Shown here piece by piece: positions 1-39,888 of a stretch of 39,888 nt of DNA (the stretch's first letter is position 1; each line of letters opens with the position of its first letter). Position numbers and translations under genes: made by a program. The stretch spans positions 574-40,461 of the forward strand of contig JADFYN010000007.1 of the NCBI GenBank assembly GCA_015233055.1, read 5' to 3'. Source of the DNA: Deltaproteobacteria bacterium. Its GTDB lineage: Bacteria; Desulfobacterota; JADFXK01. Under the pieces are notes generated by a model that was not told where the DNA came from, searched no databases, and was given only the letters and a program-made list of their open reading frames with translations.

Positions 1-364
1 AACTCGGAGTTTGGCGGCCCAAATAACACATTGAACAAACAGGATAAAAACATTTATGACGGCCGGATGACCCGTGTCGACCTGACTTGATCGGGACCTC
101 TGGCAAAGTTCTCAGTTCGTCCCGCCGTCAGCATTCTGCCCAGTATTTGTCCGCGCAGGAAGTAACCCGAGCATGACATACCCTGGCCCTGGTTGGCGCC
201 AACCGCCTGTTCGGGGGTGCCTACCAAGTCACCATACCGAAAATAACTGATTGTTTTAACAAATAAAAAAAATGGCATGTTTTTTGTACTAGTCATTCTA
301 CCTCCTCGGGTTGTGCTCTGCTCTGATATCTAACCCGTCATAATTGTTTTTAAAGGAGTTCGAG

Positions 365-2761
365 ATGAGAAGTCGCCTTTATCTTGTGAGCACTGTGATG
401 GCTGCCGTCATCATAATCTCAGGATCAGTAACGCCCAACGTTTCCCATGCCTATCGATGGACTTCTAACGGACCATATGGCGGCGACATCAATTCTCTGG
501 TGGTGGAGTCGGCCGGGGTGGTTTATGCCGGAATAACCGGTGGCGTGTTCAAGACGACCAACGGCGGAACCTATTGGACCAACGTCAATTCCGGCCTGAC
601 TAACCTGAATGTTATGTCTTTGGCCTTAGAATCAACCGGGGTGCTCTACGCCGGAACGGAAGACGGGGTATTCAAGACAACCAACGGAGGGACAAAATGG
701 ACTCAAACCGGATTGACCAATATGCCCGTCTATTCATTGGTGGTGGCATCGGCCTGGGTGATCTATGCCGGAACAAACGCCGGGGTGTTTAAAACGATCA
801 ACGGCGGAGTTGATTGGACTCAAGTTAATTCAGGCCTGACAAACACTTTCGTTGGCTGCCTGACAGCCGCGACGGGGGTGGTCTACGCCGGAACGACCGA
901 CGGGATATTCAAGACGAGCAATGGCGGAACTACTTGGAATCAAATAAATTACGGCCTAACAAACGCCGATGTCAAGAATCTTGCAGCGGTGTCGACCGAT
1001 GTGGTTTATGCCGGGACAACCGGCGGCGGGGTATTTAAAACAACCACCGGCGGATCTAGCTGGACTCCCATAAACGACGGGTTGACCCAATTGAGCGTTA
1101 ATTCCTTGACCCGAGAGTCGGCCGATACGATGTATGTCGGGACAAGCGGTGGAGTGTTTAAGACGACCAACGGCGGAACAAAATGGACCCAAACCGCCTT
1201 AACGAACGTGGATGTCAGCGCCGTGGCAGTGGAGGCCATGGGGGTCGTTCATGCCGGGACAACTGGGCGCGGGGTATTTAAAACGGTTAACAGCGGGACT
1301 AGCTGGACTCAAGCCGCCTTGACGAATTCATATATTGAATCCCTGGCCATGGAGTCGGCCAACGTCATCTATGCCGGAACCTTAGACATCGGGGTGTTCA
1401 AGACGGCCGACGGCGGAAACAGTTGGACCCCGGTTAGTTCCGGCCTGTCTAATAAGCCGGTCCAGGCCCTGGCCGTGGAGGCCGCCGGAGTCGTCTATGC
1501 CGGAACCTACGGTGACGGGATATTCAAGACCACCACCGGCGGAACAAAATGGACTAAAATCAATTCCGGCTTAACTTCTACCTGGATCAATACCCTGGCG
1601 GTGGAGGCCACGGGCGTGGTTTATGCCGGAACCTCCAGTGGTGGAATATTCAAGACAACCAATGGCGGAACAAATTGGACTCAAATTAATTCCGGCTTGC
1701 ATGACTCGTCTATTAATTCTTTGGCCGTCGAATCACCTGGGGTAGTCTATGCCGGTACGACCGGACGAGTGTCTAAGACTACCAACGGCGGAGCTAAATG
1801 GAATTTGACCGGGTTGACCAACGCCGATGTCACTTCCCTGGCGCTGGCATCAACCGGCGTACTCTATGCCGGGACAAAAGGCGGCGGGGTGTTCAAGACG
1901 ACCAACGGCGGCGACAACTGGGCTCAAATGAATTCCGGACTGACTAACCCGAATGTCACCTCTCTGGCGGTGGCCGGAACCGATGTCGTTTATGCCGGAA
2001 CAACCGGCGACGGAGTGTTCAAAACGACCGATGGCGGAACCAATTGGACTCAGATCAATTCTGGATTGATCAATATGGATGTCAGGGCTTTGTCTCTGGC
2101 AGCGGCGTCCCCCGATCGAGCCTATGCCGGAACCTATGGCGGCGGAGTATTCGTTGGAGTTGCGGCTACGACGGTGACGAGCGGCATATGGCAGGGGACG
2201 GATAATAAACAAATTTACCTTCAGACTTACAGCACCGGCGGGGCCATGGCCTTGGTCTCACCCGGCGACCGCAGCATTACGAGTTGCTATGCCAACAACC
2301 TGGACAATAATATTTTTGAGGGCGATGATATCCCCACCAACGGGAAAAGCTATCATCTCCAGATCGTCTTCATTTCTCCCACCAAAGCCGATTATACTAT
2401 GACCGCAATAAGCACCGGCCAGGAAAAAACCGATATTTTGACCCTAGCAACCGCAACCGCAGTCAATACAGACATGGATGGCATCTGGCAGGGTGATCCA
2501 GACACGACCAGAAATTTTCATTTTCAGCACTACTCCGGCTCCGGAGCTATTCTACTATCAAGTAATGACGGATTAACCTGCGAAATATTTTATGACCCGG
2601 CACCCACGTCCAGCCTGTTTCAGGGTCAGTCCATCGATCCAAAAGTTAAGGTTTCGGCTGAGTTTGATTTTGAAAGCGCGGCCAAAGGACTGGTGATTCG
2701 CACACCTGCCACCGGGTTAAGCCAGACCTGGAACGTGACCAGGTTCAGCACGGCTAAGTAA
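365..2761 (+). CDS. Secreted Asp-box/BNR-type beta-propeller repeat protein with a C-terminal duplicated GIWQG domain
   Basis: ORF 344..2761; the ATG at 365 is preceded by AAAGGAG. N-terminal signal-peptide-like segment. About 14 copies of a ~40 aa repeat VVYAGTTGGGVFKTTNGGTNWTQINSGLTN..V.SLAVES. Confidence 0.85.
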   Translation: MRSRLYLVSTVMAAVIIISGSVTPNVSHAYRWTSNGPYGGDINSLVVESAGVVYAGITGGVFKTTNGGTYWTNVNSGLTNLNVMSLALESTGVLYAGTEDGVFKTTNGGTKWTQTGLTNMPVYSLVVASAWVIYAGTNAGVFKTINGGVDWTQVNSGLTNTFVGCLTAATGVVYAGTTDGIFKTSNGGTTWNQINYGLTNADVKNLAAVSTDVVYAGTTGGGVFKTTTGGSSWTPINDGLTQLSVNSLTRESADTMYVGTSGGVFKTTNGGTKWTQTALTNVDVSAVAVEAMGVVHAGTTGRGVFKTVNSGTSWTQAALTNSYIESLAMESANVIYAGTLDIGVFKTADGGNSWTPVSSGLSNKPVQALAVEAAGVVYAGTYGDGIFKTTTGGTKWTKINSGLTSTWINTLAVEATGVVYAGTSSGGIFKTTNGGTNWTQINSGLHDSSINSLAVESPGVVYAGTTGRVSKTTNGGAKWNLTGLTNADVTSLALASTGVLYAGTKGGGVFKTTNGGDNWAQMNSGLTNPNVTSLAVAGTDVVYAGTTGDGVFKTTDGGTNWTQINSGLINMDVRALSLAAASPDRAYAGTYGGGVFVGVAATTVTSGIWQGTDNKQIYLQTYSTGGAMALVSPGDRSITSCYANNLDNNIFEGDDIPTNGKSYHLQIVFISPTKADYTMTAISTGQEKTDILTLATATAVNTDMDGIWQGDPDTTRNFHFQHYSGSGAILLSSNDGLTCEIFYDPAPTSSLFQGQSIDPKVKVSAEFDFESAAKGLVIRTPATGLSQTWNVTRFSTAK
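470..2150 (+). repeat. In-frame tandem repeat array (~120 bp unit, ~14 copies) encoding propeller blades
   Basis: Recurring DNA motif GTCTATGCCGGAAC...GTGTTCAAGACGACCAACGGCGGAAC...TGGACTCAA and the recurring peptide YAGT-GGVFKTTNGG-W. Confidence 0.85.
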
Positions 2762-2949
2762 CAAATTCAGAATAGACCGACGCATAACCTGAGCGAAAAC
2801 AACGTCATGATGGCGGTCTCGGCTCACGGAGAGATAAGGAGGTGATTGTGTACCAATGTCATGTTGTCGCAGAAATATGATGGCCATCGCCTGGCCTTTC
2901 AATGTTGGTCAAGAAGGTCCAGCCTAACCAAATCCAAGGAGATAATAAG

Positions 2950-4449
2950 ATGAATCGTCTAAAAACAGTAATTATTCTAACCAGTTTTCTGGCTGCCTTA
3001 TGGGTTGTTCCGGCTATAAGCGAGACTGGCTGGACCGCCATGTCCAGCCCTACATCCAAGATTCTTAGAGGCGTTTGGGGAAATTCAGGAACGGATGTCT
3101 TCGCTGTCGGAGACGACGGGGTGATTCTGCACTATGATGGGTCCGGCTGGGGCATATCATCCCGTGTTCTATATCAATTCGCAGGAGTCTGGGGTACGTC
3201 CGGCACAAATGTCCTGACAGTGGGCACCTTGTTGTCATCTTCCGGCGTGGTCCAGCGTTATGACGGCTCCACCTGGTCTTCAATGACCAGTTGGGGATAC
3301 CCTTTAAGCTGCATTTGGGGCAGTTCGGCAACGGATATCTTTGCCGGAGGCTTCAACACCATCCTGCATTATAATGGATCCAATTGGACAAATATGTACG
3401 ACAGCAGCGCATCCAACGATTACTTCCTCAGCGTTTGGGGCAGTTCCGGCAGCGATGTTTTTGCCGCAGGGGCTCGCTCTATCCAACACTACAATGGTGC
3501 CGCCTGGACGGCAATGTCCATCCCCACCTCAACTACTCTCCGTGGCCTTTGGGGTAGTTCCGGGACTAATGTCTTTGCCGTAGGGGATATCGGCACAATT
3601 ATCCGCTATGACGGGACTAACTGGTCGGCACTTCCCGGAAACGACGGCGTCTGGCGCAGCGGCAACGGACCGGTCGTCTATTATCAGACATATACCAACA
3701 ACAGCGCCATGTGTATCGTTTCATCCGACGGAAAGAATATTATCGCCGCGTATGCTGCTAAAATTGAAAACGGTATTTTTGACGGGGTAGATATCGGTAA
3801 CGGCGGTAAGAAATACCGCGTCAAGATCGGGTTCACCTCCCCTTCCCAGGCCGGTTACACCTTGACCGACCTGACGACCGGAATAGCTCAATCCTACGCT
3901 CTAACCAGGGATCCGGCCGAGATAGCTCAACCCCTGGCGGATGAAGACGGTATCTGGAGAAGTTCTCCCGATGACGGCCAAAGATTCTACCTGCAGGTTT
4001 ACAAAAACGGCGGCGGTCTACTACTTCGCAGCAACGACGCCCTAACTGGTGAGGTCTTCTGGGATCCCGCTCCGACCGCCACCAAGTTCCAGGGACAGGA
4101 CATCTACTCCCCGCATCAAGCCTCGGTTGTGTTCACTATGGCTTACGGCATCACCGGCCAGGTTGTCAGAACCCCGGTGTCAGGATCACCTCAAATCTGG
4201 GCGGCGACCAGTTTCAGCCGGGCCATACCCGGTCTTACGGCGAGTAGCCTCACGGGAATTTGGGGTAGCTCCGGCACCGACATCTTTGCCGTGGGTACCA
4301 GCGGCACAATTTTGCATTATGACGGCAAACTTTGGACCGCCATGACGAGCAACGCGACCAAAACACTCAACGCCGTTTGGGGTAGTTCAAACTCGGATGT
4401 CTTTGCCGTGGGGGAAGACGGGACTATCATGCATTACACATCGAAGTAA
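2950..4449 (+). CDS. Secreted propeller-like repeat protein (GVWGSSGTDVFAVGDDGTILHYDG repeats) with the same duplicated domain inserted between blades
   Basis: ORF 2902..4449; the ATG at 2950 (MNRLKTVIILTSFLAALWVVPAIS) is preceded by AAGGAGATAATAAG. Repeats lie both before and after the ~195 aa inserted domain pair. Confidence 0.82.
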   Translation: MNRLKTVIILTSFLAALWVVPAISETGWTAMSSPTSKILRGVWGNSGTDVFAVGDDGVILHYDGSGWGISSRVLYQFAGVWGTSGTNVLTVGTLLSSSGVVQRYDGSTWSSMTSWGYPLSCIWGSSATDIFAGGFNTILHYNGSNWTNMYDSSASNDYFLSVWGSSGSDVFAAGARSIQHYNGAAWTAMSIPTSTTLRGLWGSSGTNVFAVGDIGTIIRYDGTNWSALPGNDGVWRSGNGPVVYYQTYTNNSAMCIVSSDGKNIIAAYAAKIENGIFDGVDIGNGGKKYRVKIGFTSPSQAGYTLTDLTTGIAQSYALTRDPAEIAQPLADEDGIWRSSPDDGQRFYLQVYKNGGGLLLRSNDALTGEVFWDPAPTATKFQGQDIYSPHQASVVFTMAYGITGQVVRTPVSGSPQIWAATSFSRAIPGLTASSLTGIWGSSGTDIFAVGTSGTILHYDGKLWTAMTSNATKTLNAVWGSSNSDVFAVGEDGTIMHYTSK

Positions 4450-4491
4450 CGAGACAAAAGACGCATCGAACCAGAATGACTTACTAACCAT

Positions 4492-4674
4492 AACCTGAGT
4501 TCGACGAGTATGCTGAGTGATTATGATCAAGGCCATGATTCAATCCGCAGATTGAACCGATTTGCGCAGATCAGGACCAAAATAGGTCTTTGGGTCTTTT
4601 CCATCTGCGTTACTCTGCGAAATCTGCGGATATATTTCTGGTACTTAATTAAAGAAACTCGTCGAACTCAGGTT
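4492..4674. mobile_element. MITE-like element (183 bp) with 18-bp perfect terminal inverted repeats and flanking AACCAT direct repeats
   Basis: AACCTGAGTTCGACGAGT (4492-4509) and ACTCGTCGAACTCAGGTT (4657-4674) are exact reverse complements. AACCAT occurs at 4486-4491 and 4675-4680. No convincing internal CDS. Confidence 0.65.
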
Positions 4675-4770
4675 AACCATATGATCCACAAACACCAAAG
4701 GGGCCGATTTTGACCCCTCTGGTGCGTTATATTCAATTTATTCAATTCCGAGCCGGCTTATGCCAATATC

Positions 4771-6192
4771 TTACCAGCCGCGCATCAGGTAATCGTGAAT
4801 CGAGTTAGCGGCCAGGCGGCCGGCCCCCATGGCCAGGATGACGGTGGCGGAACCGGTCACAATGTCGCCGCCGGCCCAAACCCCTTTCAGGGCCGTTTTC
4901 CCGGTCTTGGGATCAGCATCGATATAGCCCCATTTATTCAGGGCGATGCCCGGCGTGGATGAGGTCAGCAGCGGATTTGGTCCGGCGCCTACCGCGATCA
5001 CGGCCAGGTCACAATCAAGAATGAATTCGGATCCCTTAATTATGACAGGGCGCCGCCGGCCGGAAGCATCGGGCTCACCGAGTTCCATCCGTTGACATTC
5101 CATGGCGGTCACCCGGCCCTTGTCGTCGGCAATGAACTTGGTCGGAGCCGTCAGGAACTGGAATTTCACTCCTTCTTCTTCGGCGTGATGAACTTCGGCG
5201 GCCCGGGCCGGCATCTCATCTCGCGAGCGGCGGTAAACGATGTGAACCTGATCCGCGCCCAAACGTAGGGCCGTCCGGGCCGAATCCATGGCCACATTGC
5301 CGCCGCCCAGGACAACCACCTGCTTGCCGATGACCACGGGGGTGTCATATTTGGGGAAGAGATAAGCCTTCATCAGGTTTGATCGGGTCAGGTACTCATT
5401 GGCTGAATAGACGCCAATGTAATTTTCGCCGGGAATACCTAAGAACTTAGGCAACCCTGCACCCACGGCCACAAAGATGGCGTCAAACCCCTCCTCGAAC
5501 AATTCATCGACGGTGATGCTCCGGCCCACCACGGTATTGCATTCCAGTTTGACTCCCAGCCTTTCCAGGAAATTGACCTCAGAAAAAACGATCTCTTTGG
5601 GCAGCCGGAATTCGGGAATACCGTAAACCAGGACGCCTCCCGGTCTGTGGAAGGCTTCGAACATGGTCACCTCATGACCGCGTAAAATCAAGTCTCCGGC
5701 CACCGTTAAGCTGGCCGGGCCGGCGCCGACTACTGCTACCTTCTTGCCGGTCGGGGGCGCTTTTGGCGGCAACTCCGCAGTCCCACCCTTACGCGCCCAG
5801 TCAGCCGCAAACCGCTCCAGATTGCCGATAGCGACCGGTGCGTCCTTCTTACCCAAGACGCAGGACCCCTCACATTGAGCTTCTTGGGGACAGACCCGAC
5901 CGCAGACGGCCGGCAGGCTGTTTCTTTGCCAAATCTGGCGAATGCCTCCGAGGAAATCACCCTCCGCCATACATTTAATAAATTCCGGAATCTGAACATT
6001 GACCGGACATCCTTCGACACAAGAAGGCTTTTTGCATTGCAGACAACGAGACGCCTCCAATACAGCCGATTCCGCCGACAGCCCCAAAGGGACCTCTTCA
6101 AAATTTCTAGCCCTGACCTGCGGCTCTTGTTCCGGCATCGCTTGTCTGGGGACTTTATCTTTTTTAGGTTTATCTACTGGTTTGTCTGACAT
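4771..6192 (-). CDS. nfnB: NADPH-dependent glutamate synthase small-chain-like / NfnB (NfnL) large subunit of NADH-dependent ferredoxin:NADP+ oxidoreductase
   Basis: 473 aa. N-terminal Cys motifs (CLQCKKPSCVEGCPV, CGRVCPQEAQCEGSC), FAD and NAD(P) Rossmann motifs (VAVVGAGPASL, VVVLGGGNVAMDSARTALR). Adjacent to the nfnA-like gene. Confidence 0.88.
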   Translation of the reverse strand: MSDKPVDKPKKDKVPRQAMPEQEPQVRARNFEEVPLGLSAESAVLEASRCLQCKKPSCVEGCPVNVQIPEFIKCMAEGDFLGGIRQIWQRNSLPAVCGRVCPQEAQCEGSCVLGKKDAPVAIGNLERFAADWARKGGTAELPPKAPPTGKKVAVVGAGPASLTVAGDLILRGHEVTMFEAFHRPGGVLVYGIPEFRLPKEIVFSEVNFLERLGVKLECNTVVGRSITVDELFEEGFDAIFVAVGAGLPKFLGIPGENYIGVYSANEYLTRSNLMKAYLFPKYDTPVVIGKQVVVLGGGNVAMDSARTALRLGADQVHIVYRRSRDEMPARAAEVHHAEEEGVKFQFLTAPTKFIADDKGRVTAMECQRMELGEPDASGRRRPVIIKGSEFILDCDLAVIAVGAGPNPLLTSSTPGIALNKWGYIDADPKTGKTALKGVWAGGDIVTGSATVILAMGAGRLAANSIHDYLMRGW

Positions 6193-6354
6193 CTTATTCT
6201 TTCCTCCATCACGGTTGCGTCCTTAAGCGCGTATATTCATCAACGTCCGGCACCCGGAGGCAACTTGACCATGGGCCAATCCGCCCCCCTTAGGTGTTCT
6301 CCGATTGGTTCTAAGCCGTTCTCCGGCTTTATCCAGAGAGAATAGACGGAAACT

Positions 6355-7200
6355 TCATCGGGTTCGGCAGGCGCATTCTTCCTTATACCGGGCCCAGGAT
6401 TTGGCCTCGTCTTCCCGATAGGCAGCCAACCGTTGGGTCAATTCGTCAAAATCGACCGTATGGCCGTCAAATTCCGGGCCGTCTACACAGGCAAACTGAG
6501 TCTTGCCGCCTACGGTGACCCGGCAACACCCACACATCCCGGTTCCGTCGACCATGATGGGATTGAGACTGACCATAGTCTTCACGCCGTACTCTTTGGT
6601 CAGCTTGGTTAGGAATTTCATCATCGGAACCGGTCCGATCCCAACGACCAGGTCGACTTTTTCAGGACCGGTCAAGTATCCTTTGAGAACGTCGGTCACG
6701 AAGCCGTGATGTCCGTATGAGCCGTCATCGGTACAGACCTTGAGGACATGGGATGCGGCCCTCATCTTGTCTTCCAAAATCAGGAGGTCTTTATTCCGGG
6801 CCCCGATAATGGCGATGACCTCATTGCCCGCTTCTTTCATGCCTCGGGTGATGGGATGCAGCACAGCCACGCCGGTCCCGCCGCCGACACAGGCAACCCG
6901 GCCGACTTTTTCAAGGTGGGTGGCTTTGCCCAAGGGTCCGATGACGTCCTGGTAAGACGCACCAACAGGCATATCGGCGAACATATGAGTCGATTTGCCG
7001 ACAACTTGATAAATGATAGTGATGGTGCCTCGTTTAGGATCGGAGTCGGCCATGGTCAAGGGAACGCGTTCTCCGGTTTCGTTGGCTTTAAGGATAACGA
7101 ACTGGCCCGGTTTGGCCTTCCCGGCAATCCGGGGGGCGCTGATTTCGTTAAGAACGACCGTCCCTTGAGCCAGGACCTCCTTATTCAAGATTTCATACAT
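6355..7200 (-). CDS. nfnA: Sulfide dehydrogenase/dihydroorotate dehydrogenase electron-transfer-subunit-like NfnA (NfnS)
   Basis: ORF 6355..7257; internal start MYEILNKEVLAQG at 7200 preceded by GGAGGTTGTT. C-terminal CGCCRVTVGGKTQFACVDGPEFDGHTVDFDEL [2Fe-2S] motif. Confidence 0.88.
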   Translation of the reverse strand: MYEILNKEVLAQGTVVLNEISAPRIAGKAKPGQFVILKANETGERVPLTMADSDPKRGTITIIYQVVGKSTHMFADMPVGASYQDVIGPLGKATHLEKVGRVACVGGGTGVAVLHPITRGMKEAGNEVIAIIGARNKDLLILEDKMRAASHVLKVCTDDGSYGHHGFVTDVLKGYLTGPEKVDLVVGIGPVPMMKFLTKLTKEYGVKTMVSLNPIMVDGTGMCGCCRVTVGGKTQFACVDGPEFDGHTVDFDELTQRLAAYREDEAKSWARYKEECACRTR

Positions 7201-7247
7201 AACAACCTCCATTGGACGTGGGTTAGTCGGAACCGAAAAACGAGGAG

Positions 7248-7277
7248 AATTTAGCATAATTCCTTTTTCCCTGTCAA
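7248..7277 (-). promoter_or_regulatory. Candidate sigma70-type promoter for nfnAB
   Basis: Minus strand TTGACA (7277-7272), N18, TAAATT (7253-7248). Confidence 0.45.
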
Positions 7278-7292
7278 AAGAAAATATTTATC

Positions 7293-7321
7293 TTGACTGG
7301 GAATTCAAAGTTTGCTATGGG
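7293..7321 (+). promoter_or_regulatory. Candidate sigma70-type promoter for fhs
   Basis: TTGACT-N17-TATGGG upstream of the fhs leader. Confidence 0.35.
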
Positions 7322-7487
7322 GGAGTCTTAATTATGTAGTCATTCTATAATATTCTCACCTATCCCGATATGATTAATATTTGCGGGACCGATAAAAGAA
7401 AATCCCAAACCTTGTTCTCATTAACCCCTTAGGGGTTATCCACTAAAAGGTGTTCAGTGATCGACCGTTAACTCCCGCCAATTCGGA

Positions 7488-7530
7488 TGCTTGTGCCATA
7501 TTCCCTTCCGGGCGTTGAATGGCACAAGCA
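7488..7530 (+). promoter_or_regulatory. Strong stem-loop in the fhs 5' leader
   Basis: TGCTTGTGCCAT (7488-7499) / ATGGCACAAGCA (7519-7530): 12-bp perfect stem with a 19-nt loop. Confidence 0.6.
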
Positions 7531-7615
7531 GATTCGTGCCGGGTGCCATTTCTTTTCGGGCGGCCGACCCTGGATGCTGATTGCCCAAAAAAATATTTTT
7601 AAGGAGGATTATTTA

Positions 7616-9379
7616 ATGGCTCTTGATCCAACCAAACATGCTGATTGGGAAATCGCAGAAGACGCAGAAAAGTCAATGAAGAAGGTCTATCAACTGGCTG
7701 AAGAGCTGGGCCTGACCCAAGACGAACTTATTCCTCACGGCCACTATGTAGCCAAAGTGGATTTTGCTAAGGTTCTGGATCGGTTGAAGGACAAACCAGA
7801 TGCCAAATACATCGACGTGACGGCTATCACCCCCACCCCCCTGGGCGAAGGCAAAAGCACCTCCTCCATGGGCTTGATCGAAGGCATGGGCAAAAGAGGC
7901 CTGAAGGTCATCGGCGCCATCCGGCAACCATCGGGCGGCCCCACCATGAACATTAAAGGATCTGCGGCAGGCGGCGGTTTGGCCCAATGCGTTCCTCTGA
8001 CCCCCTTCTCTTTAGGCCTGACCGGCGACATCAACGCCATCATGAATGCGCACAACCTGGGCATGGTCGCCATGACCTCCCGGATGCAACACGAATTCAA
8101 TTACAATGACGCCCAGATGGCCAAACGCGGTTTGCGTCGCCTGGATATGGATCCCCGCAACGTGGAAATGGGCTGGATCATCGACTTCTGCGCCCAATCC
8201 TTAAGAAACATCATCATCGGTCTCGGCGGCAAGATGGACGGCCTCATGATGCAGTCTAAGTTCGGCATCGCCGTTTCCTCCGAGATTATGGCTATCCTGG
8301 CCGTGTCCACCAGCTTGAAAGACATGCGGGAAAGAATGGGCAAGATCGTCGTCGCCTACTCCAAGGCGGGCGACCCGGTCACCACTTCCGATCTCGACGT
8401 AGCCGGCGCCATGACTGCCTGGATGGTCGAGGCTCTGAACCCCAACCTGCTGCAAACCATCGAAGGACAGCCGGTATTCGTCCACGCCGGTCCTTTCGCC
8501 AATATCGCCATTGGTCAGTCCTCCATCGTCGCCGACAGAGTCGCCTTGAAACTGGCTGACTATCATGTCACCGAAAGCGGCTTCGGCGCCGACATCGGCT
8601 TTGAGAAGTTCTGGAACTTGAAGTGCCGTTATTCCGGCTTGAAGCCCCACTGCGCCGTGATCGTGGCCACCATCCGCGCCCTGAAGTGCCATGGCGGCGG
8701 GCCCAGAGTCGTCCCCGGCCAACCCATGGATCCGGCCTACAAAGAAGAAAACGTCGGCTTGGTCGATAAAGGCTGCGCCAACCTGGTTCACCACATCAAC
8801 ACCGTCCGTAAAGCCGGCATCAACCCGGTGGTCTGCATCAACGCCTTCTACACGGATACCAAAGACGAAATCGCTGTGGTTAAGAAACACGCTGAAGCCG
8901 CCGGCGCCCGCGTGGCCGTGTCCAAACACTGGGAAAAAGGTGGCGACGGCGCCCTGGAATTTGCCGACGCGGTTGTTGACGCCTGTAACGACAAGACCGA
9001 TTTCAAGTTCCTGTACGACCTGTCCATGCCCTTAAGAGACCGCATCGCCTTGATCTGTAAAGAAGTTTACGGTGGCGAAGGCGTGGAATACTCCCCCGAG
9101 GCTTTGGCTAAGGCCCAAAAAATTGAGAAGGACCCCGTCTTGTCTCAACTGGGCACCTGCATGGTCAAGACCCACCTGAGCCTGTCTGCTGACCCGACGA
9201 TCAAAGGCGTGCCGAAGGGCTTTAAGCTGTTCGTCCGTGACATCCTGACCTACGGTGGAGCCGGCTTTGTCGTGCCCGTCGCCGGAGCCATCAGCCTGAT
9301 GCCCGGAACCGCTTCCGACCCGGCCTATCGCCGCATCGATGTCGACGTGGAAACAGGAAAAGTCAAGGGCGTGTTCTAA
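7616..9379 (+). CDS. fhs: Formate--tetrahydrofolate ligase
   Basis: ORF 7487..9379; the ATG at 7616 ([18 protein letters not shown]) is preceded by AAGGAGGATT. Contains [20 protein letters not shown] and [19 protein letters not shown]. Confidence 0.97.
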
Positions 9380-9412
9380 CATCCGCTCCAGACAATAAAT
9401 AGCTAAAACATT

Positions 9413-9444
9413 TCAGGGGGCCTTCGGGTCCCCTGATTTTTTTT
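9413..9444 (+). terminator. Rho-independent terminator of fhs
   Basis: TCAGGGGGCC-TTCG-GGTCCCCTGA followed by T8. Confidence 0.85.
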
Positions 9445-9559
9445 GGGAGGTATCACAACGGAAGTTCAGACCACGGGCTTGGGTTGAGTATAAACGACGA
9501 AGGGGAATTTGGGGAGTGTCCGGAGATGTGATGTTTCGACAACCGGTGAGATCAAGTGG

Positions 9560-9683
9560 GGAAATAAATGAAGCCGGGTCTGGGGGGGGACCCGGCTTGC
9601 AGAAAGGAGGAAAGATGATCTTAACTTAATGGAGGTTTATTAATTTTATTATAACCCGCTTAGGGATTTTTTGTTGCCTTGCC
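9560..9683 (-). ncRNA. Putative sigma54-dependent small RNA 'B' (paralog of sRNA A)
   Basis: Starts at the predicted +1 of a sigma54 promoter with GGCAAG; contains AUCUUUCCUCCUUUCUG (anti-SD). Ends in AAGCCGGGUCCCCCCCCAGACCCGGCUU hairpin (9571-9598) followed by a U-rich CAUUUAUUU tail. Confidence 0.65.
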
Positions 9684-9693
9684 TTTTTTAATA

Positions 9694-9709
9694 TGCAATT
9701 TACTTGCCA
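9694..9709 (-). promoter_or_regulatory. Sigma54 promoter (-24/-12) of sRNA B
   Basis: Minus-strand TGGCAAGTAAATTGCA versus consensus TGGCACGNNNNTTGCW: single deviation (C6->A). Confidence 0.78.
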
Positions 9710-9800
9710 GCTAGCCCATCAAATCCTGCCGTCAACCATTTTATCCGCACAAAGGCTTCGATCGGTGCCTGGAGTCCAGGGATTTGAGGCCCGTTTATTC

Positions 9801-9884
9801 AATAAAAAAGCCGGACTACCAAAGGCAGCAACCGGCTTCTTTATAAGGAGAAAAGAGTTATGAAACGGGGGGGGTAAAGCTTGC
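9801..9884 (-). ncRNA. Putative sigma54-dependent small RNA 'A'
   Basis: Minus strand GGCAAGCUUUACCCCCCCCGUUUCAUAACUCUUUUCUCCUUAUAAAGAAGCCGGUUGCUGCCUUUGGUAGUCCGGCUUUUUUAUU: starts at the predicted +1, ends in a hairpin plus U6. Confidence 0.72.
9803..9838 (-). terminator. Rho-independent terminator of sRNA A
   Basis: AAGCCGG...CUGCC-UUU-GGUAG...CCGGCUU followed by U-rich tail on the minus strand. Confidence 0.75.
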
Positions 9885-9894
9885 CTTCTTATGA

Positions 9895-9910
9895 TGCAAT
9901 TAGCTTGCCA
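9895..9910 (-). promoter_or_regulatory. Sigma54 promoter (-24/-12) of sRNA A
   Basis: Minus-strand TGGCAAGCTAATTGCA: same single deviation from consensus as the promoter at 9694-9709. Confidence 0.78.
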
Positions 9911-10064
9911 AATTTCCAATATTTCGTTAAATCAGGTCAATAAAGCTGTCTAATCAGGAATTAATTGTTATATTTAAGTATGATATGGAATATGACATGA
10001 GCCGTCATATTTTTGTCCGTCCGAGTCGCCTGGATGTCGGTCTCTTGACGTTGGGCTAACTGAT

Positions 10065-10190
10065 GTAAAAAAAATTATACACACCTGTCCTAAACCGTCC
10101 TCACCACCAGGTTAACATATTAAAAACACGCAACATATAGTTCAGTACAAAAAACTTTACATCAATCCGCTAATGTAAAAAAAACTTTAC
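10065..10190. promoter_or_regulatory. Triplicated 16-nt site, candidate enhancer-binding (UAS) cluster
   Basis: GTAAAAAAAATTATAC (10065-10080), GTACAAAAAACTTTAC (10145-10160), GTAAAAAAAACTTTAC (10175-10190). The third is a perfect GTAAA-N6-TTTAC inverted repeat. Confidence 0.6.
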
Positions 10191-10300
10191 TCAGTTGATA
10201 CAATTGGACATTTTACCTCTGCTGCCTTCCTTTGGGGAGTCTGCCGGGGGAAGTCTACCGGCCAAAACGTAAGTCACCCCGAATGTACCGTTACCAGCCT

Positions 10301-11677
10301 TTAACTTAGTGAAATATTGTATTTTTTTATCTTATACCCCATTAGGCCGCGGGAAATTCCCAAGGCCTCGGCCGCCTGTGACTGGACGAACTTAGCTTTT
10401 TTTAAGGCATTACGGATCATCATCTCTTCCATCTGCTCCAGGGCATCCTGAAGTTTGGTATGCGGAGCCAGTAATTGATCAATAGCAGATTCTCCCCGGG
10501 TTTTATCCTGGAATTCCTCAGGGAGGTCAACCACAGTCAACTCCGACCCGCCACAGAGGATCACCGCCCGCTCGATCACATGCTCCAGCTCACGCACATT
10601 GCCCGGCCAATCGTATTCATAAATTCTTCTTAACGCTTCGGGTGAGATGCTATAGACGCTTTTGTTTTCATCCATCGCGTATTTTTTAATGAAATGATTA
10701 ACCAGTAACAATATATCGTCAGGACGATCCCTTAAAGGGGGCACAACTATATGAACTACGTTCAACCGATAAAAAAGATCCTCCCGGAAAGTTCCTTTTT
10801 TAATCAAGGTTCTCAGGTCCTTATTTGATGCTGCGACAATCCGGACATCGACTTTCAGCGTTCGGGTACCACCCACCCGTTCAAACTCCATCTCTTGCAA
10901 AACCCGAAGCAATTTGACCTGGAGTTGAGTTGACATTTCACCAACTTCGTCGAGAAAGAGAGTGCCTTTGTCGGCCAACTCAAAACGGCCTTTTTTGCCG
11001 GCGATGGCTCCGGTGAAAGAGCCCTTTTCGTGTCCGAATAATTCGCTTTCCAGCAATGACTCCGTAAGTGCCGTGCAATTCACGGAAATGTAAGGTTTGT
11101 CACGCCGGCGACTGTTAAAATGGATTGACCGGGCGATAAGTTCCTTTCCCGTACCGGATTCACCGATGATCAGCACCGAGGCCTTGGTGTCGGCAACCTT
11201 CCGGATTAGTTCGTAGGTCTTCTGCATGGGCTTGCTCTTGCCCACCAGATTGTCAAACCCATATTTCTGACTCAGTTCTTCACTTAATAAGCGTTTTTCC
11301 TTGACCAGGGCGGACACCTCAAGAGCCTTGCCGACCCGTAACATCAACTCGTCATTACTATACCCGCCCTTGGTCAAATAGTCGTAAGCACCTTTCTTAA
11401 CCGCTTCGACCGCAGTATCGATGGTCCCGTCCGCGGTAAGTACGATGACCGGCAGACCGGGGTTCCTTTTCTTGGCTTCTTCTAAAAGCTGTAAACCGTC
11501 CATACCGGGCATTTTTAGATCGGTGATGACCAGATCAACTTCGTGTTCTTTAAGAACCTGCAAAGCCAGGATGCCGCTTTCCGCCGTCAAGATTTCATAA
11601 TCTCTCTCCTCTGAGAGAAGAGCTTCCAAATTGATTAGATAATTCTTTTCATCATCTACAACCAGGATGGTTTCCAT
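10301..11677 (-). CDS. NtrC-family sigma54-dependent response regulator
   Basis: 458 aa: receiver (VVDDEKNY...DLVITDLKMPGMDG), AAA+ Walker A GESGTGKE, sigma54-contact loop GSFTGA, C-terminal Fis-type HTH. Confidence 0.95.
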   Translation of the reverse strand: METILVVDDEKNYLINLEALLSEERDYEILTAESGILALQVLKEHEVDLVITDLKMPGMDGLQLLEEAKKRNPGLPVIVLTADGTIDTAVEAVKKGAYDYLTKGGYSNDELMLRVGKALEVSALVKEKRLLSEELSQKYGFDNLVGKSKPMQKTYELIRKVADTKASVLIIGESGTGKELIARSIHFNSRRRDKPYISVNCTALTESLLESELFGHEKGSFTGAIAGKKGRFELADKGTLFLDEVGEMSTQLQVKLLRVLQEMEFERVGGTRTLKVDVRIVAASNKDLRTLIKKGTFREDLFYRLNVVHIVVPPLRDRPDDILLLVNHFIKKYAMDENKSVYSISPEALRRIYEYDWPGNVRELEHVIERAVILCGGSELTVVDLPEEFQDKTRGESAIDQLLAPHTKLQDALEQMEEMMIRNALKKAKFVQSQAAEALGISRGLMGYKIKKYNISLS

Positions 11678-11717
11678 ACTAGACTCACTGAAATAAGCTG
11701 AAAAGATATATTGTTAC

Positions 11718-13205
11718 TTAAATTACCTGCTTAGGGATGCCGGCTTCACCGGGCAACTCGGCCAAAGGAAAGCTAATAATCACCTTTGTCCCCATGGGAG
11801 AAGATTCGGCGACCGGGCTTTGGAAATCAATGACTGCGGCATGGCTGTCCAGGATATTCTTAACAATGGACAGCCCCAGTCCGGTCCCCTTTTCTTTAGT
11901 AGTAAAAAAAGGGTCACAAATTCTCTTCATCATGTCCGGATCGATTCCTTCTCCGGTATCAGCAATGCACACTTCAAACAAGCTGTTCTGATTATCATTT
12001 TTGACGGTGGTGGTCACGTTGATCCGGCCACCTGAGGGCATGGCGGCCACGGAATTGTTAAAAATATTAAGAAACGCCCGATATAGCAGGTCCGAGTCCC
12101 CCATGATATTAACACCGCCACCAACATATTTCTTTTCAAGAATAATTTGTCTAAGATCCATTTCCGAAGCTAACTGAAACAGATTCTTATCCAAGACATT
12201 TTCGACGTTGCAGGGGGCCAGCCGTGGCGTTTGAGGCCGGGCAAAGTCCAGAAATTCCGTAACGATATTATTCAACCGCCTGGATTCTTCAACAATAACC
12301 TCGGCCAGCCGATTGTTTGGCTCGTACTTGTTCATCTTCTTACCAAGCAGTTCCGCCGTACTACGAATAATTCCCAGAGGCGTCCGAATCTCATGGGCGA
12401 CTCCGGCCACCATCCGCCCCAGACCGGCCAGGCGTTCGGCTTGATTAAGCTGCTCCTCTAATTTCTTACGTTCCTGTGATCTCCGTTCGATGATTGTCTC
12501 GCCTCGTTTCACGATTTGCCGCAACACGATGAAAACCATGATCATAATTCCAAGCGAAACGCCGGAAATCAGGTATTGATTCTTGACCACATCTTCATAC
12601 TCAGTGGACAAATCTTGGGTTATCTCGAAAACGCCCAGGATGGGTCCCGTCAAGCTATAAAAAGCTTTTTCGGCGCGTAACGGAATATATGTAATTAACT
12701 TCTTCTCCTGGACAACGGTGATGAAATCAAACCACATCGAGCCGCCTTTAGAGACCAGGCGAGATGAATGCCGCCCTTTCAACGCCACCTGATAATCAAG
12801 ACCACCCTTGTTTTCTTGACCAACCAGCGCCTTGTCGGTACTATAAACAATGCTCGCCTTTAAATCAAAAATCGTCACGCGATCAATATGAAAACTGTGA
12901 ATAGTGGCCCGGACAATATTATCGAGCCGTTCATATTGAACTTCCTCCCGGAGACTGATTTCCCCAAATTTGAACACAGTCGGAACAATAAACTGCAAAA
13001 AGACCTGATGGTTTAGATTTTCGGCCAAAAGTAGGGCATACCCTTCAGAACGTTCCAAAATGGAAATCCTGGCCCGATGGCTCAGAATCCAGGTCAAGAT
13101 AATGGCCCCCAGCATGATCACAATGAAGCTGGTGAAAGAAAAATACTTGACCAGGGCGAATGGTTTGACGGCATCGACGCCGACCTGTATCTTTGCAAAT
13201 CGCAT
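11718..13205 (-). CDS. Membrane-bound sensor histidine kinase with periplasmic sensor domain
   Basis: 495 aa: N-terminal TM segment, ~170 aa extracytoplasmic region, second TM, H-box GVAHEIRTPLGIIR, N/G boxes (DTGEGID, GTGLGLSIVK). Confidence 0.93.
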   Translation of the reverse strand: MRFAKIQVGVDAVKPFALVKYFSFTSFIVIMLGAIILTWILSHRARISILERSEGYALLLAENLNHQVFLQFIVPTVFKFGEISLREEVQYERLDNIVRATIHSFHIDRVTIFDLKASIVYSTDKALVGQENKGGLDYQVALKGRHSSRLVSKGGSMWFDFITVVQEKKLITYIPLRAEKAFYSLTGPILGVFEITQDLSTEYEDVVKNQYLISGVSLGIMIMVFIVLRQIVKRGETIIERRSQERKKLEEQLNQAERLAGLGRMVAGVAHEIRTPLGIIRSTAELLGKKMNKYEPNNRLAEVIVEESRRLNNIVTEFLDFARPQTPRLAPCNVENVLDKNLFQLASEMDLRQIILEKKYVGGGVNIMGDSDLLYRAFLNIFNNSVAAMPSGGRINVTTTVKNDNQNSLFEVCIADTGEGIDPDMMKRICDPFFTTKEKGTGLGLSIVKNILDSHAAVIDFQSPVAESSPMGTKVIISFPLAELPGEAGIPKQVI

Positions 13206-13501
13206 AAATAGTCACCATGAGGCAAGGTAGAGAATCTGACCGCAAATATCAAGATGCAATAACACTACCTGGTTTCATCGGCAGATGTCAATAGCCCGGT
13301 TAAACATTAGGTGTAGGTGCAGTCGTCGGCCCATGCCTTTCAAGACCACGGCTATGGTCCCTAATTGAACTGCGAAAAGAAATCTTCTTAATTTTTTTCA
13401 TTTCACCAAGAAATATTTGTGAAAAAAATAACTTGTGTATCCGACGGACGACAAAATTAGTCAATCGACTCTATCACCCCGACTATTGTGTTACTTTTAT
13501 C

Positions 13502-13529
13502 TTGACAAGATCAAATCTATGAATATACT
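13502..13529 (+). promoter_or_regulatory. Candidate sigma70 promoter of the porin-like gene
   Basis: TTGACA-N16-TATACT. Confidence 0.55.
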
Positions 13530-13607
13530 GCTCCCCTAGATTGGGTAGGAAATCATTCCAGACCAGCCGCGGGCAGACCGCAGCAATAAATAGTCCCGAT
13601 GTAGACC

Positions 13608-13633
13608 ACGCGGTGACCGGGGGGTCACCACGT
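13608..13633 (+). promoter_or_regulatory. Strong hairpin in the porin mRNA leader
   Basis: ACGCGGTGACC-GGGG-GGTCACCACGT (10 of 11 pairs). Confidence 0.5.
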
Positions 13634-13691
13634 AACGATACACCCCGGGGGGGGAAACATTAACTGAGATCAGTGAAAGGAGAAAAGGATT

Positions 13692-14972
13692 ATGAGAAGA
13701 GCTATTTGTATCATGGCCGTCCTGTTCGGGTTTGTTTTTTTATTGACCCAGCAGGTTATCGCTGATGACGTCCAGCCACCAGTCAAATCTTCGGCGGGTA
13801 AATCCCTAACCGATGTGCTCATGGAAAAGGGCGTTATTTCCAAAGATGAAGCTAAGGAAATTAAGAAGGACGAAGAAAAAGGCCTCAACCTGCCCAAAGG
13901 CTTGCAAGGAGTTTCGTTGGGCGGAACTTATTTTATCAATTATTTTATCCGGAACTATGACTCCGGCTCCAAAGCCAATGACAACGGGTTCTCTCTAGAC
14001 CGGGCTTACCTCACTTTGGGCAAGGAATTCACCCCCTGGTTCTCGACCCGAGCCACTGTTGACGTTACCTATGATAAAAAACGGGGCAGCACAGGTACCG
14101 ACGCCAGTGAAATCGGCTGGGAAGTCCGCATCAAGTATGCATACGGCCTGTTTGATTTCAAGAATCTATTCGGTATGGAAATGCTCGGCGACCAATTCCG
14201 GCTCCAGAGTGAAGTCGGCCTGGTCCACAACGCTTCCGATAACTATGACGACTCCCTTTGGCCATATCGGGTGGAAGGCAAAAACTTCCTGGATCGTCAC
14301 AACATCATGTCCACCTCCGACTACGGCGCCAACATGCACCTGACCTTAGGCGAGATGGACAAAGAATTTAAGGAAAGAGTTGAAAGCAAGTATGCCTCCC
14401 GTTGGGGCGGTGTGTATTTCGGTGTATACAACGGCGCCGGGTTTGACCGCAACGAACGGAACGACACCAAGTTCTTTGAAGGTCAACTCTGGATTCGGCC
14501 GCTCAACATGTTTGACTGGGGCAAAGGGATCCGGTTGGCAGCCCAATACGGCAACGGCGAAAGCGATGCTAAGTTTGCCGTCCCGGCCGGTTCTACTGCT
14601 TATCCCCAATGGAATATTCAGCTTTACACCGCGTCCTATCAACATGAGTTGTTTACCATCTTCGGTCAATACTACGCCGGGAAAGGCACCAAAACGAGCA
14701 CGGAAGAAAAGAACCGAACTGGCTGGGATGTGGCCGGTTTTGTTAAGATGCCCTTCTGGCCTTGCCTGCGCCTCTTTGCCAAATATGACGACTACACTCC
14801 CGATGACGACGCCAGAACCAGCGCCGAGGAAAAAACTCAAATATACGGTATTTCTTACGACTTAGCCAAGGGCTTGATGGTCTATACCGCTATGGAAAGA
14901 ACCAACTATGACCTCAAGAGCGCCGGTCCGGACACCAGTCTGTACCAGATGGGCCTCAAGGCTGAATTCTAA
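13692..14972 (+). CDS. Porin-like outer-membrane beta-barrel protein
   Basis: 426 aa with signal peptide (MRRAICIMAVLFGFVFLLTQQVIA), short N-terminal SLTDVLMEKGVISKDEAKEIKK segment, alternating aromatic beta-barrel pattern and C-terminal F (YQMGLKAEF). Confidence 0.85.
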   Translation: MRRAICIMAVLFGFVFLLTQQVIADDVQPPVKSSAGKSLTDVLMEKGVISKDEAKEIKKDEEKGLNLPKGLQGVSLGGTYFINYFIRNYDSGSKANDNGFSLDRAYLTLGKEFTPWFSTRATVDVTYDKKRGSTGTDASEIGWEVRIKYAYGLFDFKNLFGMEMLGDQFRLQSEVGLVHNASDNYDDSLWPYRVEGKNFLDRHNIMSTSDYGANMHLTLGEMDKEFKERVESKYASRWGGVYFGVYNGAGFDRNERNDTKFFEGQLWIRPLNMFDWGKGIRLAAQYGNGESDAKFAVPAGSTAYPQWNIQLYTASYQHELFTIFGQYYAGKGTKTSTEEKNRTGWDVAGFVKMPFWPCLRLFAKYDDYTPDDDARTSAEEKTQIYGISYDLAKGLMVYTAMERTNYDLKSAGPDTSLYQMGLKAEF

Positions 14973-14998
14973 AATAAAATCTTAATTCTGATTTACCA

Positions 14999-15036
14999 GG
15001 GGCTGACGGTTTCAATGACCGTCAGCCCCTTTTATT
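14999..15036 (+). terminator. Rho-independent terminator of the porin-like gene
   Basis: GGGGCTGACGG-TTTCAATGA-CCGTCAGCCCC followed by TTTTATT. Confidence 0.88.
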
Positions 15037-15048
15037 TTCAGAAATTAT

Positions 15049-15222
15049 AACCTGAGTTCGACGAACAGGCTAAGCGATTAGCATCAAGGGACACAATTAA
15101 ATCAATATACTACACCGAGTTACATAGATTAGGGCCTAAATATGTCTCTGGGTCTTTTCCATCTGCGTAACTCTGCGAAATCTGCGGATACATTTCTGGT
15201 ACTAAATCAAAAAACTCCATGA
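15049..15222. repeat. Degenerate second copy of the 4492-4674 element
   Basis: Starts AACCTGAGTTCGACGA; shares GGGTCTTTTCCATCTGCGTWACTCTGCGAAATCTGCGGATAYATTTCTGGTACT with the first copy; right inverted repeat eroded. Confidence 0.6.
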
Positions 15223-15301
15223 CACATTCCCCTAACGCGACTGTAGCCCGCCGGTGAGGGAGGGCCACAGAGGTCACACCAAAATCTGATGAGGAAATCT
15301 A

Positions 15302-16063
15302 TTAGAACGGAGAGCCGAAGGCCGCCTTGATCAGCTCTCGATTCAGCCGGGCAATGTTGGTGATCGAAATCTCTTTGGGACATACGGCTTCACATTCAGC
15401 CTCGTTGGAACAGGCGCCAAAGCCCAGTTCATCCATTTTCCGGATCATGGCCTGGACCCGTTTCGCCGCTTCAGGCCGTCCTTGAGGTAGCAGGGCCAAC
15501 TGCGACACCTTGGCGCCGACGAAGAGCATGGCCGAGGCATTGGGACAGGCCGCCACACAGGCGCCACAACCGATACAAGCGGCCGCATCCATGGCCAATT
15601 CCGCAGTTTCTTGAGAAATCAGAATAGCATTGGCTTCGGGAACCGCTCCGGTATTGGCCGATATATAGCCACCCGTCTGGATGAGTTGATCAAACGCGCT
15701 CCGGTCCACAGCCAGGTCTTTGATGACCTTAAATGCCCGAGAACGCCACGGTTCAATAACCAGGGTATCGCGGTCGGCAAAATGCCGCATGTGCAACTGG
15801 CACAAAGTCGTGGCTTTCTGGGGGCCGTGAGGCACGCCGTTCACCACTGACCCACACATACCACAGATACCTTCCCGACAGTCATGGTCAAAGGCAATCG
15901 GGTCTTTCCCTTCCACACTAAGCCGTTCATTGACCACATCCAGCATTTCTAAAAAGGACATGTCGGTTGAAATATCCTTCGCTTGATACGTCTCAAAGGC
16001 GCCTTTGGCCTCAGACCCCGGTTGGCGCCAGACCTTTAGCGTCAGGTTGATGGTCTTGCTCAC
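15302..16063 (-). CDS. sdhB: Succinate dehydrogenase/fumarate reductase iron-sulfur subunit
   Basis: 253 aa with [29 protein letters not shown] and [11 protein letters not shown] Fe-S motifs; 4-bp overlap with the flavoprotein gene. Confidence 0.95.
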
Positions 16064-17973
16064 TTGTAACTCCTTGTCGCCAGGTGGACGTTTTCAAAGG
16101 CCAACGGTTCCTTATGCAGCACAGGCTCCTTCCCTACCCCCTGGAATTCCCAGGCCGCCACGTAGCAATAGTTCTCGTCGTCTCGTTTGGCCTCGTGATC
16201 TTCGGTCTGGTAAGCCTCATTATAATGGCAGCCGCAAGATTCTTTCCGGTTCAGGGCATCATTCAGCATGAGTTCCCCGAATTCGAGAAAATCAGCCACC
16301 CGCCCGGCCCGCTCCAGGGTCTGGTTGAATTCGCCGGACGACCCGGTTACAGTTACGTTCTCCCAGAATTGTTGGCGAAGTTCCGGAATCATTTGCTTGG
16401 CCTTCAGCAAGCCGGCTTCGTTTCTGGCCATGCCGCAATATTCCCACAAAATCCGGCCTAGTTCCCGGTGAAAATCATCAACCGTCCGCTTCCCCTTGAT
16501 CGACAACAACTTAGTCACCTGGGTCGAAATTTCCTGAACCGCATCCTTAAAGGCAGGATGACTGTCTTTGACCTCGCCCAGCGGCATACCGGCCAGATAA
16601 CCACCGACAGTATAAGGAATAACGAAGTAACCGTCATTAAGCCCCTGCATCAAGGCGCTGGCCCCTAAGCGGTTGGCCCCATGGTCGGAAAAATTGGCCT
16701 CGCCCAGGACAAAAAGGCCCGGAATAGTAGACATAAGATTATAATCAACCCACAAGCCGCCCATAGCGTAATGGATAGCCGGGTAAATCATCATGGGCGT
16801 TTCATAGGGATTCTGACCGACTATCCGTTCATACATCTGGAACAGATTCCCGTATTTTTTATGGATGGTATCCCGGCCGTCCCGTTTGATGGCATCGGCG
16901 AAATCCAGGTAGACGGCCAGGCCGGTATCACTCACACCCATGCCCATATCACAGACATTCTTGGCGTTTCGGGAAGCCACATCGCGCGGCACCAGGTTCC
17001 CGAAGCTGGGATATCTCTCCTCCAGATAATAGAACCGCTCGGATTCCGGAATGCTGTCAGGAGACCTTTTGTCTCCTTTCTTTTTGGGCACCCAGACGCG
17101 GCCGTCGTTCCGAAGGCTTTCACTCATCAAAGTCAGTTTAGACTGGTAATCCCCATGCACCGGAATACAGGTGGGGTGGATTTGAGTAAAGCAGGGATTG
17201 GCGAACAACGCTCCTTTTTTGTGGACCCGCCAGGCTGCGGTGACGTTGGATCCCATGGCGTTGGTGGACAGGAAAAAGGCGTTTCCATAGCCTCCGGTAG
17301 CCATTACCACGGCATGGGCGGCATGGCATTCGATCTCCCCGGTGATCAGGTTACGGACCACGATCCCCCTGGCCCGGCCATCAACCATGACCAGATCAAG
17401 CATTTCCCGCCTCGGGAACATTTTGACTTTGCCATTGGCCACCTGCCGCATCATGGCACTGTAAGCACCCAGCAGCAACTGCTGACCGGTTTGCCCGCGA
17501 GCGTAAAAGGTTCGGGAAACCTGAGCGCCGCCAAAAGATCGATTAGCCAGCAAGCCGCCATAGTCTCGAGCAAAGGGGACTCCTTGAGCCACACACTGAT
17601 CGATAATATTGACGCTCAATTGGGCCAGTCGGTAGACATTGGCTTCCCTTGACCGGAAATCGCCTCCCTTGACCGTATCATAAAACAGGCGCCAGACGCT
17701 GTCCCCATCGTTGGTATAATTCTTGGCCGCGTTAATACCGCCCTGGGCGGCAATACTATGGGCCCGGCGAGGGCTGTCCTGGATACAGAAGGTTTTGACG
17801 TTGTAACCCAACTCGGCCAGGGAAGCCGAAGCCGAACCGCCGGCCAGGCCGGTGCCGACCACGATGATTTCATACTTTTTCTTGTTGGCCGGGTTGACCA
17901 GTTTTAATTCAAACCGGTGTTTATCCCACTTCTCTGGAAGCGGGCCGCCCGGAACTTTGGCATCAAGCTTCAT
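16060..17973 (-). CDS. sdhA: Succinate dehydrogenase/fumarate reductase flavoprotein subunit
   Basis: 637 aa; [59 protein letters not shown]. Confidence 0.96.
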
Positions 17974-18073
17974 AATATGACCTCATGACACTGACATAGA
18001 AAGGCGCGCCTCGCGGCCGGACGTCCCCAACCCGCTGAAACTTTGAGGACGATGTCGATCTGCGGGTACGCGT

Positions 18074-18712
18074 TTACGACAATGAAAGATAAATGGGCAG
18101 GCACCCGAAGCCGAATCCGACCAGCAGGCTAAAAACCAATCCGACCTTCTTGATAACCGGCATGTACTTGGGATGGTTGGCACCGATTGTCTGGAACGCA
18201 CTCCAAAAACCGTGTTTGACGTGAAAGGCCGCCGCAATCATGGCGATGAGGTAAAAAATCACATAACCCGGACTGGTAAAGGTAGTATGGACCAAATAAT
18301 AGACGTCCTTGCCACCGCGGTCGGCAAAATGGAAGGTGATCAGATGGATAATGATGAACACCAGGAGAAAAAGACCGGTATACGGCATAATCGCCGAACT
18401 CAGGGTTCGGCCTCCGGCATTCTTTTTCACGGCGTACCCCACCGGCCTGGCCGTCAGGTTCCCTATAAACAACCAGATACCAAAACAAATGTGACAGACG
18501 GCTAAGACCAATAATCCCAATTCAGCCATCAAGATCAAGGCGCCCAATGAATGTAGGGATTCCGCATACGACACAAAAGCCTTCGGGCCTTTAAAAATGG
18601 TCAGGTTCCCAGCCAGATGGGAAACCAGGAAAAGACAGAAACTCAAACCGGTCACAGCCATAATCAGTTTTTTCCCCACGGAACAAGTGAGGGTGCGGAT
18701 AATCCAGTTCAT
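18074..18712 (-). CDS. sdhC: Succinate dehydrogenase/fumarate reductase cytochrome b subunit (b558-type)
   Basis: 212 aa, about five TM segments with conserved His; directly upstream of sdhA. Confidence 0.9.
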   Translation of the reverse strand: MNWIIRTLTCSVGKKLIMAVTGLSFCLFLVSHLAGNLTIFKGPKAFVSYAESLHSLGALILMAELGLLVLAVCHICFGIWLFIGNLTARPVGYAVKKNAGGRTLSSAIMPYTGLFLLVFIIIHLITFHFADRGGKDVYYLVHTTFTSPGYVIFYLIAMIAAAFHVKHGFWSAFQTIGANHPKYMPVIKKVGLVFSLLVGFGFGCLPIYLSLS

Positions 18713-18759
18713 TTTGCCTCCGTGTGCAATCGCTTCATGATCTTACTTAAAAAAATGTC

Positions 18760-19335
18760 TTAGGCCTTTATTTCGTATATCTCCCGGCCGACTGCATAAA
18801 GATCCCGGCCACGGACGTCGTTAACCACCGTGGTCGGCATGTCTTTCACTTCCATCCGGCGGACGGCTTCAGGGCCCAGGTCTTCATAGGCAATGATCTC
18901 CACCTTCTTGATACATTTGGACAACAAAGCGCCCGCCCCACCAGTGGCGGTGAGATAGACGGCCTTATGTTTGACCATGGCCTCCCGGACCTCGTCAGCC
19001 CGTTTTCCTTTGCCCACCATGGCCTTAAGACCTTTGGCCAATAACCGGGGGGCATAAGCATCCATCCGGTATGCCGTGGTTGGGCCGGCCGCGCCGATTA
19101 CCCGGCCCGGTGACGCCGGAGACGGACCGACATAGTAAATCACCTGACCGGCTACGGCCATGGGCAACTCCTCGCCCCGGTCCAGCAGCTCCACCAAACG
19201 GCGATGGGCGGCATCCCGGCCGGTATAAATAATCCCGCTCAAGAAAACACGATCACCGATATTCAATTTGGCCACGTCGGCGTCGGTCAACGGTGTGGTC
19301 AGATAGTAGGTGACCGGTGTCAGCTCGGTACTCAA
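18760..19335 (-). CDS. Class I fumarate hydratase, C-terminal/beta subunit
   Basis: ORF 18760..19368; TTG start at 19335 (LSTELTPVTYYLTTPL) preceded by GGAGGTG and overlapping the upstream stop (TTGA). Contains AGPTTAYRMDAYAPRLL and GKGKR. Confidence 0.9.
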   Translation of the reverse strand: MSTELTPVTYYLTTPLTDADVAKLNIGDRVFLSGIIYTGRDAAHRRLVELLDRGEELPMAVAGQVIYYVGPSPASPGRVIGAAGPTTAYRMDAYAPRLLAKGLKAMVGKGKRADEVREAMVKHKAVYLTATGGAGALLSKCIKKVEIIAYEDLGPEAVRRMEVKDMPTTVVNDVRGRDLYAVGREIYEIKA

Positions 19336-20171
19336 AATGTCACCTCCAAATGGCGGTTGGCGTGGCACTGGATGTTAACCGCGACCGGAAAACTGGCAAT
19401 GTGGCAAGGCATCATCTCCAGGTGGACGTCCAGCGCCGTAGTCCGGCCCCCCAGACCTTGCGGTCCCCAGCCCAGGTTGTTTATTTTTTCCAAGAGTTCT
19501 TCTTCTATGGCCGCCAATTCCGGGTCCGGGTGTCTTTCCCCGACCTGTCTTAACAAAGCCCGCTTGGCCAGAAGCGGAGCCACCTCAAAGTTACCGCCGA
19601 TGCCCACGCCCACGATCATGGGCGGGCAAGGATTGGGCCCCGCATCTTTGACCGTCTGGATGACCAGTTCTTTGGCCCCGGCCAATCCCTTAGATGGAGG
19701 GAGCATAGCCAAACGACTCATATTTTCACTGCCCCCGCCCTTGGGGACTACCCAGAGGTGAACCTTATCCCCCGGAACCAGCCGAAGATGAATAATGGCC
19801 GGCGTATTGTCTCCGATGTTCTTTCGAGTAAAAGGATGGCAGGTGGATTTGCGCAGGTAGCCTTCCTGGTAGCCATCCCTGACTCCGTCATTAATCGCCT
19901 GAGAGAGATCGCCCCCGGTCAGATGCACCTCCTGCCCCAGGTCGACAAAGATGACCGACAGCCCGGTATCCTGGCACATGGGGATGCCTTCTTCCCTGGC
20001 GATCCGGGCATTCTCGATCAATTGATCCAGGATATCCCGGCCGACGGGAGAGGTTTCTTTTTCCTTGTAGCGGACAAAGGCGTCCAGGGTGTCCTGCCCC
20101 AATTCTCGATTGGCTTTAATGGACAAGTCTTTGACCGCGTTACGAATGGCCGTAACAGATATTTCTTTCAT
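19332..20171 (-). CDS. Class I fumarate hydratase, N-terminal/alpha subunit
   Basis: 279 aa; MCQDTGLSVIFVDLGQEV, PKGGGSENMSRLAMLPPSKG, NPCPPMIVGVGIGG. Confidence 0.93.
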   Translation of the reverse strand: MKEISVTAIRNAVKDLSIKANRELGQDTLDAFVRYKEKETSPVGRDILDQLIENARIAREEGIPMCQDTGLSVIFVDLGQEVHLTGGDLSQAINDGVRDGYQEGYLRKSTCHPFTRKNIGDNTPAIIHLRLVPGDKVHLWVVPKGGGSENMSRLAMLPPSKGLAGAKELVIQTVKDAGPNPCPPMIVGVGIGGNFEVAPLLAKRALLRQVGERHPDPELAAIEEELLEKINNLGWGPQGLGGRTTALDVHLEMMPCHIASFPVAVNIQCHANRHLEVTF

Positions 20172-20279
20172 GAGTTAAATCCGCACCTGATCTATCGTAG
20201 AGGCTGGAAGGCCAAATTGTGGCGTTTTCAATTGTCGAGGACACGGAGGGTGGAGACTATATGAATTCAGTATGATTTT

Positions 20280-20308
20280 GTTATATGCCCCTGATACCTG
20301 ATTGTCAA
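20280..20308 (-). promoter_or_regulatory. Candidate sigma70 promoter of the fum-sdh operon
   Basis: Minus-strand TTGACA-N17-TATAAC, ~110 bp upstream of the fumarase alpha start. Confidence 0.65.
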
Positions 20309-20411
20309 TAGATTTTGTGTTTTTTTTGGCCTCCGCGCCTATCCGTCCCCACCGATCAAAATCGAAGATATCGAGGTCTCCCGGCCCTCTGAGATTCCTA
20401 ATACACTCAGG

Positions 20412-21077
20412 TTAGTCGATGGACCATCTGATACCCTTGTCGGCGGGTTCGCGGCTGGAGCGGAAACGATTGGCCGGCGCCTCGGCAGCCTCGTACCCCA
20501 AGGCCACCGCCATGACTATCCGGTGATCCTCAGGAATAGGCAGAAAGGCTCTGACCACCTCCGGATAACGGCATAATGCGGCCAAAATACAACTGCTGAC
20601 ACCCCGTGACTGGGCCAGGAGACAAATCGTCTGAAGTAACGCGCCACAATCCATGATTGAATAATGCCCCAGGTCCTGATGTATGCCCACATAGATGAAG
20701 ACCGGGGCGCCGAACCCCTGGAACATATTCACATAGTGAGCCTGCCTCTGATCTGCGTCATCTCTCGCCACGCCCATGGCCCCAAACAGATCTTTGGCCA
20801 CGTTCATATACCGCCGGGTGTGTTCCTCAGGCCAGGTCTCCGGCATTTTCAAATCCGGACACTTCGGCTCGTCACCCAGTAGCTTGGCCGCCAGCCCGGT
20901 TCGAATCTGATCGGCTGTTTTCCCGCCGGCCACATATATTTCCCACGGCTGGGTATTACCCCACGAGGGGGTCCATAGAGCAGTCTCCAAGATATCCTTC
21001 AGGACCGATACGGGAATCTGATCGGGCTTAAAACCACGAGTGCTTTTTCTCATTCCGACCGCGTCAAAAACATCCAT
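20412..21077 (-). CDS. Nitroreductase family protein
   Basis: 221 aa; MRKSTRGFKPDQIP...ALWTPSWGNTQPWEIYV FMN-binding signature. Confidence 0.9.
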   Translation of the reverse strand: MDVFDAVGMRKSTRGFKPDQIPVSVLKDILETALWTPSWGNTQPWEIYVAGGKTADQIRTGLAAKLLGDEPKCPDLKMPETWPEEHTRRYMNVAKDLFGAMGVARDDADQRQAHYVNMFQGFGAPVFIYVGIHQDLGHYSIMDCGALLQTICLLAQSRGVSSCILAALCRYPEVVRAFLPIPEDHRIVMAVALGYEAAEAPANRFRSSREPADKGIRWSID

Positions 21078-21089
21078 AACCCCCTCCCT

Positions 21090-21839
21090 TCATTCTTCCT
21101 CCAGAAAAAAACGCCAGGCGCAAAACCATTCGGCCGGGTGATCATCGGGTGGGCAACCCAGGCACTCGGTTTTGATCCTGGGGTCGATGGACTCGGCAAA
21201 ACTCGGATATTCGGCCATTCCACCGGATTTACATGGGTAATCATCCAGCCCCTTCCGTTTCCTGGCCGCCTGAACCCGGCAATTATTCATCTGAAATACG
21301 AAGCTATTATCCGTCTCCTCGGATACCGATTGGTGGTTAATGGTGGCGTAAAGACGAAACTTTAAGGCCTCCTTTAATCCTTCCAGACCAGGCCGGTCCG
21401 GTAAGTCGAGAAATCGTTTGATAGACCAGGCTTCAAAGGGAGAGAAACGCGCCCAACAGGAATCGTTGCACCGTTTAGCGTCAAACATTCCTCTGGAAAA
21501 TTCCACGGCTTGAAACCAGATACCGTCGTTGGCCAGCCAGTTGGCTGCGACGCCTTCCTTCAGGGCCAGCAGAGTCTCTTCCGGCAGATCAAGCAAAGGC
21601 TGGGGCAGGCCGTCCTTCATTTCAAAGCCTAATATCTTAGCCATCCGGTTCATTTGGACTTGGAAGCTTCGGTCGTAAACTTCATTAAGAATGTCCATGG
21701 CCTTTTCCCGCCCTAATTGGCGCCAAAGCTCGGCCAACCACATGGCGTGATGGATCATGGTTCTTTGAAAAAAATCGATGATCAGCCGGGCAGTATCTTG
21801 CTGGCTCAAACCCTCGGGGAAGCTGATGTCTTGGGTCAT
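21090..21839 (-). CDS. Conserved hypothetical protein (resembles DUF6125-type cytosolic proteins)
   Basis: 249 aa; conserved-looking Cys-containing C-terminus (NNCRVQAARKRKGLDDYPCKSGGMAEY...ECLGCPPD...FCAWRF). Confidence 0.6.
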   Translation of the reverse strand: MTQDISFPEGLSQQDTARLIIDFFQRTMIHHAMWLAELWRQLGREKAMDILNEVYDRSFQVQMNRMAKILGFEMKDGLPQPLLDLPEETLLALKEGVAANWLANDGIWFQAVEFSRGMFDAKRCNDSCWARFSPFEAWSIKRFLDLPDRPGLEGLKEALKFRLYATINHQSVSEETDNSFVFQMNNCRVQAARKRKGLDDYPCKSGGMAEYPSFAESIDPRIKTECLGCPPDDHPAEWFCAWRFFLEEE

Positions 21840-21914
21840 CGTTTATCGTCCTTTCTTAAATCCAAGCCTCGGTCGGCCAAAGTTCAACACATGATGGCAT
21901 GCGGTTGATTCCGC

Positions 21915-23888
21915 TTAATCAAACAAGTAACTAACTTTAATATATAACTCCCGGTCACGACCGGGCACGAGGCTGCGGTAACCCCGGGTTTCATAAGAGG
22001 TGTTCAGTATATTATTCAGGTAAATTCCTGTCTTGAGATTCTTCATACCCAAAGATTCGGATGTTATGGCCAGGTCTCCTTTGAGATATGGGGCCAAGTC
22101 GTGATCATTGGATACGATATAGCTTGGGATATCTCGTCTGCCTACGTATAACCACCGGAGTTCTCCATTAAGGGGAGAAGTGAGACGGGCCTTTACTCCG
22201 AAATTGGCCAGACCTCCCGGAACGAGATTGACATTCTCCTCAATATAGTAATCCAGCGGCGTTCCAGTGCTCCACGGTGGATGGGCCTTTAGTCCGCCGT
22301 CATCGAGTAAAGAAATATTGGTGAACAACTCCACCTTTTTCCAGGGCCAATAATTTAAGGATAATTCCGTCCCCTTGACTGAAACGTTTTCCCGCACCAG
22401 GCTGTCGGGTGTTTCATGGAGCTGCTCGACGTCATAATAAAACGGGTTTATCCGGATGGAAAACACGTCTGTCTTGGTATAACCCAACTCCAGGTCAAAG
22501 CTTTCCAGCCTCTCCGGGGTAACATTGGTGTCATAGGAGTATACCGTCAGGGCCGGGGTCCGGAATGACCTCCCATAAAGCGCTTTAAAATGGAATCCGG
22601 CGCCGATTTGCCAGCTCAGGCCCAGCCTGGGATTGAACACCCCGTCAAATTTGCTGTGTTTGTCAAAACGAACTCCTCCGGTCAATTCGATATCTTTGAC
22701 GGGCTGATATTTATCCTGCATATAGATTGAAAAGAGATCTGAATCAAAGCCGGGATACAGACTGACACCGCGAAATACCGGAAAGTTGGGCAGGCTCAAA
22801 TCAAAGGTAGTGTCTGAACCTCTATTGTGCTTATAAGTCAAACCCAGGGAAGCAATATTCCGATCCAAACTAGTGATGTCCAGCCGCGCGTCCGTCCCGT
22901 ATTGAGAATTGTCCTGGTGCAGTAGATAGTAATCGGTTTGCTCCCGGTTCTCGAAATACTCCGCAAAACCTCGGACGGTCAATTGGGCCGGCCCTAAGTC
23001 ATTGGTGTACTGAGTTTGAAAGAAAGAAAACGGCGTCTGCCTGACTCCGCTATAAGCTATTGGAAAAAATATAATCCCGCGGTCGTTGAAATGATTCTCA
23101 ACTGAGGAAAACCGGCCTGACATCTCCAGATGATCTCCCAATTTCATCTTCATGTAAAACTCGCGAAAGACGTCGTCGGAATTACCTGTGGCTGTTTGGG
23201 GAAAGCCTTCGGTGGAATTATAACTCCCGGAAATAAACAAGTCGACGTTTTTCTCTTTATATCCCGAGGTCACACTGTTCAACCAGGTCGCTTGAGGCCC
23301 GGCCATGACACTCACCTCTGTGCCGTTCAGGTTGGCCCCATTTCTGGTGACCAGATTGATCACCCCGGAAAAGGCATTGGCACCCCAGAGGGCGGATCCG
23401 GGTCCTCGGACAATCTCGATCTTTTCGATGGTGGCCAAAGACAGGTCATAACCGCGGGGATAGTTCTTGGCGGACGTATCATTGGCCAACGGTACGCCGT
23501 CCATGATAACCAGAAATGAGTCAGGAATACCTCGGAGGTAAATCCGATTCTTTCTTTCGTCCTGTTCGACGAAAAAGCCGGGGACGCGCTCTAGAACCTC
23601 AGCCAATGTTTTTAGCCCTGATTGCTCGATCTCTTTACGTCCGATAACGGTCACCGCGGCGGGAGCCTTTTCGGTCGGTTCAAGGAAGCCTGAAGCAGCC
23701 GAGACCATATGAAGATGCTCCCCAATGAACATGACCTTGGTTTCACCTATCAGATCATCAATACCTTCAGTCCGGGAGCCCCCATTAGCCGTTCCCAGGC
23801 CGACTCCGATAAGGGCCATTCCCAATAGAATGATCACCGCATCCACACAGGCGGCCCTAATTAGAGTATCTGATCTCCGGAGGAACAT
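21915..23888 (-). CDS. TonB-dependent outer-membrane receptor
   Basis: 657 aa; plug domain (VTVIGRKEIEQSGLKTLAEVLERVPGFFV, GPGSALWGANAFSGVINLVTR), barrel ending VSYLFD. Confidence 0.94.
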   Translation of the reverse strand: MFLRRSDTLIRAACVDAVIILLGMALIGVGLGTANGGSRTEGIDDLIGETKVMFIGEHLHMVSAASGFLEPTEKAPAAVTVIGRKEIEQSGLKTLAEVLERVPGFFVEQDERKNRIYLRGIPDSFLVIMDGVPLANDTSAKNYPRGYDLSLATIEKIEIVRGPGSALWGANAFSGVINLVTRNGANLNGTEVSVMAGPQATWLNSVTSGYKEKNVDLFISGSYNSTEGFPQTATGNSDDVFREFYMKMKLGDHLEMSGRFSSVENHFNDRGIIFFPIAYSGVRQTPFSFFQTQYTNDLGPAQLTVRGFAEYFENREQTDYYLLHQDNSQYGTDARLDITSLDRNIASLGLTYKHNRGSDTTFDLSLPNFPVFRGVSLYPGFDSDLFSIYMQDKYQPVKDIELTGGVRFDKHSKFDGVFNPRLGLSWQIGAGFHFKALYGRSFRTPALTVYSYDTNVTPERLESFDLELGYTKTDVFSIRINPFYYDVEQLHETPDSLVRENVSVKGTELSLNYWPWKKVELFTNISLLDDGGLKAHPPWSTGTPLDYYIEENVNLVPGGLANFGVKARLTSPLNGELRWLYVGRRDIPSYIVSNDHDLAPYLKGDLAITSESLGMKNLKTGIYLNNILNTSYETRGYRSLVPGRDRELYIKVSYLFD

Positions 23889-23902
23889 GAGTTTTCTATT
23901 CC

Positions 23903-25264
23903 TTATTTTAGGTTCTTTAGTTTGATCCGAAATTTTCCCCGGCTCAAACCCAACAGCTCGGCCGCCCGGGATTGGTTGTACATGCTCATCTTTAAGGCCT
24001 GCTCGATCAATCGCCTCTCAATTGCCTCTATATCAAGCCCCTCAGGGGGAATGGTCATGGATTCCTCGGCCATCGCCGGGCGGCCGGGTTTAGATCGGTT
24101 TTGGATAAATGACAGCACCTTTTCGTCTATCCGTCCGTCTGAAGACAAAATCGCTGCCCGCTCAATGGCGTTTTCCAATTCTCTCACATTGCCGGGCCAG
24201 GTGTGGTTGGTCAAGATGCGGCGCGATTCATCAGTCAAATATCCCTTAGGTCGAGCCTTGTCTTGGGTAAACTTCTTAACAAAATATTCAGCCAGCGGCA
24301 CGATGTCCGCCGGTCGTTCCCGCAACGGGGGAATATTAATAGGAAACACATTTATCCTGTAGAATAGATCCTCTCGGAATTGCCCGGCCGCCACCATGTC
24401 GGTCAGGTTCCTGTTTGTTGCGCAGACAACCCGAACATCAGTCCGCCGCGCTTTGGCCCCACCCACCCGTTCAAATTCCTTTTCCTGAAGCACCCGCAAG
24501 ACCTTAGCCTGGGCATTGGCATCTAAGTCGCCAATCTCATCTAGAAAAATAGTCCCGCCCTGAGCCAACTCAAACTTACCCGGCTTAGTCTTGTCGGCCC
24601 CGGTAAAGGCCCCTTTCTCGTGGCCGAACAATTCACTCTCCACCAGGTTGGGGCTGATTGCAGCACAGTTTATGGCCAACAAGGGTCGATTGGCCCGGGG
24701 GCTGTTAAAATGGATGGCCTTGGCAATAAGTTCTTTGCCCACCCCGCTCTCACCCAGAATCAAGGCCGTGGTGTCGGCACTTCTGGAAACCAGGGCGGCT
24801 TGTTTAAGGATTTCCAGCATATTCTCTGACATAGCAATAATATTAGAAAAATCAGCCCCTTTGGCTAATTCGTCCTTCCATATCCGCCTTTCTTCCGCCA
24901 GCCTGGAAAAGGCCATGCCGCGCCGCACGGCCACCAACACTCTTTCCTCATCAAAGGGTTGGGTAATATAATCCAAGGCCCCGGCTTGCATCGCCGACAC
25001 GGCTGAACTAACCGAACCAAAGGCCGTGATCAACACCACCGGCAAATCAGCGTCCTTGGCTTTGATGGCCTTGAGCAGTTCCATGCCATCCATCACCGGC
25101 ATCTTGATATCGGTGACCACCAGGCCGATTTCACCCCGTTCCAGCTTTTGCAATGCCTCGTGGCCATGCTCTGCCGTGTCCACTTCAAACCCATCCCCTT
25201 CCAGGATGATCTTGAGAATATGCCGCATCTTCTTTTCATCTTCGACCACCAGTACTTTGCTCAT
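23903..25264 (-). CDS. NtrC-family sigma54-dependent response regulator
   Basis: 453 aa; receiver VVEDEKKM, AAA+ GESGVGKE, GAFTGA loop, Fis-type HTH. Confidence 0.95.
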   Translation of the reverse strand: MSKVLVVEDEKKMRHILKIILEGDGFEVDTAEHGHEALQKLERGEIGLVVTDIKMPVMDGMELLKAIKAKDADLPVVLITAFGSVSSAVSAMQAGALDYITQPFDEERVLVAVRRGMAFSRLAEERRIWKDELAKGADFSNIIAMSENMLEILKQAALVSRSADTTALILGESGVGKELIAKAIHFNSPRANRPLLAINCAAISPNLVESELFGHEKGAFTGADKTKPGKFELAQGGTIFLDEIGDLDANAQAKVLRVLQEKEFERVGGAKARRTDVRVVCATNRNLTDMVAAGQFREDLFYRINVFPINIPPLRERPADIVPLAEYFVKKFTQDKARPKGYLTDESRRILTNHTWPGNVRELENAIERAAILSSDGRIDEKVLSFIQNRSKPGRPAMAEESMTIPPEGLDIEAIERRLIEQALKMSMYNQSRAAELLGLSRGKFRIKLKNLK

Positions 25265-26784
25265 AGGGACACCATTGTTTCCGGTTCAGGAATTACGTGA
25301 TGGATGTCCTCCATCGCCTGACCGTCTTCCTGATTGTTAGCTAAGGGTAACCTCAAAATAAATTTGGCCCCATGAGGATAATTTTGAGCGACCTCAATAG
25401 TCCCTTGATGGTAATCAACGACCTTTCTGACCAGGGCCAATCCCAAACCTGCCCCCTTCTCTTTAGTGGTAAAAAATGGATCGAAGATCTTCTCCGTCAA
25501 CTCCGGCGACAACCCGGCCCCGGTGTCCGCAAACGAGATCGTGGCCTGACCGTCTTCATGAAACACCTTAATGGTGACCCGGCCCTTTTCTCCGGTAATG
25601 GCCTGGTAGGCATTATACATTAAATTCACCACGGCCTGGGTCAACGCCCCCCGGTCACCCATGACCAGGCAGGGCTCGCCTTCTGCCTCTACATTCAGGT
25701 CAATGGTCCGGCCTTCGTCCGTCACCGGAAAAACCATCGCGGCGACCTGGTCCAGTATAAAGTTCAGGTCCACCGGCTTCCATTCCTTCGGGCCGGGGCG
25801 AGAAAAAGCCAAGAATTCCTCAACCATATGGTTGAGCCTTTTAACCTCGTCCGTGATGTATTCAGCCATGGTCAGGCGCAACGGAGCATCTTCCTTATGT
25901 TTCAACAGGATACCCAAAGAACCGTGAATAATGCCCAGGGAATTCTTTAGCTCGTGGGCGATGACCGAGGAGAAGCGGCCCAATTCAGCCATTTTCTCTT
26001 TTTCCATCAACCGCTGGTACGTCTCCCGGAGTTCCCTTTCTTTCATGATCAAGGCATCGACCATCCGATTAAAAGACATGGTCAGCCGACCCACTTCGTC
26101 CCGACTGGAGACATTTAGGCTGCTGATCCAGTGGCCGTCAGCGATTTCAGAAGTAGCCCGGGCCAGTCTGACGACCGGTCTGAGCATCAACCTAGCCACC
26201 CAAAAGGCCGCCAGGCCAAAAATAACACCCACCGACGCCGCCAGATATAGAATTTTGAGCCGGAGACGACTTAACGCGTCCAAGACCTCAGCCTTGGAAA
26301 AGGTCACTTCGACGGACCCCAGAACTTTTGAAGAATTATGGGGCGGATTATTCGCGGTGATGTTTCGGTCAGCGTTATCGCCCTCAAAAAACAAATTTAT
26401 TCTATCAGTTACCTCACCTTTAGTGGGTCGCATGGTCACCGAGCGAACAATTTTTCTTCTTGGTTCTTGAGCCTTGGCGAAAGAGCCTTTTTGCTCCAGC
26501 AACACATCTCCCTGGTTGTCAAGGATCCGGACCTCAATGACATCTCCTTCACGGGCCAAATTTTCAGCCAAAGGAGCAATCAGGGATTTATTGCCGATTA
26601 ACAACCCCAGTTCCGCATTCAAGGCCAGATTCGTCACTAATGCTTCACCCCTTTTTTCGAATTCAGCACTTAAGACGGCTTCCGAATGATGCAGCACCAG
26701 GGCCGTATAAATGGCCGACAAAATCAAAGTCATCACAACTACCCCGAGCGATGTTTTTATGGTTAGACTCAAGCCTTTAATCAT
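25261..26784 (-). CDS. Sensor histidine kinase (HAMP + HisKA + HATPase)
   Basis: 507 aa; two TM segments, HAMP-like RPVVRLARATSEIADG, H-box VIAHELKNSLGIIHG, DTGAGLS, GAGLGLALVRK; ATGA overlap with the regulator. Confidence 0.93.
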   Translation of the reverse strand: MIKGLSLTIKTSLGVVVMTLILSAIYTALVLHHSEAVLSAEFEKRGEALVTNLALNAELGLLIGNKSLIAPLAENLAREGDVIEVRILDNQGDVLLEQKGSFAKAQEPRRKIVRSVTMRPTKGEVTDRINLFFEGDNADRNITANNPPHNSSKVLGSVEVTFSKAEVLDALSRLRLKILYLAASVGVIFGLAAFWVARLMLRPVVRLARATSEIADGHWISSLNVSSRDEVGRLTMSFNRMVDALIMKERELRETYQRLMEKEKMAELGRFSSVIAHELKNSLGIIHGSLGILLKHKEDAPLRLTMAEYITDEVKRLNHMVEEFLAFSRPGPKEWKPVDLNFILDQVAAMVFPVTDEGRTIDLNVEAEGEPCLVMGDRGALTQAVVNLMYNAYQAITGEKGRVTIKVFHEDGQATISFADTGAGLSPELTEKIFDPFFTTKEKGAGLGLALVRKVVDYHQGTIEVAQNYPHGAKFILRLPLANNQEDGQAMEDIHHVIPEPETMVSL

Positions 26785-27701
26785 GGGGTCATCTCGTCAA
26801 TATCGGCTCGGACGTTTGGGGGTAGAGTGATTTTCAATCTTTGGGCAACCCTTTCATTAAAGATCAGCCGGACTTTTTCCGGCGGATGAACGAGTGGACC
26901 GGGTAATTGACCAGCTTGCAGCAAGCTTCTGACCAGCCGTCCGCATTGACTGCCCAATTCATTATAATCTAAAGCAAAAGATAGCACCGCCCCGTTTTGA
27001 GAGAACCAGCGGTTGAAGCCGACAACCGGTATCCCCTTAAACAAAAGTTTTTTGACCAAAAGGCTGACCACGTCCTCCAGGATGACCATTTGGTCAGGGA
27101 CAAACAGAAGAACGTCGGCGTCAAAATCAGGTCGGTCCGGTATTTCGGGGACCTCTGATGTGGCGTTAACCAAAAATGGCCGAATAACCAGCCCTAAGTC
27201 AGAGGCCACGCGTTGAAATTCCTCCACCAGATGCTCATTCTTCTCGGAGGAATGGATAATGGCGACCTTTTTTCGGCCCGGCAACATGGTCTTGATTACG
27301 TGAAGCTGAAATTCGGGCGGGATATTGAGACTCACTCCGGGATAGGAGGTGCCCTTGGACAGAATCCGGTCAGGATTCAAGACGGCACAAAAAAATCGTT
27401 TGAACTGATTCGAGGTGACGGCCAGTAGATAGGTGGCCTCAGGTCCCACCGCCACCACCATCTCGGGGGATGAAGCAAGAGACTGAATTATGGTCCGGCC
27501 TTTGTCTATGTCACCGGAAAACGAAATAATCCTGGTATGCGGTGCCCCCATTATCTTAAGAATGCCCTGAGCCGCCTGGTCATAGGGGATGATATCAGCG
27601 CTCTGGAGAACCACCACGCCTTCGCCGGCCGTGACGGTGGCGGGCAAAAGCAACAGCATCAGAGCAGATATATATATTATTATGAGGCGAACATTTATCA
27701 T
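26781..27701 (-). CDS. ABC_sub_bind-family (PF04392-like) periplasmic binding protein
   Basis: 306 aa, signal peptide; VVAVGPEATYLL, LPGRKKVAIIHSSEKNEHLVEEFQRVA, FKGIPVVGFNRWFSQNGAVLSFALDYNELGSQCGRL; ATGA overlap with the kinase. Confidence 0.8.
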   Translation of the reverse strand: MINVRLIIIYISALMLLLLPATVTAGEGVVVLQSADIIPYDQAAQGILKIMGAPHTRIISFSGDIDKGRTIIQSLASSPEMVVAVGPEATYLLAVTSNQFKRFFCAVLNPDRILSKGTSYPGVSLNIPPEFQLHVIKTMLPGRKKVAIIHSSEKNEHLVEEFQRVASDLGLVIRPFLVNATSEVPEIPDRPDFDADVLLFVPDQMVILEDVVSLLVKKLLFKGIPVVGFNRWFSQNGAVLSFALDYNELGSQCGRLVRSLLQAGQLPGPLVHPPEKVRLIFNERVAQRLKITLPPNVRADIDEMTP

Positions 27702-27812
27702 AGCCGATAGACCGGCACCATTCCTAACAATTAACGGGAGAGGCAGGGAAAAAGGTCTTCCAAAAATCGGGCAAGCCGTCCCTGTCCCATTAGATAACCC
27801 ATAGGGATATAG

Positions 27813-27842
27813 ACTATATGTTTTGTCCCCAGGTCATGTCAA
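27813..27842 (-). promoter_or_regulatory. Candidate sigma70 promoter for the binding protein/HK/RR/TonB operon
   Basis: Minus-strand TTGACA-N18-TATAGT. Confidence 0.5.
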
Positions 27843-27956
27843 TACCCAACGTGGCCAGGGAACTGGAATTATTGATTTGTAGGCGGTCGGGAAAAGGCAG
27901 CCGCTGATCCGGGAGCATCACATCCAGGGCCGGCGGGACCTCGACGTTCCTGAGAA

Positions 27957-28955
27957 CTAATACCCCTGATCCTTGAACCAGGAGATGGTCTGGGCCAAAC
28001 CTTGATGGATAGGGATTTGCGCGGTAAAGCCCAATTCTTGGGAGGCTCTGGTGCCGTCGGCGCCACGCAGATTAATGTCTTCAAAATTCGGCCCAAAAAC
28101 GGACCGGGCGGGGACATGGATAATCTTTGATTTGGATCCGGTTAAGTCCAATATGGTCTGGGCCAGATCAACAATGCGGACATGTTCCTGGCTGCCGATG
28201 TTATATACTCGGCCAACGGCCCTATCCGACAATGCCGCGGCCTGGGTGCCGGCCACAGTGTCGGCCACATAGGTAAATCCCCTCTTCTGGCACCCGTCAT
28301 CGTGAACCGTCAGAGGCTGTCCGGTTAGGGCCTGGACAATAAATTTGGCCACCACACTGCCGTACCCATCACCGGCCAGACGCGGCCCATAGGCATTGAA
28401 ATATCTGACTATAGTCACCGGGAGACCCTGGGGGGCCAGCGCCATGGCCAGATGCTCACCATAGAGTTTAGACACGGCATATGACCAGCGGGGCGCCGAC
28501 GAAGGACCCAGCACCAGATCATCGGACTCAGAAAAGGGAATATGCCGGGATTTCCCGTAGACTTCAGATGAAGAGACGACCACCGTCCTGGTCTGGTGCT
28601 TAAAAGCCTCCATCAGGACCACGCGGGTGCCTTCCACGTTTACGTGCAGGGTATTCAATGGGTCATCCAGGACATGTTTCACACCCACCACCGCAGCCAG
28701 ATGAAAGATAACCTGGTGTTCCACCACCAGGTCAGCCAGCAAACGACTATCGGTGACGCTTCCCGTGACCAGGGAAAACCGAGGATTACCCAAATGATGA
28801 GCCAGGTTGGCGGTCCGTCCCAAAGACAGATCATCCACCACGGTCACCCCGGCGCCCTGATTCAGCAACCGGTCTACTAGATGTGAGCCGATGAACCCGG
28901 CCCCTCCGGTCACCAGACAGCGTTTATTTTCTATGGTTGAAAGCAGCGTCATCAC
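27957..28955 (-). CDS. NAD-dependent epimerase/dehydratase (extended SDR, UDP-sugar type)
   Basis: 332 aa; TGGAGFIGSHLVDRLL, SSSEVYG...YAVSKLYGE, RYFNAYGPR. Confidence 0.92.
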   Translation of the reverse strand: MMTLLSTIENKRCLVTGGAGFIGSHLVDRLLNQGAGVTVVDDLSLGRTANLAHHLGNPRFSLVTGSVTDSRLLADLVVEHQVIFHLAAVVGVKHVLDDPLNTLHVNVEGTRVVLMEAFKHQTRTVVVSSSEVYGKSRHIPFSESDDLVLGPSSAPRWSYAVSKLYGEHLAMALAPQGLPVTIVRYFNAYGPRLAGDGYGSVVAKFIVQALTGQPLTVHDDGCQKRGFTYVADTVAGTQAAALSDRAVGRVYNIGSQEHVRIVDLAQTILDLTGSKSKIIHVPARSVFGPNFEDINLRGADGTRASQELGFTAQIPIHQGLAQTISWFKDQGY

Positions 28956-29070
28956 CTTGTCCGAAGTCTAATCGCCTACAAACGACTTTAGTTAATGATT
29001 GCATGAAGATCCTATGGAAAACTTTCCGTTGGAGTCCCAACCATTAGACGTTGAGAGGATTCCCGGTTCT

Positions 29071-29835
29071 TTATTGATTAAAATGCTCCTTGACGATCCG
29101 CCTTACTTCGGTCAACGACCGGCTCTCCTCACCAAAACTGGCCGTACCAGACAAGTCGGCATTGATGATGGCCTGTTCGTAGGGCAAGAAGCCTAAAAAC
29201 TCGAAATCGGGTACATTTTTACGCAGGAATTCTTCGTCTGCGGCGTCACGGATCTTGTTACCCACCAAAGAAATATTCTTCACTCCGATATCTCCAGCTA
29301 ACTGACGGATATGATTTGCTGTTTCTATACTCCTTCGGCCTGGTTCCACCACCACGATCAACCGGTTCACCGCACCGGCCGTGCCCCGCCCCAGATGCTC
29401 GATGCCGGCTTCCATATCCAGCACGACTACCTCGTCCCGGGCCAAGATCAGATGGTTGATAAGGACCTTCAATAACGTGCTCTCCGGACAGATGCACCCG
29501 CCGCCGCCCTTCTTAACACCGCCCAAGACCATCAGCCGGATATTGCCACTGGCCTTAGACAGCTTTTCCGGCAAGTCGGCCACATGGGGATTGAGTTTGA
29601 AAAAGGCGCCCATCGTGCCGATCTTGGACTCGGTTCTTTCTTCGATCAATTCCTTCATTTCCGAGATGGGCGTGATATCGGCCGCGTTTTCAAATCCTAA
29701 AGCCGCGGCCAAATTAGCGTCCGGATCGGCATCGATGGCCAGGACCCGATGGCCTTGTTCGCTCAAAACCTTAACCAACAAAGACGCAAAGGTGGTCTTC
29801 CCTACGCCCCCCTTACCGCTGACAGCCAACTTCAT
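29071..29835 (-). CDS. cooC: CooC-family ATPase (CODH/ACS nickel-insertion accessory protein-like)
   Basis: 254 aa; deviant Walker A SGKGGVGKTT, DADPDANLAAALG, CxC-type GGGGCICPESTLLK, LDMEAGIEHLGRGTA. Confidence 0.85.
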   Translation of the reverse strand: MKLAVSGKGGVGKTTFASLLVKVLSEQGHRVLAIDADPDANLAAALGFENAADITPISEMKELIEERTESKIGTMGAFFKLNPHVADLPEKLSKASGNIRLMVLGGVKKGGGGCICPESTLLKVLINHLILARDEVVVLDMEAGIEHLGRGTAGAVNRLIVVVEPGRRSIETANHIRQLAGDIGVKNISLVGNKIRDAADEEFLRKNVPDFEFLGFLPYEQAIINADLSGTASFGEESRSLTEVRRIVKEHFNQ

Positions 29836-29885
29836 ATTTCTCTCCTTTCACGCATAGTGAACTTTCTCCTAAGGGTCGACGAATC

Positions 29886-30503
29886 TCACCCACTCCTGGC
29901 CATACCCATGAGCGGATATATGGCCAGGCCGGCAATAACGGCCACATCCTCAGCCTGAAAAAATGAGGTGATATTTTCATCAAACAACACATTTCCATCC
30001 GGAGGAAACTCTTCATCTCCGGGCCAGATGACCAGCGTCACCGGCACGTAAGGAAGAACATTAACCTGCACAGCTACTCCGGAGTGATCTATCGGCGCTC
30101 CGCCCAAGACCGGAGCCAGGTTGAGCAATTTCTCCGGAGTCTGACCAAATGTGGATAACAACGGGACCTTGGCTCGTTTTTCAAAAGCCGAATAATAAAA
30201 TTCTCCGGCCGGGACTTCCCGGAAGGTGATTAACTTCCCTTTGGGTGGGCGCCCCTGAGGTGCATTCAGATAGTGCAGGATGATTACCTTGCCTTGAATA
30301 GACACGTCCGGTCCCCCGTCCAGCACTGCTACCTCACCCCCCGGTGCAGAGACCTGGATGGGGCGATTCAAGAAAACTAATTGGATATGTCCTTCAGGAG
30401 TTAACTTTGCCCCGGTGCCGGCCGCAGCTTGATGGGGATCCCGGTTGATGAACTCTTCTCTAGCCAGCCGATAGGCGGTTTCATAATCATCTATTCTAGC
30501 CAC
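29886..30503 (-). CDS. DUF3786-like protein
   Basis: 205 aa; ILHYLNAPQGRPPKGKLITFREVPAGEFYYSAFEKRAKVPLL and VTLVIWPGDEEFPPDGNVLFDENITSF recalled as typical of DUF3786. Confidence 0.7.
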   Translation of the reverse strand: MARIDDYETAYRLAREEFINRDPHQAAAGTGAKLTPEGHIQLVFLNRPIQVSAPGGEVAVLDGGPDVSIQGKVIILHYLNAPQGRPPKGKLITFREVPAGEFYYSAFEKRAKVPLLSTFGQTPEKLLNLAPVLGGAPIDHSGVAVQVNVLPYVPVTLVIWPGDEEFPPDGNVLFDENITSFFQAEDVAVIAGLAIYPLMGMARSG

Positions 30504-30808
30504 TCATATCTCCTCAAGTCTGTATTCATTGCCGGATGCCTTTATACCCGGAGCTATGACTGGTGACCAGACCACATCGATGCTCCAGATTAAGTCAGTC
30601 ATATTAGATTTTCCTCGGCCTTCACCTCAACCTTGATATTTTCTTACCGGGTTATGGAGATTATGGCAAGACCAAAAGGTATTCTCTTGTCATTTTTTGC
30701 GGCGCTTAGGACCTTAGATGATCTAGCAACTATAGTTCTGAATTTCAGTTTTGCCCACACGACTGCCGGGCATGAATAAATCAGGGCTGGAATAAAAATC
30801 TTGGGGGG

Positions 30809-31288
30809 TTATTTTTCCGGATGGTCTTTGAGGACGCGGGATTGGAAGAGAGTTTCCACTTCCCGTTTGAATTCGGTGATGTCTTTGAATTGCCGATAAA
30901 CAGAAGCAAATCGCACGTAGGCCACCTCGTGCATTTTACGTAGTTGGTTCATCACCCGTTCGCCTATATCAGTGGATGGGATTTCTTTTCGGCCGGATTC
31001 TTGAATGTCTGCTTCCAACTCGTTGATGAAGGCCTCTATGTGATCCATGCTGACCGACAGTTTTTCGCAGGCTTTTTTCATCCCCATAGATATCTTTAAC
31101 CGGTCAAAAGTCTCTCGGCGGCCGTCCTTTTTGACCACCATAGGTAAGGTCTCTTCAACCCGCTCATAGGTGGTGAACCGTTTCTGACATTCGCCGCATT
31201 CCCGGCGCCGACGGATAACGAGTCCGTCCCTGCTCACCCTGGAGTCGATGACCTTATCATCGAGAAAGCCGCAAAACGGACAACGCAT
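30809..31288 (-). CDS. nrdR: Transcriptional repressor NrdR
   Basis: 159 aa; [17 protein letters not shown]...[20 protein letters not shown] zinc ribbon + ATP-cone. Confidence 0.97.
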
Positions 31289-31290
31289 AA

Positions 31291-31791
31291 TCAGTCCACC
31301 CGGATCAACTCTATTTCAGACAGTCCAAACATCTCCTGTGACAGCTTATCGGCATACCCTTGCTGATAGTAGATGATCTTAATACCGGCGTTAATCAACA
31401 TCTTGGCGCAAATGGAACAAGGAAAGGTGGTGGAATACAACGTCGCATCTCTTATAGAAATACCGTGATATGCCGCCTGGATAATCACATTTTGTTCGGC
31501 ATGCAGACCTCGGCACAATTCGTGTCTCTCACCGGAGGGGATGTTCGACTCGGCTCGTAAACAACCCGTATCCAGACAATGGGGCAGACCCACTGGAACT
31601 CCGTTGTAACCGGTAGCCAGGATTCGCCGATCCCTAACGGCCACCGCCCCCACCTGACGCCGCAAGCAGCTCGACCGCCTGGCCACCAGCGTCGTGATAC
31701 TCATAAAATATTCCAGCCAATCCGGTCGGTGCCCCGGTGAGGGGAGATAATTATCAATCATAGAGGTCATCGTATAGGGGAAATTTGCCAC
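31291..31791 (-). CDS. dCMP/deoxycytidylate deaminase (exact start uncertain)
   Basis: HAEQN and CSICAK zinc motifs; possible starts at 31791, 31770 or 31761. Confidence 0.9.
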
Positions 31792-33007
31792 ACAGAGTTC
31801 TAACTTCGGCCCGGACCCGGCTCAGCACTTCGGTGTTATCAATATTCCGGATAACCTGAGAAATCAAACCAGCCACCTGAACCATATCAGCCTCACCCAT
31901 GCCTCTGGTGGTTAAGGCCGGTGTACCCAGCCTGATCCCGCTGGTGATCTTGGCCCCTTTAGGATCAAAGGGAACACGATTCTTGTTGACTGTTATGCCG
32001 GCCCGATCCAGCGCCTTTTCGGCATCCAACCCCGTTACATCCAACGGACTAAGGTCGACTAGAATAAGGTGGGTGTCCGTACCGCCGGAGACCAATCGAA
32101 ATCCCCTGCTGACCAACTCCTCGGCCAGAATCCGGGCATTGGTCACCACTTGCTGCTGGTATGTCTTAAAGTCGTCACTCATGGCCATTTTCAAGGCGAC
32201 CGCTTTAGCGGCGATCACGTGCATGAGTGGCCCACCTTGAATACCAGGGAATATCTGGCTGTTAATCATTGACTCGTGTTCGGCCCGGGCTAAGATCAAA
32301 CCACCGCGGGGGCCGCGTAACGTTTTATGCGTGGTAGAGGTAACAAAATCCGCATGGGGCACCGGTGATTGGTGTAAACCGGTGGCCACCAGACCAGCGA
32401 TGTGAGCCATGTCGACCATCAATAAGGCGCCCACTTCTTTGGCGATGTCATGAAAAGCCTTAAAATCGATGGCCCGAGGATAAGCGCTGGCGCCGGCGAC
32501 AATCAGCTTGGGCCGGTGCGTTACAGCCTGGCGGCGAAGCTCTTCATAGTCAATGCGTTCCGTTTCCTTGTTGACCCCGTAGGAAACGATCTTAAAGAAC
32601 CTTCCGGAAAAAGAGGACGGGCTGCCATGGGTCAGGTGCCCGCCATGGGCCAGGTCCATTCCCAAAATAACATCATCACGTTTTAATGCGGCAAAGTAGA
32701 CGGCCATATTGGCTTGAGAGCCGGAATGGGGCTGCACATTGGCGTATTCGGCCTGGAACAATTCCTTAGCCCGGTTGACCGCCAATCGCTCGGCCACGTC
32801 GACGTATTCGCAACCGCCATAGTAACGTCGACCCGGATATCCTTCGGCGTATTTATTAGTTAAAACACTGGACACCGCCTCCATAACCGCCTTATCCACA
32901 AAGTTTTCAGAGGCAATCATCTCCAGGTTGTTACTCTGGCGGTCAAATTCGGACCGAATCGCCGCCGCGATCTCGGGGTCAACCAGTTCAAGTCTTTTTA
33001 ATGACAT
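31754..33007 (-). CDS. glyA: Serine hydroxymethyltransferase
   Basis: 417 aa; [33 protein letters not shown]. Confidence 0.98.
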
Positions 33008-33083
33008 GATTTTAAGCTATCCTGTTGTTCCGGAAACCAATCAATCAGCAACTTCACCACTTGTCAGATCAACTTGAGAAGGT

Positions 33084-33530
33084 TTAGCCTTGTTCAAGCA
33101 GATCGATCCGTCTCTGATGTCGGCCCCCCTCGAAAGGAGTGTTAAGGAAGAGGCTAACAATTTCCTCGGCCAATCCCGGTCCGACTACCCGGCCACCCAT
33201 GGTCAGAATGTTAGCGTTGTTGTGTGCGCGAGCCATTCGGGCAGTGAAGAGTTCATTACACAAAGCAGCCCGGACACCGCGGACGCGATTAGCCACCATG
33301 CACATGCCCTGGCCGGTCCCGCAGATCAGAATCCCCGTCAGGGTCTTATCCGCCGCGACTCGCTTGGCCACTTCCATGGCATAATTAGGATAATCCACCG
33401 AAGACTCGCTATCCGTACCCACATCGATCACCTCATGCCCACAAGCGGAAAGAAATTTTTTCAGACTCTCTTTGAGAGTGTATCCGCCGTGATCGGCGCC
33501 TATCAGTATTTTCCGGGCGATGGCCGTCAT
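33084..33530 (-). CDS. rpiB: Ribose-5-phosphate isomerase B
   Basis: 148 aa; GADHGGYTLKE, DVGT...VDYPNYA, GTGQGMCMVANRV. Confidence 0.95.
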   Translation of the reverse strand: MTAIARKILIGADHGGYTLKESLKKFLSACGHEVIDVGTDSESSVDYPNYAMEVAKRVAADKTLTGILICGTGQGMCMVANRVRGVRAALCNELFTARMARAHNNANILTMGGRVVGPGLAEEIVSLFLNTPFEGGRHQRRIDLLEQG

Positions 33531-34771
33531 TATCCGGTAAACTCCTTAAACAGCAAGCAAGCATTGGTGCCGCCAAAACCAAACGAATTGGACAAGACAT
33601 ATGACACAGCCATCTCCCTGGCGTGATTAGGCACATAATCCAGGTCGCAGGCATCGTCTTTATTTTCATAGTTAATGGTCGGCGGAACAACTCCATTTTT
33701 TATCGTCAGACAAGAAAAGACCGATTCCACGCCCCCGGCGCCGCCGAGCAAATGACCCGTCATGGACTTGGTGGCACTGATGGCCAGTTTATAAGCATGA
33801 TCTTTGAAGACCGCCTTCATGGCCAGGGTCTCGGAGGCATCATTCAACGGAGTTGAGGTCCCGTGAGCGTTAATACATGTGATCTGATCCGGAGCCACTT
33901 CTGCGTCGGCCAGGGCTAAGCGCATACATCTGATAGCCCCGTCACCGTCCGGAGATGGCGCCGTCATGTGATAGGCATCGGCGTTCAACCCATAGCCCAC
34001 CAATTCCGCGTAGATCTTGGCGCCACGTTTCATGGCAAAACCCAGTTCCTCCAGAACCAGCGATCCTCCCCCCTCGGCCATGACGAATCCGTCTCGGTCA
34101 CGGTCAAAAGGCCGGGAGGCCCTAAGCGGTTCATCATTACGGGTGGACAGGGCCTTCATGGAACTGAACCCGGCCAGGGCCAACGGCGTAATTGTCGCCT
34201 CCACCCCGCCGGTGACCATCACATCCGCGGCACCCCGTTGGATCAGCTTGAGCGAATCACCAATGGCATGATTTCCGGAGGCGCAGGCCGTCTGGACGGA
34301 TATATTTGGGCCCTTAAGTCCGAACTGGATACCAATCTCACCGGGGGCCATATTAGAAATTAGTTTAGGGATGAAGAAAGGAGTGACTCGGCTCGGGCCT
34401 CTCTCGAGCAGGACTTTATGATGCGTCTCTAGTGTTTCCAGGCCGCCTAACCCACACCCGATAACGCAGCCGATGCGTTCGGCGTTGGCATCGGTGACGA
34501 CAAGGCCACTGTCTTTGATGGATTCAGTAGCCATGGCCACGGCATAGTGAATAAACCGATCGAGCTTCTTGACCTCTTTGGCCGGGATATAGTCCTCGGG
34601 ATTGAAATCTTTGACCATCCCCGCGATTTTAGTCCTGTATTCGCTCACATCAAAACGGTCGATAAGAGTGATTCCCGAAATGCCATTTGTAATGGAGTGC
34701 CAGTTCTTCTCGACGCCGATCCCTAATGATGTAACCAGTCCCAGGCCGGTAACAACTACTCTTCGCTTCAA
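33530..34771 (-). CDS. fabF: Beta-ketoacyl-ACP synthase II
   Basis: ORF 33530..34828; TTG start at 34771 (LKRRVVVTGLGLVTSLG) preceded by GGAGGG. Active-site TACASGNHAIGD, NAHGTSTPLND. Confidence 0.95.
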   Translation of the reverse strand: MKRRVVVTGLGLVTSLGIGVEKNWHSITNGISGITLIDRFDVSEYRTKIAGMVKDFNPEDYIPAKEVKKLDRFIHYAVAMATESIKDSGLVVTDANAERIGCVIGCGLGGLETLETHHKVLLERGPSRVTPFFIPKLISNMAPGEIGIQFGLKGPNISVQTACASGNHAIGDSLKLIQRGAADVMVTGGVEATITPLALAGFSSMKALSTRNDEPLRASRPFDRDRDGFVMAEGGGSLVLEELGFAMKRGAKIYAELVGYGLNADAYHMTAPSPDGDGAIRCMRLALADAEVAPDQITCINAHGTSTPLNDASETLAMKAVFKDHAYKLAISATKSMTGHLLGGAGGVESVFSCLTIKNGVVPPTINYENKDDACDLDYVPNHAREMAVSYVLSNSFGFGGTNACLLFKEFTG

Positions 34772-35045
34772 GTGATGATCCCTCCAATTGTCTAGACGCT
34801 CGGTTGGGTTGACGCCATCCCCGGCCAAGTATCACGCCCATATCACAGGCTCCGCCGACCGACCCTGCCGGTTTATCACATCCACCATAAGGTAAAAACC
34901 GGCATGTCAATTAGTTGATTCGTTGAAAACAACTGCTGTCGGCTGTCAACTCGTCAGGTCCTTCTCTCCCGATCGGCCGCAGACCGATGGTTGATCGCCG
35001 GATGTTAAGCCTTCATCCGCAGAATTCAGCCCCGCTAGCCCGATT

Positions 35046-35276
35046 TTAGGTGTGTTCTTTGACGTACGTAATACAATTAATCACGGTCTTAATCTTCTCA
35101 GCGTCCTCATCGGCGATTTCAATCCCGAATTCCTCTTCCATGGCCATGATCAGCTCCACTAAATCCAAAGAATCGGCGCCCAGGTCGTCTACGAATGAGG
35201 CCTCAGGAACGACATCTTGTTCGGCCACGCTAAGCTGATCACAGATAATCTTTTTTACTTTTTCATCTATCGACAT
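35046..35276 (-). CDS. acpP: Acyl carrier protein
   Basis: 76 aa; [24 protein letters not shown]. Confidence 0.97.
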
Positions 35277-35511
35277 GACATTATCTCCTGTTTAATTATT
35301 TTGCAGCATTATAGCCTTAGATCATATCGCCGATTCAGCGCCGAGATAACCTGGTGTCTTTGCGTCATCCAGACGGAGCCGGCCTTCGGGAACATCTGCT
35401 TGCACGGGCCGTCACTAAACCTGAGCCAAGTCTCGGCCGGGTTTTCATGACCAAGAAAGGCCCTGTCTGTTTATCACGAATCGACATCCGCAGAAAACGT
35501 CTTTCATATGT

Positions 35512-36258
35512 TTACGAGTATAATCCGCCATTTATATGAATTGTTTGGCCGGTAACATAAGTGGCGGCATCTGAAACCAAGAAAGCCACCACCCCGGCAA
35601 TCTCATCAACGGTGCCCATCCTGCCCATGGGAATATTACGCAAAAACTCATCTTTTATCTTTTGAGGCAGCACCGCGGTCATTTCGGTGTCGATAAACCC
35701 CGGGGCTACGGCGTTGACGGTGATCCCTCGGCCGGCTAGCTCCATGGCCGCGGTCTTAGTCATGGCGATCAGACCCGCCTTAGCCGCGGAGTAGTTGACC
35801 TGCCCGATATTCCCTTTGGCCCCAACGACCGAAGAAATACTTACAATTCGACCGGACCGTTGTTTCATCATCACCTTGGCCGCCTGCTGGGTCATCAAGT
35901 AAGCGCCCTTAAGATCAATGTTCAGAACCCGATCCCATTCACTTTCTTTCATCCGGACCAAAAAGTTGTCGGCCGTGATCCCGGCGTTGTTCACCAGCAC
36001 GTCTATCCGGCCAAATCGCTTGATGATATCCTCATAGAATTCGTTCACCCGGTCCGATGAAGAAATATCGAACCGAAACGCCTCAGCCTGGGCGGCCAGG
36101 GGTTTCAGCATCTCCAGGGTCTTCTCAGCCTCCGAGTCGTCTGGATCATAATGATTGAGCAACATCACGCTCTTAGAACCGGCCAGGGCCAAGGCGATCG
36201 CCCGGCCGATGCCCCGGGAACCACCGGTAATAATCACAACTCGATCAAATTCACTCAC
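35512..36258 (-). CDS. fabG: 3-oxoacyl-ACP reductase
   Basis: 248 aa SDR; ITGGSRGIGRAIALALA, NNAGITADN, YSAAKAG. Confidence 0.94.
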   Translation of the reverse strand: MSEFDRVVIITGGSRGIGRAIALALAGSKSVMLLNHYDPDDSEAEKTLEMLKPLAAQAEAFRFDISSSDRVNEFYEDIIKRFGRIDVLVNNAGITADNFLVRMKESEWDRVLNIDLKGAYLMTQQAAKVMMKQRSGRIVSISSVVGAKGNIGQVNYSAAKAGLIAMTKTAAMELAGRGITVNAVAPGFIDTEMTAVLPQKIKDEFLRNIPMGRMGTVDEIAGVVAFLVSDAATYVTGQTIHINGGLYS

Positions 36259-36277
36259 CCTAAATCTCCCCGTCTAA

Positions 36278-36485
36278 AACGTTACCGGTTGCATGTTGCT
36301 GGTTACATGTTGCTGGTTACATGTTACATGTCGCTTGTTACATGTTAATTTCGACAAGCCCTTTTATTAGCTCAAATGCAAGGCACATAATTTATAATTG
36401 GCAATTCATACTCGTGACTCACAACATGAAACTTGAGGCAAAAACCAGTAACCTGTAACTTGTAACATGTAACTTGTAACATCAA
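36278..36485. repeat. Degenerate short repeats in inverted arrangement (GTTACATGTTGCTGGTTACATG... / GTAACTTGTAACATGTAACTTGTAACATG)
   Basis: 36290-36347 contains tandem GGTTACATGTTGCT / GTTACATGT units; 36445-36481 contains reverse-complementary AACCTGTAACTTGTAACATGTAACTTGTAACAT. Confidence 0.65.
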
Positions 36486-37693
36486 ATCCCCATTCGGGCC
36501 TTGATGCCTTCGATTAATGCCGGTACGATTTCGAAAAGATCCCCCACCAGGCCATAGGTGGCCACGTTGAAGATGGGCGCATGGGGATCATTATTGATAG
36601 CCACGATCACATCCGATGACTGCATTCCGACCAGATGTTGCACCGCTCCGGAGACGCCGACTGCGATGTAGAGCTTAGGATTAACTGTTTTGCCGGTCTG
36701 GCCGATTTGATGGGCGTAAGAAAGCCACTCGGCATCCACCGCACCGCGAGAAGCGCCCACGGCCGCCCCCAGCAACCCAGCTAATTCATAGATCAACTGA
36801 AAATTTTTGGCCGACTGCAATCCCCGGCCGCCGGTCACGATAATCTCTGCCTCGGCCAGATTAACCTGATCGGTCAATTCCTGAACGACTTCCATCAGGC
36901 TGGTCTTAAACCCGCTATGATTTAACGACACCTGGACCAGTTGACCTTTTCTTCCAGGCTGGGGGGTCGGCCGTTTCATCACTCGCGGCCTGACGGTGGC
37001 CATTTGAGGACGCCGTTCGGGACAAACGATGGTGGCCATGATATTGCCCCCAAAAGCCGGGCGAGTTTGCAGCAACAGGTTTTGAGGATCAATGTCCAGC
37101 CCGGTGCAGTCAGCGGTCAGTCCCGTTCCCAGTTTGGCGGCCACATGGGGGATAAACGAGCGTCCCACGGCCGTGGCCCCGGCCAGCACGATATTCGGCC
37201 GATGTTCCGTAATTAATTCAGTTAAAACAGCCGAATAACGCTCGTCGGTAAACCCCTCCAGGTCGGGATGATCAGCCAGATAAACCACATCGGCCCCAAA
37301 AGCAAAGAGCGTATCAGCTAATCCGGCCACCTGATGACCCAGCAACACCGCGGAGAGCGGGCAGCCCAGGATGTCGGCCAGACGCCGCCCTTCTCCCAGC
37401 AATTCCATGGACACGGGGGCCAGAACTTTTTCCCTTTGCTCGGCATAGACCCAAACCCCCCGGCTGTCGTCGGGTCCGGTTAAGGCCGCTTCTTTCTTCC
37501 CCAAGATGTAAATGGCATCAAAATCACAAGCATCGACGCAGGCCGCGCACAGGTTACATCCCTCGCCGATAACGGCTGTCTCGTCCACCAAAATCGCCCC
37601 AAAGGGGCAGGTGTCGGCACAGTTGCCGCAACCAGTGCATTTATCTTTGTCTACGAATATCCCGGTAGGGGTTTGGCTGGTATCTTGGTTCAC
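36482..37693 (-). CDS. etfA: Electron transfer flavoprotein alpha subunit with N-terminal 2x[4Fe-4S] ferredoxin domain
   Basis: 403 aa; DKCTGCGNCADTCPFGAI...CNLCAACVDACDFDAI followed by the ETF alpha fold; C-terminal GASRGAVDAEW...GKTVNPKLYIAVGVSGAVQHLVGM FAD-binding motif. Confidence 0.94.
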   Translation of the reverse strand: MNQDTSQTPTGIFVDKDKCTGCGNCADTCPFGAILVDETAVIGEGCNLCAACVDACDFDAIYILGKKEAALTGPDDSRGVWVYAEQREKVLAPVSMELLGEGRRLADILGCPLSAVLLGHQVAGLADTLFAFGADVVYLADHPDLEGFTDERYSAVLTELITEHRPNIVLAGATAVGRSFIPHVAAKLGTGLTADCTGLDIDPQNLLLQTRPAFGGNIMATIVCPERRPQMATVRPRVMKRPTPQPGRKGQLVQVSLNHSGFKTSLMEVVQELTDQVNLAEAEIIVTGGRGLQSAKNFQLIYELAGLLGAAVGASRGAVDAEWLSYAHQIGQTGKTVNPKLYIAVGVSGAVQHLVGMQSSDVIVAINNDPHAPIFNVATYGLVGDLFEIVPALIEGIKARMGI

Positions 37694-37823
37694 GTTGATG
37701 AGACTCCATTAGCCGGTCGATGGAAATCTTTCATTCCGATAGGCGGCGTGCGTAACCACTGCGTCCCCTGCGATTTGTTTTTCTCGAAATGATGGAATTC
37801 GGCATCAGGCTGCTGTAATTTAA

Positions 37824-38618
37824 TTATTTGCTTATTTTTAATATCCCGTCATCCGTCAGCCGATCCAGGAGCGAAGCCGCCTGGACCGCCGGGGCACCCA
37901 CAACGAGTTCCCTTTTACCGCGTGGCTGGGGGGCAAAAACCTTGACCACCTTGGTGGGCGATCCGGCCAGACCGGCCTGGGCATCATCCAATCCAATTTC
38001 GGCCGGTCCCCAGGCTGAGATCTCAATTTTCTTTGCCCGCATTTTTCCTTTGAGGGAAGGCATTCGAGGCAGGTTGATCTCTTTGACCACGGTCATTAAA
38101 GCCGGCAAAAGCAACCGGACAACGTCATAGCCATCGTCCATGAGCCGCTCCACGGTCAGGCTCTGTTCCGTAATTTCCCGGACTTTCCTAACAAAGGAGA
38201 CATGGGGCAGGCCCAAGTGCGCGGCCAGTTCCGGGCCGACCTGGGCGGTGTCGCCGTCTATCGCCTGTTTCCCACAGATAATCAGATCAAAACCGATTTT
38301 CTTGATCCCGTGGGCCAGAGTCTTTGAAGTGGCCAGAGTATCGGCCCCGGCAAAGGCCCGAGAACTGAGCAAGACGGCTTCATCAGCTCCATAAGATACG
38401 GCTTCCCGGAGAGATGACTCGGTTTGAGGCGGCCCCATACTGATGACGGTCACCGTACCACCCATCTTTTCCTTAATCCGCAGTCCCTCTTCCAGGGCGT
38501 ACATATCAAAAGGATTGATGATGGATTCGACCCCCTCTCGTTTGAGGGTATATGTTTTCTCATCCAGCTTGACGTTTTTGGCGTCCGGAACTTGTTTGAT
38601 GCAAACGACAATACGCAT
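37824..38618 (-). CDS. etfB: Electron transfer flavoprotein beta subunit
   Basis: 264 aa; VCIKQVPDAKNVK...INPFDMYALEEGLRIKE, GKQAIDGDTAQVGPELAAHLG. Confidence 0.95.
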   Translation of the reverse strand: MRIVVCIKQVPDAKNVKLDEKTYTLKREGVESIINPFDMYALEEGLRIKEKMGGTVTVISMGPPQTESSLREAVSYGADEAVLLSSRAFAGADTLATSKTLAHGIKKIGFDLIICGKQAIDGDTAQVGPELAAHLGLPHVSFVRKVREITEQSLTVERLMDDGYDVVRLLLPALMTVVKEINLPRMPSLKGKMRAKKIEISAWGPAEIGLDDAQAGLAGSPTKVVKVFAPQPRGKRELVVGAPAVQAASLLDRLTDDGILKISK

Positions 38619-38758
38619 AATTCGGCCCTGGTCAAAGATGAATACCGATTAGGGGTGACGGGGGGGAACACTACCCTGGTTGCTCGTTACTGGTTGCTCG
38701 TTGCCGGTCATTGACTTTGGGGCAGGGCAAAGGAGCGAACCGGGTTAGCCCTGGTTAA

Positions 38759-39888
38759 TCAGGTTTTGCGGGAAAATTCCTTATTCAATTCCTGACCTAT
38801 GACATTCCGTTGAATCTGGTTGGTTCCTTCGTAGATTTGAAGGATTTTGGCGTCACGCATCATTTTTTCCACCGGATAATCACGCATGTAACCATGCCCG
38901 CCCAGAATCTGAACGGCGTCGGTCGTCACTTTCATGGCCATGTCGGTGGCAAAGAGCTTCGTCATGGCCGAGACCTTGGAGATATCTTTTGCCCCGCTAT
39001 CCACGAACCTGGCTACGGCATAGACCAGTGCCCGCGCGGCTTCAACCTGGGTGGCCATATCGGCCAGCATGTGCTGGACCGCCTGAAATGAAATAATGGG
39101 ACGGTCAAACTGAACTCTTTCTTTGGCGTATTTGATGGCTTCTTCCAGGGCCCCTTGGGCAACCCCAACAGCCTGGGAACCGACGCCGGGCCTGGATTTA
39201 TCAAGGGTATGCATGGCCGCAACAAACCCCATCCCTTCCCGGCGGAGTAGTCGGTCGGCGGGGATAAGGCAATTGGAAAAAATCAGTTCCCCCGTGGTGG
39301 AAGAACGTATGCCCATCTTCTTTTCTTTTTTACCGAAGGTAAATCCCGGATCACCCTTTTCAACGATAAAGGCGCTGGCGCCGCGGGGTCCCTTTTGGCG
39401 GTCGGTGATGGCGATGATGACATAGACATCCGCTTCGCCGGCATTGGTAATCCATTGCTTTGTCCCGTTCAGAAGATATCCGTCAGCCTGACGAACGGCA
39501 GTCGTCCGGATGCCCGAGGCATCTGAACCGGCCGTAGACTCCGTCAGAGCAAACGCGGCGATTTTCTTACCTGAAGCCAAATCTGGAAGATATTTCTTTT
39601 TCTGGTCATCATTACCAAAAAGAAGGATCGGATAGGTCCCCAAGCCGCTGGCCGCATAACTGGTGGCCACTCCGCAGCAAACGCGACTAATCTCTTCCAC
39701 GGCCAGGCAATTGATCAGACACCCCCCCCCGAATCCGCCATACTCTTCCGGGATAATCAGGCCGAATAGATCTGATTCAGCCAATACCTTTATGATTTCG
39801 TGGGGAAATTGTTCTTTTTCATCCAGCTCGGCCCGAACCGGCAAGATCCGTTCCTCGGCGATTTTCCTGGCCAGGTCTTTAACCATCA
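38759..39888 (-). CDS. Acyl-CoA dehydrogenase (5' end truncated by window edge)
   Basis: At least 375 aa; FALTESTAGSDASGIRT, LGGHGYMRDYPVEKMMRDAKILQIYEGTNQIQRNVI; ORF runs to the window end. Confidence 0.95.
   Translation of the reverse strand, partial: MVKDLARKIAEERILPVRAELDEKEQFPHEIIKVLAESDLFGLIIPEEYGGFGGGCLINCLAVEEISRVCCGVATSYAASGLGTYPILLFGNDDQKKKYLPDLASGKKIAAFALTESTAGSDASGIRTTAVRQADGYLLNGTKQWITNAGEADVYVIIAITDRQKGPRGASAFIVEKGDPGFTFGKKEKKMGIRSSTTGELIFSNCLIPADRLLRREGMGFVAAMHTLDKSRPGVGSQAVGVAQGALEEAIKYAKERVQFDRPIISFQAVQHMLADMATQVEAARALVYAVARFVDSGAKDISKVSAMTKLFATDMAMKVTTDAVQILGGHGYMRDYPVEKMMRDAKILQIYEGTNQIQRNVIGQELNKEFSRKT

Follow-up and report, generated by a model that had tools for sequence, protein, structure and literature searches.

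A histidine kinase and its σ54-dependent response regulator likely activate two small RNA genes in this deltaproteobacterial locus, and one of these RNAs, sRNA A, likely blocks translation of the porin gene encoded next door, with a contact between C8 and G8 tracts probably helping. At the center of this proposal lies a 21-nt duplex that the minus-strand transcript of positions 9845-9865 can form with the porin mRNA at 13677-13697, comprising 18 Watson-Crick pairs, two G-U wobbles (at 13688 and 13696) and one C/A mismatch (at 13689), with a predicted energy of -24.0 kcal/mol. The plus-strand letters read AAGGAGAAAAGAGTTATGAAA at the sRNA locus and AAGGAGAAAAGGATTATGAGA at the porin; the preliminary description had given both with the right coordinates, and the duplex that it had proposed over the Shine-Dalgarno sequence (SD) and the AUG was confirmed from the letters. 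Judging from this pairing, the porin is very probably switched off by sRNA A, much as porins are by the porin-silencing RNAs of Escherichia coli.

The sRNA genes and their regulatory neighborhood

Within the window (the whole 39,888-nt stretch analyzed), the gene order is FTHFS, sRNA B, sRNA A, σ54 response regulator, histidine kinase, porin and sdhBA. The only informative relative for comparison was the MAG G002 (contig JADFYC010000067.1), and the features relevant to the proposed circuit are as follows.

9562..9683, minus strand: sRNA B, about 122 nt, with two anti-SD motifs and a terminator with a C8 loop (promoter, terminator, conservation)
9582..9589, minus strand: C8 in the terminator loop of sRNA B (sequence and fold)
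9694..9709, minus strand: σ54 promoter of sRNA B, TGGCAAGtaaaTTGCA (0 mismatches)
9801..9884, minus strand: sRNA A, about 84 nt, whose 5' domain carries C8 and anti-RBS, is unpaired and precedes a terminator (fold, promoter, conservation)
9845..9865, minus strand: anti-RBS segment of sRNA A, UUUCAUAACUCUUUUCUCCUU (9865 down to 9845), pairing with the porin and identical in G002
9867..9874, minus strand: C8 tract of sRNA A, kept in G002
9895..9910, minus strand: σ54 promoter of sRNA A, TGGCAAGctaaTTGCA (0 mismatches)
10065-10080, 10145-10160 and 10175-10190: three GTAAA-N6-TTTAC-like inverted repeats, putative enhancer sites (motif)
10301..11677, minus strand: σ54-dependent response regulator of the AtoC/NtrC type, presumed to activate the sRNAs (sequence)
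11718..13205, minus strand: membrane histidine kinase partner (sequence)
13502..13529, plus strand: porin promoter, σ70-type TTGACA-N16-TATACT (11/12 match, unchanged in G002)
13612..13656, plus strand: porin leader hairpins GGTGACC(GGGG)GGTCACC and CCCC(GGGG)GGGG (fold, comparison with G002)
13647..13654, plus strand: G8 tract of the porin leader, complementary to C8 of both sRNAs and kept in G002
13677..13697, plus strand: porin mRNA target site complementary to sRNA A (SD, start codon, codons 2-3)
13692..14972, plus strand: porin gene (426 aa, signal peptide, C-terminal Phe, weak Porin_4 match)

Both sRNAs look like real genes, because they have perfect σ54 promoters, terminators and a conservation above that of the spacers. 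Only two perfect -24/-12 elements (GG-N10-GC spacing) occur in the window, one before each sRNA, and counting 12 bases on from these elements places the predicted starts at 9884 for sRNA A and 9683 for sRNA B. In the fold of sRNA A (-24.2 kcal/mol, z -4.3), an open 5' domain of 40 nt precedes a stable terminator; the fold of sRNA B is not unusual overall (z -1.6) and ends in a 3' terminator with a C-rich loop. Upstream of the sRNA A start, at a distance of 181-306 bp, are the three inverted-repeat sites; no others of their kind occur in the window. RpoN is present in the genus.

In the mechanism that we propose, the histidine kinase would respond to a signal by phosphorylating the response regulator (10301-11677), which would bind the three inverted-repeat sites (10065-10190) and activate both σ54 promoters. 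With its 5' domain unpaired, sRNA A would then pair over 21 nt with the SD, the start codon and the first codons of the porin, so that ribosome binding would be blocked and the porin repressed. It would probably also repress an OmpA/Pal-like lipoprotein encoded elsewhere, and pairing of C8, in both sRNAs, with the leader's G8 tract would probably contribute a further contact.

Ranking of the porin among possible targets

How readily could such a match arise by chance? When the 21-mer was searched as a pattern in the assembly (4.05 Mb, 79.65% complete), with G-U pairs and up to two mismatches tolerated, 10 matches were returned; its reversed control gave 12, and by number alone the matches are therefore chance-like. 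The sRNA locus itself excepted, the porin was the only one-mismatch match at a start codon in the whole assembly; the remaining one-mismatch matches are G-rich and lack a start codon (one, L010, was read, and the other, L009, was judged from its matched letters). Two further real starts, belonging to a CheY-like protein and to an OmpA/Pal-like lipoprotein with a PKD domain, matched with two mismatches each. Under a position-independent model built on 390 SD-bearing starts, the probability of at most one mismatch is 4e-5 per gene, or 0.16 expected genes per 4000, and dinucleotide-shuffled queries reached the porin duplex energy in 3 of 2000 trials and that of the OmpA-like gene in none. A match like that of the porin is thus moderately improbable if it may fall anywhere in the genome, and highly improbable if it must fall on sRNA A's own neighbor.

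We then ranked 519 gene starts, called by a simple script in 678 kb of the assembly, by the sum of duplex and opening energy. Many genes with equal or better energies, an outcome considered in the preliminary description, were not found: the porin came first (-19.4 kcal/mol), in line with the pattern search of the assembly, followed by the OmpA/Pal-like lipoprotein (-18.1 kcal/mol) and EF-Tu (-15.9 kcal/mol). The second rank is not blind, since contig C444 was added to the ranking only once the pattern search had pointed to its OmpA-like gene. The match to this gene extends over its AUG, and its leader is almost unchanged in G002, where the full-length copy has, by eye, an OmpA-type C-terminus; the lipoprotein is a probable second target of sRNA A. 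Its leader (L017:1440-1520) also carries a G6 run, and its RBS is nearly identical to that of the porin.

For sRNA B, the target search gave nothing convincing. The preliminary description had listed a shorter match to the porin (8 and 4 nt), whose letters are correct; at the RBS, however, it is weak, ranking only 24th of 519 by duplex energy, and sRNA B is, as far as predicted pairing goes, not a good RBS blocker of the porin. If it contacts the porin mRNA, it more likely does so through its C8 terminator loop on the G8 tract. Both of its anti-SD motifs, AAACCUCCAUUAA and AUCUUUCCUCCUUUCU, are conserved.

These rankings bear on two other readings of the data. It is tempting to see in sRNAs A and B broad anti-Shine-Dalgarno RNAs that damp many mRNAs, the porin being one of them and the pairing of its AUG luck: a strong SD of any mRNA can pair with the CU-rich UCUCCUU and CCUCC motifs, no target stands out for sRNA B, and EF-Tu is third for sRNA A. 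We nevertheless hold this to be improbable, given that the porin match spans SD, spacer, AUG and codons 2-3, an event of about 4e-5 per gene that falls on the neighbor, and that the OmpA/Pal-like match covers the AUG as well. Alternatively, both RNAs might exist while the porin goes unregulated, strong A-rich RBSs simply being alike, and with up to two mismatches about 1.8 genes would indeed be expected by chance against the 3 real starts observed. That the best match is the neighbor, together with the coincidence of the G8 and C8 tracts and the conserved synteny, makes such an accident a rather remote prospect in our judgment.

A possible second contact in the porin leader

The G8 tract of the porin leader is conserved and lies about 25 nt before the SD. 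Runs of at least eight G or C are rare, with 8 in 368 kb (about 1 per 46 kb), and three of these eight are those of sRNA A, sRNA B and the porin leader, all unchanged in length in G002. This pattern suggests a second contact of C8 with the leader G8, similar to that of RepG. The C8-G8 duplexes are predicted at about -23 kcal/mol, against a cost of about 8.5 kcal/mol for opening the G8 region. Since other leaders score equally well or better for C8 once accessibility is included, we put the contact forward as a hypothesis. Read 5' to 3', C8 precedes the anti-RBS just as G8 precedes the RBS; with this parallel order, a single continuous duplex formed by one sRNA molecule could not include both contacts.

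Could the C8-G8 contact nonetheless be the chief mode of action, as in RepG, with the anti-RBS match secondary? The tracts in both sRNAs and the leader, their constant length in two genomes despite the rarity of such runs and the strong predicted duplex speak for it. However, G8 is partly locked in the CCCC(GGGG)GGGG hairpin, C8 does as well or better on other leaders when accessibility is counted, and distant porins have no G8 near the SD, so we regard this order of importance as possible but unlikely. Similarly doubtful is a more ambitious version of the circuit, in which kinase, regulator, two sRNAs and porin would form a self-contained sensory one-locus unit, addressing one leader in two separate codes (sRNA A through its anti-RBS, sRNAs A and B through C8 on the G8 loops) and working free of Hfq thanks to the GC-rich contact. 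Finally, the plus strand might be the functional one, given that an RBS, an ATG and a short ORF are found there at both places (MKRGG and MILT), as a mirror of leader peptides; the σ54 promoters and terminators sit on the minus strand and the second ATG is lost in G002, which leaves this reading barely credible. We thus favor repression of the porin through the RBS duplex with sRNA A, probably assisted by C8.

Conservation and relation to known systems

Identity to G002 amounts to 94% for sRNA A, 96% for sRNA B, 86-89% for the promoters and 58-80% for the spacers; the synteny of the locus is kept, and the stretch from C8 through the anti-RBS of sRNA A is unchanged. The porin RBS of G002 has one extra mismatch (ATT to ACT), which weakens the duplex to -21.3 kcal/mol compared with -24.0, and the sRNA shows no compensating change. 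In G001 (67% complete), no match to the sRNAs, the porin or the OmpA-like gene was found. A search of 297 genomes of the phylum for a σ54 element with C5 and TCTCCTT returned only the two genus members, apart from two matches that look like chance (one of them, L018, was inspected). Porin homologues are present in 51 of 395 genomes; for the 18 homologues whose upstream DNA was read (approximately 1.5 kb), both the σ54 signature and a G8 near the SD were missing, and the circuit therefore seems limited to the genus. Among solved structures, the porin has no relative by sequence.

Most known examples of porin control by sRNAs come from bacteria that have Hfq and σE. MicA, MicF and RybB are small RNAs with an unpaired seed and a terminator that pair at the 5' region of porin or OmpA mRNAs, and MicA, RybB and VrrA are under σE control. 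Like MicA, MicF and RybB, sRNA A has a predicted pairing with the RBS and 5' coding region of an outer membrane protein mRNA. The repression of this type that the preliminary description had proposed is supported as a mechanism by the target ranking, the promoter, the terminator, the unpaired 5' domain and conservation, but it does not extend to family kinship: an Rfam search, models of MicA, MicF and RybB included, gave no match to either sRNA at gathering scores. Unlike MicA, RybB and VrrA, the sRNAs described here are preceded by σ54 promoters, adjoin a two-component system and match no Rfam family; a search for Hfq in three incomplete genomes of the genus (G000-G002) found none, while the same search detects it in control genomes. 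VrrA of Vibrio represses ompA through the 5' region of its mRNA and does not stringently require Hfq (PMC2628432). In this genus, trans-acting sRNAs seem present although Hfq was not detected in these three incomplete genomes.

In E. coli, GlmY with QseE/QseF (GlrK/GlrR) has a σ54 promoter, adjoins the response regulator genes and is preceded by three activating sites (PMC6075780). Likewise, the sRNAs described here have σ54 -24/-12 promoters, as expected of the GlmY and Qrr type of sRNA, adjoin regulator genes and have three putative upstream sites; unlike GlmY, they show no sequence similarity to it by Rfam. To our knowledge, GlmY does not pair with a porin RBS. The position beside a response regulator is shared with Dv_sRNA2 of Desulfovibrio vulgaris, which lies just downstream of, and is targeted by, the response regulator DVU0679 (PMC3333781), a likeness of gene arrangement. 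In Helicobacter pylori, RepG targets a homopolymeric G tract in the tlpB leader with a C-rich terminator loop (PMC8295292), and the C-rich terminator loop of sRNA B is similarly complementary to the porin leader G8, a predicted contact. Unlike the length-variable tract of tlpB, G8 is short and of the same length in both genomes compared, only two in number, and here sRNA A would make a second contact, at the RBS.

An uncultured deltaproteobacterial lineage thus seems to reach the porin-silencing solution under a σ54 two-component system. Because the target is a neighboring gene, a single locus would let one follow the path from signal through regulator and sRNA to target. This arrangement also offers a candidate function for orphan sRNAs behind response regulators in sulfate reducers, such as Dv_sRNA2. 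Elsewhere in the window, we observed a second AtoC/NtrC-like σ54 response regulator with its histidine kinase (23903-26784), a pair resembling NADPH-dependent glutamate synthase/sulfide dehydrogenase (NfnAB-like) followed by formate-tetrahydrofolate ligase (4771-9379), and succinate dehydrogenase/fumarate reductase with fumarase (15302-20171).
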